From the NCBI RefSeq assembly GCF_000813725.1, contig NZ_JWLD01000008.1, forward strand, positions 1-64,000: a stretch of DNA of 64,000 nucleotides, read 5' to 3'. This DNA comes from Leisingera sp. ANG-Vp (GTDB lineage: Bacteria; Pseudomonadota; Alphaproteobacteria; Rhodobacterales; Rhodobacteraceae). Position numbers and translations under genes: made by a program. Shown here piece by piece: positions 1 through 64,000 of the stretch. The notes below the pieces were generated by a model. That model ran no database searches, was not told the DNA's origin, and saw nothing but the letters and a program-made list of their open reading frames with translations. How positions within the stretch are numbered: the first letter of the stretch is position 1; each line of letters opens with the position of its first letter.

Positions 1-1712
1 GTGCCCGACCGGAGCGCAAGCGCGTCCTGATGGCCTGCATTCAGATAGTCGCCCTCGGCGCCTGAGAGCACATGCTGGCCAGGCAGGGCCAGCACCGGAG
101 CCCGGACGCCGGGAATGGCAAAATCTGCGGCATCCTGGAGGATTGCCCCTGGTATTCTGATTGGCCCGGTGTCTTCGGAGACGGCCTTGGGGCGGATTGC
201 TTCTTGCAGGTCGGAGACGCTCTGGACGATGCCATAGGCCGGGGCAGCGGTGTGCTCGATGTCGGAGAGCTTCACCAGATCGCCATAGACCGTGATGCTG
301 CCCAGCCGGTCGCCGTTGTGGGCGCCGCCGTTGCGGCCCTGGTCGGAATACAGCTCGATCACCGAATGATCCATCACCCCGTCGCGGTTCCGGTCGCCAT
401 AGGTGATCGAGGCGATCTCGGTGGTGTGGCCCTCGATCACGATGCGGTCGCCCTCGGCGCGGCTGAAGTCCTTGATCACATCATTGCCCAGGACATCGAC
501 CCAATGGTCGTGCAGCTTGTCGTTCTCGCCGGCAACCCCGTGCCAGTTGATGCTGCCGTCATCGCGGGTGTGCTTCTCGATATAACGCTTCTTGGCGTTG
601 ATAAGGGTCTGGAAATAAAAGATATCTGCGCCCCGCCCGCCGACCAGAAGGTCGTCCGCCGGCACCGGCTGGTTGGGGTAGAGCTTGCCGTTTGTCAGCT
701 CGTTCAGCGGGTCGCCCTCGTCGCGGTCGGGGTCATAGGCGATGGCGCCCTCGCGGCCGTCGGCGCGGCTGATCAGCAGGTCGTTGCCGCTGCCGCCGAT
801 CAGCGTGTCCTCGCCGTGGCCGCCATCCAGCACATCGGCGCCGAAGCCGCCCAGCAGGCTGTCGTTGCCGTAATTGCCCTGCAGCACGTCATGGCCGCCC
901 TTGCCGTCGAGCCGGTCGTCGCCAAGGCCGCCGTCGATGCCCTCGTCCAGGGCCGAGCCGTCGACCGTATCGTCGCCGCCGTTGCGGATCATCATCTTGA
1001 GGCTGCGGTCCAGATGGCCGTGATGGCTGACGCCGTAGTCTTCCAGGATCTCCAGGAAAGTGTCGCTGGCGCCGTGCAGCTGGCCGAAGGCCGGCGCCAG
1101 GTCGGCCATTGCGTCCTGCATCCTGACACTGTCCTTCAGCCCGGCCTCCGAGGCCCGGGCCAGCTCGATCTGGCTGTTTTCGCCGAGCTGGCGGTCAAAG
1201 ATGCGGATGTCGCTGATGGTGCCTTTGAACAGCGAATGGGCCTCATCCTCCTGGTCGCTGCGCCAGGCGCGGGAGCCGCCGATGACCAGCGCATTGGTGT
1301 TGTCCTGGATGCCCTGCTTGAACTGCGGCTCGGCTGCAACCAGCGCGCCGTCAAGCCAGATCATCAGCCCGTCCCGGCCGAAAGTCAGCGAGATATGGTA
1401 GGTGGTATTGGCCGACAGCACCAGGTCCGGGACTTTCAGGTATTCGGTCTCGCCGCCGCCGGACTGGGTGGCCACCAGGGTGCCGTCCTTGACCCAGAGC
1501 GTGAAGTCGCCCTCGCCGGCGCCGCTGCCATCCTTGGACACCAGCGCCACTTCCCCTGGCAGGCGGTCCAGCGAAAAACTCATCGAAACCGTGCCCGACC
1601 GGAGCGCAAGGGTGTTTGAGTGATCAAGGTTGAGGAGGTCTTCCTGGGCACCTGTAAACTGCCGGGAATTCAACTGCGAAAATACCGGCTCCGGGAATGA
1701 TGTGGCTGCCAC
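1..1712 (-). CDS. RTX/LamG-type calcium-binding exoprotein, 5' part (3' end outside window)
   Basis: This is a large secreted-type protein of which 570 codons are visible; it runs off the left edge. I chose the GTG at 1712-1710 because AAGGAGGA lies eight bases upstream. Residues about 35-195 read as a concanavalin/LamG-like beta-sandwich (LALRSGTVSMSFSLD, then LVIGGS and a DIRIFDR strand). Residues about 237-311 and 350-365 carry nonapeptide RTX repeats such as GGLGDDRLD and GGSGNDLLI, which bind calcium and normally mark type I secretion substrates. At the window edge a second LamG-like start appears (LNAGHQDALALRSGT), so the protein probably alternates LamG and RTX blocks. There is no Sec signal peptide, as expected for type I export. 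The ligand is unknown. The long plus-strand frame over this gene is its antisense shadow. Confidence 0.85.
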   Translation of the reverse strand, partial: MAATSFPEPVFSQLNSRQFTGAQEDLLNLDHSNTLALRSGTVSMSFSLDRLPGEVALVSKDGSGAGEGDFTLWVKDGTLVATQSGGGETEYLKVPDLVLSANTTYHISLTFGRDGLMIWLDGALVAAEPQFKQGIQDNTNALVIGGSRAWRSDQEDEAHSLFKGTISDIRIFDRQLGENSQIELARASEAGLKDSVRMQDAMADLAPAFGQLHGASDTFLEILEDYGVSHHGHLDRSLKMMIRNGGDDTVDGSALDEGIDGGLGDDRLDGKGGHDVLQGNYGNDSLLGGFGADVLDGGHGEDTLIGGSGNDLLISRADGREGAIAYDPDRDEGDPLNELTNGKLYPNQPVPADDLLVGGRGADIFYFQTLINAKKRYIEKHTRDDGSINWHGVAGENDKLHDHWVDVLGNDVIKDFSRAEGDRIVIEGHTTEIASITYGDRNRDGVMDHSVIELYSDQGRNGGAHNGDRLGSITVYGDLVKLSDIEHTAAPAYGIVQSVSDLQEAIRPKAVSEDTGPIRIPGAILQDAADFAIPGVRAPVLALPGQHVLSGAEGDYLNAGHQDALALRSG

Positions 1713-2014
1713 GCTTAGGGTCCTCCTTGCTATGGCTTTTGTTCTTGTAAAAGTTACTGCTCAGGCACGAGTCTATCGTGGCCAGACTTGGGCAATCCAA
1801 GCCTTTCCGCCGGGTAAGCAAGATCTTGCCCGCCCCTCTGTAAGGAGCTGAATTTACGGTTAATGCCCGGGCGCGGCCGGCGCAGCATCAGCGTGAATGT
1901 GTCGGCATTGCGGCAAAATCCGGGCGCAGCCGGTTGGATTGTGCCGGTTTGCGCCGCATGGCGCACGATCCTGAGGCGAAACAATGGCGGGGGGATTTGC
2001 CCCCGCAGGAGTGC

Positions 2015-2060
2015 GCAAAAAAGGCCGGTGAAGCATAGCTTCCACCGGCCCGGATTTTTT
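2015..2060. terminator. Rho-independent terminator, probably bidirectional
   Basis: An eight-base stem GGCCGGTG/CACCGGCC (2023-2030 and 2043-2050) has a 12-base loop. On the minus strand it is followed by six T (forward A-run 2017-2022), which suits termination of the permease gene ending at 2083. On the plus strand a T-run follows at 2054-2059. The rest of the gap 1713-2082 holds the RTX promoter region and no gene I can support. Confidence 0.8.
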
Positions 2061-2082
2061 GGTTTCGGATGACGGGATCCCG

Positions 2083-3525
2083 TCAGGTTTTGATCTGCCC
2101 TTTGGCCAGAGAGTGATAGATCGCACCGCCCAGCACGGCGCCGATCACCCAGCTGTAGCCGGACAGGAAGCCGAGCCATGGCACCCAGACGGTTGCGACC
2201 GAGAACACTGCTGCCAGACCGAAGGCTTTCACCGCTGCCCCGTGCCAGCCGTTATTGTAATGGTAGATGCCGCTCTCCATATTGTAGAGGTCATTCTCGT
2301 TCAGCTGTTCTTTGCGCAGCAGATAGTAATCCACGATCATGATGCCAAAGACCGGCGCCAAGGTTGCGCCCAGCGTGTTGACAAAGCCGCTGATGCCGAA
2401 CTGGCTGATGAAGCTGTTCCAGAAGCCGCCGATCACCAGGGCAAAGAGCGACGTGATCAGGCCGGCCTTGCGGAAGCTGATCTTTTCCGGAGCCAGGCTG
2501 GCGATGCCGTTCACCGCGGGGATGAAGTTGGCCACAAGGTTGATGCCGACGGTGGCGGCAAAGAAGGTGATTGCCGCGATGATGCCCAGCACTACGCTGT
2601 CGGTGCGCTCGACGATCTCGGTCGGGTTGATGATCTCTTCGCCAAAGACCACGGCCGCGCCGCCGGTGGTCAGCAGCGCCAACGCCGAAAACAGGATCAT
2701 GTTGAATGGCAGCCCGGCCAGGTTGCCCAGGACCATCGCGGGCTTGTCTTTGGCATAGCGCGAGAAGTCGCTGAAGTTGATCATGACCGCTGCAAAATAG
2801 GCCACCATGGTGCCGACAATGGCGACGAAGCCTTTGATTTCGGTCCAGACCGTGCCTTCGGGGTTGGCAAAAATGGTGGCGGTGGCCTCAAGCAGCTGCC
2901 CGTCAGAGCGCTGCCACAGCACCACGACCAGGCCGATCATCACCAGATAGACGAAGGGGCCGGCAATGTTCAGGAAGGTCTCCACCCAGCCCATGCCGCG
3001 CCAGAAGATCACGATGTGAAACCCCCAGACGATGACAAAGGACAGCCAGTCGATGCCGGTGAGGCCGAGGATCTCGGTGCCGCCGCTGAGGCCGGTGACC
3101 GAGCGGATCAGGAGGGCCAGCGCGGTGGAGGCGAAATAGACCTGCACCCCGTACCAGAACACCGCGACCGTGGCCCGCAGCACTGCGGGCAGCTTGGCGC
3201 CTTCCGTGCCCAGGCTGGCGCGGGCCAGAACAGGGTAGGGGATGCCGTATTTCTCGCCTGCAGCGCCGGACAGGTTCACCATCCACATCACGAACAGCCC
3301 GGCCGCGATCAGCGCGGCAAAGGCGGTCCAGCCGCCAACGCCGTAGGAGATGAACAGCGATGCCACCAGCGAATAGCCGAACAGCGACTGCACGTCATTG
3401 GCCCAGATATTGAAGATGGCGAACCATCCCCATGTTTTCTCGTCGCTGCCGACGGGGTTCAGCGCATTGCCCTCAGGGTCCATTGTCCCCCCGTGATGCA
3501 CATGCATTTCATCAGTTGCGGTCAT
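2083..3525 (-). CDS. NCS1-family nucleobase/allantoin-type cation symporter
   Basis: This 480-aa inner-membrane permease has about 12 hydrophobic segments. The N-terminal NIWANDVQSLFGYSL stretch and the following Gly-rich helix are typical of the nucleobase:cation symporter-1 family (cytosine, allantoin, hydantoin, uracil permeases). The length matches the family. The cytosolic N-terminus contains a short His-rich segment (MHVHHGG). Specificity cannot be read from sequence; cytosine, allantoin or a hydantoin-like compound are all possible. A GntR/FCD regulator is divergently transcribed 180 bp away and probably controls it. A strong hairpin terminator lies just downstream. No catabolic gene is adjacent, so the transporter may serve scavenging. 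Confidence 0.88.
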   Translation of the reverse strand: MTATDEMHVHHGGTMDPEGNALNPVGSDEKTWGWFAIFNIWANDVQSLFGYSLVASLFISYGVGGWTAFAALIAAGLFVMWMVNLSGAAGEKYGIPYPVLARASLGTEGAKLPAVLRATVAVFWYGVQVYFASTALALLIRSVTGLSGGTEILGLTGIDWLSFVIVWGFHIVIFWRGMGWVETFLNIAGPFVYLVMIGLVVVLWQRSDGQLLEATATIFANPEGTVWTEIKGFVAIVGTMVAYFAAVMINFSDFSRYAKDKPAMVLGNLAGLPFNMILFSALALLTTGGAAVVFGEEIINPTEIVERTDSVVLGIIAAITFFAATVGINLVANFIPAVNGIASLAPEKISFRKAGLITSLFALVIGGFWNSFISQFGISGFVNTLGATLAPVFGIMIVDYYLLRKEQLNENDLYNMESGIYHYNNGWHGAAVKAFGLAAVFSVATVWVPWLGFLSGYSWVIGAVLGGAIYHSLAKGQIKT

Positions 3526-3705
3526 AACTTCCTCCCTAGAGCCCCTTGGATGGCATTTGCGGGGCCTGCTGCGGGCGGGCCGCCAAACTGTGCCGAAATT
3601 GAGCTTGCACCTAACATGTTACGAAGTATTCTATAAAATAGACTATAAAGAATTTCAGATAGCACCTTAAGGCAAGTGCGGGAAATGACAGCGGGAGAGC
3701 AGGCA
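3526..3705. promoter_or_regulatory. Divergent promoter region permease/GntR with imperfect AT-rich inverted repeat
   Basis: The 180-bp gap between the divergent starts contains an AT-rich imperfect inverted repeat at 3628-3653 (ATTCTATA facing TATAAAGAAT) in an otherwise GC-rich sequence. It is a plausible GntR operator, but this is inference. Confidence 0.4.
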
Positions 3706-4362
3706 ATGAGCAAGGCGCAGGATGTTCAGCTTTTGGCGGACCGGGCCCAGGATGCGCTATGGGCTGCCCTGCGCAGCGGGACGCTGCGGGCCGGGCAGTT
3801 CCTGTCGATGCCGCAGCTGGTGACGCTGCTGGACTACCCCCTGGCTGCGGTGCGCGAGGCCGTGAAACAGGCCAGTTCCCAGGGCCTTTTGATCACATTG
3901 CCGAAGCGTGGCATCCAGGTGATGGAGGCAAGCCCGGACATCATCCGCGACTGTCTCGATTTCCGCATGGTGCTGGATCAGGAGGGCGCGCGGCGCCGGG
4001 TTTCGGATGGCCGCTATGACGGTCTGGACGCTCTGAAGGAGCGTCACCAGCAGATGCTGGAGGCCGCCCGCGCAAATGCAGGCAGCGATCTGCCGCCGCA
4101 GGCCATTCAAGTCGATCTGTCGCTGCATGACTTCCTGGCAGCGGGGCTGGAAAACGCCCAGCTCTCTGCGGCTTACAACGCCAACCGGATGCGTATCGCG
4201 ATCATTCAGAACGCACGCCCCTTCCTGCAGGTCCGCATCGTCTCCGCCATGGAAGAGCACCTGGCCGTGATCGGCGCCCTGGAAAACCGGGATGCCAGCG
4301 CCGCAGCTGCAGCGATCCGATACCATTGCGAGCAAACCCTGCGCTGGTGGGGTGTGGCCTGA
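3706..4362 (+). CDS. GntR-family regulator with FCD-type ligand domain
   Basis: This 218-aa regulator has an N-terminal winged helix (about residues 10-75, including LVTLLDYPLAAVREAVKQASSQGLL and KRGIQVM) and an all-helical C-terminal domain of FCD type (DCLDFRMVLDQEGARR at its start, HDFLAA in the middle, HLAVIGALENRDASAAAAAIRYH near the end). FCD domains bind small carboxylates or amino compounds, often with a metal. I chose ATG 3706 over the in-frame GTG 3676 because GGGAGAG sits directly upstream of it. It is divergent to the NCS1 permease and is the obvious candidate to regulate it. Confidence 0.85.
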   Translation: MSKAQDVQLLADRAQDALWAALRSGTLRAGQFLSMPQLVTLLDYPLAAVREAVKQASSQGLLITLPKRGIQVMEASPDIIRDCLDFRMVLDQEGARRRVSDGRYDGLDALKERHQQMLEAARANAGSDLPPQAIQVDLSLHDFLAAGLENAQLSAAYNANRMRIAIIQNARPFLQVRIVSAMEEHLAVIGALENRDASAAAAAIRYHCEQTLRWWGVA

Positions 4363-4381
4363 GGCCAGCCGTTTCCCGCGC

Positions 4382-4410
4382 TTGACACAGCAGAGACGGG
4401 GCTTTTACAA
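4382..4410 (+). promoter_or_regulatory. Putative promoter of the cobalamin operon
   Basis: A perfect -35 hexamer TTGACA (4382-4387) is followed after 17 bases by a weaker -10 candidate TTACAA (4405-4410), immediately ahead of the riboswitch. The spacing is ideal; the -10 match is poor. Confidence 0.45.
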
Positions 4411-4606
4411 GGCGGTGATGGTTTTCCCCGGGGCCACTCCGGGGGGATGAAAAGGGAACACGGTGAGGTGTAGCCATCAGGCGCCAATTCCGTGACTGCC
4501 CCCGCAACTGTGTGCGGAGAGCAATGCTGCCACAAGCCACTGCCCCACAGAAGGGCGGGAAGGCGCAGCAAAGCCTCGACCCGCGAGTCAGGAGACCTGC
4601 CATCAG
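4410..4606 (+). promoter_or_regulatory. Cobalamin (AdoCbl-class) riboswitch
   Basis: The leader shows the conserved landmarks of the B12 riboswitch in order: an opening GGTG with a GC-rich P3-like hairpin (4432-4447), AAAAGGGAACACGGTGAGG, then ATTCCGTGACTGCCCCCGC with AACTGT, GCCACTG in the B12 box (near 4537), GGGCGGGAAGGCGC, and the closing CCGCGAGTCAGGAGACCTGCC (about 4581-4601). It precedes a DUF1636 gene and a BtuDFC-type ABC importer, which is the expected target. Binding of cobalamin should reduce expression, so the operon is expected to be on when cells are short of B12. Confidence 0.95.
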
Positions 4607-4650
4607 ATGTTCAACCAACCCGGGGCGGGGCGTCCTGGAAGGAGGCTTCT

Positions 4651-4737
4651 ATGGCACGTGTTTCCTGTGCCGTCATGACTGGCAGCTTCTCTCCGCGCGC
4701 GCAAATGTGCGAGGCGGATCATGCTGGAGTTTTGTGA
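4651..4737 (+). CDS. Putative 28-aa leader ORF after the riboswitch
   Basis: An ATG at 4651 stands six bases after a very strong ribosome-binding site (GGAAGGAGG) right after the riboswitch. It opens a 28-residue frame beginning MARVSCAVMTG and stopping at 4737. The frame overlaps the next gene's start (ATG 4721) by 17 bases, which would allow translational coupling. I recognise no homologue. It may be a genuine leader peptide through which the riboswitch acts on translation, or a relic of an older start of the DUF1636 gene in another frame. Confidence 0.4.
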   Translation: MARVSCAVMTGSFSPRAQMCEADHAGVL

Positions 4738-5077
4738 CCACACGATTCTGATCTGCGCCACCTGCAAAGGAGCGGCTGAAGCCAGTCGGCTGCGCGCAGC
4801 CCTCTCGGACCGCATCCCCGGGCGCTTTGCGCTGCGGGCTGTTGATTGCATGGCCGGTTGCGGCCAGCCGGTGACGGTGGGCTTTCAGGCTGAGGGCAAA
4901 GCCCAATACCTCTTTGGCGGCATCCAGTCCCCGGCGGACACCGAAGCACTGGCCCGCTTTGCGCACCAGTACCTGGCAAGCGAGACCGGCTGGACCAATG
5001 CCAGCGAACGCCCGGCGCAGCTTTATGACAAGACCCTGGCCCGGCTGCCGAGGATCAAGGCGGAGGCCGCGCCATGA
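4721..5077 (+). CDS. DUF1636 family metal-binding protein
   Basis: This 118-aa soluble protein has a cysteine pattern like that of thioredoxin-fold 2Fe-2S proteins: C12-x-x-C15 near the N-terminus (ICATCKG) and C43-x-x-x-C47 (CMAGCGQP), plus C5. This fits the DUF1636 family, described as predicted metal-binding and of unproven function. It is the first full gene after the cobalamin riboswitch and its stop overlaps the ATPase start by four bases (ATGA), so it belongs to the B12 uptake operon. A role in handling the corrinoid or in redox release of cobalt ligands is conceivable, but that is inference from context. Confidence 0.8.
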   Translation: MLEFCDHTILICATCKGAAEASRLRAALSDRIPGRFALRAVDCMAGCGQPVTVGFQAEGKAQYLFGGIQSPADTEALARFAHQYLASETGWTNASERPAQLYDKTLARLPRIKAEAAP

Positions 5078-5862
5078 CCGCTTCGCAGCCTTTCCTCAGC
5101 GTGCGCGGCCTGGAATATTACGCGCTGAACGGCGACGCCCTGGTAAGCGATGTCTCCTTCGATCTGGACAAGGGCGCTGTTCTTGCCATCGCCGGTCCCA
5201 ACGGAGCAGGCAAGTCAACATTGTTGAACCTCCTGTCCGGGATCGAGCCGCTGGCGCTTGGCGATGTGCTGGTCGGCGGGCAAAGCCTGCGGCAGATGAA
5301 GGCCGGGGAACGTGCCCGGATGATCGCCATCGTCAGCCAGCAGTCCGCACCCGACGGGCGGCTGCTCTTGCGCGACTACGTGGCGCTGGGGCAGATGCCG
5401 CTGGCCCGGACGCGCCCGGCTGAGCAGGATGCCACGGCGCTGGCCCGCATTCTCGATCTCACCGGCCTGGCGCATAAGGCCGGCAAGCCAATGGCCCAGC
5501 TCTCCGGCGGCGAGCGCCAGCGCGCTCATATTGCCCGCGCTCTGGCGCAGGAGCCTGCCCTTCTGGTGCTGGATGAGCCGACCAACCACCTGGATCCGGA
5601 CGCAAAGGGGCGGATGCTGTCGCTGGTCGCCTCGCTGGGGGTCACCGTGGTGATGGTGGTGCATGATCTGGTGATGATCCCCGAGTTCGCCACCCATGCG
5701 GCGCTGATGAAGGCCACCCGCCTCACCGCCTTTGGGCCGGCTGCCGAGGTGCTGACACCTGAAAGCGTGCAGGACACCTTTGGTGTCAGCTACCTGCGCT
5801 TGCCTCATGAAGGGCGGATGATCCCCGCCCTCGATATCCGGAAATCCCAAATTCAATTCTGA
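5074..5862 (+). CDS. btuD: ABC transporter ATP-binding protein, cobalamin/siderophore (BtuD/FecE) type
   Basis: This 262-aa ATPase drives import of a corrinoid or similar chelate from the periplasm. Walker A is GPNGAGKST (about residues 41-49), the signature is LSGGERQRAHIARAL (about 142-156), and Walker B is ALLVLDEPTNHLD. The Q-loop region reads MIAIVSQQS. It is coupled to DUF1636 by an ATGA overlap and followed by the binding protein and permease, completing a BtuCDF-like importer. Control by the upstream cobalamin riboswitch makes B12 or a precursor (cobinamide) the most likely cargo. No TonB receptor gene is present in the window. Confidence 0.9.
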   Translation: MTASQPFLSVRGLEYYALNGDALVSDVSFDLDKGAVLAIAGPNGAGKSTLLNLLSGIEPLALGDVLVGGQSLRQMKAGERARMIAIVSQQSAPDGRLLLRDYVALGQMPLARTRPAEQDATALARILDLTGLAHKAGKPMAQLSGGERQRAHIARALAQEPALLVLDEPTNHLDPDAKGRMLSLVASLGVTVVMVVHDLVMIPEFATHAALMKATRLTAFGPAAEVLTPESVQDTFGVSYLRLPHEGRMIPALDIRKSQIQF

Positions 5863-5878
5863 CTGATGGAGACGTGAA

Positions 5879-6823
5879 ATGAAACTGATCTGGACGGCTG
5901 CCGTTGCAGCCAGCCTGGCCACCGGCGCTGCTGCCGGGGTGACGGTCGACAACTGCGGCGCACCGCTGGAGTTCGATGCCGCACCGGAACGCCTGGTGGT
6001 GCATGACATCAACATGTCCGAAATGGCCTTTGCCCTGGGGCTGCAGGACAAAATGGTTGGCCTGACAGGCATCACCGGCTGGTACAAGACCAGCGCCGCG
6101 TTCGATGACGCCCGCGGCGATATTCCGGAACTGGCCCCCAAGTACCCGACCGTGGAGAACCTGGTTGCGGCCTCGCCCGACCTGTTCTTTGCCGGCTGGT
6201 ACTACGGCATGAAGCCCGGCGGCGAGGTGACCCCGGACACGCTGGAGCCTTTCGGCATCAAGACCATGGTGCTGACCGAAAGCTGCGTGCACTTGGACAA
6301 GGAACGCCCGGCGGCCTCCATGGACCTGCTGTTCGGCGACGTGCTGCGTCTGGGCCAGGTGATGCATGTCGAGGACAAGGCCGAGGCCCTGGTCTCCGGC
6401 TGGCAGGAGCAGCTGGCCGCCATCGAAGCCAAGACCGCGGATCAGCACAAGCCCCGCGTCTTCCTGCTGGACGGCCCGGCTGATGCGCCCTTCACCGCAG
6501 GCAAATTCGCAATCCCGGATGCAATGATCGCAGCCGCGGGCGGCGAAAGCGTCACCCATGAGCTCGACACCAGCTGGGGGCGCACCTCCTGGGAAGCGGT
6601 TGCCGCCGCCAACCCCGAATTCCTGGTGCTGCTGGACTACCAGAACGGCAACGGCGCCGAGGACACCTTCAAGTTCCTGCAGGAGCACCCGGTGATGGCC
6701 CATACCGACGCGGTCAAGAACGCCCGCTGGGTCGGCCTGCGCTATGAAGAGCTGACTCCTGGGCCGGCAAACATTGCTGCAATCGAAAAGATCGCCCAGG
6801 CCATGCACCCGGACCTGTTCTGA
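5879..6823 (+). CDS. btuF: Periplasmic corrinoid-binding protein (BtuF-like)
   Basis: This 314-aa protein starts with a Sec signal peptide (residues 1-19, MKLIWTAAVAASLATGAAA) and then shows the two-lobe, single-helix-linked binding-protein pattern of the BtuF/FepB class: RLVVHDINMSEMAFALGL, a TVENLVAASPDLFFAG segment in the first lobe, and TSWEAVAAANPEFLVLLDY in the second lobe. It should capture the corrinoid in the periplasm and deliver it to the permease encoded directly downstream (one base separates stop and next ATG). Riboswitch control supports cobalamin as ligand, although siderophore binders share this fold. Confidence 0.85.
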   Translation: MKLIWTAAVAASLATGAAAGVTVDNCGAPLEFDAAPERLVVHDINMSEMAFALGLQDKMVGLTGITGWYKTSAAFDDARGDIPELAPKYPTVENLVAASPDLFFAGWYYGMKPGGEVTPDTLEPFGIKTMVLTESCVHLDKERPAASMDLLFGDVLRLGQVMHVEDKAEALVSGWQEQLAAIEAKTADQHKPRVFLLDGPADAPFTAGKFAIPDAMIAAAGGESVTHELDTSWGRTSWEAVAAANPEFLVLLDYQNGNGAEDTFKFLQEHPVMAHTDAVKNARWVGLRYEELTPGPANIAAIEKIAQAMHPDLF

Positions 6824-6824
6824 T

Positions 6825-7838
6825 ATGGGCCGTTTCGGCCTTTCGCTGATACTGGGGGCGGCCGTTCTGGCCGCCCTCCTTCTGCTGTCGGTGCTTTACG
6901 GCACCACGGATGTTCCGGTCTCCGAAGTCTTCACCGCAATCGTCTCAGGCCTGGGGTTCAGCGCTGCCGAGCCCGAACCGATGCACCGGATCATCTTCGA
7001 TCTGCGTTTGCCGAGGGCGCTGTTTGCGGCGCTGATCGGCGCCGGGCTGGGGCTGGTCGGCGTGGTGCTGCAGACCACCACCCGCAACGACCTGGCCGAT
7101 CCGTTCCTGTTCGGCCTGTCCTCCGGCGCTGCTGCCGGAGCGGTGCTGGTCATCACCGTTACTGGCGATGTGCTGGGGATCTGGACCCTGCCGCTGGCCG
7201 CCTTCTGCGGCGGGCTGGTGGCCTCGGGCATCGTGCTCGCGCTGGTTCAGGCGCTGCAGACCAGCGCCCCCGAGAAACTGATCCTGGCAGGGCTTGCCGT
7301 CTCTTTCCTGTTTGCAGCCATCACCAACTACCTGATCTTCTCCGGCGACAACCGCGCCGCCCATTCAGTGATCTTCTGGATGCTGGGCGGGCTGGGGCTA
7401 GCCCGGTGGGAGACCCTGCCGCTGGTCGCCGCAGGCCTTGGCCTGATCCTGGCCTATGCGCTGTGGCGCAGCCGCTGGCTGGATGCGCTGCTGGCAGGCG
7501 ACATCACCGCCGCCAGCCTCGGCGTGCCGGTGAAATCCATGCGCTTCCGCATGTTCCTGGTCGCTGCGCTGTCCACCGCTGCCTTTGTCTCGGTTGCAGG
7601 CGTCATCGGCTTTGTCGGCCTGATGGTGCCCCATATCGCCCGCGGCCTGGCCGGGCCTCTGCACCGCCGCCTGCTGCCGCTGGCCGCCCTGACCGGTGCT
7701 ATCCTGCTCACCGGCTCCGATATCCTCTCCCGCCTCCTGCTCGCCCCGCAAGAGCTGCCGGTGGGCATCGTGACAACCTCCGTCGGCTCTGCCTTCGTCT
7801 TTCTGCTGCTGCTGGGAACCCGTAAACACGGCCGCTGA
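6825..7838 (+). CDS. btuC: ABC transporter permease, BtuC/FecCD family
   Basis: This 337-aa membrane protein has about nine to ten hydrophobic segments and the family hallmarks LRLPRALFAALIGAGLGLVGVVLQTTTRNDLADP near residues 55-90 and GFVGLMVPHIAR followed by LPLAALTGAILLTGSDILSRLL near the C-terminus. The ATG at 6825 starts directly after the binding-protein stop, so the two are translationally coupled. Two copies would pair with two copies of the upstream ATPase to import the corrinoid into the cytoplasm. The dehalogenase that needs a corrinoid cofactor lies only one gene further on. Confidence 0.92.
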   Translation: MGRFGLSLILGAAVLAALLLLSVLYGTTDVPVSEVFTAIVSGLGFSAAEPEPMHRIIFDLRLPRALFAALIGAGLGLVGVVLQTTTRNDLADPFLFGLSSGAAAGAVLVITVTGDVLGIWTLPLAAFCGGLVASGIVLALVQALQTSAPEKLILAGLAVSFLFAAITNYLIFSGDNRAAHSVIFWMLGGLGLARWETLPLVAAGLGLILAYALWRSRWLDALLAGDITAASLGVPVKSMRFRMFLVAALSTAAFVSVAGVIGFVGLMVPHIARGLAGPLHRRLLPLAALTGAILLTGSDILSRLLLAPQELPVGIVTTSVGSAFVFLLLLGTRKHGR

Positions 7839-7885
7839 CCGGCAATCCGGCCCTTGAAAATCAGGGCTGGCATTTCGCGGCAATA

Positions 7886-7904
7886 TAATTGACACTGTCA
7901 ATTA
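7886..7904. promoter_or_regulatory. Perfect 19-bp palindromic operator at the marR-rdhA promoter
   Basis: TAATTGACACTGTCAATTA is a perfect inverted repeat around a single central C. It overlaps a consensus -10 box TATAAT (7884-7889) and ends three bases before the MarR start codon. The size and symmetry suit a MarR dimer, so bound regulator would block the promoter. No Shine-Dalgarno sequence fits in the remaining leader. Confidence 0.75.
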
Positions 7905-7906
7905 CT

Positions 7907-8359
7907 ATGACCGAGTCCCGTTTCCGCCTTCACAACTCCCTGGGCTATCAGATCACCATGCTGGCCCGGGTGATCGAACGCCGCTTCGAACAGCGCATCG
8001 CCGGCTACGGCCTCACCCGGCCGATGTGGTGCGTGCTTCTGGCCGCAGGCCTGGAAGGGCTGCATACACCCTCAGAGATTGCTGCGTTCATCGGCATCGA
8101 CCGGACCGCCACTTCCCGCACCCTCCGGCTGATGGAGGAACGCGGCTTCATCCTCCGCAGCAGCGGCACAGGGGACGGGCGCTCGATCCGGGTGGAACTG
8201 ACCGCCCAGGGGCAAACCGCCTTGGACGCGGTCCTGCCGATCGCGCAGGAAAACGCGGCGTATTTCGAAGCCAAACTGGCAGAGACAGAGCTGCAGGAAC
8301 TGCGCCGCACTGCCGCCAAGCTGATGCAGGACGAACCGCGCACCGTTCCCAAGCTGTAA
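7907..8359 (+). CDS. MarR-family regulator, probable repressor of the dehalogenase operon
   Basis: This 150-aa regulator has the MarR winged-helix core: LGYQITMLARVIERRFEQRIAGYGLTRPMWCVLLAA, then EIAAFIGIDRTATSRTLRLMEERGFILRSSGTGDGRSIRVELTAQG covering the recognition helix and wing. MarR proteins usually repress and are released by phenolic or aromatic ligands, which would fit a halogenated aromatic inducer. I placed the start at ATG 7907, just after the palindrome, rather than at the TTG inside it. The gene is 16 bases upstream of the dehalogenase gene and almost surely cotranscribed with it, giving an autoregulated sensor-enzyme pair. Confidence 0.88.
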   Translation: MTESRFRLHNSLGYQITMLARVIERRFEQRIAGYGLTRPMWCVLLAAGLEGLHTPSEIAAFIGIDRTATSRTLRLMEERGFILRSSGTGDGRSIRVELTAQGQTALDAVLPIAQENAAYFEAKLAETELQELRRTAAKLMQDEPRTVPKL

Positions 8360-8375
8360 CTTGCAAGGAAAGACC

Positions 8376-11300
8376 ATGGGCAAACTGTTTTCCTACCGAA
8401 ACCGGCCGGTGCATCTGGGACCGTACCCTCTGGAAACCCTTGCACGCCAGGCTGTGCCTGCGGGTCTGGACTCCATCCCGCCGCTGCAGCAAATCTCCTT
8501 CCGCCGCCCCGAAGCGCCGCTGTCGATTGTCAACGCCATGCGCGACTATCAGGCGATGCTGGATGCCACCCGTGAAGGGCTGGTGAAGAAGGAATGCGCT
8601 GCCATCCCAGCCTGCCCGCAAGAGCGGGCTGACCACCTGAAGGCCTTCGGCTACTACTGCGATGCCTCGCTGGCGGGCGCCTGTGCTGTGCCGCAAGCCG
8701 CCTGGCTGGAAGAGCCGCTGGTCAACCCGGATGTGGACACGCTGGCCGAAACTCTGCGCTCGAAGCAGACCCAGACCTTTGCCTCGGGCATCGACGTGGT
8801 GCTGGCTTCCTTGCGCGAGGCGATGAAGGCGCCGCCGGTCAGCTGCCGCCATCACCCGCACGCCCTGGTCTTCATCTACGAATTCCCGCGTGACCCCGGG
8901 GCAGGGGAGGAAGGCACGGACTGGCTGCATGATGCGCAAGACCAGCGTGCCTGCTTGCGGGCTGCGGAAACAGTGGTGACGCTTGCCAATTACATCCGCC
9001 TGCTGGGCTGGGAAGCCCGTGCCCACACCGGCGCCGCTACCGACGTGCACCTGGGCCGGCTGGCGGTTCAGGCAGGGCTTGCCACTTATGAAAACGGCGT
9101 GCTGACCAATCCCTTCCTGGGCAGCCGCTTCGGCATCGCCGCAATTACCACCACGCTGGAGCTGGCACCGGATCAACCGCTGGTGCCGGGCCAAATACCG
9201 GGGCTCAAGTACCGCTTCGGCCTCGGTGCCCACGCCAAAAGCGCCGGCAGCCGCGACCCCTATGCTAAACGCGCCTTCAAGGACGGGCCGCACCCGTTTG
9301 AAACGCTCAAGCGCGTGTCAGATCCAACGACCTATATCGACGAGGCAAACGTCGCCCGCGTGCCCAAGCGCACCGACATGTTCGCCCGTGCGCTGTTCGG
9401 CGACATGGGCAAGGGACCGCAAGAGGCTGCCAGGAATGGCAACTACGTCCGCAAGTCTTCCTCTGCCTTTGCCTTCCGCTCGTCGCTGGCGGCCTTTGTC
9501 CTGCTGCAGGACGGGCAGGCCGCGCCACAGATCGACCCTTCCGCCGCGGACGCCGCCCGCAATGCTGCCAGCATCAAGGCCGCCGCCTATTTCCTTGGTT
9601 GCGATGCGGTGGGCATCTCGCGCTGCCCGGACTGGGCCTATTACTCGCACGACGCAGCGGGTGCGCCGCTGGCCCCGTACCACGAAAACGCCATCAGCAT
9701 GATCATCGACCAGGGTCACGAAACCATGGAGGGTGCCTCGGGCGACGACTGGATCGCCTGCGCCCAGTCGATGCGCGCCTACCTGCGGTTCTCGCTGCTG
9801 GGCGGGGTCATCGCGCAGCAGATCCGCAACCTCGGCTATACCGCCCGGGTGCATTCAGTGATGGATGGCGAGGTGCTGCAGCCGCCGCTGCTGCTGCTCT
9901 CGGGCCTGGGCGAGGTCTCCCGCATCGGCGAGGTGATCCTGAACCCGTTCCTTGGCCCCCGGCTGAAGTCCGGCGCGGTCACCACCAACCTGCCGATGAC
10001 CCATGATCTGCCTGTGGACTTTGGCCTGCAGCGGTTCTGTGAAGCCTGCAACAAATGCGCCCGCGAATGCCCGTCAGGTGCCATCACCGCCGGGCCCAAG
10101 CTGATGTTCAACGGTTACGAGATCTGGAAATCCGACAGCCAGAAATGCACCACCTACCGGGTCAGCACACCCGGCGGCGCCATGTGCGGCCGCTGCATGA
10201 AAACCTGCCCCTGGAACCTGGAAGGGCTGTTTGCCGAGGCACCGTTCCGCTGGGCTGCCATGAATGTGCCGGGCAGCGCCAAGGCGCTGGCAAAACTCGA
10301 TGACGCGCTGGGTAACGGCGAGGTCAACAAGGTCAAGAAATGGTGGTGGGATCTCGAGATGGAGGACGAGGGCCCCTATGACCCCACCCGCCATCCGGTG
10401 AATGAGCGCAAGCTCTCCAAGGATCTGGACCTGAAGTTCGAGGACCAAACGCTGGCGGTCTATCCCGCACCGCTGGCGCCGCCGCCCTACGCCTGGCCTG
10501 CGCCGATGGACCGGGAGGCCGGAATTGCGGCCTATCAGAATTTGATCACGGCCCAGGAGCACAAACGACGCCGTGCCGCAGGCTTGCCGCCGGAGCATGT
10601 CTATACCGCCGATCAGGGCGAAGCGCCGGTGATGCGGGTGCGCCTGTCGAAGGTGGAGCACATGACGGACAGCGTCACCAAGTATGAGTTCTCGCTGCCG
10701 GACGGTGCGGCTTTGCCTCCGGCCACAGCGGGTGCGCACATCGATGTGGTGGTGGCTCCGGAGTTCCTCCGTCAGTACTCGCTGTCCGGCGACCCGGCGG
10801 ACCCCTCCAAATACCAGATCGCGGTGCTGCGCGAGGACGAGGGCCGCGGCGGATCGAAACTCATGCACCGGATCTTCGAAGAGGGGCGGATGGTGTTCAT
10901 CTCAAAACCCATCAATCACTTCCCGCTGGTTGAGGATGCCGGCAAATCCTACCTCATGGGCGGCGGTATCGGGGTGACGCCGATGATCGCCATGGCGCAC
11001 CGGCTGCATGCTTTGGGCCGAGATTTCGAATTCCGCTATTCCTGTTCGAAAATGTCAAATGGGGGGTTCCTTGAGGATCTGAAGGGAGTTCCATGGGTTG
11101 ATAAAGTGCATCTGCATTTTTCCGATCAGGGCACCCGTGCTGACCTGAAGGAAGTGCTGCGGTACGTTCCGGGCAGCCAAGTCTACACCTGCGGGCCGGA
11201 CGCCTATATGCAGGCAGTGCTCGATACTGCGCGCGGCAACGGCTTTCCGGAAGAGAGCTGCCATATGGAGTATTTCTCAGTCCCTGAGCAGCCGGAATAC

Positions 11301-11573
11301 GAGAACCACGCCTTCACGCTGAAGCTGGCAAGCTCTGGACGCGAGATTGTTGTTCCGGCTGAGAAGACGGCAGCCGATGTGCTGCTGGAGCAGGGCTTTC
11401 ATGTGGATGTAAAATGCTCCGACGGCATCTGCGGCGTGTGCAAATGCGGGCTGATTTCGGGGGAGGCTGAGCACCGGGACTTTGTGCTCTCCAACAAGCA
11501 GCGCGAGGATGCCATTATCCTGTGCCAGTCCCGTGCCTTGGAGCCGGACGGCGTGCTGGAGATCGATTTGTAG
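8376..11573 (+). CDS. rdhA: Self-sufficient cobalamin-dependent reductive dehalogenase (RdhA fused to flavin/2Fe-2S reductase)
   Basis: This 1065-aa fusion protein should reductively remove a halogen from an organic, probably aromatic, substrate in the cytoplasm. Residues 1 to about 690 form the corrinoid-binding dehalogenase part. They contain two 4Fe-4S motifs, C555-x2-C558-x2-C561-x3-C565-P and C591 with C604-x2-C607-x3-C611-P. A DWAYYSHD segment (Y422/Y423) is a candidate site for the proton-donor tyrosine. Residues about 745-980 form an oxygenase-reductase-like flavin and NAD(P)H module (RQYSLSGD, GGGIGVTP), and the C-terminus is a plant-type 2Fe-2S ferredoxin (C1014, C1019, C1022, C1050). 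The layout equals that of Nitratireductor NpRdhA and Comamonas BhbA, which need no separate electron donor. There is no Tat signal, unlike respiratory enzymes. I chose ATG 8376 because of the upstream AAGGAAAG. Confidence 0.92.
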   Translation: MGKLFSYRNRPVHLGPYPLETLARQAVPAGLDSIPPLQQISFRRPEAPLSIVNAMRDYQAMLDATREGLVKKECAAIPACPQERADHLKAFGYYCDASLAGACAVPQAAWLEEPLVNPDVDTLAETLRSKQTQTFASGIDVVLASLREAMKAPPVSCRHHPHALVFIYEFPRDPGAGEEGTDWLHDAQDQRACLRAAETVVTLANYIRLLGWEARAHTGAATDVHLGRLAVQAGLATYENGVLTNPFLGSRFGIAAITTTLELAPDQPLVPGQIPGLKYRFGLGAHAKSAGSRDPYAKRAFKDGPHPFETLKRVSDPTTYIDEANVARVPKRTDMFARALFGDMGKGPQEAARNGNYVRKSSSAFAFRSSLAAFVLLQDGQAAPQIDPSAADAARNAASIKAAAYFLGCDAVGISRCPDWAYYSHDAAGAPLAPYHENAISMIIDQGHETMEGASGDDWIACAQSMRAYLRFSLLGGVIAQQIRNLGYTARVHSVMDGEVLQPPLLLLSGLGEVSRIGEVILNPFLGPRLKSGAVTTNLPMTHDLPVDFGLQRFCEACNKCARECPSGAITAGPKLMFNGYEIWKSDSQKCTTYRVSTPGGAMCGRCMKTCPWNLEGLFAEAPFRWAAMNVPGSAKALAKLDDALGNGEVNKVKKWWWDLEMEDEGPYDPTRHPVNERKLSKDLDLKFEDQTLAVYPAPLAPPPYAWPAPMDREAGIAAYQNLITAQEHKRRRAAGLPPEHVYTADQGEAPVMRVRLSKVEHMTDSVTKYEFSLPDGAALPPATAGAHIDVVVAPEFLRQYSLSGDPADPSKYQIAVLREDEGRGGSKLMHRIFEEGRMVFISKPINHFPLVEDAGKSYLMGGGIGVTPMIAMAHRLHALGRDFEFRYSCSKMSNGGFLEDLKGVPWVDKVHLHFSDQGTRADLKEVLRYVPGSQVYTCGPDAYMQAVLDTARGNGFPEESCHMEYFSVPEQPEYENHAFTLKLASSGREIVVPAEKTAADVLLEQGFHVDVKCSDGICGVCKCGLISGEAEHRDFVLSNKQREDAIILCQSRALEPDGVLEIDL

Positions 11574-11583
11574 CGGCAGCTGC

Positions 11584-11976
11584 TTAGAACGGCTGCCGCT
11601 CGCCCAGCAGATAGCGGGCAACGTCGGCATAATCAAAGGCGAGCGAAACAGAAAGCACTGCGCTAACCGCCAGAATGATGTGCCGGGGCAGGGCGGGCAT
11701 ATCCGTGCGCTGACGCTGGCGCCAAAGCCAGATGACCAGCGGAGTCCACAGCAGCACATGCGGCAGCCCCAGGAGCCGTACATACCCGAGCTGGCCGTAA
11801 ATCCAGTAGACCCCGCCGGCGGCGGCAATGCTGACGGCCACGGTCGCCGCTCCCGCAATCCGGCTGGGCTTCCAGATCAGCAGTGCCAGCGGCAGAACGA
11901 AACCGCCGAAAAACAGCAGGTTCAGCCAGATCTGCACCCATTGCGGCTGGGTGGCGATTGCCTCTTCCAAAGTCAT
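11584..11976 (-). CDS. Small multi-pass membrane protein of unknown function
   Basis: The 130-aa product has about four hydrophobic segments (LNLLFFGGFVLPLALLIW, GAATVAVSIAAAGGVYWIYG, LPHVLLWTPLVIWLW and HIILAVSAVLSVSLAF) joined by short charged loops. It begins MTLEEAIATQPQWVQ. I recognise no named family. It is convergent to the dehalogenase gene with only ten bases between the stops; the GCGGCAG/CTGCCGC hairpin over 11573-11599 may terminate both. Nothing links it functionally to dehalogenation, since it is on the opposite strand. The sulfatase gene lies 53 bp upstream on the same strand. Confidence 0.7.
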   Translation of the reverse strand: MTLEEAIATQPQWVQIWLNLLFFGGFVLPLALLIWKPSRIAGAATVAVSIAAAGGVYWIYGQLGYVRLLGLPHVLLWTPLVIWLWRQRQRTDMPALPRHIILAVSAVLSVSLAFDYADVARYLLGERQPF

Positions 11977-12029
11977 GCGCGCGGCCCTCCTGCCGGAACC
12001 CTAGGCAAGGGCAGGGGAGGCGGCAAGGG

Positions 12030-13496
12030 CTACAGCGGAGATCCTTCGCGCATCTTGTCCTGCTCTGACGGGGTGGGCGTGTGATTGAACACATAAGCGG
12101 TGCGGCAAGCGTCCTCGCCGCCCAATTCCTCAATCCTGCGGCGCTGATCCGCAAAGGCACGTGCATTTGCCGCTTCAGGATCGCAGATCGCCTGCAGCCG
12201 CCGCTCGCCCTCAGCCAGGGCAGCATTGATCTCCGGATCATTCACCCCGTCCATGGCCCGGTTCATTTGCTCATGCGGATCCGCCTCCAGATCGAACAGC
12301 TGCGGCTGCATCCCGGCGTAGTAGACGTATTTCCACTTGCTCCAGCGCACCATGAAGGCGCCGGTTTTCGAGCCGCCGTCGTGATACTCGCTGAACCCGG
12401 TACGGGCCGCGTCGTAGGGTGCACTGGCGATTGAACGCAGCGAGACGCCCGGCAGGCCCGTCTCCTGTGCCACACCGCAAACCTCGCGCGCAGTGGCGGC
12501 GATATCGGTCAGATTTGTGCAGGTTGCCACAATTGCGCCCGCCGGCACGCCCGGGCCCGCGGCAATCATCGGCACCCCGGCGCTGGCCTCATACATCACC
12601 TGTTTGGTCCAGAACCCCTGGTCTCCCATCATGTCGCCATGGTCCGAAACATAAAGGATCACCGTGTTTTCCAGCTGGCCGCTGGCCTCCAGAGCCTTGA
12701 TCACCCGGCCCATGCAATCATCCATAAAAGATGTCAGCCCGTAATACGCTGCCTTGGCCTCGCGCATCTTCTGCTCGTCGAAGTAATCATCGTAGTTGAA
12801 GAACTCTGCTATGTTGCGCAGCTCCTCGTGGTCCGGCAGCCCTTCGCCATAGCCTACCGGCAAGTCCATGTCTGCCGGGTCGTACATGCTGTACCACTCC
12901 TCCGGGCAGGTGAGCGGGTAATGCGGGCTGACCAGCGAAACAAACGCGGCCCAAGGCTGCTCCTGCCGCTTGGGATCGGCAAGCCAGGCCTCCGCTGCAT
13001 CGGTGATCGCCAGGTCATAATCGGTATAGGTGCTGGAGCCAGTGCCGACATCGCCGGCCAGTTCTGCCGCCGAGTCATAAGGCGGCGGGTTTTCCCGCAG
13101 CAGGCCGATCGCCCAGCCGACGCCGCCCACCACATGCATCGGCACGATCTCTTCGGAGAACCCGTTGTCATTCTCGCTTGAGCGGAAATGCAGCTTGCCG
13201 ATCGACACCACCTCGCGGCCCGCCTCCCGCAGCGCATGCATCCAGCTCTGCGGCTTCCCGGCATAGGGCGTGGCACTGTCCCAATGGCCGGTCTTGTGCA
13301 CCCAATTGCCGGTGGCCAGCGCTGCCCGGGTCGGCACGCACATCGGCGAAGGCGTATAGGCCGAGGTGAACATCGTGCCCCGCGCCGCCAGCGCATCCAG
13401 ATTCGGCGTCTTCACAATCGGATGGCCCGCGCAGCCCATCGCATCCTTGCGGTGCTCGTCGGAAATTATGACCAGGAAATTCGGCTGCTCGCTCAT
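12030..13496 (-). CDS. Type I sulfatase/phosphonate monoester hydrolase family enzyme
   Basis: This 488-aa hydrolase carries the formylglycine motif C53-V-P-T-R57 (CxPxR), in which the Cys is oxidised to the catalytic aldehyde hydrate. Metal ligands are suggested by D13-E14 near the N-terminus (IISDEHR) and by the later SDHGDMMGDQG. The sequence resembles the choline-sulfatase and phosphonate-monoesterase branch. There is no signal peptide, so the substrate would be cleaved in the cytoplasm. I chose ATG 13496 because of the GGGAGGA before it; the open frame extends further upstream without support. A divergent LysR gene shares the promoter region with a 10-bp-arm inverted repeat and probably controls it. 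The exact sulfate or phosphonate ester is unknown. Confidence 0.88.
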   Translation of the reverse strand: MSEQPNFLVIISDEHRKDAMGCAGHPIVKTPNLDALAARGTMFTSAYTPSPMCVPTRAALATGNWVHKTGHWDSATPYAGKPQSWMHALREAGREVVSIGKLHFRSSENDNGFSEEIVPMHVVGGVGWAIGLLRENPPPYDSAAELAGDVGTGSSTYTDYDLAITDAAEAWLADPKRQEQPWAAFVSLVSPHYPLTCPEEWYSMYDPADMDLPVGYGEGLPDHEELRNIAEFFNYDDYFDEQKMREAKAAYYGLTSFMDDCMGRVIKALEASGQLENTVILYVSDHGDMMGDQGFWTKQVMYEASAGVPMIAAGPGVPAGAIVATCTNLTDIAATAREVCGVAQETGLPGVSLRSIASAPYDAARTGFSEYHDGGSKTGAFMVRWSKWKYVYYAGMQPQLFDLEADPHEQMNRAMDGVNDPEINAALAEGERRLQAICDPEAANARAFADQRRRIEELGGEDACRTAYVFNHTPTPSEQDKMREGSPL

Positions 13497-13580
13497 CGGA
13501 TCCTCCCTAACGCCGCCTGTGCCGCAATGGCCAGGCAGCCAGGCCACACAGTTGTGGAAATCCGCGCGGCAATCCAATAG

Positions 13581-13613
13581 ATAAATTTTCCATCTCTTGA
13601 TAAGAAAATTTAT
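13581..13613. promoter_or_regulatory. 10-bp-arm inverted repeat, probable LysR operator
   Basis: ATAAATTTTC (13581-13590) and GAAAATTTAT (13604-13613) are exact reverse complements, 13 bases apart. They sit between the sulfatase and LysR starts and end eight bases before the LysR ATG. The long AT-rich arms stand out in a GC-rich region. Confidence 0.65.
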
Positions 13614-13621
13614 GGCAAGGC

Positions 13622-14494
13622 ATGACGACACCTCTGAAGTGGCTGCACAATTTCGAAGCTGTTGCCCGGCTCGGCAATATGACATTGGCCGCGCAGGAGG
13701 TCGGGCTGACCCAGGCGGCGCTCAGCCAGCAGATGCAGGCGCTGGAAACCCACCTGAAACTGCAGCTGTTCACCCGCGAGCCGCGCGGCATGTCGCTCAC
13801 CGCCTCCGGCGCACAGCTTTACAGCGATGTGTCCCCCGGGCTGGAGCAGATCAGCAACGCCCTGAAACGCTACCAGCAACCGCAGAGCAGCCGTCTGCGC
13901 ATCCTCTGCAACGCCAGTTTCGCCCTGCGCTGGCTGATCCCCAACATGCCGCGGTTCCATGCTCTCCATCCTGACATCCAGGTGGAGACCCGAACTGCCC
14001 TCTGGCGTCCCGAGAGGCACGGCTACGACCCGGATGCCGAGATATTCCTGGGCGGCCCGGTGCAGCCGGCGCCCGCCAAGGCCATCATGCACTGCGAAAT
14101 CGCTGCGGTTCACGCACCAAGCTGCCCCGAGGAGGGCCCGAAGCCGGTGATCCGTATCAGCGGCCAGGAAAGCCTGTTCGAAGAATGGCTCAAGACCCCG
14201 CGCTTTACGGCCTCCAAGGCCCGTCAAATCCTCGAAGTGGACAGCGTGCACGCTGCGGTCAGCCTCGCTGCAGATGGCCTCGGCTGGACCCTGTGCCCCT
14301 CTTTCCTGGTCCGCGAGGAGGTGCAATCCGGACGGCTCGTTGCAATGGATGCCGGCGTTTCGGCGCCTAAAAGGGCCTATTGGCTCCAGTTGAAAAACCG
14401 CCCCGGTGCGGCGGCCGAGGTTTTTTGCGATTGGATTTCCGCGGCGGCGGCCGACACTCAGACCGGAAGTTGCGCCGCTGGCTCGGCGCCATGA
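13622..14494 (+). CDS. LysR-type regulator (GcvA-like), divergent to sulfatase
   Basis: The 290-aa protein has the LysR winged helix at residues about 3-62 (LKWLHNFEAVARLGNMTLAAQEVGLTQAALSQQMQALE, then FTREPRGMSLTASG) followed by a periplasmic-binding-like effector domain. In that domain SRLRILCNASFALRWLIPNMPRF is the typical first strand and helix of the GcvA/AmpR group. It is transcribed away from the sulfatase gene with 125 bp between the starts and a strong inverted repeat directly before its ATG, so autorepression plus activation of the sulfatase is the simple model. The effector is unknown. Confidence 0.88.
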   Translation: MTTPLKWLHNFEAVARLGNMTLAAQEVGLTQAALSQQMQALETHLKLQLFTREPRGMSLTASGAQLYSDVSPGLEQISNALKRYQQPQSSRLRILCNASFALRWLIPNMPRFHALHPDIQVETRTALWRPERHGYDPDAEIFLGGPVQPAPAKAIMHCEIAAVHAPSCPEEGPKPVIRISGQESLFEEWLKTPRFTASKARQILEVDSVHAAVSLAADGLGWTLCPSFLVREEVQSGRLVAMDAGVSAPKRAYWLQLKNRPGAAAEVFCDWISAAAADTQTGSCAAGSAP

Positions 14495-14525
14495 AGGGTT
14501 TGAGGAGATGCACAGGAACCGTACC

Positions 14526-14550
14526 TTCTTCTTTGTAAAAATACTCAAAA
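14526..14550 (-). repeat. Intergenic repeat element, copy A
   Basis: Read on the minus strand this is TTTGAGTATTT, two variable bases (TT), then ACAAAGAAGAAG. The same 23 of 25 bases occur on the plus strand at 25708-25732. It lies between the LysR gene and the COG0523 gene, in non-coding DNA. I see no open frame or hairpin that explains its conservation. Confidence 0.6.
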
Positions 14551-14648
14551 TTCTAAGGCCGGCCACAGGCATTGCGCGGTGACAGACGGCGCTTGCCCGG
14601 TTTCCATCTTGCAGACGTGCAGGCCGGCTGCTATCTCCGTTAAAGAGA

Positions 14649-14665
14649 ATGTTATGATATAACAT
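14649..14665. promoter_or_regulatory. Zur-box-like operator (ATGTTAT-GAT-ATAACAT)
   Basis: Perfect 7-base arms ATGTTAT and ATAACAT flank GAT. This matches the known alphaproteobacterial Zur operator style (GTTATAnTATAAC core). It stands 15 bases before the COG0523 GTPase start, a family that is commonly Zur-controlled. Expression is therefore expected when zinc is scarce. Confidence 0.75.
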
Positions 14666-14679
14666 AATCGGAGATTCGC

Positions 14680-15882
14680 ATGACGGACAACAGGCTGCCG
14701 GTCACGGTGCTGTCGGGCTTTCTTGGCGCCGGCAAGACCACCCTTCTGAACCACGTGCTGAACAACCGCGCGGGCCGCCGGGTGGCGGTCATCGTCAACG
14801 ACATGAGCGAAGTAAACATCGACGCCGATCTGGTGCGCGGTGAAACCGAACTGTCGCGCCAGGACGAAAAACTGGTGGAAATGACCAATGGCTGCATCTG
14901 CTGCACCCTTCGCGACGACCTGCTGCAGGAGGTAAGACGCCTCGCTGCCGAGGGCCGGTTCGACTACCTTCTGATCGAAAGCACCGGCATCGCCGAGCCG
15001 CTGCCGGTGGCGGCGACTTTTGATTTCCGCGATGCGGACGGCGAGAGCCTCTCGGATGTTGCCCGCCTCGACACTATGGTCACCGTGGTCGATGCGGTGA
15101 ACCTGCTGCAGGACTTCTCCAGCCACGATTTCCTCAGCGACCGCGGCGAAAGCCTGGGCGAGGAGGACGACCGCACCCTGGTCAACCTTCTCACCGACCA
15201 GATCGAATTTTCCAATGTCATCATCCTGAACAAGGTGAGTGAAGCCGGACCGGCCAAGACCGAAGCCGCGATGCTGGTCATCAAGTCGCTGAACCCGGAT
15301 GCCGAAGTGATCCATGCGGATTACTCCGAGGTGGATGGCGACCGCATCTTCGACACAGGCCGGTTCGACTTTGACCGCGCCCATGAGCATCCCCTGTGGG
15401 CCAAGGAGCTGTACGGGTTCGAGCACCATGTGCCCGAGACCGAAGAATATGGCATCTCCTCCTTTGTCTACCGCGCCAAGCGTCCCTTTGATCCAGCCAA
15501 AATCCATGCGCTGCTGAACGGCGATCTGCCGGGCGTGATCCGCGCCAAGGGCCATTTCTGGATGGCCACCCGCCCTGAATGGGCCGCTGAGTTTTCCCTT
15601 GCCGGCGCCATCTCCTCGGTCCGCCCGCTGGGCCTGTGGTGGGCGGCAGTGCCAACCGAGCGCTGGCCCAGCCACCCGGAAGCCCGGCGCGAGTTCCTGC
15701 AGAACTGGGATGAAACCTGGGGCGACCGGCGCCAGGAACTGGTTTTCATCGGCTCCGGCCTGGATGAGGCGGCAACCGCCGCGCGCCTGGATGCCTGCCT
15801 GATGCCGGAAACCGCAGGCGGCTTTGACCCGGCCTGGGCATCGCTCGAGGACCCGTTCCCAAGCTGGCGCCGGAATGGCTGA
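14680..15882 (+). CDS. COG0523/CobW-type GTP-binding metallochaperone, likely zinc-related (ZigA/YciC-like)
   Basis: The 400-aa G3E GTPase has the P-loop GFLGAGKTT (residues 13-21), the metal-binding C72-I-C74-C75 motif of the family, the switch sequence ESTGIAEP, the guanine-specificity motif NKVS near 187, and a CobW C-terminal domain ([14 protein letters not shown], then [11 protein letters not shown]). COG0523 proteins use GTP to insert or store metal. CobW itself acts in cobalamin synthesis, but the Zur-like box directly upstream argues that this copy serves zinc supply in deficiency. A small protein gene overlaps its stop codon and is translationally coupled. Confidence 0.9.
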
Positions 15883-16144
15883 CCGCAGGGCACGCCGCAA
15901 CCTGAACTCGCGTCTGAAACGGCGGCGCCGGGCCGGGAACCCGATGCAGGCCTATGATGCCCTGCCGCCGCCCCTGCGGCAGTGGCTGGCGTCGGCCTGC
16001 CTGCCCTGGAGCCCGGCGTCGGCGCTCAGGCTCTGGAGCAAGGCAGGCGGCAGCCGCAATCCTGCTGAGGCTGCTGCACGGCTGGATGCCGCTGAACAGG
16101 CTATGCTGCGGCGCGATGCCGGAGTTTGGGAATTCCGCAGATGA
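15875..16144 (+). CDS. Small basic protein coupled to the COG0523 gene (DUF6525-like)
   Basis: This 89-aa protein starts [19 protein letters not shown], followed by a short conserved-looking core [21 protein letters not shown] and an alanine/arginine-rich helix at the end. It resembles the small DUF6525 proteins of Rhodobacteraceae, from memory of that family, and has no known function. Its ATG overlaps the COG0523 stop by eight bases, so it is probably part of the same zinc-responsive transcript. The very basic N-terminus could bind nucleic acid, for example ribosomal RNA, but this is a guess. Confidence 0.65.
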
Positions 16145-16151
16145 CTGGGCC

Positions 16152-16532
16152 TCAGGCGGATTTCTGTTCCGCCTCACCGGCGGCATCATACTCTGCGCGG
16201 GCGGCGTCGATCTGAGGCAGATGCTCCAGCGCCCATAATCCCAGCGCCTTCACAGGCTCACGGAAAGACTCACCCAGCGGTGTCAGCGCGTATTCGACCT
16301 TGGGCGGGATGGTCGGGTAATAGGTTCGGCTGACCAGCCCGTCGCGCTCCAGCCCGCGCAGGGTCAGGCTCAGCATCCGCTGCGAAATTCCCAGGTTGCG
16401 TTTCAGCTCGTTGAACCGCAGCACCCCGTATTGCGACAGCGAAATCACCACCAGCACGCTCCAGCGGTCGCCAACCCGCGACAGCACCTCGTTGATGCCC
16501 CTGCAATCCGGGCAATGCGCAGCTTCGGCCAT
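16152..16532 (-). CDS. HxlR-family transcriptional regulator
   Basis: The 126-aa winged-helix regulator shows the HxlR pattern: CPDCRGINEVLSRVGDRWSVLVVISLS, then LRFNELKRNLGISQRMLSLTLRGLERDGLVSRTYYPTIPPKVEYALTPLG. The N-terminal cysteines C8 and C11 are a variation on the single conserved Cys used by redox- or quinone-sensing members (HypR, YodB). It is divergent to a nitroreductase, a frequent pairing in which the regulator responds to electrophiles, quinones or nitro compounds. An inverted AAATTTGT repeat between the genes is a likely binding site. Confidence 0.9.
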   Translation of the reverse strand: MAEAAHCPDCRGINEVLSRVGDRWSVLVVISLSQYGVLRFNELKRNLGISQRMLSLTLRGLERDGLVSRTYYPTIPPKVEYALTPLGESFREPVKALGLWALEHLPQIDAARAEYDAAGEAEQKSA

Positions 16533-16560
16533 GGCGGTTCCCTCTGTGTGACCGGGGCTA

Positions 16561-16617
16561 AAATTTGTGCCTTCTTGTGCCCCTTCCAGTGCCGTCTATA
16601 TAGCCGGTTACAAATTT
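16561..16617. promoter_or_regulatory. Inverted AAATTTGT...ACAAATTT arms between hxlR and nitroreductase
   Basis: AAATTTGT (16561-16568) and ACAAATTT (16610-16617) are exact reverse complements 41 bases apart. Both are extended by similar flanks (a TA before and CC after, on the respective strands). Two regulator dimers, or one bridging complex, could bind here. Confidence 0.5.
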
Positions 16618-16655
16618 ATACCAGCCTGCAGGCGCTTCCCGAAAGGACCGGAAAC

Positions 16656-17297
16656 ATGAGCAAAAGCACCCTGATCGAAAAGCTGAACTGGCGTTATGCG
16701 ACCAAGAAGATGGACCCGGCCAAGGCCGTTCCGCAGGAAAAGGTCGACCAGATTATCGAGGCGATCCGCATGGCACCGACCTCCTCCGGCACCCAGCCGT
16801 TTGAGCTGTTTGTGATCACCAACCCGGAGATTCGCGCGCAGATCCGCCCGCATGCCTGGGACCAGGCGCAGATCACCGACGGCTCGCATCTCATCGTCTT
16901 AGCCGCCTGGGACAACTACTCGGAAGACCGGATCAATGCTGTGACCCGCCAGATGACCGAGGAACGCGGCGAAATCCCGCTGCTGAACCAGTATTACGAG
17001 AACCTCAAGGCGGCCTACCTGCCGCGCGAGGAACGCACCAACCACGATCACGCCGCCCGTCAGGCCTATATCGCGCTGGGCTTTGCGCTGGCTGCAGCCG
17101 CCGAGCTGGAAGTAGACAGCACCCCAATGGAAGGCTTCGAGCCTGAAAAGGTCGACGAAATCCTGGGTCTCAAGGACAAAGGCTTGCGCTCGGTCCTGCT
17201 GCTGCCGCTGGGCTACCGCGCCGAGGAAGGCGACTGGCTGCTGCCGATGAAAAAGGTCCGCAAACCCCGCGGGACCATTGTGACCGAAATCGCCTGA
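16656..17297 (+). CDS. NAD(P)H-dependent nitroreductase-family oxidoreductase
   Basis: This 213-aa flavoenzyme reduces nitro groups, quinones or related electrophiles using FMN and NAD(P)H. The N-terminal RYATKKMDP with later APTSSGTQPFELFVI marks the FMN-binding pocket of the NfsB/dihydropteridine-reductase-like group, and the C-terminal LLLPLGYRAEEGDWLLPMKKVRKP is typical as well. I chose ATG 16656, in line with family length; the frame is open far upstream without support. The divergent HxlR gene suggests induction by reactive electrophiles. A perfect 10-bp GC hairpin follows the stop at 17308. Confidence 0.9.
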   Translation: MSKSTLIEKLNWRYATKKMDPAKAVPQEKVDQIIEAIRMAPTSSGTQPFELFVITNPEIRAQIRPHAWDQAQITDGSHLIVLAAWDNYSEDRINAVTRQMTEERGEIPLLNQYYENLKAAYLPREERTNHDHAARQAYIALGFALAAAAELEVDSTPMEGFEPEKVDEILGLKDKGLRSVLLLPLGYRAEEGDWLLPMKKVRKPRGTIVTEIA

Positions 17298-17307
17298 GCT
17301 CAAAGGG

Positions 17308-17334
17308 GGCGGGCAGCGGAATTTGCTGCCCGCC
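17308..17334 (+). terminator. GC-rich hairpin after the nitroreductase gene
   Basis: GGCGGGCAGC (17308-17317) pairs perfectly with GCTGCCCGCC (17325-17334) over a seven-base loop. There is no T-run, so it may be a weak or Rho-assisted terminator or an mRNA-stabilising hairpin. Confidence 0.45.
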
Positions 17335-17495
17335 TGGGCCGCCCGTCCTGGCCGCGAACGCGGAACTATCGAAGGTAAAACCTTTAATCCTCTGATTTCA
17401 GGCTACATTAACCAGAAGGTGCTTTGTTAGGCTCGGCTTCGGCGGCTGTTTGGAGGCTGCAGATTGGAGCGGATTTGCCGGGAACGGTTTAAGCG

Positions 17496-18008
17496 ATGTA
17501 TACATCCGACTTCGCCGCAGGAGAACTGCAGCCGGAGCTGAAGAGCCTCTTCTTCTCCTGGCACAGCGCCTTGGAGGACAGCCGTTTCCCAAAGCTGACG
17601 GACTTCGGGCTGCCCAATACGCAAATCGCTCTGGATGTCCTGTCCATCTACGAAATCGAACGCTCCGAAACCGGGGCGCCAGCTGATTTCAAGGCGCTTT
17701 ATGCGCGCACAAGAACCAGCAACACCTTGCGGAACAAATATGTCGGAACCCGGCTGTCCGATCATGCCGGTTTCGGGCCCGGGTCGATGATGTGGAGCTG
17801 TTTTTGCGAAGTTGCGGCCAATCCGCGCCCGCTGCTGGTGTCGCTGCCATATACCGGGCCGCTGCCGGACTATCAAAGCACCTCCGAAATTTACCTTCCG
17901 CTGCGGGGGGAGCAGGGCAGCGCTGACTACGTGCTGGTTGGCGTCGTCCTGCTGCAAGAGGAATACAGCGGCCCGGGCAAGGCCGGAAGCAGCCCAGGTG
18001 CCGGATAG
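17496..18008 (+). CDS. PAS-domain protein (PAS_5-like), stand-alone
   Basis: This 170-aa soluble protein matches the single-domain PAS_5 pattern of alphaproteobacteria: LPNTQIALDVLSIYEIER..., then TSNTLRNKYVGTRLSDHAGFGPGSMMWSCFCEVAANPRPLL, then EIYLPLRGEQGSADYVLVGVVLL. The aromatic and glycine placement of the GTRL segment is characteristic. It has no output domain, so it would act by binding a partner or as an unclassified sensor. It lies ahead of rpsA, where Rhodobacterales often carry cmk. A tail of Gly/Ser-rich residues ends the protein. The family call is from memory of the pattern. Confidence 0.6.
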   Translation: MYTSDFAAGELQPELKSLFFSWHSALEDSRFPKLTDFGLPNTQIALDVLSIYEIERSETGAPADFKALYARTRTSNTLRNKYVGTRLSDHAGFGPGSMMWSCFCEVAANPRPLLVSLPYTGPLPDYQSTSEIYLPLRGEQGSADYVLVGVVLLQEEYSGPGKAGSSPGAG

Positions 18009-18278
18009 GCGCTGCCGGGCCTGTTAGCGCAATTGCGCGTCCCCTTGCCCTGCAGGGCTTTCCCCTTGCGCGCACCGGGGAATCCGCCTATACGCGCGCT
18101 GTCAATACAAGGGCGGTCAACGTCCGGGCGGCATATCTGAGCAGGGCTGGGGTACACCTCGGCCCTTTGTGTTTGTTTGATCAGATGTGCTCCGGGCCAC
18201 GTTCTGTAGGGCGAAACCAAGACCGGCGGAGACAACCGCCCGGCCAGAAAACACTTAGTAAAGGAAACCTGAGACCTC

Positions 18279-19958
18279 ATGGCTCAAACAACATCGATGG
18301 AGGAATTCGAAGCCCTCCTGAACGAAAGCTTCGAAATGGACACCCCGGACGAAGGTTCGGTTGTCAAAGGCAAAGTGCTGGCAATCGAAGCCGGCCAGGC
18401 CATCATCGACGTCGGCTACAAAATGGAAGGCCGCGTTGATCTGAAAGAATTCGCAAACCCCGGCGAAGCGCCCGAAATCGCAGTTGGCGACGAAGTCGAG
18501 GTTTACCTGCGCGCAGCAGAAAACGCCCGTGGCGAAGCCGTCATCTCCCGCGAGATGGCCCGCCGCGAGGAAGCCTGGGACCGCCTGGAAAAAGCCTACG
18601 CAGACGATCAGCGCGTCGAAGGCGCGATCTTCGGCCGCGTCAAAGGCGGCTTCACCGTCGACCTGGGCGGCGCTGTTGCCTTCCTGCCCGGCTCGCAGGT
18701 TGACGTCCGCCCCGTGCGCGACGCGGGCCCGCTGATGGGTCTGAAGCAGCCGTTCCAGATCCTGAAGATGGACCGCCGCCGCGGCAACATCGTGGTGTCG
18801 CGCCGTGCGATCCTCGAAGAGTCCCGCGCCGAGCAGCGCGCCGAAGTCATCGGCAACCTGTCCGAAGGCCAGGCAGTCGACGGTGTTGTCAAGAACATCA
18901 CCGAATACGGTGCGTTTGTTGACCTGGGCGGCGTTGACGGCCTGCTGCACGTCACCGACATGGCATGGCGCCGTGTGAACCACCCCTCCGAGATCCTGTC
19001 GATCGGCGAAACCGTCAAGGTTCAGGTCATCAAGATCAACAAAGAGACCCACCGCATCTCCCTCGGCATGAAACAGCTGCAGGAAGATCCGTGGGATCTG
19101 GTTGGCGCCAAGTACCCGCTGTCCTCCGTGCACAAGGGCCGCGTCACCAACATCACCGATTACGGTGCATTTGTTGAGCTGGAGCCGGGTGTCGAAGGTC
19201 TGGTCCACGTCTCCGAAATGTCCTGGACCAAGAAAAACGTCCACCCGGGCAAAATCGTCTCCACTTCCCAGGAAGTCGACGTCATGGTTCTGGAAATCGA
19301 CGGTGCCAAGCGCCGCGTGTCCCTGGGCCTCAAGCAGACCATGCGCAACCCGTGGGAAGTGTTCTCCGAGAACAACCCCGAGGGCACTCAGGTCGAAGGC
19401 GAAGTCAAGAACATCACCGAATTCGGTCTGTTCATTGGCCTGGACGGCGACATCGACGGCATGGTTCACCTGTCCGACCTCAGCTGGGACGAGCGCGGTG
19501 AAGACGCGATCCAGAACTACCGCAAAGGCGACATGGTTTCGGCCGTTGTCTCCGAAGTGGACGTCGACAAAGAGCGTATCTCGCTGTCGATCAAAGCTCT
19601 GGGCGGCGACAAGTTCGCCGAAGCGGTTGGCGGCGTGAAGCGCGGCTCGATCGTGACCGTCGAAGTTACCGCCATCGAAGACGGCGGCATCGAAGTGGAA
19701 TACGAAGGCATGAAGTCCTTCATCCGCCGCTCCGACCTGTCCCGCGACCGTGCCGACCAGCGCCCCGAGCGTTTCTCGGTTGGCGACAAGGTCGACGTGC
19801 GCGTCACCAACGTCGACTCCAAGACCCGCCGCCTGGGCCTGTCCATCAAGGCGCGCGAGATCGCGGAAGAGAAAGAAGCAGTGGAACAGTACGGCTCCTC
19901 GGACTCCGGCGCATCGCTGGGCGACATCCTGGGCGCCGCACTGAAGTCGGGCGACTAA
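18279..19958 (+). CDS. rpsA: 30S ribosomal protein S1
   Basis: The 559-aa protein consists of six S1/OB-fold repeats (for example GVVKNITEYGAFVDLGGVDGLLHVTDMAWRRVNHPSEIL and GRVTNITDYGAFVELEPGVEGLVHVSEMSW). It binds mRNA and helps it load onto the 30S subunit. Length and order of repeats equal those of other alphaproteobacterial S1 proteins. The start ATG 18279 follows AAAGGAAACC. A 270-bp leader separates it from the PAS gene and probably includes its own promoter and autoregulatory leader. A strong intrinsic terminator follows at 19989. The strongly biased codon use fits high expression. Confidence 0.98.
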   Translation: MAQTTSMEEFEALLNESFEMDTPDEGSVVKGKVLAIEAGQAIIDVGYKMEGRVDLKEFANPGEAPEIAVGDEVEVYLRAAENARGEAVISREMARREEAWDRLEKAYADDQRVEGAIFGRVKGGFTVDLGGAVAFLPGSQVDVRPVRDAGPLMGLKQPFQILKMDRRRGNIVVSRRAILEESRAEQRAEVIGNLSEGQAVDGVVKNITEYGAFVDLGGVDGLLHVTDMAWRRVNHPSEILSIGETVKVQVIKINKETHRISLGMKQLQEDPWDLVGAKYPLSSVHKGRVTNITDYGAFVELEPGVEGLVHVSEMSWTKKNVHPGKIVSTSQEVDVMVLEIDGAKRRVSLGLKQTMRNPWEVFSENNPEGTQVEGEVKNITEFGLFIGLDGDIDGMVHLSDLSWDERGEDAIQNYRKGDMVSAVVSEVDVDKERISLSIKALGGDKFAEAVGGVKRGSIVTVEVTAIEDGGIEVEYEGMKSFIRRSDLSRDRADQRPERFSVGDKVDVRVTNVDSKTRRLGLSIKAREIAEEKEAVEQYGSSDSGASLGDILGAALKSGD

Positions 19959-19988
19959 TCGTCCCCGGCCTCACGGCAGAAAACAGAA

Positions 19989-20016
19989 AGCCCCGCAGGA
20001 AACTGCGGGGCTTTTT
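19989..20016 (+). terminator. rpsA intrinsic terminator
   Basis: AGCCCCGCAG (19989-19998) and CTGCGGGGCT (20003-20012) form a perfect 10-bp stem with a GAAA loop, followed by TTTT. Confidence 0.93.
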
Positions 20017-20053
20017 CGTTTTCGCCTTCCAGCGCTGCGGCGGCGGGCGCCCC

Positions 20054-21658
20054 TCAGGCCGCGCCCTGAAACCCGTCTCCATGAGCCGAAAATGCAGCTG
20101 GCGCGGGGGCTGTGGAGTTGCTGCCGGTTTCAAACCGGGCCATCAGTTCGGCCAGGCGCTGGGCATCGGACTGCAGCATATGGCCTGCTGCAGTGGCTTC
20201 TTCCACCATTGCCGCGTTTTGCTGGGTGACACTGTCCAGTTGGCTGACCCCGGTGTTGATCTCGCTCAGCCCTGTTGCCTGCTCCATCGCACCCTCGGCG
20301 ATATTGGAGACAAGCCCGGATATGTGGTTCACCCGTTCGACGATGGTCTGGATGGCCTCGCCGGCCTGGCCGACCAGTTCGACACCATGCTCCACATGCT
20401 GCGAACTTTCGCCGATCAGGTTTTTGATTTCTGTCGCCGCATCGGCTGAGCGCTGCGCGAGCGCCCGCACTTCCGACGCCACCACTGCAAAACCCTTGCC
20501 GGCCTCCCCGGCACGGGCAGCCTCGACGCCGGCATTCAGGGCCAGCAGGTTGGTCTGAAAGGCGATGTCATCGATAACGCTGATGATACGTGCGATCTGA
20601 GAGGAGGAATCCTCGATTGCGCTCATCGCCGACACCGCCTCCTTTACGATCTCACCGCTGTTCTGGGCTTCCTGCCGCGCCTCATCCATCGTGCTCTCGA
20701 CACTTTTGGCGCCATCAGCCGCGGATTTGACCGAAGCAGTCAGTTGCTCCAGTGCAGCAGCGGTTTCCTCCAGCGTTGCCGCCTGGCTTTCGGTGCGGTT
20801 CGACAGATCGTCGGAGGCGCGGCTGATTTCTGTTGCGCCGTTGCTGATACTGCCGGTGGCGCCCAGCACCTGATCGATGGTGCCTTTCAGCGTCTGGACC
20901 GTTGAGTTGAAATTCACGTGCAGGCGTTCGTATTCAGCGGGGAAGGTGTCTTCTATGCGGCAGTCGAGCCTGCCGTCCGCCAGCTCACCCAGATGCTCTC
21001 CCAGCACTTCGACCACCCGTTCGGCATCTTTCCGGCTTTGGGTTGCTCTGGCTTCAGCCTGTTCGGCGGCTTCGGCCTGATCCCTGGCTGCCTGCTGCTG
21101 CAGTTTCAACTCGGCATCCGCAGCCAGGCTCTTGCGTTGGCTGAGCAGCAGAACGCCCGTTTCCAGCAAAACAATGGCCGCATGCAGGATTGTGCGCTGC
21201 AGATTCTCGGTCAGGCTGCCGCCGGGATAGACCAGGCTGGGCAGCAGAAGGCTGAAGGACAGGTGGTGCAGGGCAACCAGCACTGTTGCAAAGATCAGGG
21301 CCCGGGGGTTGGACAGCGTCGATACAATGGCAAGCGCGGCGAAGAACAGCATATGGGCGTCCAGCTGCCAGGGATGCCCGCTGAGAGAGGCCGCAAACAG
21401 AATGCAGTGCCCGACAAAGCAGAAACTCAGCAAGTAGTCGCGGGTTGAGTCCGCCAGTTTCTGCGAGATGAACGCAAGCCCGCCCAGGATCAGGCTTAGT
21501 CCGGCTAGCAGCCACCAGATGCCGGTGTCATTCAGGAAATAGGACGCAAGGGCCGGGAGCGGCATCAGGATCCAGCTGGACACCTGCTGAATCCGCCGTT
21601 CGGTGGCGCCAGTGAGACTCCCGCTGCTCTGTTGCCGGACCCCAATCAATTTGCGCAT
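20054..21658 (-). CDS. Methyl-accepting chemotaxis protein with integral-membrane sensor region
   Basis: The 534-aa receptor has five to six hydrophobic helices in residues about 20-170 and no periplasmic ligand domain. A coiled-coil/HAMP-like linker (about 175-270, [23 protein letters not shown]) is followed by a complete signalling domain with the conserved hairpin tip [44 protein letters not shown]. The membrane part may sense membrane state, light, redox or a lipophilic compound. I prefer ATG 21658 (AAGAAAGG upstream) to the GTG at 21694. The start overlaps the end of a small exported-protein gene, so the two are coupled. It is an orphan MCP with no che genes nearby. Confidence 0.9.
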
Positions 21659-21945
21659 AGCTCTAGAACCTTTCTTCCGTTGAGAACCAGCCACGCACCC
21701 TGACGGTAAAGCCGGTCTGTGCTTTGAGGGTTATCCAGTTGCACCAGAACGCCCAGTGGCGCCCGGCCCGGTGCGATTTCCTGCACTCCGGCACGCGCGG
21801 CGACGTCGGCCGCAGCCGGGCCCCAGGGCGCGCCGACCACCAAAGCAATTTCCCCGGCCTCTGGCGGCGTTTGTGCCAGCAGCACAAATGCGGGCGCACA
21901 GACAACTGCGGCCGCGGCAGCGAGAAACAGGAAAAAGTTCGGCAT
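21646..21945 (-). CDS. Small exported or membrane-anchored protein coupled to the MCP gene
   Basis: This 99-aa product begins with a hydrophobic stretch ([24 protein letters not shown]) that reads as a signal peptide or single anchor. About 75 mainly extracytoplasmic residues follow, with [23 protein letters not shown] and a short C-terminal [16 protein letters not shown] recognise no family. I chose the second ATG (21945), correctly spaced from GAGAGGA. Its 3' end overlaps the MCP start by 13 bases. The tight coupling suggests it could be a ligand-presenting partner or accessory subunit for that membrane-embedded receptor. Confidence 0.7.
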
Positions 21946-22201
21946 GGACATCCTCTCGTCAATAGACGGGGTAGCAAGGAAGTCTTGTGAAAACCTTACG
22001 CAGCAGACCAGCTGCCTCCGGCTGGGACCGGGTTTGGGAAAAGGCTGCATAACCTCCCCCTTCCTTTCGAAGCCGCATCCGCTAAAGTATCCTCCACAGG
22101 GCTGGCCCCGTTATTTCAGTTTCCCGGCGTCCCCGGATGCCGCATTTCAGTACCCGTTTCAGCCCGCCGGCAAACCGCGACAGGCAAAAAGAGAGAGCAT
22201 T

Positions 22202-23386
22202 ATGGCGACCGAGAAACTCACCATCATCAAGGCGGACGTGAAAAACGAGGTCACCAAGAAGGTGAAACCCAAGTTCGTGCAGCTCGGAAACATGAACTTT
22301 ACTGCCACCGTCGAGGTCGACAAGAGCGCTGCCAAAGAGCTGGATACCGACGCGCGTTTCGTCGCCAAGCTCTATGACGACGCCACCAAGGAATACAAAA
22401 AGCTGGTGAACGAATGCAGCCTGCGTGTGAGCCAGGCCAATGATCTCGGCTCGGTGATGCCGCTCTCCGATAAGGAGTGCAAAGAGCTGGACGCCGACAT
22501 CCAGAAGATCTTTGCCAAGTACCAGAAGTCGATCGAGCAGGTCACGAACAAGCATTTCGACAAGTGGAAACAGGCCAACAAGGACCGCAAGAAATACCGC
22601 ATCAAGGTGGTCGGCGCGATTGTGCTGGGCAGTGCCGCAGCCATCGGCTCCACCGCCTCGCTGGCAGCAGGCGCGGTGACGGGCGGCGTCTCCATTGCCG
22701 CCAGCATCTACGGCATTGCCCAAAGCATCGTCTCAGTCGCCCGCGCGGTGCAAAAGGTGACCTCGGACATCGTCAAGGTCCACGGGCAGCTGGAAAAAGC
22801 GCTGAAGGAACTGGTCACGGCTTATGAGAAACAGTCCAAAGCCAAGGTGAAAGCCAAGGAGATCGGCAAGGAATTCCTCGCCGACTTTCTGATGATCGAA
22901 ACCGCCGGCTTCAACCGGGTCGACAAGCATCTGGAGACCTACAAGGCCAAGCTTAAGAACATCGATCTGGAGATCGCTGGTCTTGGCAAGGAGCTGAACA
23001 AGCTCCTGGATAAGCAGAGCAAGCTCGACAAGGAGATCGAGAAGAAGCTCGGCAAGATGGCCAAGGACCGCGGCTACAAGAGCAAGAAGCTCGATGGGCT
23101 GTTTGCCGCCATGGAGGCCACCCGCAAAGAGACCGCCAAACTGATCAAGAGCATCGAGGCCTATCACGTCTCCATCAAGCCGGCCGAGAAGTTCCGCGAT
23201 GACGCGCAAAAAGCAGTGGATGCGCTGCGCCACAAGGATCCGGTCTGGACCAAATGGGCGATCTGGATTGGCAGCCTGGGCCTGTCGACCGCGGTGACCA
23301 GCATCGCGTCGGGCGGGGAGAACCTGGTCAAGGCCGCCTCGGCCATCGAGCAAGGCTTCACGGCGGTGTCCAAGGAACTTACCTGA
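22202..23386 (+). CDS. Lysine-rich helical protein with central glycine-rich hydrophobic segment, unknown
   Basis: I do not recognise this 394-aa protein. It is strikingly rich in Lys, with almost all predicted helix: an N-terminal amphipathic region (1-130), a hydrophobic Gly/Ala/Ser stretch at about 135-180 (VVGAIVLGSAAAIGSTASLAAG and on), a long charged coiled coil (185-345, including LNKLLDKQSKLDKEIEKKLGKMAKD), and a second short hydrophobic patch at 349-370 (WAIWIGSLGLSTAVTSIASG). A hydrophobic hairpin between long helices recalls alpha-helical pore-forming toxins or membrane-remodelling proteins. There is no signal peptide, and the neighbours (MCP, LysE) give no clue. ATG 22202 follows AGAGAGA. 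Confidence 0.8.
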   Translation: MATEKLTIIKADVKNEVTKKVKPKFVQLGNMNFTATVEVDKSAAKELDTDARFVAKLYDDATKEYKKLVNECSLRVSQANDLGSVMPLSDKECKELDADIQKIFAKYQKSIEQVTNKHFDKWKQANKDRKKYRIKVVGAIVLGSAAAIGSTASLAAGAVTGGVSIAASIYGIAQSIVSVARAVQKVTSDIVKVHGQLEKALKELVTAYEKQSKAKVKAKEIGKEFLADFLMIETAGFNRVDKHLETYKAKLKNIDLEIAGLGKELNKLLDKQSKLDKEIEKKLGKMAKDRGYKSKKLDGLFAAMEATRKETAKLIKSIEAYHVSIKPAEKFRDDAQKAVDALRHKDPVWTKWAIWIGSLGLSTAVTSIASGGENLVKAASAIEQGFTAVSKELT

Positions 23387-23505
23387 CCGGCCAGCATTTT
23401 TCAGACCCGGGCGCAGGGCTGTAACGCTGCCCGTGCCCGGCTTTCACGATTGCCGCGCTGCGCCTTCCGGGGAAGCCGCAGACGTTTTCCGAAAGGACCG
23501 GCTGC

Positions 23506-24132
23506 ATGGCCTTTGAAACCTGGCTCCTCTTCCTCGCGGTCAGCATTGTTCCGGTGATCAGCCCGGGGCCGGGGGTGCTGTTTGCGATCACCAATGCGCT
23601 GCGCTACGGCGTCCGGGTCACCATCCTGGTGGGGCTGATCAACGGCGCGGGGATCGCAGCGCTTGGGCTCCTGGTCGGGCTGGGACTGGGCGCGCTGATG
23701 CAGGCCTCGATGCTGGCTTTCCTGATCCTCAAGCTCGCGGGAGCTGCCTATCTGGTCTGGCTGGGCGTCAAGATCTGGCGCGACCGCAATGCGTTTTCGG
23801 TCAGCGCAGGCCAAAGCACGCAGGCCGCGCCGCTGCGGCGGCTGTCGGCGCAGGCGCTGGCCATCTCGCTCACCAATCCCAAGGCGATGGTCGCTATCGC
23901 GGCCCTGTTTCCGCCGTTTCTGGACCCGGGGCGGCCCGCGCTGCAGCAGGTGCTGATCCTGGCCGCCAGCTATGGCGCCCTTTGCGCGTTGAACCATGTG
24001 CTGATCGCCTTCTGCGGCAGCTGGCTGCGCGGCTTTCTGCAATCGCCGCCGCGGGTCAAGTGGCTGCGCCGTCTCACCGGCGGGGCGTTTGTCGGTTTCG
24101 GCTCGCTGATGGCGCTGGCCGGGCGGTCCTGA
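23506..24132 (+). CDS. LysE/RhtB-family amino acid exporter
   Basis: The 208-aa inner-membrane protein has six hydrophobic segments. The family signature [18 protein letters not shown] occurs after the first helix, [18 protein letters not shown] after the third, and [21 protein letters not shown] before the fourth. Members export amino acids or derivatives such as lysine, homoserine or threonine; the substrate here is not predictable. ATG 23506 is preceded by GAAAGGACC. It is a single-gene unit between the unknown lysine-rich protein and ihfB, within what is usually a tight rpsA-ihfB neighbourhood. Confidence 0.9.
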
Positions 24133-24352
24133 CGGGCGAATCAATTGGCCGGGCCGCAGGGGCCCGCGCCCGCTTGCTGCGCCGCGGCACCTGCTGCGGG
24201 TGCGGAAATTCGCCGCGGCAGGCGGGAAACCGGGGCAGGGGGCTTCAATTTCCCTTGCCCGGATGCCAGATTTCTTTCCCCAAGGCGGGAAATTTTCCTA
24301 TACTCTCAGAATAATAGCTAAAACATGCCGGTTCCCTGGGAGGAAAAAGATC

Positions 24353-24637
24353 ATGATCCGCTCTGAGTTGATTCAGAAGATTGCAGACGAAAACCCGCAC
24401 CTGTATCAGCGGGACGTAGAGAGGATCGTGAACACGGTGTTTGAGGAAGTGACCGATGCTATGGCCCGCGGCGACCGGGTCGAGCTGCGCGGTTTCGGGG
24501 CTTTCTCGGTCAAGAAACGGGACGCGCGCACCGGCCGCAACCCGCGCACCGGCGAGACGGTCGAAGTCGAGGAAAAACATGTGCCGTTCTTCAAGACGGG
24601 TAAACTCTTGAGGGACCGCCTGAACGGGAAAGCCTGA
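24353..24637 (+). CDS. ihfB: Integration host factor subunit beta
   Basis: The 94-aa DNA-bending protein heterodimerises with IHF-alpha. It shows the HU/IHF fold: [33 protein letters not shown], the beta-arm region [22 protein letters not shown] with the intercalating proline in RNPRTG, and [14 protein letters not shown]. The start is ATG 24353, after GGGAGGAAAAAG. A possible -10 (TATACT, 24299-24304) lies upstream. Its stop overlaps the lapA start by one base, so the two are cotranscribed. Confidence 0.97.
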
Positions 24638-24987
24638 TGCGTTACATTCGCTACGCGGTTCTTTTTGTGCTGGCTGCTGTGCTGGTGTCGGTGTCTTTGG
24701 CCAACAGCGCCGCTGTTGAGCTGAAATTGATGCCTGACGCCTTTGCAGAACTTGCCGGCTTCAACTACGGTATCTCGCTGCCGCTGTTTGCGGTGGTGCT
24801 GGGCGGCGTTGGCGCCGGTCTGGTGATCGGGTTCCTGTGGGAGTGGCTGCGCGAGCACAAGCACCGCAGCGAGGCGGGCGCCAAGGCGCGCGAAGTCCGC
24901 AAGCTGAACCGCGAAGTGACCCGGCTCAAGAAGCAGAAGAACGAAGGCAAGGACGAGGTCCTGGCGCTTCTGGAAGACGCCAGCTGA
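24637..24987 (+). CDS. lapA: LapA-domain (DUF1049) inner-membrane protein
   Basis: This 116-aa protein has two transmembrane helices (residues 5-24 and 44-66), the second within NYGISLPLFAVVLGGVGAGLVIGFLWEWLREH, and a cytoplasmic coiled-coil tail (REVRKLNREVTRLKKQKNE). This is the LapA arrangement; in Escherichia coli LapA works with LapB in control of LPS synthesis. No lapB follows here. The gene overlaps ihfB by one base (TGATG) and is followed 21 bases later by trpF, the conserved Rhodobacterales order. Confidence 0.88.
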   Translation: MRYIRYAVLFVLAAVLVSVSLANSAAVELKLMPDAFAELAGFNYGISLPLFAVVLGGVGAGLVIGFLWEWLREHKHRSEAGAKAREVRKLNREVTRLKKQKNEGKDEVLALLEDAS

Positions 24988-25008
24988 CGCCGCGGACGGT
25001 AACGTGCC

Positions 25009-25662
25009 ATGACTGACATCCGGGTCAAGATCTGCGGGCTGAAAACCCCGCAGCATATCGCTGCCGCAGCTGAGGCCGGGGCGGCCTATGCTGGTTTTGT
25101 GTTTTTCCCCAAGTCCCCGCGCAATGTCAGCCTGGAGCAGGCGGCGGCGCTGGCGGCGGAGGCGCCCTTCGGCCTGTGCAAAGTGGCGCTGACGGTGAAT
25201 GCAACGGATGCGGAACTGGATGCCATTAACGACGCCGTGCCGCTCGACATGCTGCAGCTTCATGGCAAGGAAACGCCGGAACGCGTGGCCGAGGTGCGCG
25301 CCCGTTACGGGCTGCCGGTAATGAAGGCTGTGGGCATCGCCGATGCTTCTGATATCCCGCAGATCGCGCTGTATGAGCAGGTGGCGGACCAGCTGCTGAT
25401 CGATGCCAAACCGCCCAAGGAAGCGGAACTGCCCGGCGGCAACGGGCTGGCCTTCGACTGGCGTCTGCTGGCAGGCCGCAAATACTGGCAGAAACCCTGG
25501 ATGCTGGCCGGCGGACTGACCCCGGACAATGTGGCCGAGGCGATCCGCATGACCGGCGCCCGCCAGGTTGACGTCTCCTCAGGCGTCGAGAGCGCTCCGG
25601 GCGAAAAGGATGCCTCCCTAATCGAAAGTTTCACCAAGGCAGCCTTGGCCGCCCGCGGCTGA
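25009..25662 (+). CDS. trpF: Phosphoribosylanthranilate isomerase
   Basis: This 217-aa TIM-barrel enzyme of tryptophan synthesis converts N-(5-phosphoribosyl)anthranilate to the carboxyphenylamino-deoxyribulose phosphate. The N-terminal [15 protein letters not shown] with the catalytic Cys, the [12 protein letters not shown] strand and the C-terminal [14 protein letters not shown]...[15 protein letters not shown] phosphate-binding segment are diagnostic. It follows lapA closely and is separated from trpB by a 500-bp gap. Confidence 0.97.
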
Positions 25663-26163
25663 GGTTCCGCCGCTGCCGTTTGCTTCTTCTATGCGGCACC
25701 GGCAGGATTTGAGTATTTAGACAAAGAAGAAGCACGAATCCCGTCTCTTTTTCTTTGTCCAAAGACTCATTGCATGACAGCCGCCGCAGCCATGCCGTTC
25801 AAGGTGTTGCGCAACCTGCGTACGCTGTCCTGACGCCAAGTTAATCCGGATCAAGGATACTGTCCCCGATCGCGATTGCCGCCGGGCCTGACACCCCCGG
25901 CATCTTTGGAACCGGGCCCCTTGGCAGGGGACGTGCAGAGACAACGTTTAGCACGCGGGCGGATATGCCTGCCCATCTCCGCCTTTTTGGCGGCGCCGCC
26001 ATCTTAAGCCTCCTGACGATCAGGACCGGCAGCAAGCAGCCAGCAAAAGCAAACCGGCAGGGCAGAGCCCCCGGCCGGCCGCAGCCGCTTGTGCCATGCC
26101 CCCTTTACCAAGCCACCGCCGCGCTATAGTCATTGCGGGCGCTGCGAAAGTGAGGGAACAACC
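25663..26163. other. 500-bp non-coding gap trpF-trpB with hairpin and repeat
   Basis: No gene is supported here. Small minus-strand frames (25717-25944, 25841-26035) have no recognisable product or good start. The left part carries repeat copy B and a GACAAAGAA/TTCTTTGTC inverted repeat (25720-25728 and 25751-25759), which may form a hairpin at the trpF 3' end. The right part should hold the trpB promoter; TATAGT near 26131 is a -10 candidate. Confidence 0.5.
25708..25732 (+). repeat. Intergenic repeat element, copy B
   Basis: TTTGAGTATTT, two variable bases (AG), then ACAAAGAAGAAG. It matches copy A (14526-14550, minus strand) at 23 of 25 bases. Its ACAAAGAA part also forms the left arm of a local inverted repeat ending at 25759. 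Confidence 0.6.
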
Positions 26164-27426
26164 ATGGCCGACGATCTTTTCAACAGCTTCATGAACGGTC
26201 CGGATGAACAGGGCCGCTTTGGTATCTTTGGCGGGCGTTTCGTCTCCGAAACCCTGATGCCGCTGATCCTGAGCCTTGAGGAAGAATACAACAAAGCCAA
26301 GGACGACCCCTCCTTCTGGGCCGAGATGGACGATCTGTGGAAGCACTATGTCGGCCGCCCCAGCCCGCTCTATCATGCCGAGCGCCTGACGGCTGAACTG
26401 GGCGGCGCCAAGATCTACATGAAGCGCGATGAGCTGAACCACACCGGCGCGCATAAGGTGAACAACGTGCTGGGCCAGATCCTGCTGGCGCGGCGCATGG
26501 GCAAGACCCGCATCATCGCCGAAACCGGTGCCGGCCAGCATGGCGTGGCCACTGCCACCGTCTGCGCCAAGTTCGGCCTCAAGTGCATCGTCTACATGGG
26601 CGCCCATGACGTTCAGCGCCAGGCTCCGAACGTCTTCCGCATGCGCCTGCTGGGTGCCGAAGTGGTGCCGGTCCAGTCGGGCCGCGGCACTCTGAAGGAC
26701 GCGATGAATGACGCGCTGCGCGACTGGGTGACCAATGTGAACGACACCTTCTATTGCATTGGCACCGCGGCCGGCCCGCACCCCTATCCGGCGATGGTGC
26801 GCGATTTCCAGTCGATCATCGGCAAGGAAGTCCGCTGGCAGCTGGCCGAGCAGGAAGGCGAAGGCCGCCTGCCGGACACGGTGATTGCAGCCATCGGCGG
26901 CGGCTCCAATGCCATCGGCCTGTTCCACCCGTTCCTGGATGATCCCTCGGTCAAAATCATCGGCGTTGAGGCCGGCGGCAAGGGGGTGGACGACCGGATC
27001 CAGCACTGCGCCTCTCTGACCGGCGGCCGCCCTGGCGTGCTGCATGGCAACCGCACCTACCTGCTGCAGGATCCTGACGGCCAGATCATGGACGGCTATT
27101 CGATCTCTGCAGGCCTGGACTATCCGGGCATCGGCCCGGAACACTCCTGGCTGCATGAAACCGGCCGCGCCGAGTATGTCTCGATTACCGACAAGGAAGC
27201 TTTGGAAGCCTTCCAGCTCAGCTGCCGCACCGAGGGCATCATCCCGGCGCTGGAGCCCAGCCATGCGCTGGCCCATGTCACCAAGATCGCGCCCAATCTG
27301 CCTAAGGACCACATCATCGTGATGAACATGTGCGGCCGCGGCGACAAGGACGTGTTCACCGTCGCCAAGCACCTCGGTTTCGACATGTCCGACACCGAAG
27401 AAGGCCGCACCTTCGAGGAGCAGTAA
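26164..27426 (+). CDS. trpB: Tryptophan synthase beta subunit
   Basis: This 420-aa PLP enzyme condenses indole with serine. The PLP lysine lies in [17 protein letters not shown], the phosphate loop is IGGGSNAIG, and [20 protein letters not shown] is a family signature. I chose ATG 26164 over upstream in-frame codons because family members begin with similar MADDLFNSF-type N-termini and GGGAACAACC precedes it. It pairs with TrpA, encoded 3 kb downstream after ABM, DUF2237, ychF and pagL genes, so trpB and trpA are not contiguous here. Confidence 0.98.
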
Positions 27427-27444
27427 GCTCCGGAAATGATTTGG

Positions 27445-27482
27445 AAAAGCGGCAGGCCTGCATGGGCGCTGCCGCTTTTTTT
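27445..27482 (+). terminator. trpB intrinsic terminator
   Basis: AAAAGCGGCAG (27445-27455) and CTGCCGCTTTT (27469-27479) form an 11-bp stem ending in a seven-base T-run. Confidence 0.9.
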
Positions 27483-27540
27483 GTGTTTCAGGAAATGTCG
27501 GCCGGGGCTGCGGCCGGCATCTTTCCCGGCGGCCTATGGT

Positions 27541-27861
27541 TCAAGCCTCAAACAGGACGGTCTCGAAGCCTTCGAACTGCGGATGGCCCAGGATCGGGCT
27601 TTCACCGTCGCGTTTGCCCGCGTTTTTATGCGCGTCGCGGAACTGCTGCGATTTGGTCCAGGCTTCAAAGTCCGTGCGGCTGTCCCAGATCACATGGCTG
27701 GAGTACAGGCAGTGCTCTTCGGTGGCCGGGCCTTTCAGCAGGCGGAATTCGCGGAAGCCCTTCAGCTCTTTCAGGCGGTTTTCACGCTCTTTCCAGATGT
27801 TCTCGAAATCAGCTTCGCGGCCCGGGCGGATCTTGAAGCGGTTCATGGCAATAAAGCTCAT
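27541..27861 (-). CDS. Antibiotic biosynthesis monooxygenase (ABM)-fold protein
   Basis: This 106-aa protein has the dimeric alpha-beta barrel pattern of ABM/IsdG-like proteins: MNRFKIRPGREADFENIWKERE, HVIWDSRTDFEAWTKSQQFRDAH and a final FEGFETVLFEA strand. Members act as cofactor-free monooxygenases or heme-degrading enzymes. The N near the start (AMNRF) and W in the second half agree with heme-oxygenase-like members, but heme degradation is not proven. It forms a minus-strand group with the DUF2237 gene upstream (115 bp) and is convergent to trpB. Confidence 0.82.
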   Translation of the reverse strand: MSFIAMNRFKIRPGREADFENIWKERENRLKELKGFREFRLLKGPATEEHCLYSSHVIWDSRTDFEAWTKSQQFRDAHKNAGKRDGESPILGHPQFEGFETVLFEA

Positions 27862-27976
27862 CAGCGAGCCTCCTCATCTTGTAGCGGAATACAGGGAGGC
27901 TGGCAGCGGCGAGGGTCCGGCGGGCTGGCTTAACGCTGCAATTACGGGACTGCCGCCTGCAGGTCAATGCGCCCGC

Positions 27977-28354
27977 TCAGGCCGGGTCGGCGGCATAGCT
28001 TTGCAGAATGCTCAGCGGCACGACCTCTAGCGCACGGCTGTGGGTGGCTTCCAGATGCACCTTGGGCGCGCAGCCTTCGTCGGCGGCCTGCAGGAAACGC
28101 GCCGCGCACAGGCACCAGCGGTCGCCGGGCTGCAGGCCGGTAAAGTTGAACTCCGGACGCGGCGTTGACAGGTCGTTGCCGACATATTTGGAAAACGCCA
28201 GAAACTCGGCGGTCATCACCACGCAGACGGTATGGCTGCCGTGATCCTCGGCGCAGGTATTGCAATGGCCGTCGCGGAAAAAGCCGGTCAGCGGCGCAGT
28301 GGAGCAGGGCGTAAGCGGGCCGCCCAGAACATTGATGCTGTCGTCTTTTTCCAT
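27977..28354 (-). CDS. DUF2237 family protein
   Basis: This 125-aa protein fits DUF2237: NVLGGPLTPCSTAPLTGFFRDGHCNTCAEDHGSHTVCVVMTAEFLAFSKYVGNDLSTPRPEFNF, then GLQPGDRWCLCAARFLQA and the conserved C-terminal LEATHSRALEVVPLSILQSYA. Several conserved Cys (CNTC, CLC) may bind a metal. The function is unknown. I chose ATG 28354, which gives the usual N-terminus; an upstream in-frame ATG (28465) would add 37 unsupported residues. Confidence 0.85.
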   Translation of the reverse strand: MEKDDSINVLGGPLTPCSTAPLTGFFRDGHCNTCAEDHGSHTVCVVMTAEFLAFSKYVGNDLSTPRPEFNFTGLQPGDRWCLCAARFLQAADEGCAPKVHLEATHSRALEVVPLSILQSYAADPA

Positions 28355-28479
28355 TGGGGGCTGTCCTGAATGCGTTCCGGGGTAATGGTAGTGCGATTGC
28401 GCCGGCGGTCCCGGGAAATCCGGAGCCGGTGCTGCCCATGTTCGCGATCCCGCTGCCCGGGTCAATCCCGCAATAGGTC

Positions 28480-28514
28480 AAAAAACAACCGCCCGCCAAG
28501 GGGATGGCGGGCGG
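28480..28514 (-). terminator. ychF intrinsic terminator
   Basis: CCGCCCGCCA (28489-28498) pairs with TGGCGGGCGG (28505-28514). On the minus strand a T-rich run (TTGTTTTTT) follows, 25-60 bases after the ychF stop. Confidence 0.9.
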
Positions 28515-28538
28515 CAGGAATTCCGGGGTGCCCGGAGA

Positions 28539-29636
28539 TCAGGTGTTGAACAGGAAGTGCAGCACATCGCCGTCCTTGACGATGTAGCTCTTGCCCTCGG
28601 CGCGCATCTTGCCGGCTTCCTTGGCGCCCTGCTCGCCGTTGCAGGCGATGAAGTCGTCATAGGCGATGGTCTCGGCGCGGATGAACCCCTTCTCAAAATC
28701 GCCGTGAATGACGCCTGCTGCCTGCGGGGCTGCGGTGCCGGTGCGGATGGTCCAGGCGCGTGCTTCCTTGGGGCCGACGGTAAAGTAGGTTTCCAAGTGC
28801 AGCAGTTCGTAACCGGCGCGGATCAAGCGGTCCAAACCGGCTTCGGCCAGGCCCATCTCCTCGAGGAACATCTGCGCCTCATCGGCGTCCAGCTGGCTGA
28901 TCTCTTCCTCGATCTGGGCTGAGATGATCACGTGGGAGTTGCCCTGCGCCGCAGCCATTTCAGCCACCTTGGCGGAGTGCTCGTTGCCTTCAACCGATTC
29001 CGACTCGCCGACGTTGCAGACATAAAGCACCGGCTTGGTGGTCAAGAGCTGCAGCATCTTCCAGGCTTTGGCGTCTTCGGCGTCGACCTCGACCAGACGG
29101 GCGGGCTTGCCGTCTTCCAGCATTGCCTGGGCTTCGGCCAGCAGGCGGTCCTGCTGCTGGGCTTCCTTGTCGTTGCCCTTGAGCTTGCGCACCAGGTTGG
29201 CGCGGCGCTTTTCGATGCTTTCGAGGTCCGCGAGCATCAGCTCGGTCTCGATCACCTCGGCATCGGCGACCGGGTTCACATGGCCGTCCACATGGGTCAC
29301 GTCGCCGTCTTCAAAGCAGCGCAGAACATGGGCAATTGCATCGGTTTCGCGGATATTGGCGAGGAACTGGTTGCCCAGGCCTTCACCTTTGGAGGCGCCT
29401 TTCACCAGGCCCGCAATGTCGACAAAAGTCATCCGGGTCGGGATGATCTGCTTGGACTGCGCAATCGCCGCCAGCTTGTCCAGCCGGGCGTCCGGCACGC
29501 CCACTTCACCCACGTTGGGCTCGATGGTGCAGAACGGAAAGTTGGCCGCCTGCGCCGAGGCGGTTTTGGTCAGCGCGTTGAACAGTGTCGATTTGCCAAC
29601 ATTCGGCAGGCCGACGATTCCCATTTTAAAGCCCAT
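28539..29636 (-). CDS. ychF: Redox-regulated ATPase/GTPase YchF (OLA1 family)
   Basis: This 365-aa universally conserved P-loop NTPase preferentially hydrolyses ATP and associates with ribosomes. It has the G1 loop GLPNVGKSTLFNALT, DIAGLVKGASKGEGLGNQFLANIRETDAIAHVLRCF, the relaxed specificity motif YVCNVGESES in place of NKxD, and the TGS-domain C-terminus ending KDGDVLHFLFNT. Length and ends match the family exactly. It stands alone on the minus strand, whereas many bacteria pair it with pth. Confidence 0.98.
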   Translation of the reverse strand: MGFKMGIVGLPNVGKSTLFNALTKTASAQAANFPFCTIEPNVGEVGVPDARLDKLAAIAQSKQIIPTRMTFVDIAGLVKGASKGEGLGNQFLANIRETDAIAHVLRCFEDGDVTHVDGHVNPVADAEVIETELMLADLESIEKRRANLVRKLKGNDKEAQQQDRLLAEAQAMLEDGKPARLVEVDAEDAKAWKMLQLLTTKPVLYVCNVGESESVEGNEHSAKVAEMAAAQGNSHVIISAQIEEEISQLDADEAQMFLEEMGLAEAGLDRLIRAGYELLHLETYFTVGPKEARAWTIRTGTAAPQAAGVIHGDFEKGFIRAETIAYDDFIACNGEQGAKEAGKMRAEGKSYIVKDGDVLHFLFNT

Positions 29637-29841
29637 TTCGGCCTCCTGATGCCACTTGGGAGCTGCTTCTAGGCAGCATTGGGCGTGCGCGCAAGCCGCC
29701 TATGTCTGGCAAAAGGGCCACATTTACCCTTTGTGCACCGCCGCACAGTAAGCCCTCATATTGAATCTTCGTGAGGTGTCTTGGAAAACCAGCGCAAAAA
29801 AATATCTTGGTGCGAAATATATAATTTTGCGAGGGGCTAGA

Positions 29842-30339
29842 ATGAAACACACAGTTTTGCTGGCGGCTGCGGCCTCAGCTGCCATGGCCATGCCTGCCGT
29901 TGCCCAGGAGGTGACCCTGGGTGTGGGCTATTCCGACTATCACCGGGAAAGCGCAGAGGACGGGGCGCAGTTTGCCATCGATTACCTGCATTCGCCGTTC
30001 CACGAGAAGGGCCGCCTGTCGGCGCGGTTCGGCGCGACACTGGAAGCTCAGGAAACCGGGGACGTGTTTGCCGGCGTCGGCATCAGTGCGATGATCGACC
30101 TGAACAACGACTGGTTCATCGAGAACAGCGTGATGCCGGGAGCCTACCACGAAAGCTCGGCCGGGAACGATCTTGGCTCGGCCTTTGAGATCCGCACCCT
30201 GATCGCGCTGGGTAAGCGCTTTGCCAACGGCCGGGCGGTTTCGCTGGCCTTCAGCCACAAGTCAAACGCTTCCACCGCGGATGAGAACCCGGGTGTGAAC
30301 TCGGTGACCCTGCGCTGGCATATTCCGCTGGGCGGCTGA
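29842..30339 (+). CDS. PagL-like lipid A 3-O-deacylase
   Basis: The 165-aa outer-membrane beta-barrel has a signal peptide (MKHTVLLAAAASAAMAMPAVAQ, residues 1-22). Its C-terminal third carries the PagL signature SHKSNAST followed by ENPGVNSVTLRW, in which His and Ser two residues apart and a following acidic residue form the catalytic triad. PagL removes the acyl chain at position 3 of lipid A, changing outer-membrane immunogenicity and permeability. A TATAAT-like sequence lies in the leader (near 29820). The terminal aromatic-rich strand suits insertion by BAM. Confidence 0.82.
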   Translation: MKHTVLLAAAASAAMAMPAVAQEVTLGVGYSDYHRESAEDGAQFAIDYLHSPFHEKGRLSARFGATLEAQETGDVFAGVGISAMIDLNNDWFIENSVMPGAYHESSAGNDLGSAFEIRTLIALGKRFANGRAVSLAFSHKSNASTADENPGVNSVTLRWHIPLGG

Positions 30340-30431
30340 CCGGCGCATTCCCGGGCCAAGGCGCGGCCCGGGATTGATTTCCCCGGCAACATTCGGCACA
30401 CCGGGGCGGACATATTTCAAAAGGCCCGCCC

Positions 30432-31223
30432 ATGACCCGTATCGATGCCAAATTCGCTGAACTGAACGCTGCCGGAAAGAAAGCCTTTGTCACCTATGTG
30501 ATGGCGGGCGATCCGGATTACGAGACCTCTCTGGAGGTGGTCAAAGGGCTGCCGGGCGCGGGCGTTGACATCATCGAGCTGGGCCTGCCCTTTACCGATC
30601 CCATGGCGGATGGCCCGACCATTCAGCTGGCCGGCCAGCGGGCGCTGGACGGCGGCATGACGCTGGAGAAGACCCTGCAGCTGGCGGCGGACTTCCGCAA
30701 AGAGGACGACACCACCCCGATCGTGCTGATGGGCTACTACAACCCGATCTACAACCGCGGCGTGGACACCTTCCTGGAAGACGCCAAGGCCGCCGGTATC
30801 GACGGGCTGATCGTGGTTGACCTGCCGCCGGAAGAAGATGACGAGCTGTGCATCCCGGCGCAGAAGGCGGGGCTGAACTTCATTCGCCTGGCGACCCCCA
30901 CCACCGACGACGCGCGCCTGCCGAAGGTGCTGCAGAACACCTCGGGCTTTGTCTATTACGTGTCGATCACCGGCATCACCGGCGCGGCTGAGGCGCAGGC
31001 AGGCGATGTCGGCCCCGAGGTCGCCCGCATCAAGGCAGCCACCGATCTTCCGGTCATCGTCGGCTTTGGCATCAACACGCCGGAGAAGGCGCAGAACATC
31101 GCCTCGATCTCTGACGGCGCGGTGGTTGGCAGCGCCATCGTCAGCCAGATCGGCGCGGGCAAATCCCCGGCAGAGGTGCTCGCCTTTGTGAAATCGCTGG
31201 CGGACGGCGCCCACAAGGGCTGA
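30432..31223 (+). CDS. trpA: Tryptophan synthase alpha subunit
   Basis: This 263-aa TIM-barrel enzyme cleaves indole-3-glycerol phosphate to indole. The catalytic Glu and Asp are in [19 protein letters not shown], the family motif [16 protein letters not shown] follows, and the phosphate site [27 protein letters not shown] is complete. ATG 30432 follows AAAAGGCCC. A compact hairpin terminator follows at 31259. Confidence 0.98.
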
Positions 31224-31258
31224 GTGCCGCCGGTACCCATTGCCAAAATTTGTCCTGG

Positions 31259-31285
31259 GGCTGCATCCGCGGATGCAGCCTTTTT
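31259..31285 (+). terminator. trpA intrinsic terminator
   Basis: GGCTGCATCC (31259-31268) and GGATGCAGCC (31271-31280) form a long stem with a minimal loop, followed by TTTTT. Confidence 0.9.
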
Positions 31286-31318
31286 GCTGGCTGGTGTTTT
31301 GTTGCCGGAGAGAGGGTG

Positions 31319-31708
31319 TCAGCCAGCGCGGGCAATTGCGCGGATCTCGATGGTCACGCCTTCGCTTGCAAAGCCTGCGACCTCAATCGCAGTCCAGGCC
31401 GGATAGGGTTCCTTGACATATTCCGCGCGCACCGACTTAAACAGCTCGAGGTGATCGCGCAGGCCAATATGATAGCTTGTCATCTCAACCAGAGCGCCGA
31501 AGTCCAGGCCGGCCTCGCTCAGCACGCTGCCAATCTGATCAAATGCACTGCGCATCTGGGCTTCCGGATCATCTGAAATGGAGCCATCGGGGTTCACGCC
31601 TGTAAACCCCGTGAGGAAGATGTGGCCACCTGACAGATGGCCAGGCGCCATTTTCCACTCCTGATAAATCCCCTGCATGCCGCTGGGAATGATTGCTTGC
31701 CGATCCAT
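31319..31708 (-). CDS. RidA/YjgF/Rid-family protein
   Basis: This 129-aa member of the Rid family may deaminate reactive enamines or imines, or act as a related hydrolase. It has the trimer-fold core HIFLTGFTGVNPDGSISDDPEAQMRSAFDQIGSVLSEAGLDFGALVEMTSYHIGL and the C-terminal YPAWTAIEVAGFASEGVTIEIRAIAR, in which the catalytic Arg of true RidA (RVEV) is not present; ATEIEV is replaced by WTAIEV. It is divergent to the LldD-type oxidase gene, hinting at a role in amino or hydroxy acid turnover. I chose ATG 31708 because of GGGAGAACC. Confidence 0.85.
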   Translation of the reverse strand: MDRQAIIPSGMQGIYQEWKMAPGHLSGGHIFLTGFTGVNPDGSISDDPEAQMRSAFDQIGSVLSEAGLDFGALVEMTSYHIGLRDHLELFKSVRAEYVKEPYPAWTAIEVAGFASEGVTIEIRAIARAG

Positions 31709-31859
31709 CCTGGTTCTCCCGCACGCTTTGGCCGTGTGTTTCTCCCTAACCCTATGCCTGAAGCTTGATTTGATGAAGCTGCAGTTTGGCATGCGGTGGA
31801 GGGCGGGAAAGCCGGGCTGAGGGTGCGGCAACGGCGGCATTGCATGGTGTGTTTAAAAT

Positions 31860-31878
31860 TGGTAAGGAAACTTTACCA
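31860..31878. promoter_or_regulatory. Inverted repeat TGGTAA-N7-TTACCA before lldD
   Basis: Perfect 6-base arms lie 22 bases before the lldD GTG start and overlap the expected promoter/leader. The pattern resembles GntR-type (TGGT...ACCA) operators. No regulator gene is adjacent. Confidence 0.45.
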
Positions 31879-31900
31879 GATTGAAGCGGGAGAGAGTCCG

Positions 31901-33067
31901 GTGCCGGTTATCACCAATATCAACGACCTGAAGCGCATCTATGAACGCCGTGTTCCGCGGATGTTCTTTGACTATGCCGAAAGCGGCAGCTGGACCGAGC
32001 AGACCTTCCGCGAGAACACCTCGGACTTTGAGCAGATCCGCCTGCGGCAGCGGGTGGCGGTGGATATGGCGGGGCGGACAACTGCGAGCCAGATGATCGG
32101 CCAGGACGTGGCGATGCCGGTGGCCCTGGCGCCGGTGGGGCTGACAGGGATGCAGCACGCCGATGGCGAGATCAAAGCGGCGAAGGCAGCCGAGGAATTC
32201 GGTGTGCCCTTCACTCTGTCGACCATGTCGATCAACTCGATCGAGGAGGTGGCGGAGGCCACGGACAAGCCGTTCTGGTTCCAGCTCTATACCATGCGGG
32301 ACGAGGACTATATCCGCCGCCTGATCCAGCGGGCGAAGGATGCCAAATGCTCGGCGCTGGTGATTACGCTGGACCTGCAGATCCTGGGGCAGCGCCACAA
32401 GGATCTGAAAAACGGGCTGTCGGCGCCGCCGAAGCTGACACCGGCCACCATTGCCAACCTGATGACCAAATGGGCTTGGGGCATCGAAATGCTGGGTGCC
32501 AAGCGGCGCAACTTCGGCAATATCGTTGGGCACGTGCATGGGGTCTCGGATACCTCGCAGCTGGGCGCCTGGACGGCAGAGCAGTTCGACCCGTCGCTTG
32601 ACTGGGGCAAGATCGAAAAGCTGATGGAGATGTGGGGCGGCAAGGTGATCCTGAAAGGGATCCTGGACGCCGACGATGCGAAGATGGCGGCCAAACTGGG
32701 CGCGGACGCCATTGTGGTGTCGAACCACGGCGGACGGCAGCTGGACGGGGCCTTAAGCTCGATCCGGATGCTGCCGGAGATCATGGACGCAGTGGGCAAT
32801 GATGTCGAAGTGCATCTGGACAGCGGCATCCGTTCCGGCCAGGACGTGCTGAAGGCACTGGCGCTGGGCGCCAAGGGCACGATGATCGGCCGGGCCTTTG
32901 TCTACGGGCTGGGCGCGCGCGGCCAAAAGGGCGTCACCGAGGCGCTGGAGGTGATTCGCAAGGAGCTGGACACCACCATGGCACTGTGCGGCGAACGCTC
33001 GGTAGAGGCCTTGGGGCGCCATAATTTGCTGATCCCCGAGGATTTCGGAGGCCGCTGGCAGGAATAG
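31901..33067 (+). CDS. lldD: FMN-dependent alpha-hydroxy acid dehydrogenase (L-lactate dehydrogenase LldD type)
   Basis: This 388-aa flavoenzyme oxidises L-lactate or another 2-hydroxy acid. Diagnostic segments are RRVPRMFFDYAESGSWTEQTFREN, MPVALAPVGLTGMQHADGE, FWFQLYTMRDEDY, VITLDLQILGQRHKDL, and the catalytic region GADAIVVSNHGGRQLDGALSS with the active-site His. The start is GTG 31901 after GGGAGAGA; the open frame reaches further upstream without family similarity. Lactate is the default substrate, but mandelate- or glycolate-type activity cannot be excluded. Confidence 0.92.
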   Translation: MPVITNINDLKRIYERRVPRMFFDYAESGSWTEQTFRENTSDFEQIRLRQRVAVDMAGRTTASQMIGQDVAMPVALAPVGLTGMQHADGEIKAAKAAEEFGVPFTLSTMSINSIEEVAEATDKPFWFQLYTMRDEDYIRRLIQRAKDAKCSALVITLDLQILGQRHKDLKNGLSAPPKLTPATIANLMTKWAWGIEMLGAKRRNFGNIVGHVHGVSDTSQLGAWTAEQFDPSLDWGKIEKLMEMWGGKVILKGILDADDAKMAAKLGADAIVVSNHGGRQLDGALSSIRMLPEIMDAVGNDVEVHLDSGIRSGQDVLKALALGAKGTMIGRAFVYGLGARGQKGVTEALEVIRKELDTTMALCGERSVEALGRHNLLIPEDFGGRWQE

Positions 33068-33191
33068 TGCTGCCACCGGGCCAGGCAGGGGTGTTTGCCC
33101 CTTCCCAAAACCCGTCAACCGGTCTATAGGCACGGCTTCACGCGGGGTGACAGCCTTGGAGGCACCCCGATAGTCATATTGGAGAATTAAG

Positions 33192-33830
33192 ATGGCAAAA
33201 GAGATTCCTGATCTCGTAGCCCAGGAACGTGCGGGGACGGGCAAGGGCGCCGCTCGCGCTGCGCGCCGCGCAGGCATGGTTCCGGGTGTGGTTTACGGTG
33301 GCGACGTTGAGCCGCTGGCAATCCAGATCCCGTTCAACGAGCTGCTGAAAAAGCTGAAAGCCGGCCAGTTCAAGTCCACCCTGTGGAACCTGAAAGTGGA
33401 AGGCCAGGACGACGTGCGCGTGATCTGCCGCGACGTTCAGCGCGACGTTGTCAAAGACCTGCCGACCCACCTGGACCTGATGCGCCTGCGCCGCACCTCG
33501 AAAATCAACCTGTTCATCCCGGTTGAATTCGTGGGCGAAGAAGCAGCTCCCGGCATCAAAAAAGGCGGCATGCTGACCGTTGTCCGCCCCGAGGTGGAAC
33601 TGAACGTGACCGCAGGCGACATCCCGGAAAAAATCACCGTGGACATCACCGGCCTGAACATCGGCGATGTTGTCACCATCTCGTCCGTGGATCTGCCGAA
33701 AGGCTCCAAGCCGACCATCGACCGCGACTTCGTGATTGCGAACATCGCAGCGCCGGCCGGCCTTGGCTCCTCCGATGACGAAGAGGGCGAAGGCGAAGAA
33801 GGCGAAGCAGCGGAAGCCGCTGAAGCATAA
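33192..33830 (+). CDS. rplY: 50S ribosomal protein L25/general stress protein Ctc
   Basis: The 212-aa 5S-rRNA-binding protein has an N-terminal L25 domain ([26 protein letters not shown]; about 1-95), a C-terminal TL5/Ctc beta-domain, and a Glu-rich acidic tail ([19 protein letters not shown]). This long form with acidic tail is normal for alphaproteobacteria. ATG 33192 follows TTGGAGAATTAAG. In many relatives pth follows directly; here a DadA-like gene is inserted between them. Confidence 0.97.
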
Positions 33831-33857
33831 ATCCTCCGCCCTTTCGGGCTTGGATGG

Positions 33858-33885
33858 AAACGGGGTCCTTCGGGGCCCCGTTTTT
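33858..33885 (+). terminator. rplY intrinsic terminator with UUCG tetraloop
   Basis: AAACGGGGTCC and GGGCCCCGTTT pair over a TTCG tetraloop (33858-33883), followed by more T. Confidence 0.92.
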
Positions 33886-33942
33886 CGTTTGACTTTCCGC
33901 CGCTTGGCTGCCCCATTTCCCGCAAGGGCAGGGGAGGCAGCC

Positions 33943-35184
33943 ATGGCGGATTACGACATTGCCATTGCGGGCGCAGGCGCGGTCGGGATGAGCTGTGCGC
34001 TTTGGGCGCAGATGCGCGGGCACCGGGTGCTGCTGCTGGACCCCGAGCCGCCGGGCTCGGGCACCAGCTATGGCAACGCCTGCACTTTGGCGACCTACGC
34101 CTGCCTGCCGGTGAATGACCCCTCGGTTCTGCGGTCGCTGCCCAGTCTGATGTTCTCCAAGGACAGCCCGCTGTCGCTGTCGTATGCCCATGCGCTGAAG
34201 AACCCGCGCTGGATGCTGTCGTTCCTGGCCAATTGCCGCAGCGTACCGTCGCAACGGATTGCCACCCATCTGGCGGATCTGCTGGCCCATGCGGACGCTG
34301 GGATCAACCCGCTGATCGAGGCCGCGGGCGCCCAGGACCTGGTGGTCGAGCGCGGCCAGCTGTCGGTCTGGTCGACACGCGGGGCGGCCGGCGCGGCTAC
34401 TGCCGGCTTGGAGCGCCGCCGTGCCTTGGGCGTGCCATGGCGCGAAGTGGACCCGGATGAGGCGTATGAAATGGAACCCGGCCTGCGGCTGCCGGTTGAG
34501 CGTGCAGTGCATTTCCATGCCGCCCGCAGCCTGCGGGACCCGCTGGAGTTCATCACCCGGATGCACAAGGCTTTTGCGGACCTGGGCGGCACCACCTTGG
34601 CTGCGCCGGTAGAGGCGGTACGGGCCTCGGAAACGGGCGTGGAATTGCAGGCCGGAGGGCAGAGCCTGACGGCAGGCCGCGCGGTGATCGCCAGCGGCGC
34701 GTTCTCAAAGCGGATCGAAGGGGCTGGGACTGAGAGGCTGCCGCTTGGCACCGAACGCGGCTATCACCTGATGTTTGACGGCGAGGCGCAGCGGGTGACG
34801 CGGCCTGTCGGCTGGGGCGAGGCGGGGTTCTATGCGGTGCCGCACGCAAAAGGCCTGAGGCTGACCGGAACGGTGGAGATCGCGGCGCTGGACGCGCCGG
34901 TGAACCGCAGCCGCCTGGATCATATCGCCCGCAAGGGGGCAGAGATGCTGGGGCCGCTGCCGGAACCTGCCAGCGATTGGCTGGGGTTCCGCCCGACCCT
35001 GCCGGACTCGCTGCCGGTGATCGGGCCAAGCCCGCAGTCTGACCGGGTGCTTTATGCCTTTGGCCATCAGCACATCGGCCTGACCCTGGGCGGCATCACC
35101 GGACGGCTGATCACCGATCTGGCCGAAGGGCGGCAGCCCAATATCGACCTGGCGCCTTTTGCTGCAGACCGGAGCTATGCCTGA
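33943..35184 (+). CDS. FAD-dependent D-amino acid dehydrogenase-like oxidoreductase (DadA family)
   Basis: The 413-aa flavoprotein has an N-terminal dinucleotide fold (DIAIAGAGAVGMSCALWAQMRGHRVLLLD), a GTSYGNA segment typical of DadA-type DAO enzymes, and the C-terminal FAD contact WLGFRPTLPDSLPVIGPSP followed by FGHQHIGLTLGGITGRLITDL. It should deaminate a D-amino acid or an imino/N-methyl amino acid and pass electrons to the respiratory chain. ATG 33943 follows GGGGAGGC. It interrupts the usual rplY-pth pair, so it is probably an acquired or relocated gene. The substrate is unknown. Confidence 0.88.
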   Translation: MADYDIAIAGAGAVGMSCALWAQMRGHRVLLLDPEPPGSGTSYGNACTLATYACLPVNDPSVLRSLPSLMFSKDSPLSLSYAHALKNPRWMLSFLANCRSVPSQRIATHLADLLAHADAGINPLIEAAGAQDLVVERGQLSVWSTRGAAGAATAGLERRRALGVPWREVDPDEAYEMEPGLRLPVERAVHFHAARSLRDPLEFITRMHKAFADLGGTTLAAPVEAVRASETGVELQAGGQSLTAGRAVIASGAFSKRIEGAGTERLPLGTERGYHLMFDGEAQRVTRPVGWGEAGFYAVPHAKGLRLTGTVEIAALDAPVNRSRLDHIARKGAEMLGPLPEPASDWLGFRPTLPDSLPVIGPSPQSDRVLYAFGHQHIGLTLGGITGRLITDLAEGRQPNIDLAPFAADRSYA

Positions 35185-35260
35185 TCCTGCCGGCCTCTGG
35201 ATTCCGGCGGCTAAATGAGGCATCACTCGGGGTCTGTAGAAACGCAAGCGGGCAGATCGC

Positions 35261-35941
35261 ATGAAACTCTTTGTCGGCCTTGGCAACCCCGGCCCGAAAT
35301 ATGAGCGCAACCGCCATAACATCGGCTTCATGGCGCTGGACCAGATCGCGGCCGACCATGGGTTTTCCCCGTGGAAGTCCAAGTTCCAGGCGCTGCTGAG
35401 CGAGGGCAAGCTGGGCAGCGAAAAGGTGCTGCTCTTGAAGCCGCAGACCTTCATGAACCTCTCCGGCCAATCGGTGGGCGAGGCGATGCGGTTCTACAAG
35501 CTGACGCCTGCCGATGTGGTGGTGCTGCATGACGAACTGGACCTTGCGCCGGGCAAGGCACGGGTGAAACAGGGCGGCGGCCATGCCGGCCATAATGGCT
35601 TGCGCTCGATCCATTCGCATATCGGCGCCGAGTACGCCCGGGTGCGGCTGGGGATCGGCCATCCCGGCCACAAGGACGCGGTGGCGGGTTATGTGCTGCG
35701 CGATTTCCCCAAGGCGGATGAGGGCTGGCTGGACGACCTGATGAGCGGCATCTCGGACGGGGCGGCGGAGCTGGCCCGCGGCGATGGCGGCAAGTTCATG
35801 AATGCGGTTGCCCTGCGGGTGGCGCCGCCGCGCAGCTCCACCACCAAGCCGAAGCAGGACCAGGCTGCCAAACCTGCCAAGGAAGATCCCGCGCCGGACA
35901 CCCGCTCGGCGATGGAAAAACTGCTCGACAAATTCAAGTAA
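35261..35941 (+). CDS. pth: Peptidyl-tRNA hydrolase
   Basis: The 226-aa enzyme releases tRNA from prematurely dropped peptidyl-tRNA. The N-terminal LFVGLGNPGPKYERNRHNIGFMALDQIA contains the catalytic His, and KPQTFMNLSGQSV, HDELDLAPGKARVKQGGGHAGHNGLRSI and RLGIGHPG are all present. A 35-residue Lys/Pro-rich extension at the C-terminus is usual in Rhodobacterales. It lies 1.4 kb from rplY and 32 bp before the nucleoside hydrolase gene, with which it may be cotranscribed. Confidence 0.97.
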   Translation: MKLFVGLGNPGPKYERNRHNIGFMALDQIAADHGFSPWKSKFQALLSEGKLGSEKVLLLKPQTFMNLSGQSVGEAMRFYKLTPADVVVLHDELDLAPGKARVKQGGGHAGHNGLRSIHSHIGAEYARVRLGIGHPGHKDAVAGYVLRDFPKADEGWLDDLMSGISDGAAELARGDGGKFMNAVALRVAPPRSSTTKPKQDQAAKPAKEDPAPDTRSAMEKLLDKFK

Positions 35942-35973
35942 GCGCAGAGTCAAACAAGCCAGGAGGCCGCCAG

Positions 35974-36894
35974 ATGGTGAAACTGATAATCGATACCGAT
36001 CCGGGCATCGACGATGCGATGGCGATCTTCTATGCCGCCGCGGCGCCGGATATTGATCTTCTGGGACTGACCACGATCTTCGGCAATGTGACCACCGCGA
36101 CCGCCACCCGCAATGCCTTGCGGCTGCTGGAGGCGGCGGAGCTGGATGTGCCGGTGGCGGCAGGCGCTGCGGCGCCCCTGGTGCTGCCTCCGTTCACACC
36201 GTCGGCCCATGTGCATGGCGAAGAAGGGTTCGGCGACATCCCGGCTGCGGTTCCCAAGGGCAAGCCGCTGGAAGAAGACGCCGCAGACTTCCTCTGCCGC
36301 ATGGCGCGCGAGCACAAGGGCGAGCTGGTGGTCTGCCCGATCGGGCCGCTGACCAATATCGCGCTGGCGATGCAGCGCGACCCGGACTTCGTCAGGAACG
36401 TGAAATCCATCGTCATCATGGGCGGCTCGCTGGAGGAAGGCGGCAATATCACCCCGCATGCCGAGGCGAATATCTACCACGACCCGCATGCGGCGGACAT
36501 CGTCTGCCAGGGCGGTGCCAAGGTGGTGTTTGTCGGGCTGGACGTCACCCACCGCATCCTCTGCCTGCCCGAGGATTTCGAAGCCATCGCCGCGCAGTCG
36601 CCTGAGCTGGGCGGCATGCTGCAGGAGATGTCGCATTTCTATATCAAGTTCTACTTGGAGGTCGCCGGCCTCAACGGCTGCTCGCTGCATGACCCGGCGG
36701 CGGTGATCGCCTGCACCAATCCAGAGCTGTTCGGAATGCGGGAGGTGCCGCTGCAGGTGTCCTGCGAGGGCGAAACATCCGGCGCGACGCTGGCCGCACC
36801 GGACAGCAGCCGTGATCCTGTCAAGGTCTGCATGACCGTGGATGCGGGTGCGGTGAAGTCGCTGTTCCTCAAGCGGCTGGCGCTGCTGCCCTAG
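35974..36894 (+). CDS. Inosine/uridine-preferring nucleoside hydrolase
   Basis: The 306-aa enzyme splits ribonucleosides into base and ribose. The calcium-binding signature IDTDPGIDDAMAI is at residues 6-18. GPLTNIALAMQRDPDFVRNVKSIVIMGGSLEEGGNITPHAEANIYHDPHAA carries the remaining metal and ribose contacts, and the catalytic-site region LHDPAAVIACTNPELF is present. ATG 35974 follows CCAGGAGGCC. It could supply nucleobases in the same salvage economy as the NCS1 permease at 2 kb, though they are not linked. Confidence 0.93.
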   Translation: MVKLIIDTDPGIDDAMAIFYAAAAPDIDLLGLTTIFGNVTTATATRNALRLLEAAELDVPVAAGAAAPLVLPPFTPSAHVHGEEGFGDIPAAVPKGKPLEEDAADFLCRMAREHKGELVVCPIGPLTNIALAMQRDPDFVRNVKSIVIMGGSLEEGGNITPHAEANIYHDPHAADIVCQGGAKVVFVGLDVTHRILCLPEDFEAIAAQSPELGGMLQEMSHFYIKFYLEVAGLNGCSLHDPAAVIACTNPELFGMREVPLQVSCEGETSGATLAAPDSSRDPVKVCMTVDAGAVKSLFLKRLALLP

Positions 36895-37055
36895 CACTTT
36901 GACAGCATTCTGGCTGCCTCGAAGGCCTGTTGCGGATGCGGGCAGGGCTGACGTGTTGCATAGAAATTTGTCTAAAACAGATATTGTGCAGCGCGTCCAA
37001 TCAATGCTACTCCTTTAGCACCTTAATGTTGACTGAAGGCTCTAGTTTGGACGAA

Positions 37056-37550
37056 ATGCCAAAGCCGCAATCGATTGGTCGTTTTATGACGCCGGAATTG
37101 GTGGTCCAGGAAACTGGAAATTACATTCTTGAGCAGCAAGCCTTTCTCGATATCGTGAGAACTGCTGAGTACCTGCAATCAACGTTCAGCGATTTGCTTG
37201 CGGAACATGGGCTGACTTTCAAGCAATACAACGTGTTGCGCGCCATTCGCCGTGGTGAGCCTGAGGGTGTAAAGGTCTCGCAGATTGGCGCTCAGATGGC
37301 AGACAGGCAGGCGGATGTCACCCGGCTCGTCGACAGGCTTGTCCGCGAGGAGCTGGTATCCCGCCATACAGATCCGGAAGACCGCAGGGCTGTCCGCGCT
37401 ACGCTGACAGCCAAAGGGGCAGCACTGCTCAAGCAGCTGGATGAGCCGGTGATTTCGAAACACCGGGAGCAGCTGGGGCACCTGGCGGACACTGAAATCG
37501 AAATCCTGATCACTCTCATCAAAAAAGCACGTGGTGAAAGCGCCCGCTGA
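37056..37550 (+). CDS. MarR-family regulator at the head of the resorcylate cluster
   Basis: This 164-aa winged-helix protein (LDIVRTAEYLQSTFSDLLAEHGLTFKQYNVLRAIRR, VSQIGAQMADRQADVTRLVDRLVREELVSRHTDPEDRRAVRATLTAKGAALL) is a canonical MarR with an intact DRR wing. Start choice is uncertain: ATG 37056 has GGA at a good distance, ATG 37026 is in frame, and ATG 37086 is possible. It is upstream of the gamma-resorcylate decarboxylase gene in the same direction. Two promoters of this cluster share an identical palindrome-containing architecture, and this MarR is the natural candidate to bind them, with an aromatic acid as inducer. Confidence 0.85.
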   Translation: MPKPQSIGRFMTPELVVQETGNYILEQQAFLDIVRTAEYLQSTFSDLLAEHGLTFKQYNVLRAIRRGEPEGVKVSQIGAQMADRQADVTRLVDRLVREELVSRHTDPEDRRAVRATLTAKGAALLKQLDEPVISKHREQLGHLADTEIEILITLIKKARGESAR

Positions 37551-37675
37551 ACCTGGCTTTCGGCGTGTGGAAGTGCCAAAAATCCTATAATAATTAACGT
37601 CTTAGGGGTTCATCCCTTGGGGCGTTCAAAGCTGTTTGCGTCCCAGCTTGGCCAAGGGCGCCTGTTTCATCTGAA

Positions 37676-37711
37676 ATACGTTTATGACGATATATGTTGA
37701 CAACGTATAAT
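37676..37711 (+). promoter_or_regulatory. Promoter/operator of the decarboxylase gene: ATACGTTTA, GTTGACAAC, TATAAT
   Basis: ATACGTTTA (37676-37684), the palindrome GTTGACAAC (37696-37704), one G and a consensus -10 TATAAT (37706-37711) occur in a row. The same elements recur with identical spacing at 39031-39066 before the molybdenum hydroxylase genes. The palindrome sits in the -35/-10 spacer, a classic repressor position. The rest of the gap 37551-37862 shows no gene. Confidence 0.65.
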
Positions 37712-37862
37712 TGGCCAAATAGCTTCCTCCCCGACAGCAGGGTGGCTGAGCGGTTGCAGAAGCAAGTGCGTCATCGCTGCGCCAGGAGGGGCCGTCACGC
37801 GCTGGTCAGCGGCGTTTTGTCTGCAAGGCTTTCCTGGACCGAGGAAGTGAGAAGGTTCGCAA

Positions 37863-38852
37863 ATGAGAGACAAGATTGCTCTGGAAGAGCACTTTGCCAC
37901 CGAAGATACCGTAATGGATTCGGCTGTTTTCATGCCTGACGACCATTGGCCGGAGCTGCGCTCCAGGATTTTGGACATCCATGACATCCGTCTCCGCCAG
38001 ATGGATGAACACGGGATCGGGATGATGCTGCTGTCGCTGAACGCTCCGGCAGTCCAGGCAATTCCTGACGTCTCCAGGGCGATTGATGTGGCGCGCCGGG
38101 CCAATGATTTCCTGGCGGAGCAAATCGGCAAGCGGCCGGACAGGTTTCAAGGCTTCGCAGCCCTTCCGATGCAGGATCCGGAGGCGGCGGCACTGGAGCT
38201 TGAGCGCTGCAAGAAAGACCTGGGATTCTGCGGGGCGCTGGTCAACGGGTTTTCCAACGGCAGCGGTGAAGGCGCTATGAGGTACTACGACCAGAGCGAA
38301 TACTGGCCGTTCTGGGAAGTGGCCCACGAGCTGAACATGCCGTTCTATCTGCACCCGCGCAACCCGTTGCCGGAACACGCAAAAATCTATGAAGGCCATG
38401 AGTGGCTGCTCGGGCCGGCCTGGGCCTTCGGGCATGAGACAGCGGTGCATGCGCTGCGGCTGATGGGGTCGGGGCTGTTTGACAAATACCCGCGCCTCAA
38501 CATCGTGCTGGGGCATCTGGGCGAAGGTCTGCCCTACAGCATGTGGCGCATCGACAACTGCAATGCCTGGGTCAAGGCGCCCGCCAAACACAAAGCCAAG
38601 CACAAGATCGCCCATTACTTCCAGAACAACTTCCACATCACAACGTCAGGCAACTTCCGGACCCAGGCGCTGATCAATGCCATGCTCGAAATCGGGCCGG
38701 ACAGGATCATGTTCTCTACGGACTGGCCGTTTGAGAACGTGGATCATGCAGTCGGCTGGTTTGATGCCGCGGCCATCAGCGAGGCGGACCGGCGGAAAAT
38801 CGGCCGGTTGAATGCTGAAGCGCTTTTCGGGCTCGGCGGCATGCTTAGGTAA
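37863..38852 (+). CDS. graF: Gamma-resorcylate (2,6-dihydroxybenzoate) decarboxylase
   Basis: This 329-aa amidohydrolase-superfamily enzyme decarboxylates 2,6-dihydroxybenzoate to resorcinol, reversibly. It agrees along its whole length with the Rhizobium enzyme as I recall it: ALEEHFA at the start, LSLNAPAVQAIPD, ALVNGFS, PFYLHPRNPLP, WLLGP.WAF..ETAVHALRLM.SGLFD, and FSTDWPFEN near the end. The four metal ligands fall at the same numbers, E8, H10, H164 and D287. The related 2,3-dihydroxybenzoate and salicylate decarboxylases are more distant. It is the first structural gene behind the MarR gene and has an operator-bearing promoter. The product would need hydroxylation before the dioxygenase at 49 kb can act. 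Confidence 0.92.
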   Translation: MRDKIALEEHFATEDTVMDSAVFMPDDHWPELRSRILDIHDIRLRQMDEHGIGMMLLSLNAPAVQAIPDVSRAIDVARRANDFLAEQIGKRPDRFQGFAALPMQDPEAAALELERCKKDLGFCGALVNGFSNGSGEGAMRYYDQSEYWPFWEVAHELNMPFYLHPRNPLPEHAKIYEGHEWLLGPAWAFGHETAVHALRLMGSGLFDKYPRLNIVLGHLGEGLPYSMWRIDNCNAWVKAPAKHKAKHKIAHYFQNNFHITTSGNFRTQALINAMLEIGPDRIMFSTDWPFENVDHAVGWFDAAAISEADRRKIGRLNAEALFGLGGMLR

Positions 38853-39030
38853 GCCGGATCTGTCCGGGCATGTACCCGGCAGCCGGATGCGCGGCGGCGC
38901 GGCTGGTTTCAAAGGAAAGGGACACTGCCAGGCGGGAGCATTTGCGATCTGACGCAATGCGCCGCCGGCTGCGGGCCGGCCGGTTCTGATCACCGGCCGC
39001 CGGATGTATCTGCACGTCCTGCGTGCATAT

Positions 39031-39066
39031 ATACGTTTACATCAATAGTCGTTGACAACGTTTAAA
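39031..39066 (+). promoter_or_regulatory. Promoter/operator of the molybdenum hydroxylase operon, twin of the 37.7-kb site
   Basis: ATACGTTTA (39031-39039), GTTGACAAC (39051-39059), one G and TTTAAA (39061-39066) repeat the element order and spacing of 37676-37711 exactly (18 bases from ACGTTTA to the palindrome). The bases between are unrelated, so the match reflects function rather than recent duplication. Confidence 0.65.
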
Positions 39067-39093
39067 ACGCATGAGTTACTAAGGGAGGTCGAA

Positions 39094-39138
39094 ATGAGTC
39101 AGCGTGACGCCAGCAAAGGAGGGGTGCTGCAATGGTAG
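39094..39138 (+). CDS. 14-aa upstream ORF overlapping the 2Fe-2S subunit start
   Basis: ATG 39094 follows a strong GGGAGG and opens MSQRDASKGGVLQW, ending at TAG 39136-39138. The stop overlaps the next gene's start as ATGGTAG (start 39132). The AGGAGGGG for the next gene lies inside this frame. Ribosomes finishing here would be placed on the downstream start, so the mini-ORF probably couples or tunes translation. The peptide itself may have no function. Confidence 0.45.
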   Translation: MSQRDASKGGVLQW

Positions 39139-39587
39139 AGTTTCAGCTTAATGGGAAAGCGGTCTCGTCCGGCACGGGCGAAGATGTGCCCCTGCTTTTC
39201 GCTTTGCGCGAGGAGTTCTCTCTTAACGGACCCAAGTTCGGATGCGGTTCCGGCCAATGCGGCGCCTGCACCGTGCTGGTGGACGGGCAGGCCGTTCAGT
39301 CCTGTGTAACGCCGCTGTCTGCTGCCGCGGGCAGTGAAGTTGTGTCGCTTGAGGGGCTCTCGGCGGGCGGCACGCTGCACGCGGTCCAGCAGGCCTTTCT
39401 GGACGAGCAGGCCGCCCAGTGCGGCTACTGCAGCAACGGCATGATCATGCGGGCGGTTGAGCTTTTGTCCGCCAATCCTGCAGCCAGCGATGCGGAAATC
39501 CGCGACGGCATGGACGGGGTGCTGTGCCGCTGCGGCGCCCAGGCACGCGTTCTAAAGGCAATCAAGCGCGCCCAGTCGCAGCTGTAA
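39132..39587 (+). CDS. 2Fe-2S subunit of a periplasmic molybdenum hydroxylase (isoquinoline 1-oxidoreductase alpha type)
   Basis: The 151-aa electron-transfer subunit holds two 2Fe-2S clusters: a plant-type N-terminal domain (KFGCGSGQCGACTVLVDGQAVQSC) and the four-helix C-terminal domain (CGYCSNGMIMRAVELL, then DGVLCRCGAQARVLKAI). It lacks a signal peptide and would travel with the Tat-targeted large subunit encoded 15 bp downstream. The pair belongs to the xanthine oxidase family, which hydroxylates aldehydes or N-heteroaromatics with oxygen from water. A decayed second copy of such a pair lies at 58.4-59.0 kb. Confidence 0.9.
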   Translation: MVEFQLNGKAVSSGTGEDVPLLFALREEFSLNGPKFGCGSGQCGACTVLVDGQAVQSCVTPLSAAAGSEVVSLEGLSAGGTLHAVQQAFLDEQAAQCGYCSNGMIMRAVELLSANPAASDAEIRDGMDGVLCRCGAQARVLKAIKRAQSQL

Positions 39588-39602
39588 TCGCGGGAGAAGA
39601 CG

Positions 39603-41843
39603 ATGACCCACTCGAAAGAAACCACTCTTTCCCGCCGCTCGGTGCTGAAAGGCATTGCCGGCCTCACCGCATTCTTTGCACTGCCCGTTTCGGTCCGCCC
39701 GGTTGCGGCGCAGACAAAGCTCCCCTTTATCGTCAGCCGCTATCCCACCGTGGATGCCTGGATCCGGATCGACCCTGAAGGGATTGTTCATGTGTTCTCG
39801 GGCAAGGCTGAGCTGGGCCAGGGCATTCAGACCGCGATCACTCAGATCGTTGCCGAAGAGCTGGACCTCCCGGTGGAACTGGTCCGCATGGTGGACCCGG
39901 ATACCGGTGTGTCGCCGGAGGAGTTCTATACCGCGGGCAGCACCTCGATTGAAACCAGCGGCATGGCGCTGCGCCATGCCAGCGCTGAAATCCGGGACTA
40001 TCTTGTTGGCATGGCAGCGGAAAAAGCCGGTGTCGAAAAATCCGGCATCCGTGCGGAAAACGGAGAGCTGACCGCGTCCAATGGCGTGCGCACGACCTAT
40101 TGGTCGCTGGTTGAAGGTCAGGAAATCAACTTTGATATCACCGGGGAGGTTGCTCCCAAGGCGCCGTCTGAATTCCAGCTTGTGGGCAAGCCGCAGCCGC
40201 GCATTGACCTGCCTGCCAAGTTTACCGGCGAAGCGTCCTACATCAGCGATATCCGTTTGCCGGGCATGGTTCATGGCCGGGTGGTGCGCCCGCCGGCGCC
40301 GGTGTTCTCATTGACCAGCGTTGCATCCGGCAGCGTCGAGGCGATGGAAGGTGTCATCTCGGTTGTCCGCAACGGCAGCTTCCTGGGCGTAGTGGCCGAG
40401 CGCGAGGATCAGGCAGTGGCCGCGGCTGAGGCTTTGGCAGAGGCAGCGGAATGGGACATTCCGAAAATCGAACCTTCGATGGAGGATCTGCCGGAGCAGA
40501 TCAAATCTCTGCCGTCCACGGAAGAAGTCTTTGTAAACGAGGGGGACGTCAGCCCCGCTGGCGGCCAGCGCTTTGAAGCCGCCTATTTCCGCCCGTTCCA
40601 CGCCCATGCCGCGGTCTCGCCGTCCTGTGCTCTGGCGCAGTTCGAAGGGGAAACGCTGACAGTCTGGTCGCATACCCAGGGCGTTTTCCCGGCACGCCGG
40701 GACATGGCAAATGCGCTGTCGATGCCGGAAGAGAACGTCCGGGTCATCCATGCCCATGGCGCCGGCTGCTTTGGCCACAACGGTGCCGATGATGTCGCCA
40801 TGGACGCGGCGCTGCTGGCGCGGGCCACCGGCCGCCCGGTGCGGGTGATGTGGTCGCGCCAGGATGAGCTGGCCCATTCGCCTTTCGGATCTGCAATGCG
40901 GATCGAGATCAGCGCCGAACTGGGCGCCGATGCCAAGCTGCGCTCCTATGACCACACGGTTTGGTCAGGCGTGCATGGGGCGCGTCCGGGCTTCCAGTTC
41001 TACATGCAGGAGAAGGAAGGCAGCGGCTTCATGCCGATCTGGTCGACCGGGGACGGCGTTGAGGCGTATGCCCCGCGGGACATTCCGCCCATGTTCGGCG
41101 GCGGCGCCGAGCGCAACGGTGAGCCGATCTATGACATTCCGAACCGGAAACTGACCAAGTACTTGCTGAGCAAGATGCCCTTGCGGGTGTCTGCGATGCG
41201 CGGGCTTGGCGCCTATGCCAACCACTTTGCGATGGAAAGCTTCATTGACGAAGTCGCCTTTGGCATTGATGCCGACCCGGTGGAGTTCCGGCTGCGCCAT
41301 CTGAGCGATCCGCGCTACCGCGCGGTTGTCGAGAGAGCGGCAGAGGCGGCAAACTGGACCGGCCGTTCAACCCGCAAGGGATATGGCCGCGGCTTCTCCT
41401 TTGGCCGCTACAAGAACCGCTCAGGCATCTTTGCCATCGTGGTGGACGTCAATGTCGATCTGGACAGCGGCGAGGTGGCCATTCCCAAGGTCGCGGCGGC
41501 TGTTGATGTCGGCCAGGTGATCAACCCGGACGGGGTGATCAATCAGATCGAGGGCGGCATCATCCAGTCGCTCAGCTGGACGATGATGGAAGAGGTGGCC
41601 TATGACGGGGCCGGGATCACCAGCACGGATTGGTCGAGCTATCCGATCCTGAGTGTGGCGCAGGCGCCTGAAGTTGATATCCGTCTGATCGACCGGCCGG
41701 ATATGCCGCCGGTCGGCGCTGGCGAGGCCTCGCAGGGCCCGACGGCCTCGGCACTGGCCAATGCCATCTTTGACGCAACAGGGGCCCGGGTTCGGGACAT
41801 GCCGCTGCGCCCGGAGAAAATCCTGGCGGCAATGCAGGCCTGA
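39603..41843 (+). CDS. Molybdopterin-binding large subunit of a Tat-exported molybdenum hydroxylase (isoquinoline/aldehyde oxidoreductase type)
   Basis: The 746-aa catalytic subunit starts with a twin-arginine signal (LSRRSVLKGIAGLTAFFALPV, residues 9-29), so it acts in the periplasm. Molybdenum cofactor regions include GKAELGQGIQTAITQIVAEEL, an SHTQGVF segment with HAHGAGCFGHNGADD, SAMRGLGAYANHFAMESFIDE, and the catalytic-glutamate loop PPVGAGEASQGPTASALANAI near the C-terminus (E in GAGEAS). The substrate is unknown: an aromatic aldehyde, an N-heterocycle or a phenolic acid are possible. No cytochrome domain is attached, so a soluble or separate electron acceptor is needed. It shares a transcription unit with the small subunit and probably precedes the TRAP genes in the same operon. 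Confidence 0.9.
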   Translation: MTHSKETTLSRRSVLKGIAGLTAFFALPVSVRPVAAQTKLPFIVSRYPTVDAWIRIDPEGIVHVFSGKAELGQGIQTAITQIVAEELDLPVELVRMVDPDTGVSPEEFYTAGSTSIETSGMALRHASAEIRDYLVGMAAEKAGVEKSGIRAENGELTASNGVRTTYWSLVEGQEINFDITGEVAPKAPSEFQLVGKPQPRIDLPAKFTGEASYISDIRLPGMVHGRVVRPPAPVFSLTSVASGSVEAMEGVISVVRNGSFLGVVAEREDQAVAAAEALAEAAEWDIPKIEPSMEDLPEQIKSLPSTEEVFVNEGDVSPAGGQRFEAAYFRPFHAHAAVSPSCALAQFEGETLTVWSHTQGVFPARRDMANALSMPEENVRVIHAHGAGCFGHNGADDVAMDAALLARATGRPVRVMWSRQDELAHSPFGSAMRIEISAELGADAKLRSYDHTVWSGVHGARPGFQFYMQEKEGSGFMPIWSTGDGVEAYAPRDIPPMFGGGAERNGEPIYDIPNRKLTKYLLSKMPLRVSAMRGLGAYANHFAMESFIDEVAFGIDADPVEFRLRHLSDPRYRAVVERAAEAANWTGRSTRKGYGRGFSFGRYKNRSGIFAIVVDVNVDLDSGEVAIPKVAAAVDVGQVINPDGVINQIEGGIIQSLSWTMMEEVAYDGAGITSTDWSSYPILSVAQAPEVDIRLIDRPDMPPVGAGEASQGPTASALANAIFDATGARVRDMPLRPEKILAAMQA

Positions 41844-41865
41844 GACCGGATTCAGCCTACAATTA

Positions 41866-41901
41866 CCGGACAGCTGCAGGTGCTGCTTCGCGGCTGTCCG
41901 G
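41866..41901 (+). terminator. Intercistronic hairpin between hydroxylase and TRAP genes
   Basis: CCGGACAGC (41866-41874) and GCTGTCCGG (41893-41901) form a perfect 9-bp stem without a T-run. It could lower read-through into the TRAP genes or protect the upstream mRNA 3' end. Confidence 0.4.
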
Positions 41902-41970
41902 CGCTTTGATGACTTTGAAAGACTGCGGGCCGGTAGCCTTCTTTGCCTGTCTGCGAACTGGGAGGAAAAC

Positions 41971-43002
41971 ATGCGTAAATCACTGATGGCAATGGCAGTG
42001 GCCTTGTTCGGCACGGCCGGTGCCGCGGCGGCGCAGGAGACTTATGAGCTGAAGCTGGCAGGCTTCGTATCCCCGCGCCACGGCATGTCGCAATGGCTGA
42101 CGGACTGGGCCGCCGGACTGGAGGAAAAATCCGGCGGGCGCCTGAAATTCGAAGTGCTGCACGGCGCCCAGATGGGGCCGCCGCCAAAGTATTATGACCT
42201 GGCGCGCAACGGGCAGGCAGATGTGACCTGGGTCCTGCACGGGGCAACGCCCGGCCGGTTCCGGCTGACGGAAATCTCCAACATGCCTTTCCTGTTCTGC
42301 TCCTCCGAACAGGCGACCCGGGTGCTGAACCACCCGAAACTGCGCCAAACCTACCTGGACCCCGAGCACCGCGGCGTGAAGGTTCTGCTGCAGTTCAGCT
42401 CGCCCCCCGGGCAGGCCTTCATGGCAAAGGGCGAGATCAGGACTGTCGAGGATTTCCAGGGCAAGGCCATCCGCCCGGCCTCCCGCGCGATTGGCCTGAT
42501 GATTTCCGAGCTTGGCGGGAAATCGGTGGGGCTGCCGCCGACCTCAATTGCCGAGTCGCTGCAAAAGGGCGTCATCGAAGGGGCCTTTGTCGACTATTCA
42601 GGCGCAGCCTATGCGTTCCAGCTGACGCCGTTTCTGGAAAGCGTCACCGAACTGGACCTCTACTCGATCAGCTTTTCGCTGGTGATGAACCCGGATACCT
42701 ATGCCGGGCTGCCGCAGGATCTTCAGGAGATGATCACCGATAGCATCACCGGCATCGAAGGGGATGTGGGGAACGTTTGGGATTCCATGAACGCCTCGGG
42801 CAAGAAGGTGCTGACCGACGCGGGCGTGCCGATCAATGAGCTGCCTGAGGCCGAACTGACAAAGGCAAAGGCAATCGGCAACACGCTGACCGCGAACTAC
42901 GTGGCCGAACTGGACGGCGTGGGTTTGCCCGGCAACGAAGTGCTGGCCATGATGCATGAACTGATCGAGCAGGTTGGGCCGGTCGGGCCTGGCTGCCAAT
43001 GA
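41971..43002 (+). CDS. dctP: TRAP transporter periplasmic binding protein (DctP family)
   Basis: This 343-aa protein has a signal peptide (residues 1-22, LMAMAVALFGTAGAAAAQE) and DctP-type domains: RTVEDFQGKAIRPASRAIGLMISELGGKSVGLPPTSIAESLQKGVIEGAFVDYSGAAYAF includes the conserved Arg that clamps a carboxylate. It should bind a carboxylic acid in the periplasm. Since the neighbouring enzymes handle dihydroxybenzoate, the ligand may be gamma-resorcylate or another aromatic acid. ATG 41971 follows GGGAGGAAAAC. Its stop overlaps the DctQ start by four bases. Confidence 0.92.
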   Translation: MRKSLMAMAVALFGTAGAAAAQETYELKLAGFVSPRHGMSQWLTDWAAGLEEKSGGRLKFEVLHGAQMGPPPKYYDLARNGQADVTWVLHGATPGRFRLTEISNMPFLFCSSEQATRVLNHPKLRQTYLDPEHRGVKVLLQFSSPPGQAFMAKGEIRTVEDFQGKAIRPASRAIGLMISELGGKSVGLPPTSIAESLQKGVIEGAFVDYSGAAYAFQLTPFLESVTELDLYSISFSLVMNPDTYAGLPQDLQEMITDSITGIEGDVGNVWDSMNASGKKVLTDAGVPINELPEAELTKAKAIGNTLTANYVAELDGVGLPGNEVLAMMHELIEQVGPVGPGCQ

Positions 43003-43478
43003 CGCAATCCCTGGCCTCCTTCCGGCAGTTTCTGGTCAAGGTGATCTCGGTATTGGGATCGCTTTGCCTGGCCTTCATGCTGGCGGTGACCGTGGCAGAT
43101 GTGGTGCTGCGGTCGCTGAACCCGAACTGGCGCATCTTTGGTGTGCTCGACTATGTGGAGCTGTCGCTGGACTGGCTGCTGTTCCTGGCAATCCCGGTTG
43201 CAATCCTCCAGCAGCGGGTGATTTCCGTCGACCTGATCGACGGTGCCGACCGTAAACGGATCTTCAAGCTCATCGGGATGCTGCTGACCCTTGCGATCTT
43301 TTCCCTGCTTGCCAGCCAGGTCATCCGCCCGGCGCTGGATACGCTGGAATGGCAGGAGCGCACCTTGGATCTGGCGATCCTGAAGTTCCACTACTGGGTG
43401 CCGGTCTGGATTGGCACCGCCCTGTGCTGCATTGCAGCTTTCCTCAATATCCTGAACTGGTTCTGGAAAGACGTATGA
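42999..43478 (+). CDS. dctQ: TRAP transporter small permease (DctQ family)
   Basis: The 159-aa protein has four hydrophobic helices (LGSLCLAFMLAVTVADVVLR, LDWLLFLAIPVAILQQRVIS with the W/E region of the family, LIGMLLTLAIFSLLA and VPVWIGTALCCIAAFLNIL). DctQ subunits form the small membrane part of the TRAP importer. It is joined to DctP and DctM by ATGA overlaps at both ends, so the three are translationally coupled. Confidence 0.9.
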   Translation: MTQSLASFRQFLVKVISVLGSLCLAFMLAVTVADVVLRSLNPNWRIFGVLDYVELSLDWLLFLAIPVAILQQRVISVDLIDGADRKRIFKLIGMLLTLAIFSLLASQVIRPALDTLEWQERTLDLAILKFHYWVPVWIGTALCCIAAFLNILNWFWKDV

Positions 43479-44776
43479 CCCCCCAATTCTATGGTGTTTC
43501 CGGGATTTTCATTCTGATCGTCCTGGTCTTTTTGCGCGTCCCGATCGGGGCCGCGCTGCTGCTGATCGGTGTCATTGGTTATGCCGCCGTGGACGGCGCC
43601 CGGACCGCTTTGCTGACCCTGGGCGAAATCCCCTTCAACTTTGCGCAAGCCTATTCCCTTTCGGTGGTGCCGCTGTTTCTTCTGATGGGGATCATCGCGG
43701 CCAAAACAACCATGGCCGGAGACCTGTTCCGGGCTGCAAACGCCATTTTCAGCGGCCTGCGCGGCGGGCTTGCGATGGCCACTGTCGGAGCTTGCGCAGG
43801 CTTTGGCGCGATTTGCGGCTCGTCTCTGGCCACCGCCTCTACCATGACGCAGGTGGCCGTTCCGGAAATGCGCCGCCATGGCTATGCGGACTCGATCACC
43901 TCTGGCGTTGTGGCCTCAGGCGGAACCCTTGGCATTTTGATCCCGCCATCGATCATTCTGGTGATCTACGCGATCATCGCCCAGGAAAGCGTGCCCAAGC
44001 TGTTTGCAGCGGCTTTGCTGCCCGGCCTGATGATGGCGGTGCTCCATATCGTTGTGATCCTGTTTCTGGGCTGGCGCAGCAAGGACGATATGCCCCTTGT
44101 CGAAGCAATGCCCATGGCCGAGCGGGTAAAAGCGCTGCTGGGGTTCTGGAAGATGGGGCTGATCTTTTCGGTTGTTGTCGGCGGGATCTACACCGGCTGG
44201 TTTTCTCCAACCGAAGCGGCTGCCGTTGGCGCGCTGCTGACCATTGTGATCGGCATTGCCTCCCGCGAGGTGACCTTCGGCCTGCTCAAGGACAGCTTTG
44301 GCGAGACGCTGACGTCCACGGGGTCGCTGTTCTTCATCATCCTTGGCGCCTTCATGTTTGCCGCCTTCATGGTGCAGTCCCGGATACCTGCAACGCTGGG
44401 GGATTGGATCATTGCGCAGAACCTGCCGCCGGTTGCCGTCATCCTGTTTTTTGTCCTCGTCTATCTGGTGCTGGGCTGCTTTCTGGACGCGATTTCAATG
44501 ATCCTGATCACGGTTCCCGTGTTCCTGCCAATCGCAGAGACCATTGGCTATTCGGGGATCTGGTTCGGCGTGCTGCTGGTGATCGTGGCCGAGATCGGCC
44601 TGATCACGCCGCCGGTGGGGATGAACCTCTTCGTGATCCGGGCGCAGGCGCCCGACATCACCCTGCCGGCAATCTACAAGGGCATCCTGCCGTTCCTGAT
44701 GGCGCATCTGGCCAGCATCTCGCTGCTGATCCTGTTCCCCGTCATCGCGCTGTGGCTGCCCGGGCTCCTGTACTGA
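43475..44776 (+). CDS. dctM: TRAP transporter large permease (DctM family)
   Basis: The 433-aa permease has about 12 hydrophobic segments and family landmarks: LRVPIGAALLLIGVIGY, VPLFLLMGIIAAKTTMAGDLFRAANAIFSGLRGGLAMATVGACAGFGAICGSSLATASTM, ASGGTLGILIPPSIILVIYAI, and ITPPVGMNLFVIRAQAPDI. It uses the sodium gradient to import the ligand caught by DctP. ATG 43475 overlaps the DctQ stop by four bases. The upstream extension of the frame lacks family similarity. Confidence 0.95.
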   Translation: MTPQFYGVSGIFILIVLVFLRVPIGAALLLIGVIGYAAVDGARTALLTLGEIPFNFAQAYSLSVVPLFLLMGIIAAKTTMAGDLFRAANAIFSGLRGGLAMATVGACAGFGAICGSSLATASTMTQVAVPEMRRHGYADSITSGVVASGGTLGILIPPSIILVIYAIIAQESVPKLFAAALLPGLMMAVLHIVVILFLGWRSKDDMPLVEAMPMAERVKALLGFWKMGLIFSVVVGGIYTGWFSPTEAAAVGALLTIVIGIASREVTFGLLKDSFGETLTSTGSLFFIILGAFMFAAFMVQSRIPATLGDWIIAQNLPPVAVILFFVLVYLVLGCFLDAISMILITVPVFLPIAETIGYSGIWFGVLLVIVAEIGLITPPVGMNLFVIRAQAPDITLPAIYKGILPFLMAHLASISLLILFPVIALWLPGLLY

Positions 44777-44856
44777 ACGAAGAAGCCGCAGTCCGGCGAC
44801 GTCAAAGTGCCGGGGCGAGGGCGCGCGAAAGTGCAAGAAGAACCTGAAAGACCATC

Positions 44857-45756
44857 ATGCCATTTGATATGATTGCCCACCGGGCCGCAAAGGGAAGTGC
44901 CGCACGGCTTTTCAGATGCCTGTACCGTCAAAGATCGCGGACCCGCGCCTGTCCTGACTTGCCGCGCCTGGAGGGCAAAACCGCTTTGGTCACCGGCGGG
45001 ATGGCAGGTGTCGGAGAATTTGTCTCGCGCGGTTTGGCGGAGCGCGGCGCTGCGGTGGTTTCGCTTTCCCGCGGGGTTTCGAAAGGCACGGAGATGCCGC
45101 CGGGTGCTGAGGCGGTGAAATGCGATCTGGCAGATGCGGACTCGATCGTTGCAGCGGTCAACAGCCTGGACGGCCGGACGTTTGATATCGTTGTCTGCAA
45201 TTCCGGAATTGTCTCAAGGGTGCATGAAGTGACCCCCGACGGGATTGAGAGAACCTTTGCGGTCAATGTTCTTGGGCATCATCTTCTTTACCGCTTGCTG
45301 ATTGAGCGCGGCCAGCTTGCGGGGGCTGCACGCATCGTCATGACCACAGGCGATGCTTATGTGATCGCGAAGCACTGCAAGCCTTTCCCGCAGGACTACC
45401 GTCCGAACCTTGCCTATGCAGGCAGCAAACTGGGCAATCTGTGGCAAGCCCGTGAATTGGCCAGGCGCTATCCCAATTTGCGGGCCTATGCCGTGCACCC
45501 CGGTGTTGTGAATAGCGGTTTCGCCGGCGGAGACCGCCAAGGGGTCAGCCATTGGCTCAGATCCAAGCTGCTGATCACGGAAGGGCAGGGGGCGCAGGCT
45601 GCACTGATTGCTGCAACTCAGGGTCTGCCGAACGGCAGCTATTGGCATAATGCCTGCGGTGTGATGGAACTGCCGGAAACAGACGCAGCGCTCGATGCCC
45701 GGAAATCCGCAGCCTTGTGGGAGCAGATGGAAGTCTTGATAGCGCCGAACCTGTAG
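44857..45756 (+). CDS. Short-chain dehydrogenase/reductase of unknown substrate
   Basis: The 299-aa SDR has the cofactor motif TGGMAGVGE in GKTALVTGGMAGVGEFVSRGLAERGA, the conserved VVCNSGIV in place of NNAG, and the catalytic YAGSK (Y and K). The usual active-site serine position reads IVMTTGDAY, so Thr may replace Ser. The first 40 residues are not typical; a start nearer LPRLEGKTAL is possible, but no better codon with a ribosome-binding site is apparent. It follows the TRAP genes in the same direction by 80 bp and could process an imported aromatic or its precursor. Confidence 0.82.
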   Translation: MPFDMIAHRAAKGSAARLFRCLYRQRSRTRACPDLPRLEGKTALVTGGMAGVGEFVSRGLAERGAAVVSLSRGVSKGTEMPPGAEAVKCDLADADSIVAAVNSLDGRTFDIVVCNSGIVSRVHEVTPDGIERTFAVNVLGHHLLYRLLIERGQLAGAARIVMTTGDAYVIAKHCKPFPQDYRPNLAYAGSKLGNLWQARELARRYPNLRAYAVHPGVVNSGFAGGDRQGVSHWLRSKLLITEGQGAQAALIAATQGLPNGSYWHNACGVMELPETDAALDARKSAALWEQMEVLIAPNL

Positions 45757-45827
45757 ATACATGAAACGGTAAGAAAACTGGTCCGGCCTGTTCGGGCTTT
45801 TCAGATAACGCGCGAATAGGACATTTC

Positions 45828-46889
45828 ATGGATACCATTACCCAAGCCGCCCTTGGTGCTTGTATCGCGCAGGCGGGCTTTAGCAGCCGTCTGGGCCGAA
45901 GGTCTCTCATAGTCGGGGCCGTCTGCGGCCTGCTGCCGGATTTCGACTTTCTTCTCAGTGCCGGGCAGGACGAATTCGCCTATCTGCTCACGCACCGGGG
46001 GTGGAGCCATTCGCTGCTGGTTCTGCCCTTTGCGGCACTGCCGGTGGCTTGGCTGTCCATGAAACTGGCCGGGCAGCGAAAGACGGCAGGAGGGGTGCCA
46101 GAGACACCTGCCAGCCAATTGTGGCTGTGGTATCAGCTGTGTTTCCTGGCGTTGATCACCCACCCGCTGCTCGACATGTTCACGACCTTTGGCACACAGA
46201 TATTGGCCCCCTTCAGCAACAAACGCTTTGCGCTGGATGGCGTTGCGATCATTGACCCTGCCTATACGGTCCCGCTTTTGGCGGCCGTGCTCTACTGCCT
46301 GATCAGGCCGGGGAATACGCGCGGGCATCAGCGCTGGGCACGCGGCGCACTTGTCCTTTCCAGCCTCTACCTGGGATTGGGCCTGTTCAACGGCTGGCAG
46401 GCAAAGGAGGCCGCATCCCGGCAATTGGCCGCAGAGCAGTTTGACCCGGTTGATCTGCGGGCCATTCCGACACTGACGAACAATATTGTGTGGCGCATCG
46501 TTGCCAAAGACGCTGATGGGAATTTTGCGGTTGGCTTCCATAGCGCAATTGCCCGGACGCCGATTGAGTTCATTCCCTATGAAAGCGAGCAAAGCAGCCT
46601 GGTTGATCAGGCGCTCAGCAGTGAGCAGGGGGAGATCCTCCGCTGGTTTTCAACGGGGCTGCTGTGGCCGCAGGTGTTTGAAACGTCGGACGGGGGGCAG
46701 GATGTTGTCCTGACGGACATGCGGTTCGGGGTTGTGACGCGGCCGGTGACCTCCTTCTTTGGCGGCGTGTTCAGCTTTGAACAGAACGGAAGCCTTGCAG
46801 AGGCGCGGCCGCTGGATGGGAACAGGGACGGACTTGACCCGGCTTTGGAACTGAAAGCGCTCTGGTCCATGGCCTGGACCGGAAGCTGA
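45828..46889 (+). CDS. YdjM/YbcI-type membrane-bound metal-dependent hydrolase (PF04307 family)
   Basis: The 353-aa protein has the family start MDTITQAALGACIAQAG and the conserved LLPDFDFL, THRGWSHSLLVLPFAAL and ITHPLLDMFTTFG motifs, whose Asp and His residues are thought to bind metal. About five membrane helices fill the N-terminal two thirds; a C-terminal soluble part (from about residue 205) is longer than in YdjM. No activity is established for the family. It lies between the SDR and maleylacetate reductase genes but has no clear role in aromatic breakdown. Confidence 0.88.
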   Translation: MDTITQAALGACIAQAGFSSRLGRRSLIVGAVCGLLPDFDFLLSAGQDEFAYLLTHRGWSHSLLVLPFAALPVAWLSMKLAGQRKTAGGVPETPASQLWLWYQLCFLALITHPLLDMFTTFGTQILAPFSNKRFALDGVAIIDPAYTVPLLAAVLYCLIRPGNTRGHQRWARGALVLSSLYLGLGLFNGWQAKEAASRQLAAEQFDPVDLRAIPTLTNNIVWRIVAKDADGNFAVGFHSAIARTPIEFIPYESEQSSLVDQALSSEQGEILRWFSTGLLWPQVFETSDGGQDVVLTDMRFGVVTRPVTSFFGGVFSFEQNGSLAEARPLDGNRDGLDPALELKALWSMAWTGS

Positions 46890-46905
46890 CAGTCCCTAAC
46901 AGCTG

Positions 46906-47973
46906 TTACCGAAGCGGAGGCGACCCGGCCCAGGCGGTCTGCAGCAGGGCCCGGATCGCCGCCTCTTCGACTGGTTGCGGGTTCCAATAGGGGTTCGTTG
47001 CCGCCAGCTCTGCAGCCCGGTCCAGATCAGCCTCGGAAACGCCAAGATCTTTCAAGGCGGTTGGGGCATTGAGGGATAGCGCAAAATCATAGAGCGCCTG
47101 GCCCGCATCCGTGCCGCCAAAAATATCGCAGACCGGCTGCAATTGTTCCGGCACCGCGCGCGCGTTGAAAGCAATGGCATGCGGCAGGATGATCGAATGG
47201 GTTTCCGCATGCGGCAGGTCCAGCGTTCCGCCCAGCGTGTGGCAGAGCTTGTGATGCAGCGCCATGCCCACCTGGCCCAGGACCGTGCCGCACAGCCAGG
47301 CGCCGTACAGCGTCTCCCCCCGGGCATCGAGGTCATCGGGAGTTTCCAAGACCCGGGGCAGGGCATTCTTGAACGCTTTCAGCCCCTCGGCCGCCAGCAT
47401 CGTGGAAATCGGGTTCCGGGTCTGGGAGTACAGCGCCTCAGCTGCATGCGCCATGGCGTTCAAGGCGCTTGTCACGGTCATCGGCACTGGCAGGGTGCTG
47501 ACCAGTTCTGCATCGTAAATGATCACTTCCGGCTGAATGGAGGGATGCGAGACCGTGGTCTTAACGCCGTTTTCGGTCTGGCCCAGGATCGGGGTCGCCT
47601 CTGACCCGGCGTAGGTTGTGGGGATGACGACCTGAGGCAAGCCGGTGCGATAGGCGATCGCCTTGCCCAGCCCGATTGTTGAGCCGCCGCCCAGAGAGAC
47701 CAGGCAATCGGCCTGAATGCTGTCCACATGCTGCAAGGCGTCTTCGGTGACGGAGACCGGCGTGTGCATCGTTGCCTTGGTGTAGATGCCGCCGGCCAGA
47801 TCGCCGATGAGTTCCGCCATTTGCATTGCGTCGCCGCTTTGATGCGGGGTGGACAGGATCAGGGCCCGGCTGCAGCCGAGCTCCCTGATTTCATCTGCAG
47901 CGCTGGTCCGGCTGCCGGCGCCGAAGCGGACCTTGACGGCCGTCGTGCGGGCCTGAAAACTGTTTTGAAACAT
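46906..47973 (-). CDS. macA: Maleylacetate reductase (iron-containing alcohol dehydrogenase family)
   Basis: The 355-aa enzyme reduces maleylacetate to 3-oxoadipate with NAD(P)H, the step after hydroxyquinol ring cleavage. Family marks are SLGGGSTIGLGKAIA (nucleotide binding), PTTYAGSEATPILGQTENGVK, and the His-rich HHKLCHTLGGTLDLPHAETHSIILPHAIAFN region. The strong GSEATPI segment distinguishes maleylacetate reductases from general alcohol dehydrogenases. Some members also remove a 2-halogen from halomaleylacetate. It is divergent to a LysR gene and in the same cluster as the hydroxyquinol dioxygenase 1.1 kb away. Confidence 0.92.
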   Translation of the reverse strand: MFQNSFQARTTAVKVRFGAGSRTSAADEIRELGCSRALILSTPHQSGDAMQMAELIGDLAGGIYTKATMHTPVSVTEDALQHVDSIQADCLVSLGGGSTIGLGKAIAYRTGLPQVVIPTTYAGSEATPILGQTENGVKTTVSHPSIQPEVIIYDAELVSTLPVPMTVTSALNAMAHAAEALYSQTRNPISTMLAAEGLKAFKNALPRVLETPDDLDARGETLYGAWLCGTVLGQVGMALHHKLCHTLGGTLDLPHAETHSIILPHAIAFNARAVPEQLQPVCDIFGGTDAGQALYDFALSLNAPTALKDLGVSEADLDRAAELAATNPYWNPQPVEEAAIRALLQTAWAGSPPLR

Positions 47974-48064
47974 CGTGCTGTCTTTCCGGTTTGGTTGCCG
48001 GAAGGATATCCCGAGCGGCCCGGCCGCTTGATAGAAAGCGGTCTTTCCAATATATCACCGGGTT

Positions 48065-49021
48065 ATGAAACTGGATCCGCGCCATTTGGAAATCCTGGCT
48101 GCTGTTGTTGACAGCGGAGGTGTGACCGAAGGTGCCGAGGCCCTTGGGAAATCGCAGCCGAGCTTGTCGCGAACCATCAGCAATCTTGAGGCGCGGGTCG
48201 GGGAGCCGCTGTTTGTACCCGGCAGGCGGCCGTTGCAGGCAACGGAGCTTGGCCAATTGCTGGCCGCGCACGGGCGTCAGGTGCTGGAGGCAACCCAGGC
48301 GGCCGGCAAGGTGCTGGACCGGCGCAAAAGCGGCAGGTCCGGAACTCTGCGTGTCGGGGGCGCGCCGTTCTTCATGGATGCGGTGATCGCATCGCGGATT
48401 GCACGCTTCCAATCGGAATTTCCGGATGTCCAGGTGGAGCAGGTCTATGCCTATTCTCCGGAATTGCAGCGGCACTTGCGCAACGGGACGCTGGATGTCG
48501 CCATCTGCCCGATGCAGCCCGAAAGCATAGAGCCCGAGTTCGGCTTTCAGGTTCTGCTGCCGGGCCGCAATGTGATTGCCTGCCGGGAAGGGCATCCGCT
48601 GGCGCGGAAAAAGTCCTTGTCCATCGCGGATATCGGCGATTGCTCCTGGATTGCACCGCCTGCAGGCAGCCCTTTGTTCCGCGACCTGCAGGATGCCTTG
48701 CACGGGCTTGGCAAGACCGAGGTCAAGATCAGTTTCTCCGGCGGTTCGCTGACGTCGGTGCTCAATATGATCCTGGAATCGGATGCGCTGACCGTGCTGC
48801 CGTTTTCCGTCGTGTTTTCCATGCGGCGGACATTCAATGTTGTCCCGCTGAGGATTGAACTGCAGCACCCCAAGCGCAATCTGGGCCTTCTGAAGCTCAA
48901 GGCGGCTGATGAGCCGCCTGTGCTGGGGAACTTCACCCGCAGCATTCAGGCGGCGTTTTCAGAATTTGCCTCAACTGTTCTGCATGCGGAGAAAGCTCTG
49001 ATGGAGGGCAGGGGCCAATAG
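48065..49021 (+). CDS. LysR-type regulator of the hydroxyquinol branch
   Basis: This 318-aa regulator has a LysR helix-turn-helix at residues 4-62 (LDPRHLEILAAVVDSGGVTEGAEALGKSQPSLSRTISNLEARVGEPLF) and an effector domain beginning GTLRVGGAPFFMDAVI. It lies between macA and the dioxygenase gene, with both flanking genes on the opposite strand; this central position fits control of macA and the dioxygenase. The 91-bp gap to macA holds GAAAG-N4-CTTTC (48034-48047), a likely binding half of a LysR site. Effectors of such regulators are often ring-cleavage substrates or products. Confidence 0.88.
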   Translation: MKLDPRHLEILAAVVDSGGVTEGAEALGKSQPSLSRTISNLEARVGEPLFVPGRRPLQATELGQLLAAHGRQVLEATQAAGKVLDRRKSGRSGTLRVGGAPFFMDAVIASRIARFQSEFPDVQVEQVYAYSPELQRHLRNGTLDVAICPMQPESIEPEFGFQVLLPGRNVIACREGHPLARKKSLSIADIGDCSWIAPPAGSPLFRDLQDALHGLGKTEVKISFSGGSLTSVLNMILESDALTVLPFSVVFSMRRTFNVVPLRIELQHPKRNLGLLKLKAADEPPVLGNFTRSIQAAFSEFASTVLHAEKALMEGRGQ

Positions 49022-49089
49022 AACCGGAGCTGGTTCAGCCCCTTGCTGGAACTGGCGCAAACGGAGCGCAGGGACCGCCGTGCGGAATC

Positions 49090-49932
49090 CTATTCGGCCT
49101 TTTTCAAGACAAAATCAAACGCGGCCTGCCATTCTGTGTCCGCGCCGGCGCGCTTTTCAAACGCGGCAATCAGCGACTGTTTCACGCCGAACACGGAATC
49201 CGAGTCCAGATAGGGGTCGCCGGCAACAAACATATGGGTGGTAATGCCCTCGTACCCCTCTGCGCTAACAAGGAAATGGATATGGGCGGGCCGGTAGGGG
49301 TGGCGTCCAACCTGTTCCAGCAGCTGCCCCACCGGGCCATCATCCGGAATGGGGTATGAGACGGGTTTGATGCCGCGGAAACTGAAGGTTCCGTCCGCGC
49401 CGGTGCGGAAAACCCCGCGGTTGTTCATGGGCGGCTGAATGTCCGGCTGCTGCACGTCGTAGTAGCCGTCGGCATTGTCCGACCACACGTCGATGACGGC
49501 ATTGGCAACCGGATTGCCATCCAGATCCAGAACCCGCCCCTGGTAGAGGCAGCTTTCACCCACTCCGTCCAGGCTGATCGTTTCCCCCATCCCGCGCTCG
49601 GGCGCGCCGGCAACATGGAAGGGGCCAAGCACGGTGTTTTCAGTGGCGCCGCTAGGGCGGCGGTGGTGGATTGCGTCCACTAGCATTGACAGGCCCAGAA
49701 CATCGGAAAGCAGGATGAACTCCTGCCGGGTTGCGCTGCAGATCTGGCCGGTCCGGGTCAGGAAACCGATCGCGGCGGCCCATTCCTGCTCGGTGAGTTC
49801 CACATCTTTGACGAAGGCGTGCAGATGCTCGACCAGAGACGTCATCACCTGGCGCATCCGCGGATCTGTGCTGTCACCCATTCGGGCGTTCACGGTCTCT
49901 GCCGAATTCTCTTCGCTAAGGAAATTGCTCAC
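49090..49932 (-). CDS. chqB: Hydroxyquinol 1,2-dioxygenase (intradiol)
   Basis: The 280-aa non-heme Fe(III) enzyme cleaves hydroxyquinol to maleylacetate. The N-terminal helical dimerisation domain (EQEWAAAIGFLTRTGQICSATRQEFILLSDVLGLSMLVDAI) has the hydroxyquinol-type sequence. The catalytic domain has YQGRVLDLDGNPVANAVIDVWSDNADGYYDVQ, with a ligand Tyr in the GYYD turn region, and YRPAHIHFLVSAEGYEGITTHMF with a second Tyr and two His ligands. The start is GTG 49932 behind AGGAGC. Catechol dioxygenases share the fold, but nearby macA and the resorcylate decarboxylase favour hydroxyquinol. Confidence 0.92.
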   Translation of the reverse strand: MSNFLSEENSAETVNARMGDSTDPRMRQVMTSLVEHLHAFVKDVELTEQEWAAAIGFLTRTGQICSATRQEFILLSDVLGLSMLVDAIHHRRPSGATENTVLGPFHVAGAPERGMGETISLDGVGESCLYQGRVLDLDGNPVANAVIDVWSDNADGYYDVQQPDIQPPMNNRGVFRTGADGTFSFRGIKPVSYPIPDDGPVGQLLEQVGRHPYRPAHIHFLVSAEGYEGITTHMFVAGDPYLDSDSVFGVKQSLIAAFEKRAGADTEWQAAFDFVLKKAE

Positions 49933-50296
49933 TTCGGTTGCTCCTAAGGTTCGTCATTGGGTTGGCGCGTGTTTGCCCTGCTGCTGGCTGCGCCAATGCA
50001 AGCCGCCGCCTGCTCCGCCGCTTCAGTGTATCACGCACCGGAAGGAGGCAGCTGCCAAGGCGGATGTTTGCCCCCGGGGCAGCCAGCCTGCTCTGCAAGC
50101 CGGGAGGGATGCACACGCCCGCAAAGCGCGGGTCATGTTTTTCGGGATGTTAACCGGCTGCCATTCCCGGGAGCATTCAAAGCAAACAGAGTTATATAAC
50201 TTTGCGTTATGAGTGCGGGGTAATGATCCCCCAAACGGACATGGCAGCGTTCTGCGGGGCGCACATGGCGTCCCAGTCCTGGCGGCGGGGCGGGTT
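49933..50296. other. 364-bp gap between dioxygenase and AraC genes
   Basis: I see no supported gene. A perfect 12-bp palindrome AGTTATATAACT (50190-50201) followed by GCGTTATG is the only clear signal and may be an operator or part of a promoter reading toward the dioxygenase. The end of the AraC gene has no obvious terminator here. Confidence 0.5.
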
Positions 50297-51316
50297 TCAC
50301 CCCTTCAGCTTCCGGTAGGAACTTGGCGTTGCGCCTGTCCATCGGCGAAAGGCCCGGTGGAAATTCGCGGAAGACGAAAATCCAACGTCCTGTGAAATCT
50401 CCTCGATGCTTTTTTGCCCGGCCTGCAAGTCCTGAATGGCAATATCCCGGCGCAGCCCGTCCTTGATCGCCTGAAAGGAAGTATTTTCGGCCTCCAGCCG
50501 CCGTATCAGCGTTCTGGGGGTGAGTTTCAGCGCCTGGGCGGCCCCGGCCAGATGGCAGGCCTCCCAGCTGTTCCGGTAAAGAAACTCGCGGATCTGCAGC
50601 GACTGGGTGTGCTCGTGGAAACTGGTGAAGATCCAGTCCCGCGGCGCCCGGTCAAGAAAGGCTTTCAGCTCTGCACTGCTGCGGGCGCCGGGCGGTCCCA
50701 GTTTTGCAGTGTCAAAGGCAATTGCCGAGCAGGGGGCCTGAAAATTGGTCTGGGCGGGGAAGATCACCGAGTAGTCCTCTGCAAATCCGGGGCGTTCAAA
50801 AGCAAACTGAACAGCGCGGACCGGCACCTCATATCCTGCCAGCCAGGACAGCAGCCCATGCGCCAGCTTTAGGAGCAGCATATGGCCAAACCGCTGCGGC
50901 GGCAGATCGGCGCAAGGCATCAGCTGCAAGACAATGCAGCCGTTCCGGCGGTTGAGATGGAGCTGGTAGTCATCCAGCAGCAGGTTCCAGAAGGTTGAAA
51001 ACCTATGCAGGGCAGACGGCAGCGAAGTGGCCGCGCTGACCGTTGTCAGCAGATGCTGCAGGGCCCTGGACCGCACCGGGCGGCTCCACAGCCCGGTCAT
51101 TTCGTCGCCGGTTTCGACGGCTGCAATTTGGTAGAGACGGACGATCTGGTCGAGGGTGACGCGGTGCGCCAGGCCGCCTGGTTCCGGGTTCAGCCCGGCG
51201 CGTTGCAGGATCGAAGCGAGCTGGCTTGCGCTGCAGCAGCTCCGCAGCGCCGTGATCCAGTCTTCTGCAAACTGCGATGAGACGGTGGCGAGATTTGAAG
51301 AGCCTGATACTGCCAT
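50297..51316 (-). CDS. AraC-family regulator divergent to dmdC
   Basis: This 339-aa regulator has an N-terminal sensor domain of the arabinose-binding-like type found in OruR/ArgR-like AraC proteins (ASILQRAGLNPEPGGLAHRVTLDQIVRLYQIAAVETGDEMTGLWSRPVR...). Its C-terminal double helix-turn-helix (about 240-337) includes QALKLTPRTLIRRLEAENTSFQAIKDGLRRDIAIQDLQAGQKSIEEISQDVGFSSSANFHRAFRRWTGATPSSYR. It is divergent to the DMSP-type acyl-CoA dehydrogenase gene with a 120-bp gap holding a GTCCA-GTA-TGGAC inverted repeat (51361-51373). It is the likely activator of the dmdCD unit. The inducer might be DMSP, acrylate or a thioester-derived acid. Confidence 0.88.
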   Translation of the reverse strand: MAVSGSSNLATVSSQFAEDWITALRSCCSASQLASILQRAGLNPEPGGLAHRVTLDQIVRLYQIAAVETGDEMTGLWSRPVRSRALQHLLTTVSAATSLPSALHRFSTFWNLLLDDYQLHLNRRNGCIVLQLMPCADLPPQRFGHMLLLKLAHGLLSWLAGYEVPVRAVQFAFERPGFAEDYSVIFPAQTNFQAPCSAIAFDTAKLGPPGARSSAELKAFLDRAPRDWIFTSFHEHTQSLQIREFLYRNSWEACHLAGAAQALKLTPRTLIRRLEAENTSFQAIKDGLRRDIAIQDLQAGQKSIEEISQDVGFSSSANFHRAFRRWTGATPSSYRKLKG

Positions 51317-51436
51317 TGCTGCGTGTAGAGCTGCCGTTTGTCACTTTTGGAAAGGACCTTGTCCAGTATGGACGTGGATTTGCTGGAGGGTAACATGTAT
51401 TTGGCGTGAAGAAACAATTCTTCTGGAGCAGCGGAA

Positions 51437-53203
51437 ATGACCTACCAGGCGCCGGTTCGCGATGTCATGTTCAACATTGAGCACCTGTCGGCCTGGCCGG
51501 ATGTCACAGCTTTGGATGCCTTCGCCGGGATCGACGCATCAGATGCGCAGGCGGCGCTGGAAGGCTTGGGGCGGTTTTGCACTGAGGTGATTGCGCCGCT
51601 GTCTGCCGTGGGCGACGAAACCGGGGCACGCTTTGACGGTACAGATGTTGTGCTGCCGGAGGCCTATGGCGCGGCGTACCAGCAGTTTCTTGAAATGGGC
51701 TGGCAGAGCCTGCCGCACCCGGCGGAGTTCGGCGGCATGGGCCTGCCGAAGGCCGTCGGAGCCGCCGCAACCGAGATGCTGAACGCGGCAGACCTGAGCT
51801 TCGGCCTCTGCCCGCTGCTGACGGACGGGGCGGTGGAAGCGCTGCTGCTGACCGGGTCGGATGCGCAGAAGGCGCGCTATCTTGAGCCGCTGATTGCGGG
51901 CCGCTGGTCCGGCACCATGAATCTGACCGAACCGCAGGCGGGCAGCGACCTGGGCCGGGTGCGATGCAAGGCGGAACCGGCTGCGGACGGCACCTATGCG
52001 GTGTCCGGCACCAAGATCTTCATCACCTATGGCGAGCACAGCCTGACCGAGAACATCATTCACCTGGTTCTGGCGCGCACGCCGGGAGCGCCGGCGGGAC
52101 CCAAGGGGCTGAGCCTGTTCATTGTGCCGAAGGTCCTGGTGGACGATGACGGCGCGCTGGGCGCCCGCAATGCGGTCAACTGCGTCAGCATCGAGCACAA
52201 GCTGGGTGTCCGCGCCAGCCCGACTGCGGTGCTGGAATACGATGGGGCCACCGGCTTCCTGGTCGGGGAAGAGAACCGCGGGCTGGAGTATATGTTCGTG
52301 ATGATGCGGGCTGCCCGGTTTGCGGTGGGCATGCAGGGGGTTGCCGTTGCCGAGCGCGCCTACCAGCACGCCGTGGCCTATGCCCGCGAGCGGGTCCAGA
52401 GCCGCCCGGTGGACGGCAGCTCCAAAGAGGCCGCTGCGATCATCGGGCACCCGGATGTGCGGCGTATGCTTCTGCGGATGCGGGCGCTGACCGAAGGCGG
52501 CCGCTCTCTGGCCATGGCAACCGCCGGCTGGCTTGACCTCGCACACCATGGCGGCGGTGAGCGGGATGCCACTGCAATGGCCGAATTCCTGGTGCCGCTG
52601 GTCAAGGGCTTCTGCACCGAGCGGGCGGTGGAGACCGCGTCCCTGGGGGTGCAGGTGCATGGCGGCATGGGCTTTATCGAAGAGACGGGGGTGGCGCAGT
52701 TCTACCGCGACGCCCGGATTCTGCCGATCTACGAGGGCACCACGGCCATCCAGGCCAATGACCTTCTGGGCCGCCAGGTGCTGCGGGACGGCGGCGAAAC
52801 CGCCTGCAGGTTTGCAGGCATGATTGCAGAAACCGAAACGGCCCTGCGCAGCGGCAGCGCTGCGGGGCAAGCCATCGCCGACTGCCTGGCGGAGGCCCGC
52901 GGCCATTTCGAGGCCAGCCTTGCCTGGCTGCTGGACGCCACGCCGAAAGATCCCAACGCGGGTTTTGCAGGCAGCGTGCCTTTCCTGATGCTGACCGGCA
53001 CCCTCGCGGCGGGCTGGCAGCTGGGCCGCGCAGCGCTGGCGGCGGACGCCAGGCTGGCGCAGGGCGAAGACAGGGAGTTCATGGCCCGCAAAACCGCAAC
53101 CGCGCTGTTTTTCGCCCAGCACATCCTGGCGGAATGCGCCACTGAACGCTCCCGGATCATCAACGGCAGCGCCAGTGTTCTGAACGCTGATTTCGAGATC
53201 TGA
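51437..53203 (+). CDS. dmdC: 3-methylmercaptopropionyl-CoA dehydrogenase (DmdC type)
   Basis: The 588-aa acyl-CoA dehydrogenase is longer than standard (about 380 aa) because of the C-terminal domain seen in DmdC and its relatives. It oxidises methylmercaptopropionyl-CoA to methylthioacryloyl-CoA in DMSP demethylation. MNLTEPQAGSDLGRVRCKAEP and KIFITYGEH belong to the FAD/substrate region. The catalytic base is expected at E433 in ILPIYEGTTAIQANDLLGRQ. The dmdD-type hydratase gene follows by 56 bp, the same gene pair as in Ruegeria pomeroyi. Other long acyl-CoA dehydrogenases exist, so the call rests on pairing with dmdD, dmdB and dmdA. Confidence 0.85.
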   Translation: MTYQAPVRDVMFNIEHLSAWPDVTALDAFAGIDASDAQAALEGLGRFCTEVIAPLSAVGDETGARFDGTDVVLPEAYGAAYQQFLEMGWQSLPHPAEFGGMGLPKAVGAAATEMLNAADLSFGLCPLLTDGAVEALLLTGSDAQKARYLEPLIAGRWSGTMNLTEPQAGSDLGRVRCKAEPAADGTYAVSGTKIFITYGEHSLTENIIHLVLARTPGAPAGPKGLSLFIVPKVLVDDDGALGARNAVNCVSIEHKLGVRASPTAVLEYDGATGFLVGEENRGLEYMFVMMRAARFAVGMQGVAVAERAYQHAVAYARERVQSRPVDGSSKEAAAIIGHPDVRRMLLRMRALTEGGRSLAMATAGWLDLAHHGGGERDATAMAEFLVPLVKGFCTERAVETASLGVQVHGGMGFIEETGVAQFYRDARILPIYEGTTAIQANDLLGRQVLRDGGETACRFAGMIAETETALRSGSAAGQAIADCLAEARGHFEASLAWLLDATPKDPNAGFAGSVPFLMLTGTLAAGWQLGRAALAADARLAQGEDREFMARKTATALFFAQHILAECATERSRIINGSASVLNADFEI

Positions 53204-53259
53204 CCCACAAAAGACACCGGCACGCCGAGTGCCTTCCAAACACTGCAAAGGCCTGACCC

Positions 53260-54066
53260 ATGTCCCACGCAACCGACCCCAAGACTTATGAAAACCTCGC
53301 TATCGAGGTGCGCGATAACGGTGTCTATGTCGTCACCCTGAACCGTCCTTCCAAACGCAATGCGCTGGACGTGGCCACGATCGAGGAACTGGTCCGTTTT
53401 TTCAGCAACGCCCATCAAGGCGGCGTCAAGGCCGTGGTGCTGGCAGGCGAGGGCGATCACTTCTGCGCCGGGCTCGATCTGGTGGAGCATTGGAAAGAAG
53501 ACCGCAGCCCCGATGATTTCATGCATGTCTGCCTGCGCTGGCACGAGGCGTTCAACAAGATGGAGTACGGCGGGGTTCCGGTGATTGCAGCGCTGAAAGG
53601 CGCAGTTGTCGGCGGCGGGCTGGAGCTGGCCAGTGCAGCGCATGTCCGGGTGATGGACCAGACCACCTATTTTGCCCTGCCCGAAGGCCAGCGCGGCATC
53701 TTCACCGGCGGTGGCGCCACCATCCGGGTCTCTGACATGATCGGCAAATACCGGATGATCGACATGATCCTGACAGGCCGGGTCTATCAGGGGCAGGAGG
53801 CCGTTGACCTGGGCCTGGCGCAATACATCACCGAAGGCTCAAGCTTTGACAAGGCGCTGGAACTGGCGGACAAGGTCGCTCAGAACCTGCCGCTGACCAA
53901 TTACGCCATCTGTTCGGCGATCAGCCATCTGAACAATATGTCGGGAATGGATGCAGCCTATGCCGAGGCGGTGGTGGCCGGGGTGGTGAACACCCAGCCT
54001 GCCGCACGCGAACGGCTGGAGGCTTTTGCCAATAAAACCGCGGCGCGGGTCCGGCCCAACAGCTAG
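53260..54066 (+). CDS. dmdD: Methylthioacryloyl-CoA hydratase (DmdD-like crotonase)
   Basis: The 268-aa crotonase has the oxyanion-hole segments HFCAGLDL and [15 protein letters not shown], with two catalytic Glu, E122 (GGGLELA) and E142 ([14 protein letters not shown]). These agree with the two catalytic Glu of Ruegeria DmdD, one residue higher in number. DmdD releases methanethiol and acetaldehyde from methylthioacryloyl-CoA. Crotonases with this GQRGIF-GGG pattern also include other enoyl-CoA hydratases, so the substrate is inferred from context. Its stop overlaps that of the convergent LysR gene in CTAG. Confidence 0.82.
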
Positions 54067-54968
54067 GTCCGGCCGCTGCCGGGCTGCGGCCCGGTCAGAA
54101 CCTTCAGGATCGTCCGCCCTCTTCGCGTTTCAAAGAAACCGGGGCGGCCGGTCAGCCAATAGCCTGCTTCAGAGACAGCGGTGTCTTCCGACAGCCGCAC
54201 CAGGCTGCCGCCGGCCAGCAGGTCCTCAACCACGCCAAGCCAGGCGAGCGCGATGCCAGCGCCGGACAGGGCCATGTGCAGAGCCAGCCCGTGGTCGTTG
54301 ACAGCAGTGCGCCCGGCCGGCAGGGCAAGGCCGGATTCGGTCTGGCGCAGCCAGTCGTCCCAGCCGATCCAGCGGTGTTCCGGGTCTTCCTGTTCAATCA
54401 CCGGCAGATCCGCCGGGAATTCCCCTTGCGGTGCGCGCCGGACCCTCTCAGCCTGGGCAGGCGCAGCCACCGCGCAGACCTGTTCGCGAAACAGCAGCCG
54501 GGCATCCTGGCCGGGCCAATCGCCCTTGCCGAAGATGATCCGGCAATCAGCGTCTTCGCGCAGCAGATCGGCATCCTTGACCAGCGTGACCACCCTTGCC
54601 GGGACACCCAGGGCGCCGGACAGCTCCGGCAGCCGGGAGGACAGCCAGTAGGCGCCGATGCCCGGGTAGGTCGCGATGGTCACCGGAGATGCCGAAGCCG
54701 TTTGCCGCAGCCTGTCGGATGTTCGGCGGATGGCATCGAAGGACTGCGAGAGGGTATCAAACAATTCATTGGCTGCTGCCGTTGGCTCCAGGCGGCCGCG
54801 CTCCTTGGTGAACAGCGCTGTGCCCAGATCCTCTTCCAGGCGCTTGATCTGATAGCTGACGGCGGGCTGCTGCACATTCAGCGCCTTGGCGGCGGCGGTG
54901 TAGCTCCGGCGCGCGAATGCCTCTTCGAACGCGCGCAGGGCTTTCAGGGGCGGCAGAGTTTCTGTCAT
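54063..54968 (-). CDS. LysR-type regulator (GcvA-like) divergent to dmdBA
   Basis: The 301-aa protein has the winged helix [65 protein letters not shown] at residues 5-70 and a GcvA-type effector domain ([23 protein letters not shown]). I chose ATG 54968 since the LysR domain begins right after it; 16 further residues upstream are unlikely. It is divergent to dmdB and convergent with dmdD, so it separates the two dmd units. Two TTGAA/TTCAA inverted repeats in the shared promoter are probable binding sites. Confidence 0.88.
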
Positions 54969-55039
54969 TGAAAAATTCAATCCATGCAGTGATTTTTTCC
55001 TTATACCCCAAAGCATGAAGGCGAACTATTGAATTTCAA
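54967..55039. promoter_or_regulatory. Two TTGAA/TTCAA inverted repeats between lysR and dmdB
   Basis: ATTGAA-AAA-TTCAAT (54967-54981, overlapping the lysR start) and TTGAA-T-TTCAA (55029-55039) carry the same half-sites. They lie about 60 bp apart in the 101-bp divergent promoter, the usual layout of an autoregulation site plus an activation site for LysR proteins. Confidence 0.55.
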
Positions 55040-55069
55040 AAGCCGCGCATTCATCGAATGGGGAAGACC

Positions 55070-56689
55070 ATGCAAGAGCTCTATGCCCGCCTTGAAAAGA
55101 CAGCCGCCAACTATGTGCCCTTGTCACCGGTGTCGTTTCTGAACCGGGCAGAAAGCCTGCACGGAAGCCGGACTGCGGTGATCTATGGCGGGCTGCGGCG
55201 CAGCTGGTCGGACGTCGCGGCCCGGGTGCGGCGCATAGCCAGCGGCCTGGCGGCGCAGGGGATCGGCAAGGGCGACACGGTGTCGGTGCTGTGCCCGAAC
55301 ATCCCGGAATTGTTTGAGCTTCATTTTGCATTGCCGCTGACCGGGGCTGTGATCAACACGCTGAACACCCGTCTGGAAGCAGAGACGATTGCCTACATTC
55401 TGGATCATGCCGACAGCAGGCTTGTGATCGCCGACCGGGAGCTGATCCCGCTGCTGGCCAATGCTTTTAAGCTGCTGGGGCGTTCGATACCGGTCATCGA
55501 AATTGCCGACCCTGAGGCCGGATGCACGGAAACGCTTGGCGGCATGTCTTACGAAGACTTGCTGGAACAGGGCGCGGAGACGGCTGCGCATGGCCTGCCG
55601 GAGGATGAATGGGATGCCATTGCGCTGAACTACACATCGGGCACCTCCGGACGGCCCAAGGGGGTCGTCTATCACCACCGCGGCGCCTATCTTATGGCGC
55701 TGGGAACGGTGGCCGCCTGGCAGATGCCGCATTACCCGGTCTACCTGTCTGTGGTGCCGATGTTTCATTGCAACGGCTGGGGGCACCCTTGGGCAGTGGC
55801 CATGCTGGGCGGCACCATGGTGTTCACCAGAACACCTGCTGCGGACCGGATCCTGGATGCCATACGCACCCATGGCGTGACCCATTTCGGAGCTGCGCCG
55901 ATTGTTCTGCAAATGCTGGCGGAGGCAGGGGCGGAGAGGGTATTTGAGCCTGCCATCAAAGTGCTGACCGCAGGTGCGCCGCCGCCGCCCCCGGTTTTGC
56001 AAAAGACCAAGGCGATGGGCCTTGAGGTGATGCAGGTCTACGGGCTGACAGAGACCTTCGGCCATATCTCCAACTGCCTTTGGCAGGACGGCTGGGACGG
56101 GCTGGATGCTGCCGGGCAGGCCGAACTGCAGGCGCAGCAGGGGATAGCCATGCCAATGGTGGAAGCGGTGGACGTCATCGGCCGGGACAGCGGCCGGGCG
56201 GTTGCCCGCAATGGTGCGGCACAGGGTGAGATTGCCGTGCGGGGCAACACCGTGATGAAGGGGTATTACAAGGACGCCGCGGCGACAGAGAAGGCCTTTG
56301 AGGACGGCTGGTTCTGGTCCGGCGACGGCGCTGTTGTGCATCCGGACGGCTACATGCAGATCCGCGACCGGCTGAAGGACGTGATCATCTCGGGCGGCGA
56401 GAACATCTCCTCGGTCGAGGTGGAGGCCGTCCTCTACCGCCATCCCGCAGTGCAGGCCGCAGCGGTGGTTGCCATGCCCGACGCAAGATGGGGCGAGAGT
56501 CCCTGCGCTTTTGTCGAACTGCGCCCCGGCGCTGACGCCTCAGCCGAAAGCATCATCCAGTTTTGCCGCGCGCATCTGGCCGGCTTCAAAAGGCCCAAGG
56601 CCGTTGTCTTCACCGAGCTTCCGAAAACCTCCACCGGCAAGATCCAGAAGTTCCAGCTTCGTGAAACCGCCAAATCCATGAGAACCTGA
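55070..56689 (+). CDS. dmdB: Methylmercaptopropionate-CoA ligase (DmdB-like acyl-CoA synthetase)
   Basis: The 539-aa adenylate-forming enzyme activates methylmercaptopropionate to its CoA thioester, the second step of DMSP demethylation. AMP-binding motifs are YTSGTSGRPKGVVYHH (about 187-202), the VYGLTETFGH segment, GDGAVVHPDGYMQIRDRLKDVIISGGENISSVEVE, and the C-terminal catalytic lysine in TSTGKIQKF. I chose ATG 55070, preceded by GGGGAAGACC, over ATG 55058. dmdA begins at the base right after its stop. Related medium-chain or acrylate ligases look alike, so specificity depends on context. Confidence 0.86.
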   Translation: MQELYARLEKTAANYVPLSPVSFLNRAESLHGSRTAVIYGGLRRSWSDVAARVRRIASGLAAQGIGKGDTVSVLCPNIPELFELHFALPLTGAVINTLNTRLEAETIAYILDHADSRLVIADRELIPLLANAFKLLGRSIPVIEIADPEAGCTETLGGMSYEDLLEQGAETAAHGLPEDEWDAIALNYTSGTSGRPKGVVYHHRGAYLMALGTVAAWQMPHYPVYLSVVPMFHCNGWGHPWAVAMLGGTMVFTRTPAADRILDAIRTHGVTHFGAAPIVLQMLAEAGAERVFEPAIKVLTAGAPPPPPVLQKTKAMGLEVMQVYGLTETFGHISNCLWQDGWDGLDAAGQAELQAQQGIAMPMVEAVDVIGRDSGRAVARNGAAQGEIAVRGNTVMKGYYKDAAATEKAFEDGWFWSGDGAVVHPDGYMQIRDRLKDVIISGGENISSVEVEAVLYRHPAVQAAAVVAMPDARWGESPCAFVELRPGADASAESIIQFCRAHLAGFKRPKAVVFTELPKTSTGKIQKFQLRETAKSMRT

Positions 56690-57796
56690 ATGAACCACAT
56701 TGTTTCCCACTCGCGCCGCCTGCGCGATACCCCGTTCACGCCTGGCGTCGAGGCCGCAGGGGTGAAGGCCTACACCGTCTATAACCGCATGCTGCTGCCG
56801 ACTGTGTTTGAGAGTGTCGAAGCCGACTACCGCCACCTGAAGACCCATGTGCAGGTTTGGGACGTGGCGGTGGAGCGCCAGATTGAGCTGAACGGGCCTG
56901 ACGCGCAGCGCCTGATGCAGATGCTGACCCCCCGCGATCTGTCACGGATGCAGGATGACCAGTGCTATTACGTTCCGGTCACGGATGACAGGGGCGGGAT
57001 GCTCAATGATCCGGTGGCGGTGAAACACAGCGATACGCGCTGGTGGATCTCGATTGCAGACAGCGATCTGCTGCTCTGGGTCAAGGGGCTTGCCATCGGG
57101 GCTGGGATGAATGTCCGGGTCTTTGAGCCTGATGTGTCGCCGCTGGCGGTGCAGGGCCCCAAGGCGGACGCGCTTATGGAGCGGGTCTTTGGCAGCGCGG
57201 TGCATGACATCCGCTTCTTCCGCCAGAAGCGGCTGGCCTTTGCGGGCAGGTCTTATGTCGTGGCGCGGTCCGGGTATTCGAAACAGGGCGGTTTCGAGAT
57301 CTACGTCGAAGGCTCCGAACATGGCATGGCGCTGTGGGGCGCGCTGTTCGAGGCCGGCGCAGATTTGAATGTCCGGCCGGGCTGCCCGAACCTGATTGAG
57401 CGGATCGAAGGCGGGCTGCTGAGCTATGGCAACGACATGACGATGGAAAACACTCCGCTGGAATGCGGGCTGGGCAAGTTTTGCAAGCCTGCGGAAGGCA
57501 GTGCGTTCATCGGTCGGGAGGCCTTGGCATCTGAACTGGCCAGCGGACCGGCCAGGCAGATCCGGGCGGTTTCGATCCCCGGCGGCGCTGTGATCCCGCC
57601 GCGCAAAGCCTGGCCTTTGCTTAAGGAAGGGGTACGGGTTGGCCAGGTGACATCTGCTGCCTGGTCGCCGGATTTCGGGACGAATGTGGCCATCGGCATG
57701 GTGGATGCCGGCCATTGGCAGGATGGAACCGCCCTGACCGTGGAAACACCGCAAGGGCCGCGGGCTGCCCATGTGCAAGAGCGGTTCTGGGCTTAA
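56690..57796 (+). CDS. dmdA: DMSP demethylase (GcvT-family, tetrahydrofolate-dependent)
   Basis: The 368-aa enzyme transfers a methyl group from dimethylsulfoniopropionate to tetrahydrofolate, giving methylmercaptopropionate. It matches known DmdA proteins strongly by memory: RRLRDTPFTPGVEAAGVKAYTVYN, LKTHVQVWDVAVERQIEL, RDLSRMQDDQCYYVPVTDDRGGMLNDPVAVK, WWISIADSDLLLW, RSGYSKQGGFEIYVEGSE, and the CPNLIERIEGGLLSYGNDMT segment that separates DmdA from aminomethyltransferase GcvT. The family length agrees (about 364-369 aa). It abuts dmdB with no gap, so the two are coupled under the LysR-controlled promoter. Confidence 0.92.
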   Translation: MNHIVSHSRRLRDTPFTPGVEAAGVKAYTVYNRMLLPTVFESVEADYRHLKTHVQVWDVAVERQIELNGPDAQRLMQMLTPRDLSRMQDDQCYYVPVTDDRGGMLNDPVAVKHSDTRWWISIADSDLLLWVKGLAIGAGMNVRVFEPDVSPLAVQGPKADALMERVFGSAVHDIRFFRQKRLAFAGRSYVVARSGYSKQGGFEIYVEGSEHGMALWGALFEAGADLNVRPGCPNLIERIEGGLLSYGNDMTMENTPLECGLGKFCKPAEGSAFIGREALASELASGPARQIRAVSIPGGAVIPPRKAWPLLKEGVRVGQVTSAAWSPDFGTNVAIGMVDAGHWQDGTALTVETPQGPRAAHVQERFWA

Positions 57797-57926
57797 GAAA
57801 CCCGCTGGACGTGCCCAGCAGCAGATCCAAGACCTGCTCTGCAACGTTTATCATTCAGTTGCCTGTCCTCAGTGACGGGCGCTGACAGGCGGCTGCAGTT
57901 CCTTCGGCGGTTTCCGCCGTGAGAGC

Positions 57927-58440
57927 TCAGCTTTTCGGGCTTGCGGCGGCACATGCTGAGATCCTGCCGATCAGCATTTGAACTGCAAGTTCGAACACTT
58001 CCTCGTTTGAAGGAATGGGGCTGCCCAGATGGCGGGTTAAGCTCGGGAATTCTGCAGGATCGAGCCTTGCCTGCTTTTGCCTGACCAGCGCCTTGCCGTG
58101 TGCTGGATCGGGGCCGAACACGTGTTCACCAGTGCCAACGCCAATTGCTATAGAAAGCAGAACTTCCGCGAATACAGGGACTTGCCTATCCGGTAGCCCG
58201 GATCTGCCCAGAGCGTGGTAGATCGCCTCAACAACGTAGCTGGCTGCTCTGGCATCAGAGTCGGACAGGCTGGTCACTTCCACGCCGATTGTCGGGAACA
58301 CTAGATAAACGTTCCGGACAGATGATGCGATTTCTGTGAGCTGGGCGGCCCAATCCTCGTCCTTTATGTCCCTCGCGGGCAGCATCCTTGAATAGATCCG
58401 GTCCGCCATGGCTTGCAGCAATTCATTCTTGCTGCGGAAG
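57927..58440 (-). pseudogene. TetR-family regulator remnant lacking its DNA-binding domain
   Basis: Only the last 165-170 residues of a TetR protein remain. The frame enters at [18 protein letters not shown], the usual first bit after helix 3 of the HTH (YYHF.SK.EL in intact proteins), and continues with a helical ligand domain to the stop at 57927. Upstream of about 58440 the homology stops abruptly, and a 2Fe-2S gene remnant begins on the other strand. The internal ATG at 58421 could still start a 164-aa peptide, but it would not bind DNA. The intact ancestor probably regulated the divergent hydroxylase. Confidence 0.75.
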
Positions 58441-58442
58441 CT

Positions 58443-58827
58443 GATGAGCTGAAACTCACCGGAACAAAGTTTGGCTGCGGTGTTGCCTCATGCGGTGCCT
58501 GTACTGTGCATCTGGATGGTGAACGGGTTCGACCCTGCCAGACTTACGTAGAGGATGCCGAAGGCTTGGAAGTCACCACAATCGAGGCTATCGGCAGCGG
58601 TGCTGTGGGGGGCTGCACTGCAGCAGGCCTGGCCGGAGCTGGATGTTGTTCAATGCGGCTACTGCCAGTCCGGGCAGATCATTTCTGCGGTGGGGCTGCT
58701 CGCGGAAAACCCCAGCCCCACAGCTGAAGGCACCGAGGATTACATGTCCGGGATTGCCTGCCGGTGTGCTGCGTACCAGCGCATCCGGGCCAGCGTTTTG
58801 CGTGCTGCTGAAATTCTGGACGGTTGA
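58443..58827 (+). pseudogene. Decayed 2Fe-2S subunit gene of a second molybdenum hydroxylase
   Basis: The remnant starts inside the family sequence at [27 protein letters not shown], so the start codon and about 20-30 first residues are missing. After [12 protein letters not shown]-like coding the frame breaks at a run of six G (58607-58612); a +1 shift restores [35 protein letters not shown] and CRCAAYQRIRASVLRAAEILDG up to the stop at 58827. The two iron-sulfur motifs are therefore readable but split. Compare the intact gene at 39132-39587. Deletion at the 5' end plus frameshift make this a pseudogene. Confidence 0.8.
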
Positions 58828-58829
58828 AG

Positions 58830-58979
58830 ATGACCCCGAATACGTCCCGCCGAAACATTCTGAGGGGAGCCGCGGCCTCCGCTGCTGTCCTCCTTGTTGG
58901 ATGGAACCCGAGCGGCGGTCTTGCTGCAGCCCTCATCGAACCTGAAACTGGAAGAGGCCGAAAAACATCGATGATTTAG
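58830..58979 (+). pseudogene. Truncated start of the partner large subunit (Tat signal only)
   Basis: ATG 58830 opens MTPNTSRRNILRGAAASAAVLLVGW..., a clear twin-arginine signal (SRRNIL) equivalent to that of the intact large subunit at 39603. After about 38 residues the similarity to that family ends, and a stop follows at 58979, so roughly 2.1 kb of the gene is missing. It lies two bases after the 2Fe-2S remnant, as in the intact locus. The tRNA-Ala gene begins 114 bp further on. Confidence 0.75.
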
Positions 58980-59092
58980 GCGCAAGCCGGTACAGCAAGA
59001 AATTTCCAAGGAGAACCAGCCCCCGTCTGTACGTCAAAGGCAAACGTTTTGACGGAAACGGTGAAAGTATCTGATGCTTTACACTGAAGATT

Positions 59093-59168
<76 letters not shown>

Positions 59169-59352
59169 AAACCTGTCCGCTGCGGTGTGTCCGTTCCGTC
59201 TCCGGTGCGGCCCGTCTTGCGGTGTGAGCGTCGTTTACGGGACGGCGGCGCAGGCTGCAAGCGGAAAATGCGCCGGGGTCCAAATTTTTTCCGGGTTCCG
59301 CCGGCAGACAGCCCAGGGCGGCTGGAGGCCGCCCCGAACCGTTTGATCCGTC

Positions 59353-59679
59353 TCAGGAATCGTCGTCCGGCGACGACATGTCGGCGATGTCGTCCAGCGA
59401 GACGTTGTCATCATCATCGTCATCGTCCAGGACGTCATCGCCCAGATCGACATCGACGTCGTCATCATCTTCCAGGACCACGTCATCCGCGTCCATGTTC
59501 TCTTTGGCCTTCAGGGTGGCCGCATCTTCGGCATCGGCTTCGATCATCCGGGTCTTGCCGGTGTCCAGCTCGACCACCTCGCCGGTGTAGGGGCTGACGA
59601 TCGGGTCCTTGTTCAGGTCATAAAAGCGCTTGCCTGTGGTGGGGCAGACGCGCTTTACACCCCATTCTTCCTTGGGCAT
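59353..59679 (-). CDS. TIGR02300 family protein (FYDLN acid domain)
   Basis: This 108-aa protein begins MPKEEWGVKRVCPTTGKRFYDLNKDPIVSPYTGE, the diagnostic TIGR02300 sequence with the FYDLN motif, and ends in a highly acidic tail (aspartate runs such as LDDDDDDDN around residues 85-93). The N-terminal Cys/Tyr/Gly arrangement suggests a small zinc-ribbon-like fold. Function is unknown; the family is restricted to alphaproteobacteria. tRNA-Ala lies 185 bp downstream on the same strand, the order seen in many relatives. Confidence 0.95.
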   Translation of the reverse strand: MPKEEWGVKRVCPTTGKRFYDLNKDPIVSPYTGEVVELDTGKTRMIEADAEDAATLKAKENMDADDVVLEDDDDVDVDLGDDVLDDDDDDDNVSLDDIADMSSPDDDS

Positions 59680-59780
59680 GTGGATCCCCTTGATTTACTG
59701 GTGAGTCGTATCGACGATTCCGGTGCCTTGCCATATGAGGGGGGCACTGTCAAAGCCAAAGCCTGGAAAGGGGCGCCTGC

Positions 59781-60467
59781 ATGGCCGAACATCACCTTCC
59801 CGGGGAGCCGCCGGTGCCGCTCACCCTGCGCCGTTCTGCGCGGGCACGGCGGATCAGCCTGCGTATCTCCTCGCTGGACGGGCGGGTGACGCTGACCCTG
59901 CCCAAAGGCCTGCCCGAGCGCACAGCGCTCGCCTTTGCCGAGGAAAAGGCGGACTGGATCCGCTCGCACCTGAAGAAGCACCCGGAAGCGGTGGAAGCCG
60001 CCTTTGGCGCGGTGCTGCCCGTCGATGGCCAGGACCGGGTTGTTGAACGCGCCCCGGGCCGCCGCATCCAGTTGGACGCAGGCCGCATTGCAGTGCCGGG
60101 GGACAATCCGGGACGGCCCTTGCAGCGCTATCTCAAGGAGCTGGCCCGCAACCGGCTGGCCGAAGCTTCGGATTTCTATGCCGCGCGGCTCGGCAAGGGC
60201 TACAGCCGCCTCACGCTGCGCGACACCCGCTCGCGCTGGGGCTCCTGCACTGCGGATGGCGGGCTGATGTATTCCTGGCGGCTGATCCTGGCGCCGCCGT
60301 CGGTGCTGCGCTATGTCGCTGCCCATGAGGTGGCGCATCTGCAGGAGATGAACCATTCCCAGGCGTTCTGGGACACGGTGGAGCGGATCCACGGCCGCTA
60401 TCAGGCCCCGCGCGCCTGGCTGCGCGAAAACGGCGCCAGCCTGCACCGCTACCGCTTCGGCGATTGA
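59781..60467 (+). CDS. YgjP/SprT-like zinc metallopeptidase (DUF45, M48-type)
   Basis: This 228-aa protein has the zinc motif HEVAHLQEMNH (HExxH with a third His in NHSQAFW) near residue 180, and a YgjP-type N-terminal beta domain (RRSARARRISLRISSLDGRVTLTLPKG). The conserved SRWGSCTADGGLMYSWRLILAPPSVLRYV segment precedes the zinc site. Members are cytoplasmic and the substrate is not known. It is divergent to the TIGR02300 gene, 101 bp apart. ATG 59781 follows GAAAGGGG. Confidence 0.9.
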   Translation: MAEHHLPGEPPVPLTLRRSARARRISLRISSLDGRVTLTLPKGLPERTALAFAEEKADWIRSHLKKHPEAVEAAFGAVLPVDGQDRVVERAPGRRIQLDAGRIAVPGDNPGRPLQRYLKELARNRLAEASDFYAARLGKGYSRLTLRDTRSRWGSCTADGGLMYSWRLILAPPSVLRYVAAHEVAHLQEMNHSQAFWDTVERIHGRYQAPRAWLRENGASLHRYRFGD

Positions 60468-60553
60468 AACCGGTGCTTTGCCGCGCGGGCCGGGCGGGCT
60501 AAACTCAGGTCAGGTTCCTGTTTCCCGTTTTCCCGGTTCCCGAGGCCCCGCCC

Positions 60554-62392
60554 GTGCCAGACAAACCGCAACGCCGCCTTGCTGCCATCTTCGTGCTGGA
60601 TGTCTCCGGCTTCAGCCGGATGATGGCCGAGGATGAAGCGGGCACGCTCAACCAGGTGCTGGCGCAGCAGCAAAACCTGATCGCTCCGGCGGTCCGCGCC
60701 CATCAGGGCCGCATCGTCAAGCTGATGGGCGACGGGGTGCTGGCGGTCTTTCCCAGTGTGATTTCCGCGGTGGAGGCGGCGGCGCAGATCCAGGCAGGCG
60801 CCGCCCGGGGGCGCCACCTGAAACTCCGGATCGGCATCAATCTGGGCGAGGTGATTATCGCGCAGGGCGATGTTTACGGCGATGATGTCAATATCGCTGC
60901 CCGGCTCGAGGCACTGGCTCCGGTCGGCGGGGTGGCGCTGTCGGCAGCAGCTTACGGCCAGGTGCGCAACCGCATCCCTTACAAGTTCGAGGATCTGGGC
61001 CTGCACGAGGTCAAGAATCTTCCGGAACCGGTGCAGGCCTATGCGCTGGGCGAGGAGCTGACCTCGCTGCCCAGCCTGAGCCAGGCTGCCGCACAGGCCC
61101 GGATACAGCGGACGGCCCAGGCAAAGCCTTCGCAAACGCGGTCCTGGCGGCCCGTTTTAACTGCCGCCGCAGCCTGTGCCGTGCTGGCGGCTGCGGGCGG
61201 GGGATGGTGGCTGGCCGGGCTTCCCGGCCTCCCGCGCAGCCAGCAGGACCGGCCGCCGCCTTCCGCTGAAACTGCGCAGCTGCCGCCGCTGATTGCAGTG
61301 CTGCCTTTCACCGCAGCGGCGGGGCCGCCGGAGCTGGCTCAGGCGCTGTCGGGAGAGGTGATCCGCAGCTTGTCTGCAGCGCCGGGTCTGGCGGTGGTTG
61401 CACCGGACAGCAGCCTGGCGGCGGCCGGCCTGCCGCCGGAGCGGGCTGCACAGCTGCTGGGCGCACAGTATCTTGTCAGCGGCCATTTGCCGGGTGATCC
61501 GCTGCAGGGCATCCGGCTGCGGATCCATGGCGCTTCCGGACAGGCCGGCCTGCCTGCGCGGCGGCAGGCGGGCCTGCCGGAGCTGGTTTCCGCGGCCGCT
61601 GCGGATATCCTGTCTTACTTCGGCCAGCCGGTGCCCGCAGCGCCGGCAGTACGTGTTCCGGACCAGGCAATGATGCAATTGCTGGTGGCGCGCAGCAAAC
61701 TGGCTGAGGGCAGGAACGGTGCAGCCGGGCTGGCCTTGCAGCAGGCCTTGCTGCTGGACCCCAGCCTGGCAGAGGCGCAGGTGCTGCAGGCCGGGCTGGA
61801 GCTGGACTTTCTGACCGGCCCGCTTGCCAGCCTGCCGCAGCGCGCCGCAAGGGCGGCTGAGCGGCTTGAGGGCGCGCCGGAAACCGCCGGAACCTTGCGC
61901 GTGCGCGCGGTTGCGGCACAGTTCGACGGCCGCCCCGCAGCGGCACTTGATCTGGCAGGAAAGCTGGCGCAGGCCTATCCCAATGATGCGGACGGCCATC
62001 TGCTGCGGGCCTGGCTGCTGCACCTTGCCGGGGAAGGCCCGGCGGCTGAGGCAGCCTATGCCACGGCTCTGCGGCTCAACCCGGTGCCGCCGCCGCTGTA
62101 CCACAATCTGCGCGCGGCTATGCTCTTCTCCGCAGGCCAGGAGGACGCCGCAATGGCGTCGGCGCTCCAGGCGCTGGAGCAGGAGCCGCAGGCACAGCTG
62201 GCGCAAGCCGTGCATTGCGCCGGGCTTGCAGGAGCAGGCCGGTTCAAAGAGGCCGGCGGCACCTGTGCCGGGCTGCAGGCCGCAGGGCTGACCTTGGATG
62301 AGGCCGCCGGTGCATTTGCCTTCAGCGCTGAGGGGGCGCGGCAGCGTCTGCGCAGCAGTCTCAGCCTCGCCGGGCTGCCGGGGCGGCCGTGA
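60554..62392 (+). CDS. Class III adenylate/guanylate cyclase with single membrane helix and repeat-rich C-terminus
   Basis: The 612-aa protein starts with a class III cyclase domain (RRLAAIFVLDVSGFSRMMAEDE, KLMGDGVLAVFPSVISAVEAA, IGINLGEVIIAQGDVYGDDVNIAARLEALAPVGGVALSAAAYGQV; residues about 5-165). One helix (about 200-220, VLTAAAACAVLAAAGGGWWLAG) is followed by a TolB-like/TPR-like region of about 390 residues rich in Ala and Leu. This is a well-known alphaproteobacterial cyclase layout. The start is GTG 60554. The domain order suggests that the C-terminal part lies outside the cytoplasmic membrane and senses a signal. Confidence 0.9.
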   Translation: MPDKPQRRLAAIFVLDVSGFSRMMAEDEAGTLNQVLAQQQNLIAPAVRAHQGRIVKLMGDGVLAVFPSVISAVEAAAQIQAGAARGRHLKLRIGINLGEVIIAQGDVYGDDVNIAARLEALAPVGGVALSAAAYGQVRNRIPYKFEDLGLHEVKNLPEPVQAYALGEELTSLPSLSQAAAQARIQRTAQAKPSQTRSWRPVLTAAAACAVLAAAGGGWWLAGLPGLPRSQQDRPPPSAETAQLPPLIAVLPFTAAAGPPELAQALSGEVIRSLSAAPGLAVVAPDSSLAAAGLPPERAAQLLGAQYLVSGHLPGDPLQGIRLRIHGASGQAGLPARRQAGLPELVSAAAADILSYFGQPVPAAPAVRVPDQAMMQLLVARSKLAEGRNGAAGLALQQALLLDPSLAEAQVLQAGLELDFLTGPLASLPQRAARAAERLEGAPETAGTLRVRAVAAQFDGRPAAALDLAGKLAQAYPNDADGHLLRAWLLHLAGEGPAAEAAYATALRLNPVPPPLYHNLRAAMLFSAGQEDAAMASALQALEQEPQAQLAQAVHCAGLAGAGRFKEAGGTCAGLQAAGLTLDEAAGAFAFSAEGARQRLRSSLSLAGLPGRP

Positions 62393-62422
62393 TCCGCCGC
62401 CGGCGTCTTCAGAAGGCGCCCC

Positions 62423-62475
62423 GTGATCACACGTGCGGATCTGCCCGCTTGACGGCGGCGGGCTTTGTGATCACA
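62423..62475. promoter_or_regulatory. Twin GTGATCAC operators before the GntR gene
   Basis: GTGATCAC occurs at 62423-62430 and again within TGTGATCACA at 62466-62475, so the palindrome centres are about 44 bp apart (four helical turns). The second copy ends seven bases before the GntR start. This fits autoregulation by the adjacent GntR dimer, perhaps with looping. Confidence 0.6.
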
Positions 62476-62482
62476 TGAGGGG

Positions 62483-63136
62483 ATGAATTTGACTGCCCGC
62501 TCTTCCCACGACGCTGCCGCGCCGGCCCATGACCGCGTCTACCGTGCCCTGCGCACCCGCATCATGCATGGCGAGGTCACCCCCGGCGCCGCGCTCACCC
62601 TGCGCGGCATCGGCCGCGAATTCGAGGTCTCGATGACCCCGGCCCGCGAAGCCGTGCGGCGCCTGGCAGCGGAGGGCGCGCTGTTTCTCTCGACTTCAGG
62701 CAGGGTGTCGACGCCGGAACTGACCAATGAGCGGATCGAAGAGCTGGCTGCCCTGCGCGCGCTTCTGGAGGTGGAGCTTGCCAGCCGCGCTCTGCCGCGC
62801 GCCCATATGGCGCTGATCGACCGGCTGCAGATGATCAATGCGACCGTAGCCGAGATGGTCTCCAAACGCGATGCGGTGGGCTATATCCGCACCAATCTGG
62901 AGTTCCACCGCACCCTTTACCTGCGCGCCCAGGCGCCGGCCATGCTGGCGATGGCGGAGACCGTCTGGCTGCAGCTTGGCCCCACTATGCGCGCGCTTTA
63001 CGGCCGCCTGCGCCGCACCGACCCGCCGCAGAACCACCGGCTGATCATTGCTGCGCTGAAAGCCGGCGACGAGCCCGGCCTGCGGCTGGCGGTGCGCTCG
63101 GATGTGACACAGGGGCTGCGGCTGCTGGCGGGCTAG
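62483..63136 (+). CDS. GntR-family regulator with FCD domain
   Basis: The 217-aa regulator has the winged helix [66 protein letters not shown] (residues 16-80) and an FCD ligand domain (ERIEELAALRALLEVELASRAL, FHRTLYLRAQAPAMLAMAETVWLQLGPTMRALYG, NHRLIIAALKAGDEPGLRLAVRSDV). The metal-binding-type residues D/H/H of FCD proteins appear to be kept. ATG 62483 follows the second operator, ATGAGGGG. No obvious target gene lies next to it in the same or opposite direction. Confidence 0.9.
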   Translation: MNLTARSSHDAAAPAHDRVYRALRTRIMHGEVTPGAALTLRGIGREFEVSMTPAREAVRRLAAEGALFLSTSGRVSTPELTNERIEELAALRALLEVELASRALPRAHMALIDRLQMINATVAEMVSKRDAVGYIRTNLEFHRTLYLRAQAPAMLAMAETVWLQLGPTMRALYGRLRRTDPPQNHRLIIAALKAGDEPGLRLAVRSDVTQGLRLLAG

Positions 63137-63409
63137 CTCAAGGTTCCAGCTGGGGCTTCGGAAAGCGGAAGGGGAGGCTCCTGCTCGCTCCGGTCAATTT
63201 GAAAAATTGCCCTTGCCCAAGGCCGCCAGTGGCGTCGGCGCCAGCTGGAGTTGCGCGGGCGCGGGAGTGCCGCGCTTTCATGTATTTCTCTTGTAGAAGA
63301 TTGATGGCATGAATGAGTGACCTGCAGCCGGGACAGACGAAGGGGCAGCGGATGCGCCATGAAGCAAGCCCCTCGGATCTTCGACTGCAATGTTTGGGAA
63401 AGGCATCAT

Positions 63410-64000
63410 ATGCGTGCGCTTCTTGCAGGGCTATTCTTCATTTGCTGTCCAACCATAGTCAGCGCAGAGGTGCAGACGTCCGGTGCAGCCGGGCCTGCTG
63501 CGCAGGAGCTGGTTGAAAAGTTGCACACTGGCGTTGAGACGTTTTTTCAAAAGTGGTGGGGGATTAGACCGGCTTCTACCGTTTCCGTGTATGGTTCGGA
63601 GGATGCAGATTTCCTGGCCCGGAAACTGGCTTCCGCGCTGCGCCAGTCCGGGCACCCTGTGCCGGGCAACCTGAAACGCCGTGTCGCCATGGTCTGCCGC
63701 CTGGGCAGGCACGTTTCCGGGATCACTTACTACAATGCTCTGGCTCTGTGCTGGAAACCCCTGACCGCCGTTTACCGTTCGAATCCCAGACGCTGGACCC
63801 GCGACTTGAAAATGGAGCTTGGGGCGCTCATCACTCACGAATACATGCATGTGCTCCAGCACGTGCTGGCAAACGAGGCCAGCCGCCGCGGCAGAACGCC
63901 CTCTGGAGAAGTGCTGCTTGGTCCGGAATGGCTGGTCGAAGGCAGTGCCGAGTATTTTGAGCTGCGGTACTGGCGGAAAAAGCAGCGAGGGTTCACCGGA
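63410..64000 (+). CDS. Secreted gluzincin-type metallopeptidase, N-terminal part
   Basis: 197 codons are visible and the gene runs off the right edge. ATG 63410 follows GGGAAAGGCATC. The first residues MRALLAGLFFICCPTIVSAE form a signal peptide. After an ordinary domain the metalloprotease motif HEYMH occurs at about residues 145-149 (LGALITHEYMHVLQHVL), and about 30 residues later EWLVEGSAEYFELRYW provides the third glutamate ligand (WLxEGxAEY), the gluzincin (MA clan) arrangement. The substrate is unknown. The gap to the GntR gene (273 bp) shows nothing else that I can support. Confidence 0.75.
   Translation, partial: MRALLAGLFFICCPTIVSAEVQTSGAAGPAAQELVEKLHTGVETFFQKWWGIRPASTVSVYGSEDADFLARKLASALRQSGHPVPGNLKRRVAMVCRLGRHVSGITYYNALALCWKPLTAVYRSNPRRWTRDLKMELGALITHEYMHVLQHVLANEASRRGRTPSGEVLLGPEWLVEGSAEYFELRYWRKKQRGFTG

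Follow-up and report, generated by a model that had tools for sequence, protein, structure and literature searches.

In the 64,000-nucleotide stretch of Leisingera sp. ANG-Vp DNA analysed here (the window), a gene for a reductase-fused reductive dehalogenase (rdhA) lies downstream of a vitamin B12 cassette, and we consider it quite likely that two separately evolved units adjoin, a marR-rdhA operon and a portable B12 cassette, with the functions proposed below. All the parts listed in a preliminary description of this DNA (riboswitch, DUF1636, ABC importer, MarR and a 1065-residue RdhA-reductase) were found, on one strand (Table 1). The same description took them for one self-contained module, an attractive operon story which our results correct: the neighbours are units sharing a cofactor that were joined in one lineage.

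Table 1. Features of the row, with the models and scores that identify them.
Feature	Positions	Strand	Model or basis	Score and remarks
Cobalamin riboswitch aptamer	4402..4618	+	RF00174	133.4 bits, E 2.3e-33, full model 1-189; gathering score 31.5
28-codon leader ORF	4651..4737	+	sequence	strong Shine-Dalgarno (SD) GGAAGGAGG; overlaps DUF1636 start
DUF1636	4721..5077	+	PF07845	71.2 bits, cut-off 31.6
ABC ATPase (BtuD-type)	5074..5862	+	PF00005	108.6 bits
Periplasmic substrate-binding protein (BtuF-type)	5879..6823	+	PF01497	76.1 bits
FecCD permease (BtuC-type)	6825..7838	+	PF01032	299.2 bits
Presumed MarR operator	7886..7904			palindrome TAATTGACACTGTCAATTA; ends 2 nt before marR ATG
MarR-family regulator	about 7907..8359	+	PF01047	40.1 bits, cut-off 24.6
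RdhA-PDOR fusion, 1065 aa	8376..11573	+	TIGR02486	195.2 bits, cut-off 160.35

The riboswitch and every gene of the row are on the + strand. The identity first given to the riboswitch was confirmed, with its start at 4402 rather than 4410, and 102 nt separate it from DUF1636. DUF1636 overlaps the BtuD-type gene by 4 nt, 16 nt lie between the latter and the BtuF-type gene, 1 nt between this and the BtuC-type gene, and 16 nt between marR and rdhA. Between btuC and marR lie 68 nt, where the presumed operator overlaps a TATAAT at 7884-7889. With the TATAAT and a conserved operator in this gap, the row, judged from its sequence, probably forms two or more transcription units and not a single one.

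The RdhA-PDOR protein is a known kind of vitamin B12 enzyme, with the make-up of a self-sufficient catabolic reductive dehalogenase: an active corrinoid/2x[4Fe-4S] domain follows a vestigial corrinoid domain and precedes the PDOR part (FMN, NAD(P)H, 2Fe-2S). It scored 538.9 bits against NpRdhA, and its C-terminal part 184.1 bits against phthalate dioxygenase reductase 2pia (residues 751-1062, with Fer2 at 985-1054). Residues F336, S465, M466, Y469, K531 and R595, which correspond to F291, S422, M423, Y426, K488 and R552 of NpRdhA, were invariant in all 180 distinct loci compared, as were two [4Fe-4S] sets (C555, C558, C561, C565 and C591, C604, C607, C611) and, in the PDOR domain, R799, S802, G863, G864 and G866 of the FMN/NAD(P)H motifs and C1050. 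The 2Fe-2S cysteines C1014/C1019/C1022 were present in 179 of the 180, the remaining one having a gap. Alignment with NpRdhA, the check suggested beforehand, thus found the tested corrinoid-site residues and both 4Fe-4S sets intact. The N-terminal region aligned to 4ras (NpRdhA) and holds a vestigial duplication of the corrinoid domain, residues 288-547 also matching the N-terminal regions of the L034 and L038 proteins at 27-29%; no twin-arginine motif was seen by eye at the N-terminus. Together with the family score and the NpRdhA alignment, 50% identity to BhbA bears out the assignment to BhbA-like fused RdhAs of the cobalamin-dependent type. An epoxyqueuosine-reductase-like or other corrinoid reductase that is no dehalogenase would account for a distant kinship to the QueG model TIGR00276 (27.6 bits), but the cut-off of that model is 200 bits whereas the dehalogenase cut-off is reached, the NpRdhA catalytic residues are invariant, and BhbA is, by description, a dehalogenase that takes part in bromoxynil degradation (PMC10463259); we regard this reading as highly improbable. 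By analogy with JtRdhA, the characterised homologue in the same source (PMC10463259), which agrees with an earlier suggestion of brominated phenols as substrates, RdhA-PDOR probably removes bromine from phenols.

H448, the equivalent of NpRdhA Y405, was considered as a lost catalytic residue and rejected, since a count along the NpRdhA alignment places the catalytic Y426 at the tyrosine of QSMRAY, a residue that is kept, and since position 448 is variable (Y 83, H 58, F 33, R 5 and Q 1 among the 180 loci). By the same kind of count, pocket residues A419 and N452 of NpRdhA are C462 and V495 here.

The loci compared were 190, reduced to 180 distinct ones by de-duplication: the window, the relatives set with its 29 fused rdhA loci (L034-L062), the best 80 of 570 encoding stretches, which are biased to near relatives, and 80 loci from the 186 positive genomes. 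The last were chosen by hand among the genomes listed, before any look at their neighbourhoods; most of the top block, in the main a single genus, was passed over, as were contig-edge matches and some others; L063-L066, with no full-length fusion, were excluded. Flanks averaged 8.0 and 7.2 kb, some being shortened by contig ends. The fused enzyme occurred in 186 of the 390 genomes sampled from the order, and is therefore common there, not exotic.

MarR is encoded next to rdhA at all 17 rdhA loci of the genus, and a same-strand relative of this MarR (E <= 1e-10) adjoins rdhA in 43 of the 180 distinct loci, a count that leaves aside other MarR types, for instance the divergent MarR of Jannaschia sp. 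M317. In the tree, 42 of the 44 MarR-labelled rows fall in a 57-member clade (FastTree support 1.0). Of three proteins scanned with PADLOC, only MarR had a match, a weak one. The 5.15-Mb genome contains the operator core at a single place, and the operator recurs, at 13 or more of 18 positions, in 40 of the 43 marR-rdhA loci, compared with 0.6% of shuffles, which preserved base composition only, and with 1 of the 43 upstream regions of rdhA, the consensus having been derived from the same loci on which it was then tested. A stricter pattern, tried first, was found in 12 of 27 named loci. The local sensor proposed beside the enzyme is thus present as a marR gene with its own conserved, presumed operator. 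Scans for sigma-70-like promoters, which gave no match at all, and for terminators between btuC and marR, likewise without a match, both performed at chance level; a separate marR promoter is therefore a presumption and transcripts may read through from the importer.

Upstream, the riboswitch is shared with the sister genome (G020, locus L034, at 2525-2742 there). The leader ORF may form part of an expression platform; its equivalent is open in L034, and in L076/L077 a similar SD stands before an ATG that lies upstream of DUF1636. For DUF1636 itself, a thioredoxin-like [2Fe-2S] ferredoxin-type fold is described (PMC4520260). The riboswitch-led importer of the preliminary description was recovered, its three genes belonging to general ABC Pfam families. 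The BtuDFC label derives from these families and the riboswitch, since the proteins scored below the BtuF, BtuC and BtuD cut-offs of NCBIfam (39.7/234, 197.2/334 and 129.9/281 bits), and we take the system to be a putative BtuDFC-type corrinoid importer. No outer-membrane receptor BtuB was found among the genes of the row. The best NCBIfam scores of the importer proteins were to putative F420-0 ABC models, also below cut-off, and the BtuF-type protein gave weak PDB matches to BtuF, the top match being 4mlz. Such scores would also suit a cargo other than cobalamin (a cobamide precursor, or a chelate of cobalt or another metal), DUF1636 acting on that metal, and so would L073 and L074, both of one genome, which hold the closest BtuF matches after the sister genome and in which no riboswitch was detected. 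A strong cobalamin riboswitch stands just upstream here, however, and 5 of the 7 related importer places that were examined have one too, which makes another cargo unlikely, if far from negligible.

Is this importer linked to rdhA? This type of DUF1636 and BtuF homologue lies beside rdhA in 2 of the 180 loci, the window and L034, which are of one lineage. Upstream DNA homology to the window (>150 bp) begins at 7865-7928 in all 15 other same-genus loci; as it starts only at marR, the importer appears to be a later arrival specific to this lineage and no general partner of rdhA, and five different contexts were seen upstream of marR among 16 same-genus loci compared. Riboswitch, DUF1636 and three ABC genes also occur together in other genera with no rdhA beside them (L076-L079). 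By this comparison, which tells an old link (marR-rdhA) from another (the importer), marR-rdhA is the older unit, with its own presumed operator and promoter.

Riboswitches around rdhA were sought with a custom nhmmer profile trained on that of the window and seven from importer places; it recovered these 8 and 6 of 6 in our own genome, one weakly (E 9.6e-5). L056 has a riboswitch and a probable btu operon 2.9 kb from rdhA, divergent, and L137 has riboswitches at -5.4 and +4.2 kb, with CobW/CobN-like genes. This makes three rdhA lineages with riboswitches, versus 1.26 riboswitches expected by chance from the counts in 16 family and 21 genus genomes (P(>=3)=0.13); when all matches near rdhA were counted individually, P(>=5) was 0.009. 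The idea that rdhA and B12 genes are linked in general was rejected as unproven, riboswitches near rdhA being not clearly above chance. The importer and the enzyme could form one unit coupling B12 uptake to the dehalogenase, via read-through or co-selection: they are on the same strand, 68 nt apart with no terminator-like match between, they were retained in both species with low dN/dS (0.04-0.16 in eight genes compared), in the two further lineages rdhA has B12 genes at most 6 kb away, and the count of every match gives the lower probability. Against this, the importer adjoins rdhA in one lineage only, the count by lineages does not clearly exceed chance, marR-rdhA carries an operator and a presumed promoter of its own, and the cassette is known without a neighbouring rdhA. 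We judge such coupling decidedly unlikely, and the self-contained module is not upheld. B12 control of rdhA, which may exist, would need read-through from the riboswitch unit.

We therefore favour two adjoining units, which might operate as follows. Unit 1 (7886-11573) would be an autoregulated marR-rdhA operon, in which MarR would bind a single palindrome at the presumed promoter of its own gene, repressing both genes until released by an aromatic, probably halophenolic, ligand. Electrons would pass from NAD(P)H through FMN, the 2Fe-2S and two 4Fe-4S clusters to the corrinoid cobalt, and the enzyme would take an ortho bromine (or iodine) off phenols, with Y469, K531 and R595 holding the phenol and giving the proton. 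The product would enter aerobic aromatic catabolism, for which a likely pobA (58% identity) is encoded elsewhere in the genome. Unit 2 (4402-7838), a portable cassette of cobalamin riboswitch, DUF1636 and ABC corrinoid importer, would have been placed ahead of marR in an ancestor shared by two Leisingera-like species, and purifying selection would have maintained it for B12 salvage. A bolder version, with oxygen-tolerant reductive debromination as a near-core trait of marine Rhodobacterales, a dedicated one-operator sensor circuit, a MarR-linked enzyme clade of distinct pocket and substrate, and, in this lineage alone, a captured cassette whose read-through couples cofactor supply to the enzyme, seems rather unlikely; there, the pocket Cys (A419 position) and His (Y405 position) of the MarR clade would point to a distinct natural substrate.

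Algal bromophenol sulfates exist. A sulfatase gene, convergent with rdhA on the opposite strand, was found in 12 of the 17 rdhA loci of the genus, some of which contain mere fragments of it; beyond the genus, matches near rdhA reached only 27-29%, in 3 of 79 other named loci; as a speculation, it could be a desulfating partner for such compounds. The neighbouring decarboxylase that sister genomes carry was not found in our genome by a search run without positive control. The natural substrate is probably marine bromophenols. As the fused enzyme is widespread and the candidate sensor and operator are directly testable, this question is experimentally approachable, for an enzyme so far studied mainly for bioremediation and encoded by roughly half of the order's good genomes in the sample.

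A literature search for Leisingera with reductive dehalogenase gave PMC4926216, whose matching part merely lists the genus in a soil table. Among characterised systems, JtRdhA of Jhaorihella thermophila is described as a self-sufficient RdhA-PDOR performing NADPH-driven debromination of phenols; by that description it resembles our enzyme in its marine host, identical domain order, Y426/K488/R552 equivalents and lack of TAT, and the main text of the paper has no occurrence of riboswitch or operon (PMC10463259). BhbA (Comamonas sp. 7D-2, plasmid pBHB, L278) is likewise a full-length fusion sharing the catalytic and Fe-S residues; its neighbours are ligA, extradiol dioxygenase and transporter genes, with no B12 importer annotated within 27 kb in a gene table that is incomplete there. 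NpRdhA of Nitratireductor pacificus (4ras, 6zxu) shares the corrinoid/4Fe-4S core and, as described, the vestigial N-terminal domain (PMC7565698), but has no PDOR domain and differs at the two pocket positions given above. Our genome encodes a second RdhA, not fused, and it is this one that Ros_A3X954, a catabolic Roseobacter debrominase, resembles in its Fe-S motifs (283-294 and 337-345), whose positions indicate a much shorter RdhA part; from a marine roseobacter too, it is reported to lack TAT and to act on 2,6-dibromophenol (PMC13101508). Finally, Rdh2R of Dehalococcoides mccartyi, an obligate organohalide respirer unlike the host here, is described as exerting MarR-type control of a reductive dehalogenase gene, as proposed here for marR-rdhA (PMC7755780).

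The fused enzyme of the window is of an already known kind. It scored 195.2 against the NCBIfam RDH model, above the cut-off of 160.35; as QueG it fell far short (27.6, cut-off 200). The closest solved structure is NpRdhA of Nitratireductor pacificus (538.9 bits), and residues 751-1062 match phthalate dioxygenase reductase (PDOR; 184.1 bits). Counted along the alignment, NpRdhA Y426, K488 and R552 correspond to Y469, K531 and R595, the register at 488 being confirmed by the K488Q variant in 6zy0. An alignment with NpRdhA had been proposed as a check of the corrinoid site, and the site held: Y469, K531, R595, F336, S465 and M466 are unchanged in 180 of 180 distinct relatives (54 to 93% identical), as are the eight 4Fe-4S cysteines, and BhbA of plasmid pBHB, at 50% identity, has the same residues. 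Two rdhA copies, L049 (G013:C136) and L245, contain in-frame stops, possibly from decay or assembly error.

The window opens contig C122 of a 5.15-Mb genome. All parts named in the preliminary description were found: riboswitch, DUF1636, ABC ATPase, periplasmic binding protein, FecCD permease, MarR and fused RdhA (table below). The genes follow closely on one another, apart from a 68-nt gap separating btuC from marR and one of 102 nt past the riboswitch. The leader ORF is in a different frame from DUF1636, overlaps its start, and is open as well in L034, the sister-species rdhA locus; a similar Shine-Dalgarno stands ahead of an ATG upstream of DUF1636 in L076 and L077, two importer places elsewhere. 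The sulfatase carries CVPTR, an FGly-type motif, and 12 of the 17 same-genus rdhA loci have sulfatase matches at that place, some as pieces only.

Features at the rdhA locus of the window
Feature	Position	Strand	Remarks
Cobalamin riboswitch	4402-4618	+	133.4 bits; directly ahead of DUF1636
Leader ORF	4651-4737		28 codons, strong Shine-Dalgarno; between riboswitch and DUF1636
DUF1636	4721-5077	+	
BtuD-type	5074-5862	+	
BtuF-type	5879-6823	+	
BtuC-type	6825-7838	+	
Presumed operator	7886-7904		
MarR	7907-8359	+	
RdhA-PDOR	8376-11573	+	1065 aa
Unknown gene	11584-11976		130 aa; convergent with rdhA
Sulfatase	12030-13685		convergent with rdhA
ZigA-like zinc metallochaperone	14680-15882		

The marR-rdhA pair is probably the older unit at this locus, and the importer a later neighbour. 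As an arrangement of genes, the self-contained module of the preliminary description is real in one lineage, the window and L034 (RdhA 93% identical), but is not conserved among the 180 distinct rdhA loci: DUF1636 and BtuF homologues of the window type lie beside rdhA in these two only, with a BtuC homologue (37%) near rdhA also in L056. BtuF was found at E <= 1e-40 in 7 of 101 relatives, among which only the window's own genome and that of the sister species have an rdhA match; in BtuF-positive G093, the match to the rdhA query is reductase only. At each of the 15 other same-genus loci, DNA similarity to the window upstream of rdhA (matches >150 bp) sets in at 7865-7928, between 42 nt ahead of the marR start and 21 nt within marR. 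What precedes marR falls into five unrelated contexts across 16 same-genus loci, the duplicate L038 being left out. Riboswitch, DUF1636 and three ABC genes occur together in L076, L077, L078 and L079, stretches within which no rdhA match was found; L075 has riboswitch and ABC genes with no DUF1636 match, no riboswitch match was seen in L073, which has DUF1636 with ABC genes, or in L074, which has ABC genes. In L077 and L078, from two other genera, the cassette is divergent from the gene of a ZigA-like zinc metallochaperone that shares 75-76% identity with the one in the window.

Between the window and the sister species, 4494-5893 is 94-100% identical, the remaining blocks of 200 nt reaching 75-96%; dS is 0.044 for BtuD versus 0.34-0.57 for BtuF, BtuC, MarR and RdhA. 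This high-identity tract and low dS suggest recent recombination over the riboswitch end, DUF1636 and btuD. With dN/dS at 0.04-0.16 across the eight genes compared, the importer seems to be in use.

All 17 same-genus rdhA loci have MarR next to rdhA, as do 43 of the 180, and TAGTTGACANTGTCAACTA, or a near form, sits immediately ahead of the marR start. The putative operator scored at least 13/18 in 40 of 43 loci, versus 0.6% of the regions after base shuffling and a single one of the 43 stretches ahead of rdhA, a scoring that is no independent test because the consensus was derived from the very loci scored. Of the 27 named loci, only 12 show a stricter pattern; a tandem second copy exists in four same-genus loci (L040, L043, L045, L046). 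The core RTTGACANTGTCAAY has a single place genome-wide, ahead of marR (exact matches only). MarR and its single putative operator have the look of a dedicated circuit that represses itself; in Dehalococcoides, MarR proteins are known to control rdh genes (PMC7755780).

In a FastTree phylogeny of 183 proteins with BhbA as root, parsimony puts the number of changes in MarR adjacency at six. Of the 44 rows labelled for MarR (the Aminobacter label comes from annotation), 42 fall within one 57-member clade (support 1.0). His 448 and Cys 462 were found in 39 of 43 MarR loci versus 16 of 137 others, position 462 corresponding to NpRdhA A419, a pocket residue (PMC7565698). The one-site circuit and this pocket signature are points worth following. 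Elsewhere other regulators lie near rdhA; at 15 loci, for example, there is a divergent gene of the LysR family. Close upstream of rdhA, on the opposite strand, are an MttB-family (trimethylamine methyltransferase-like) gene in 30 of 180 loci (e.g. L133:6996-8552) and a HAD-type gene in 32 of 180; one representative was scanned for each of the three.

Across 2.74 Mb of flank around the 180 rdhA genes, riboswitches occur in three lineages: window/L034; L056, beside a probable btuB-btuF-btuC, divergent, at -2.9 kb; and L137 (Maritalea), with two, at -5.4 and +4.2 kb, and CobW- and CobN-like genes. Gene names in L056 and L137 were read from translations, except for a 37% BtuC match and a 31% COG0523-type match, respectively. 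Chance expectation is 1.26 riboswitches, giving P(>=3) = 0.13 by lineage and P(>=5) = 0.009 by hit, the latter count being too high because two hits are one inherited event and two others share one locus. There is no clear excess over chance, though absence of a link is not proven. CobN and CobI/CbiL score above cut-off on own-genome contig C71, which also bears a riboswitch and a second DUF1636; judged from these two proteins, the host probably makes B12 and would use the importer for salvage.

A 17-row profile (E <= 1e-100) found the fused enzyme in 186 of 390 sampled genomes of the order Rhodobacterales (at least 90% complete, at most 5% contaminated) and in 58 of 139 genera; among the matches listed, the profile was covered almost end to end. 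A single-protein query of a nearer sample matched 36 of 101 genomes at E <= 1e-60, reductase-only and PDOR-less matches included. Within the genus, the fused gene is present in 17 of 21 genomes and missing from 4. No published statement of this frequency was found in a literature search not aimed at frequency alone and with subscription papers mostly outside; the high frequency is worth following.

The fused enzyme has protocatechuate/4-hydroxybenzoate genes around it in pBHB and Nitratireductor sp. OM-1, surroundings that fit a catabolic role; such genes are absent from the annotation beside the enzyme in Ruegeria sp. TM1040, Jannaschia sp. M317 and Aminobacter sp. The window's own genome has a pobA-like protein on contig C128, 58% identical to that of OM-1. 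It also encodes a second, short RdhA without PDOR (L085:8244-9440; contig C129, about 32600-33415), whose Fe-S motifs CSICTKCADACP and CAICMRVCP are close to those of debrominase Ros_A3X954 (PMC13101508). JtRdhA of Jhaorihella thermophila, likewise from a marine bacterium, shares the architecture of the window's enzyme; PMC10463259 describes NADPH-driven debromination and deiodination of phenols in air, with the chloro compounds tested acting as inhibitors only. By this precedent, the brominated phenols first guessed as substrates appear reasonable, and bromine and iodine would be likelier substrate halogens than chlorine.
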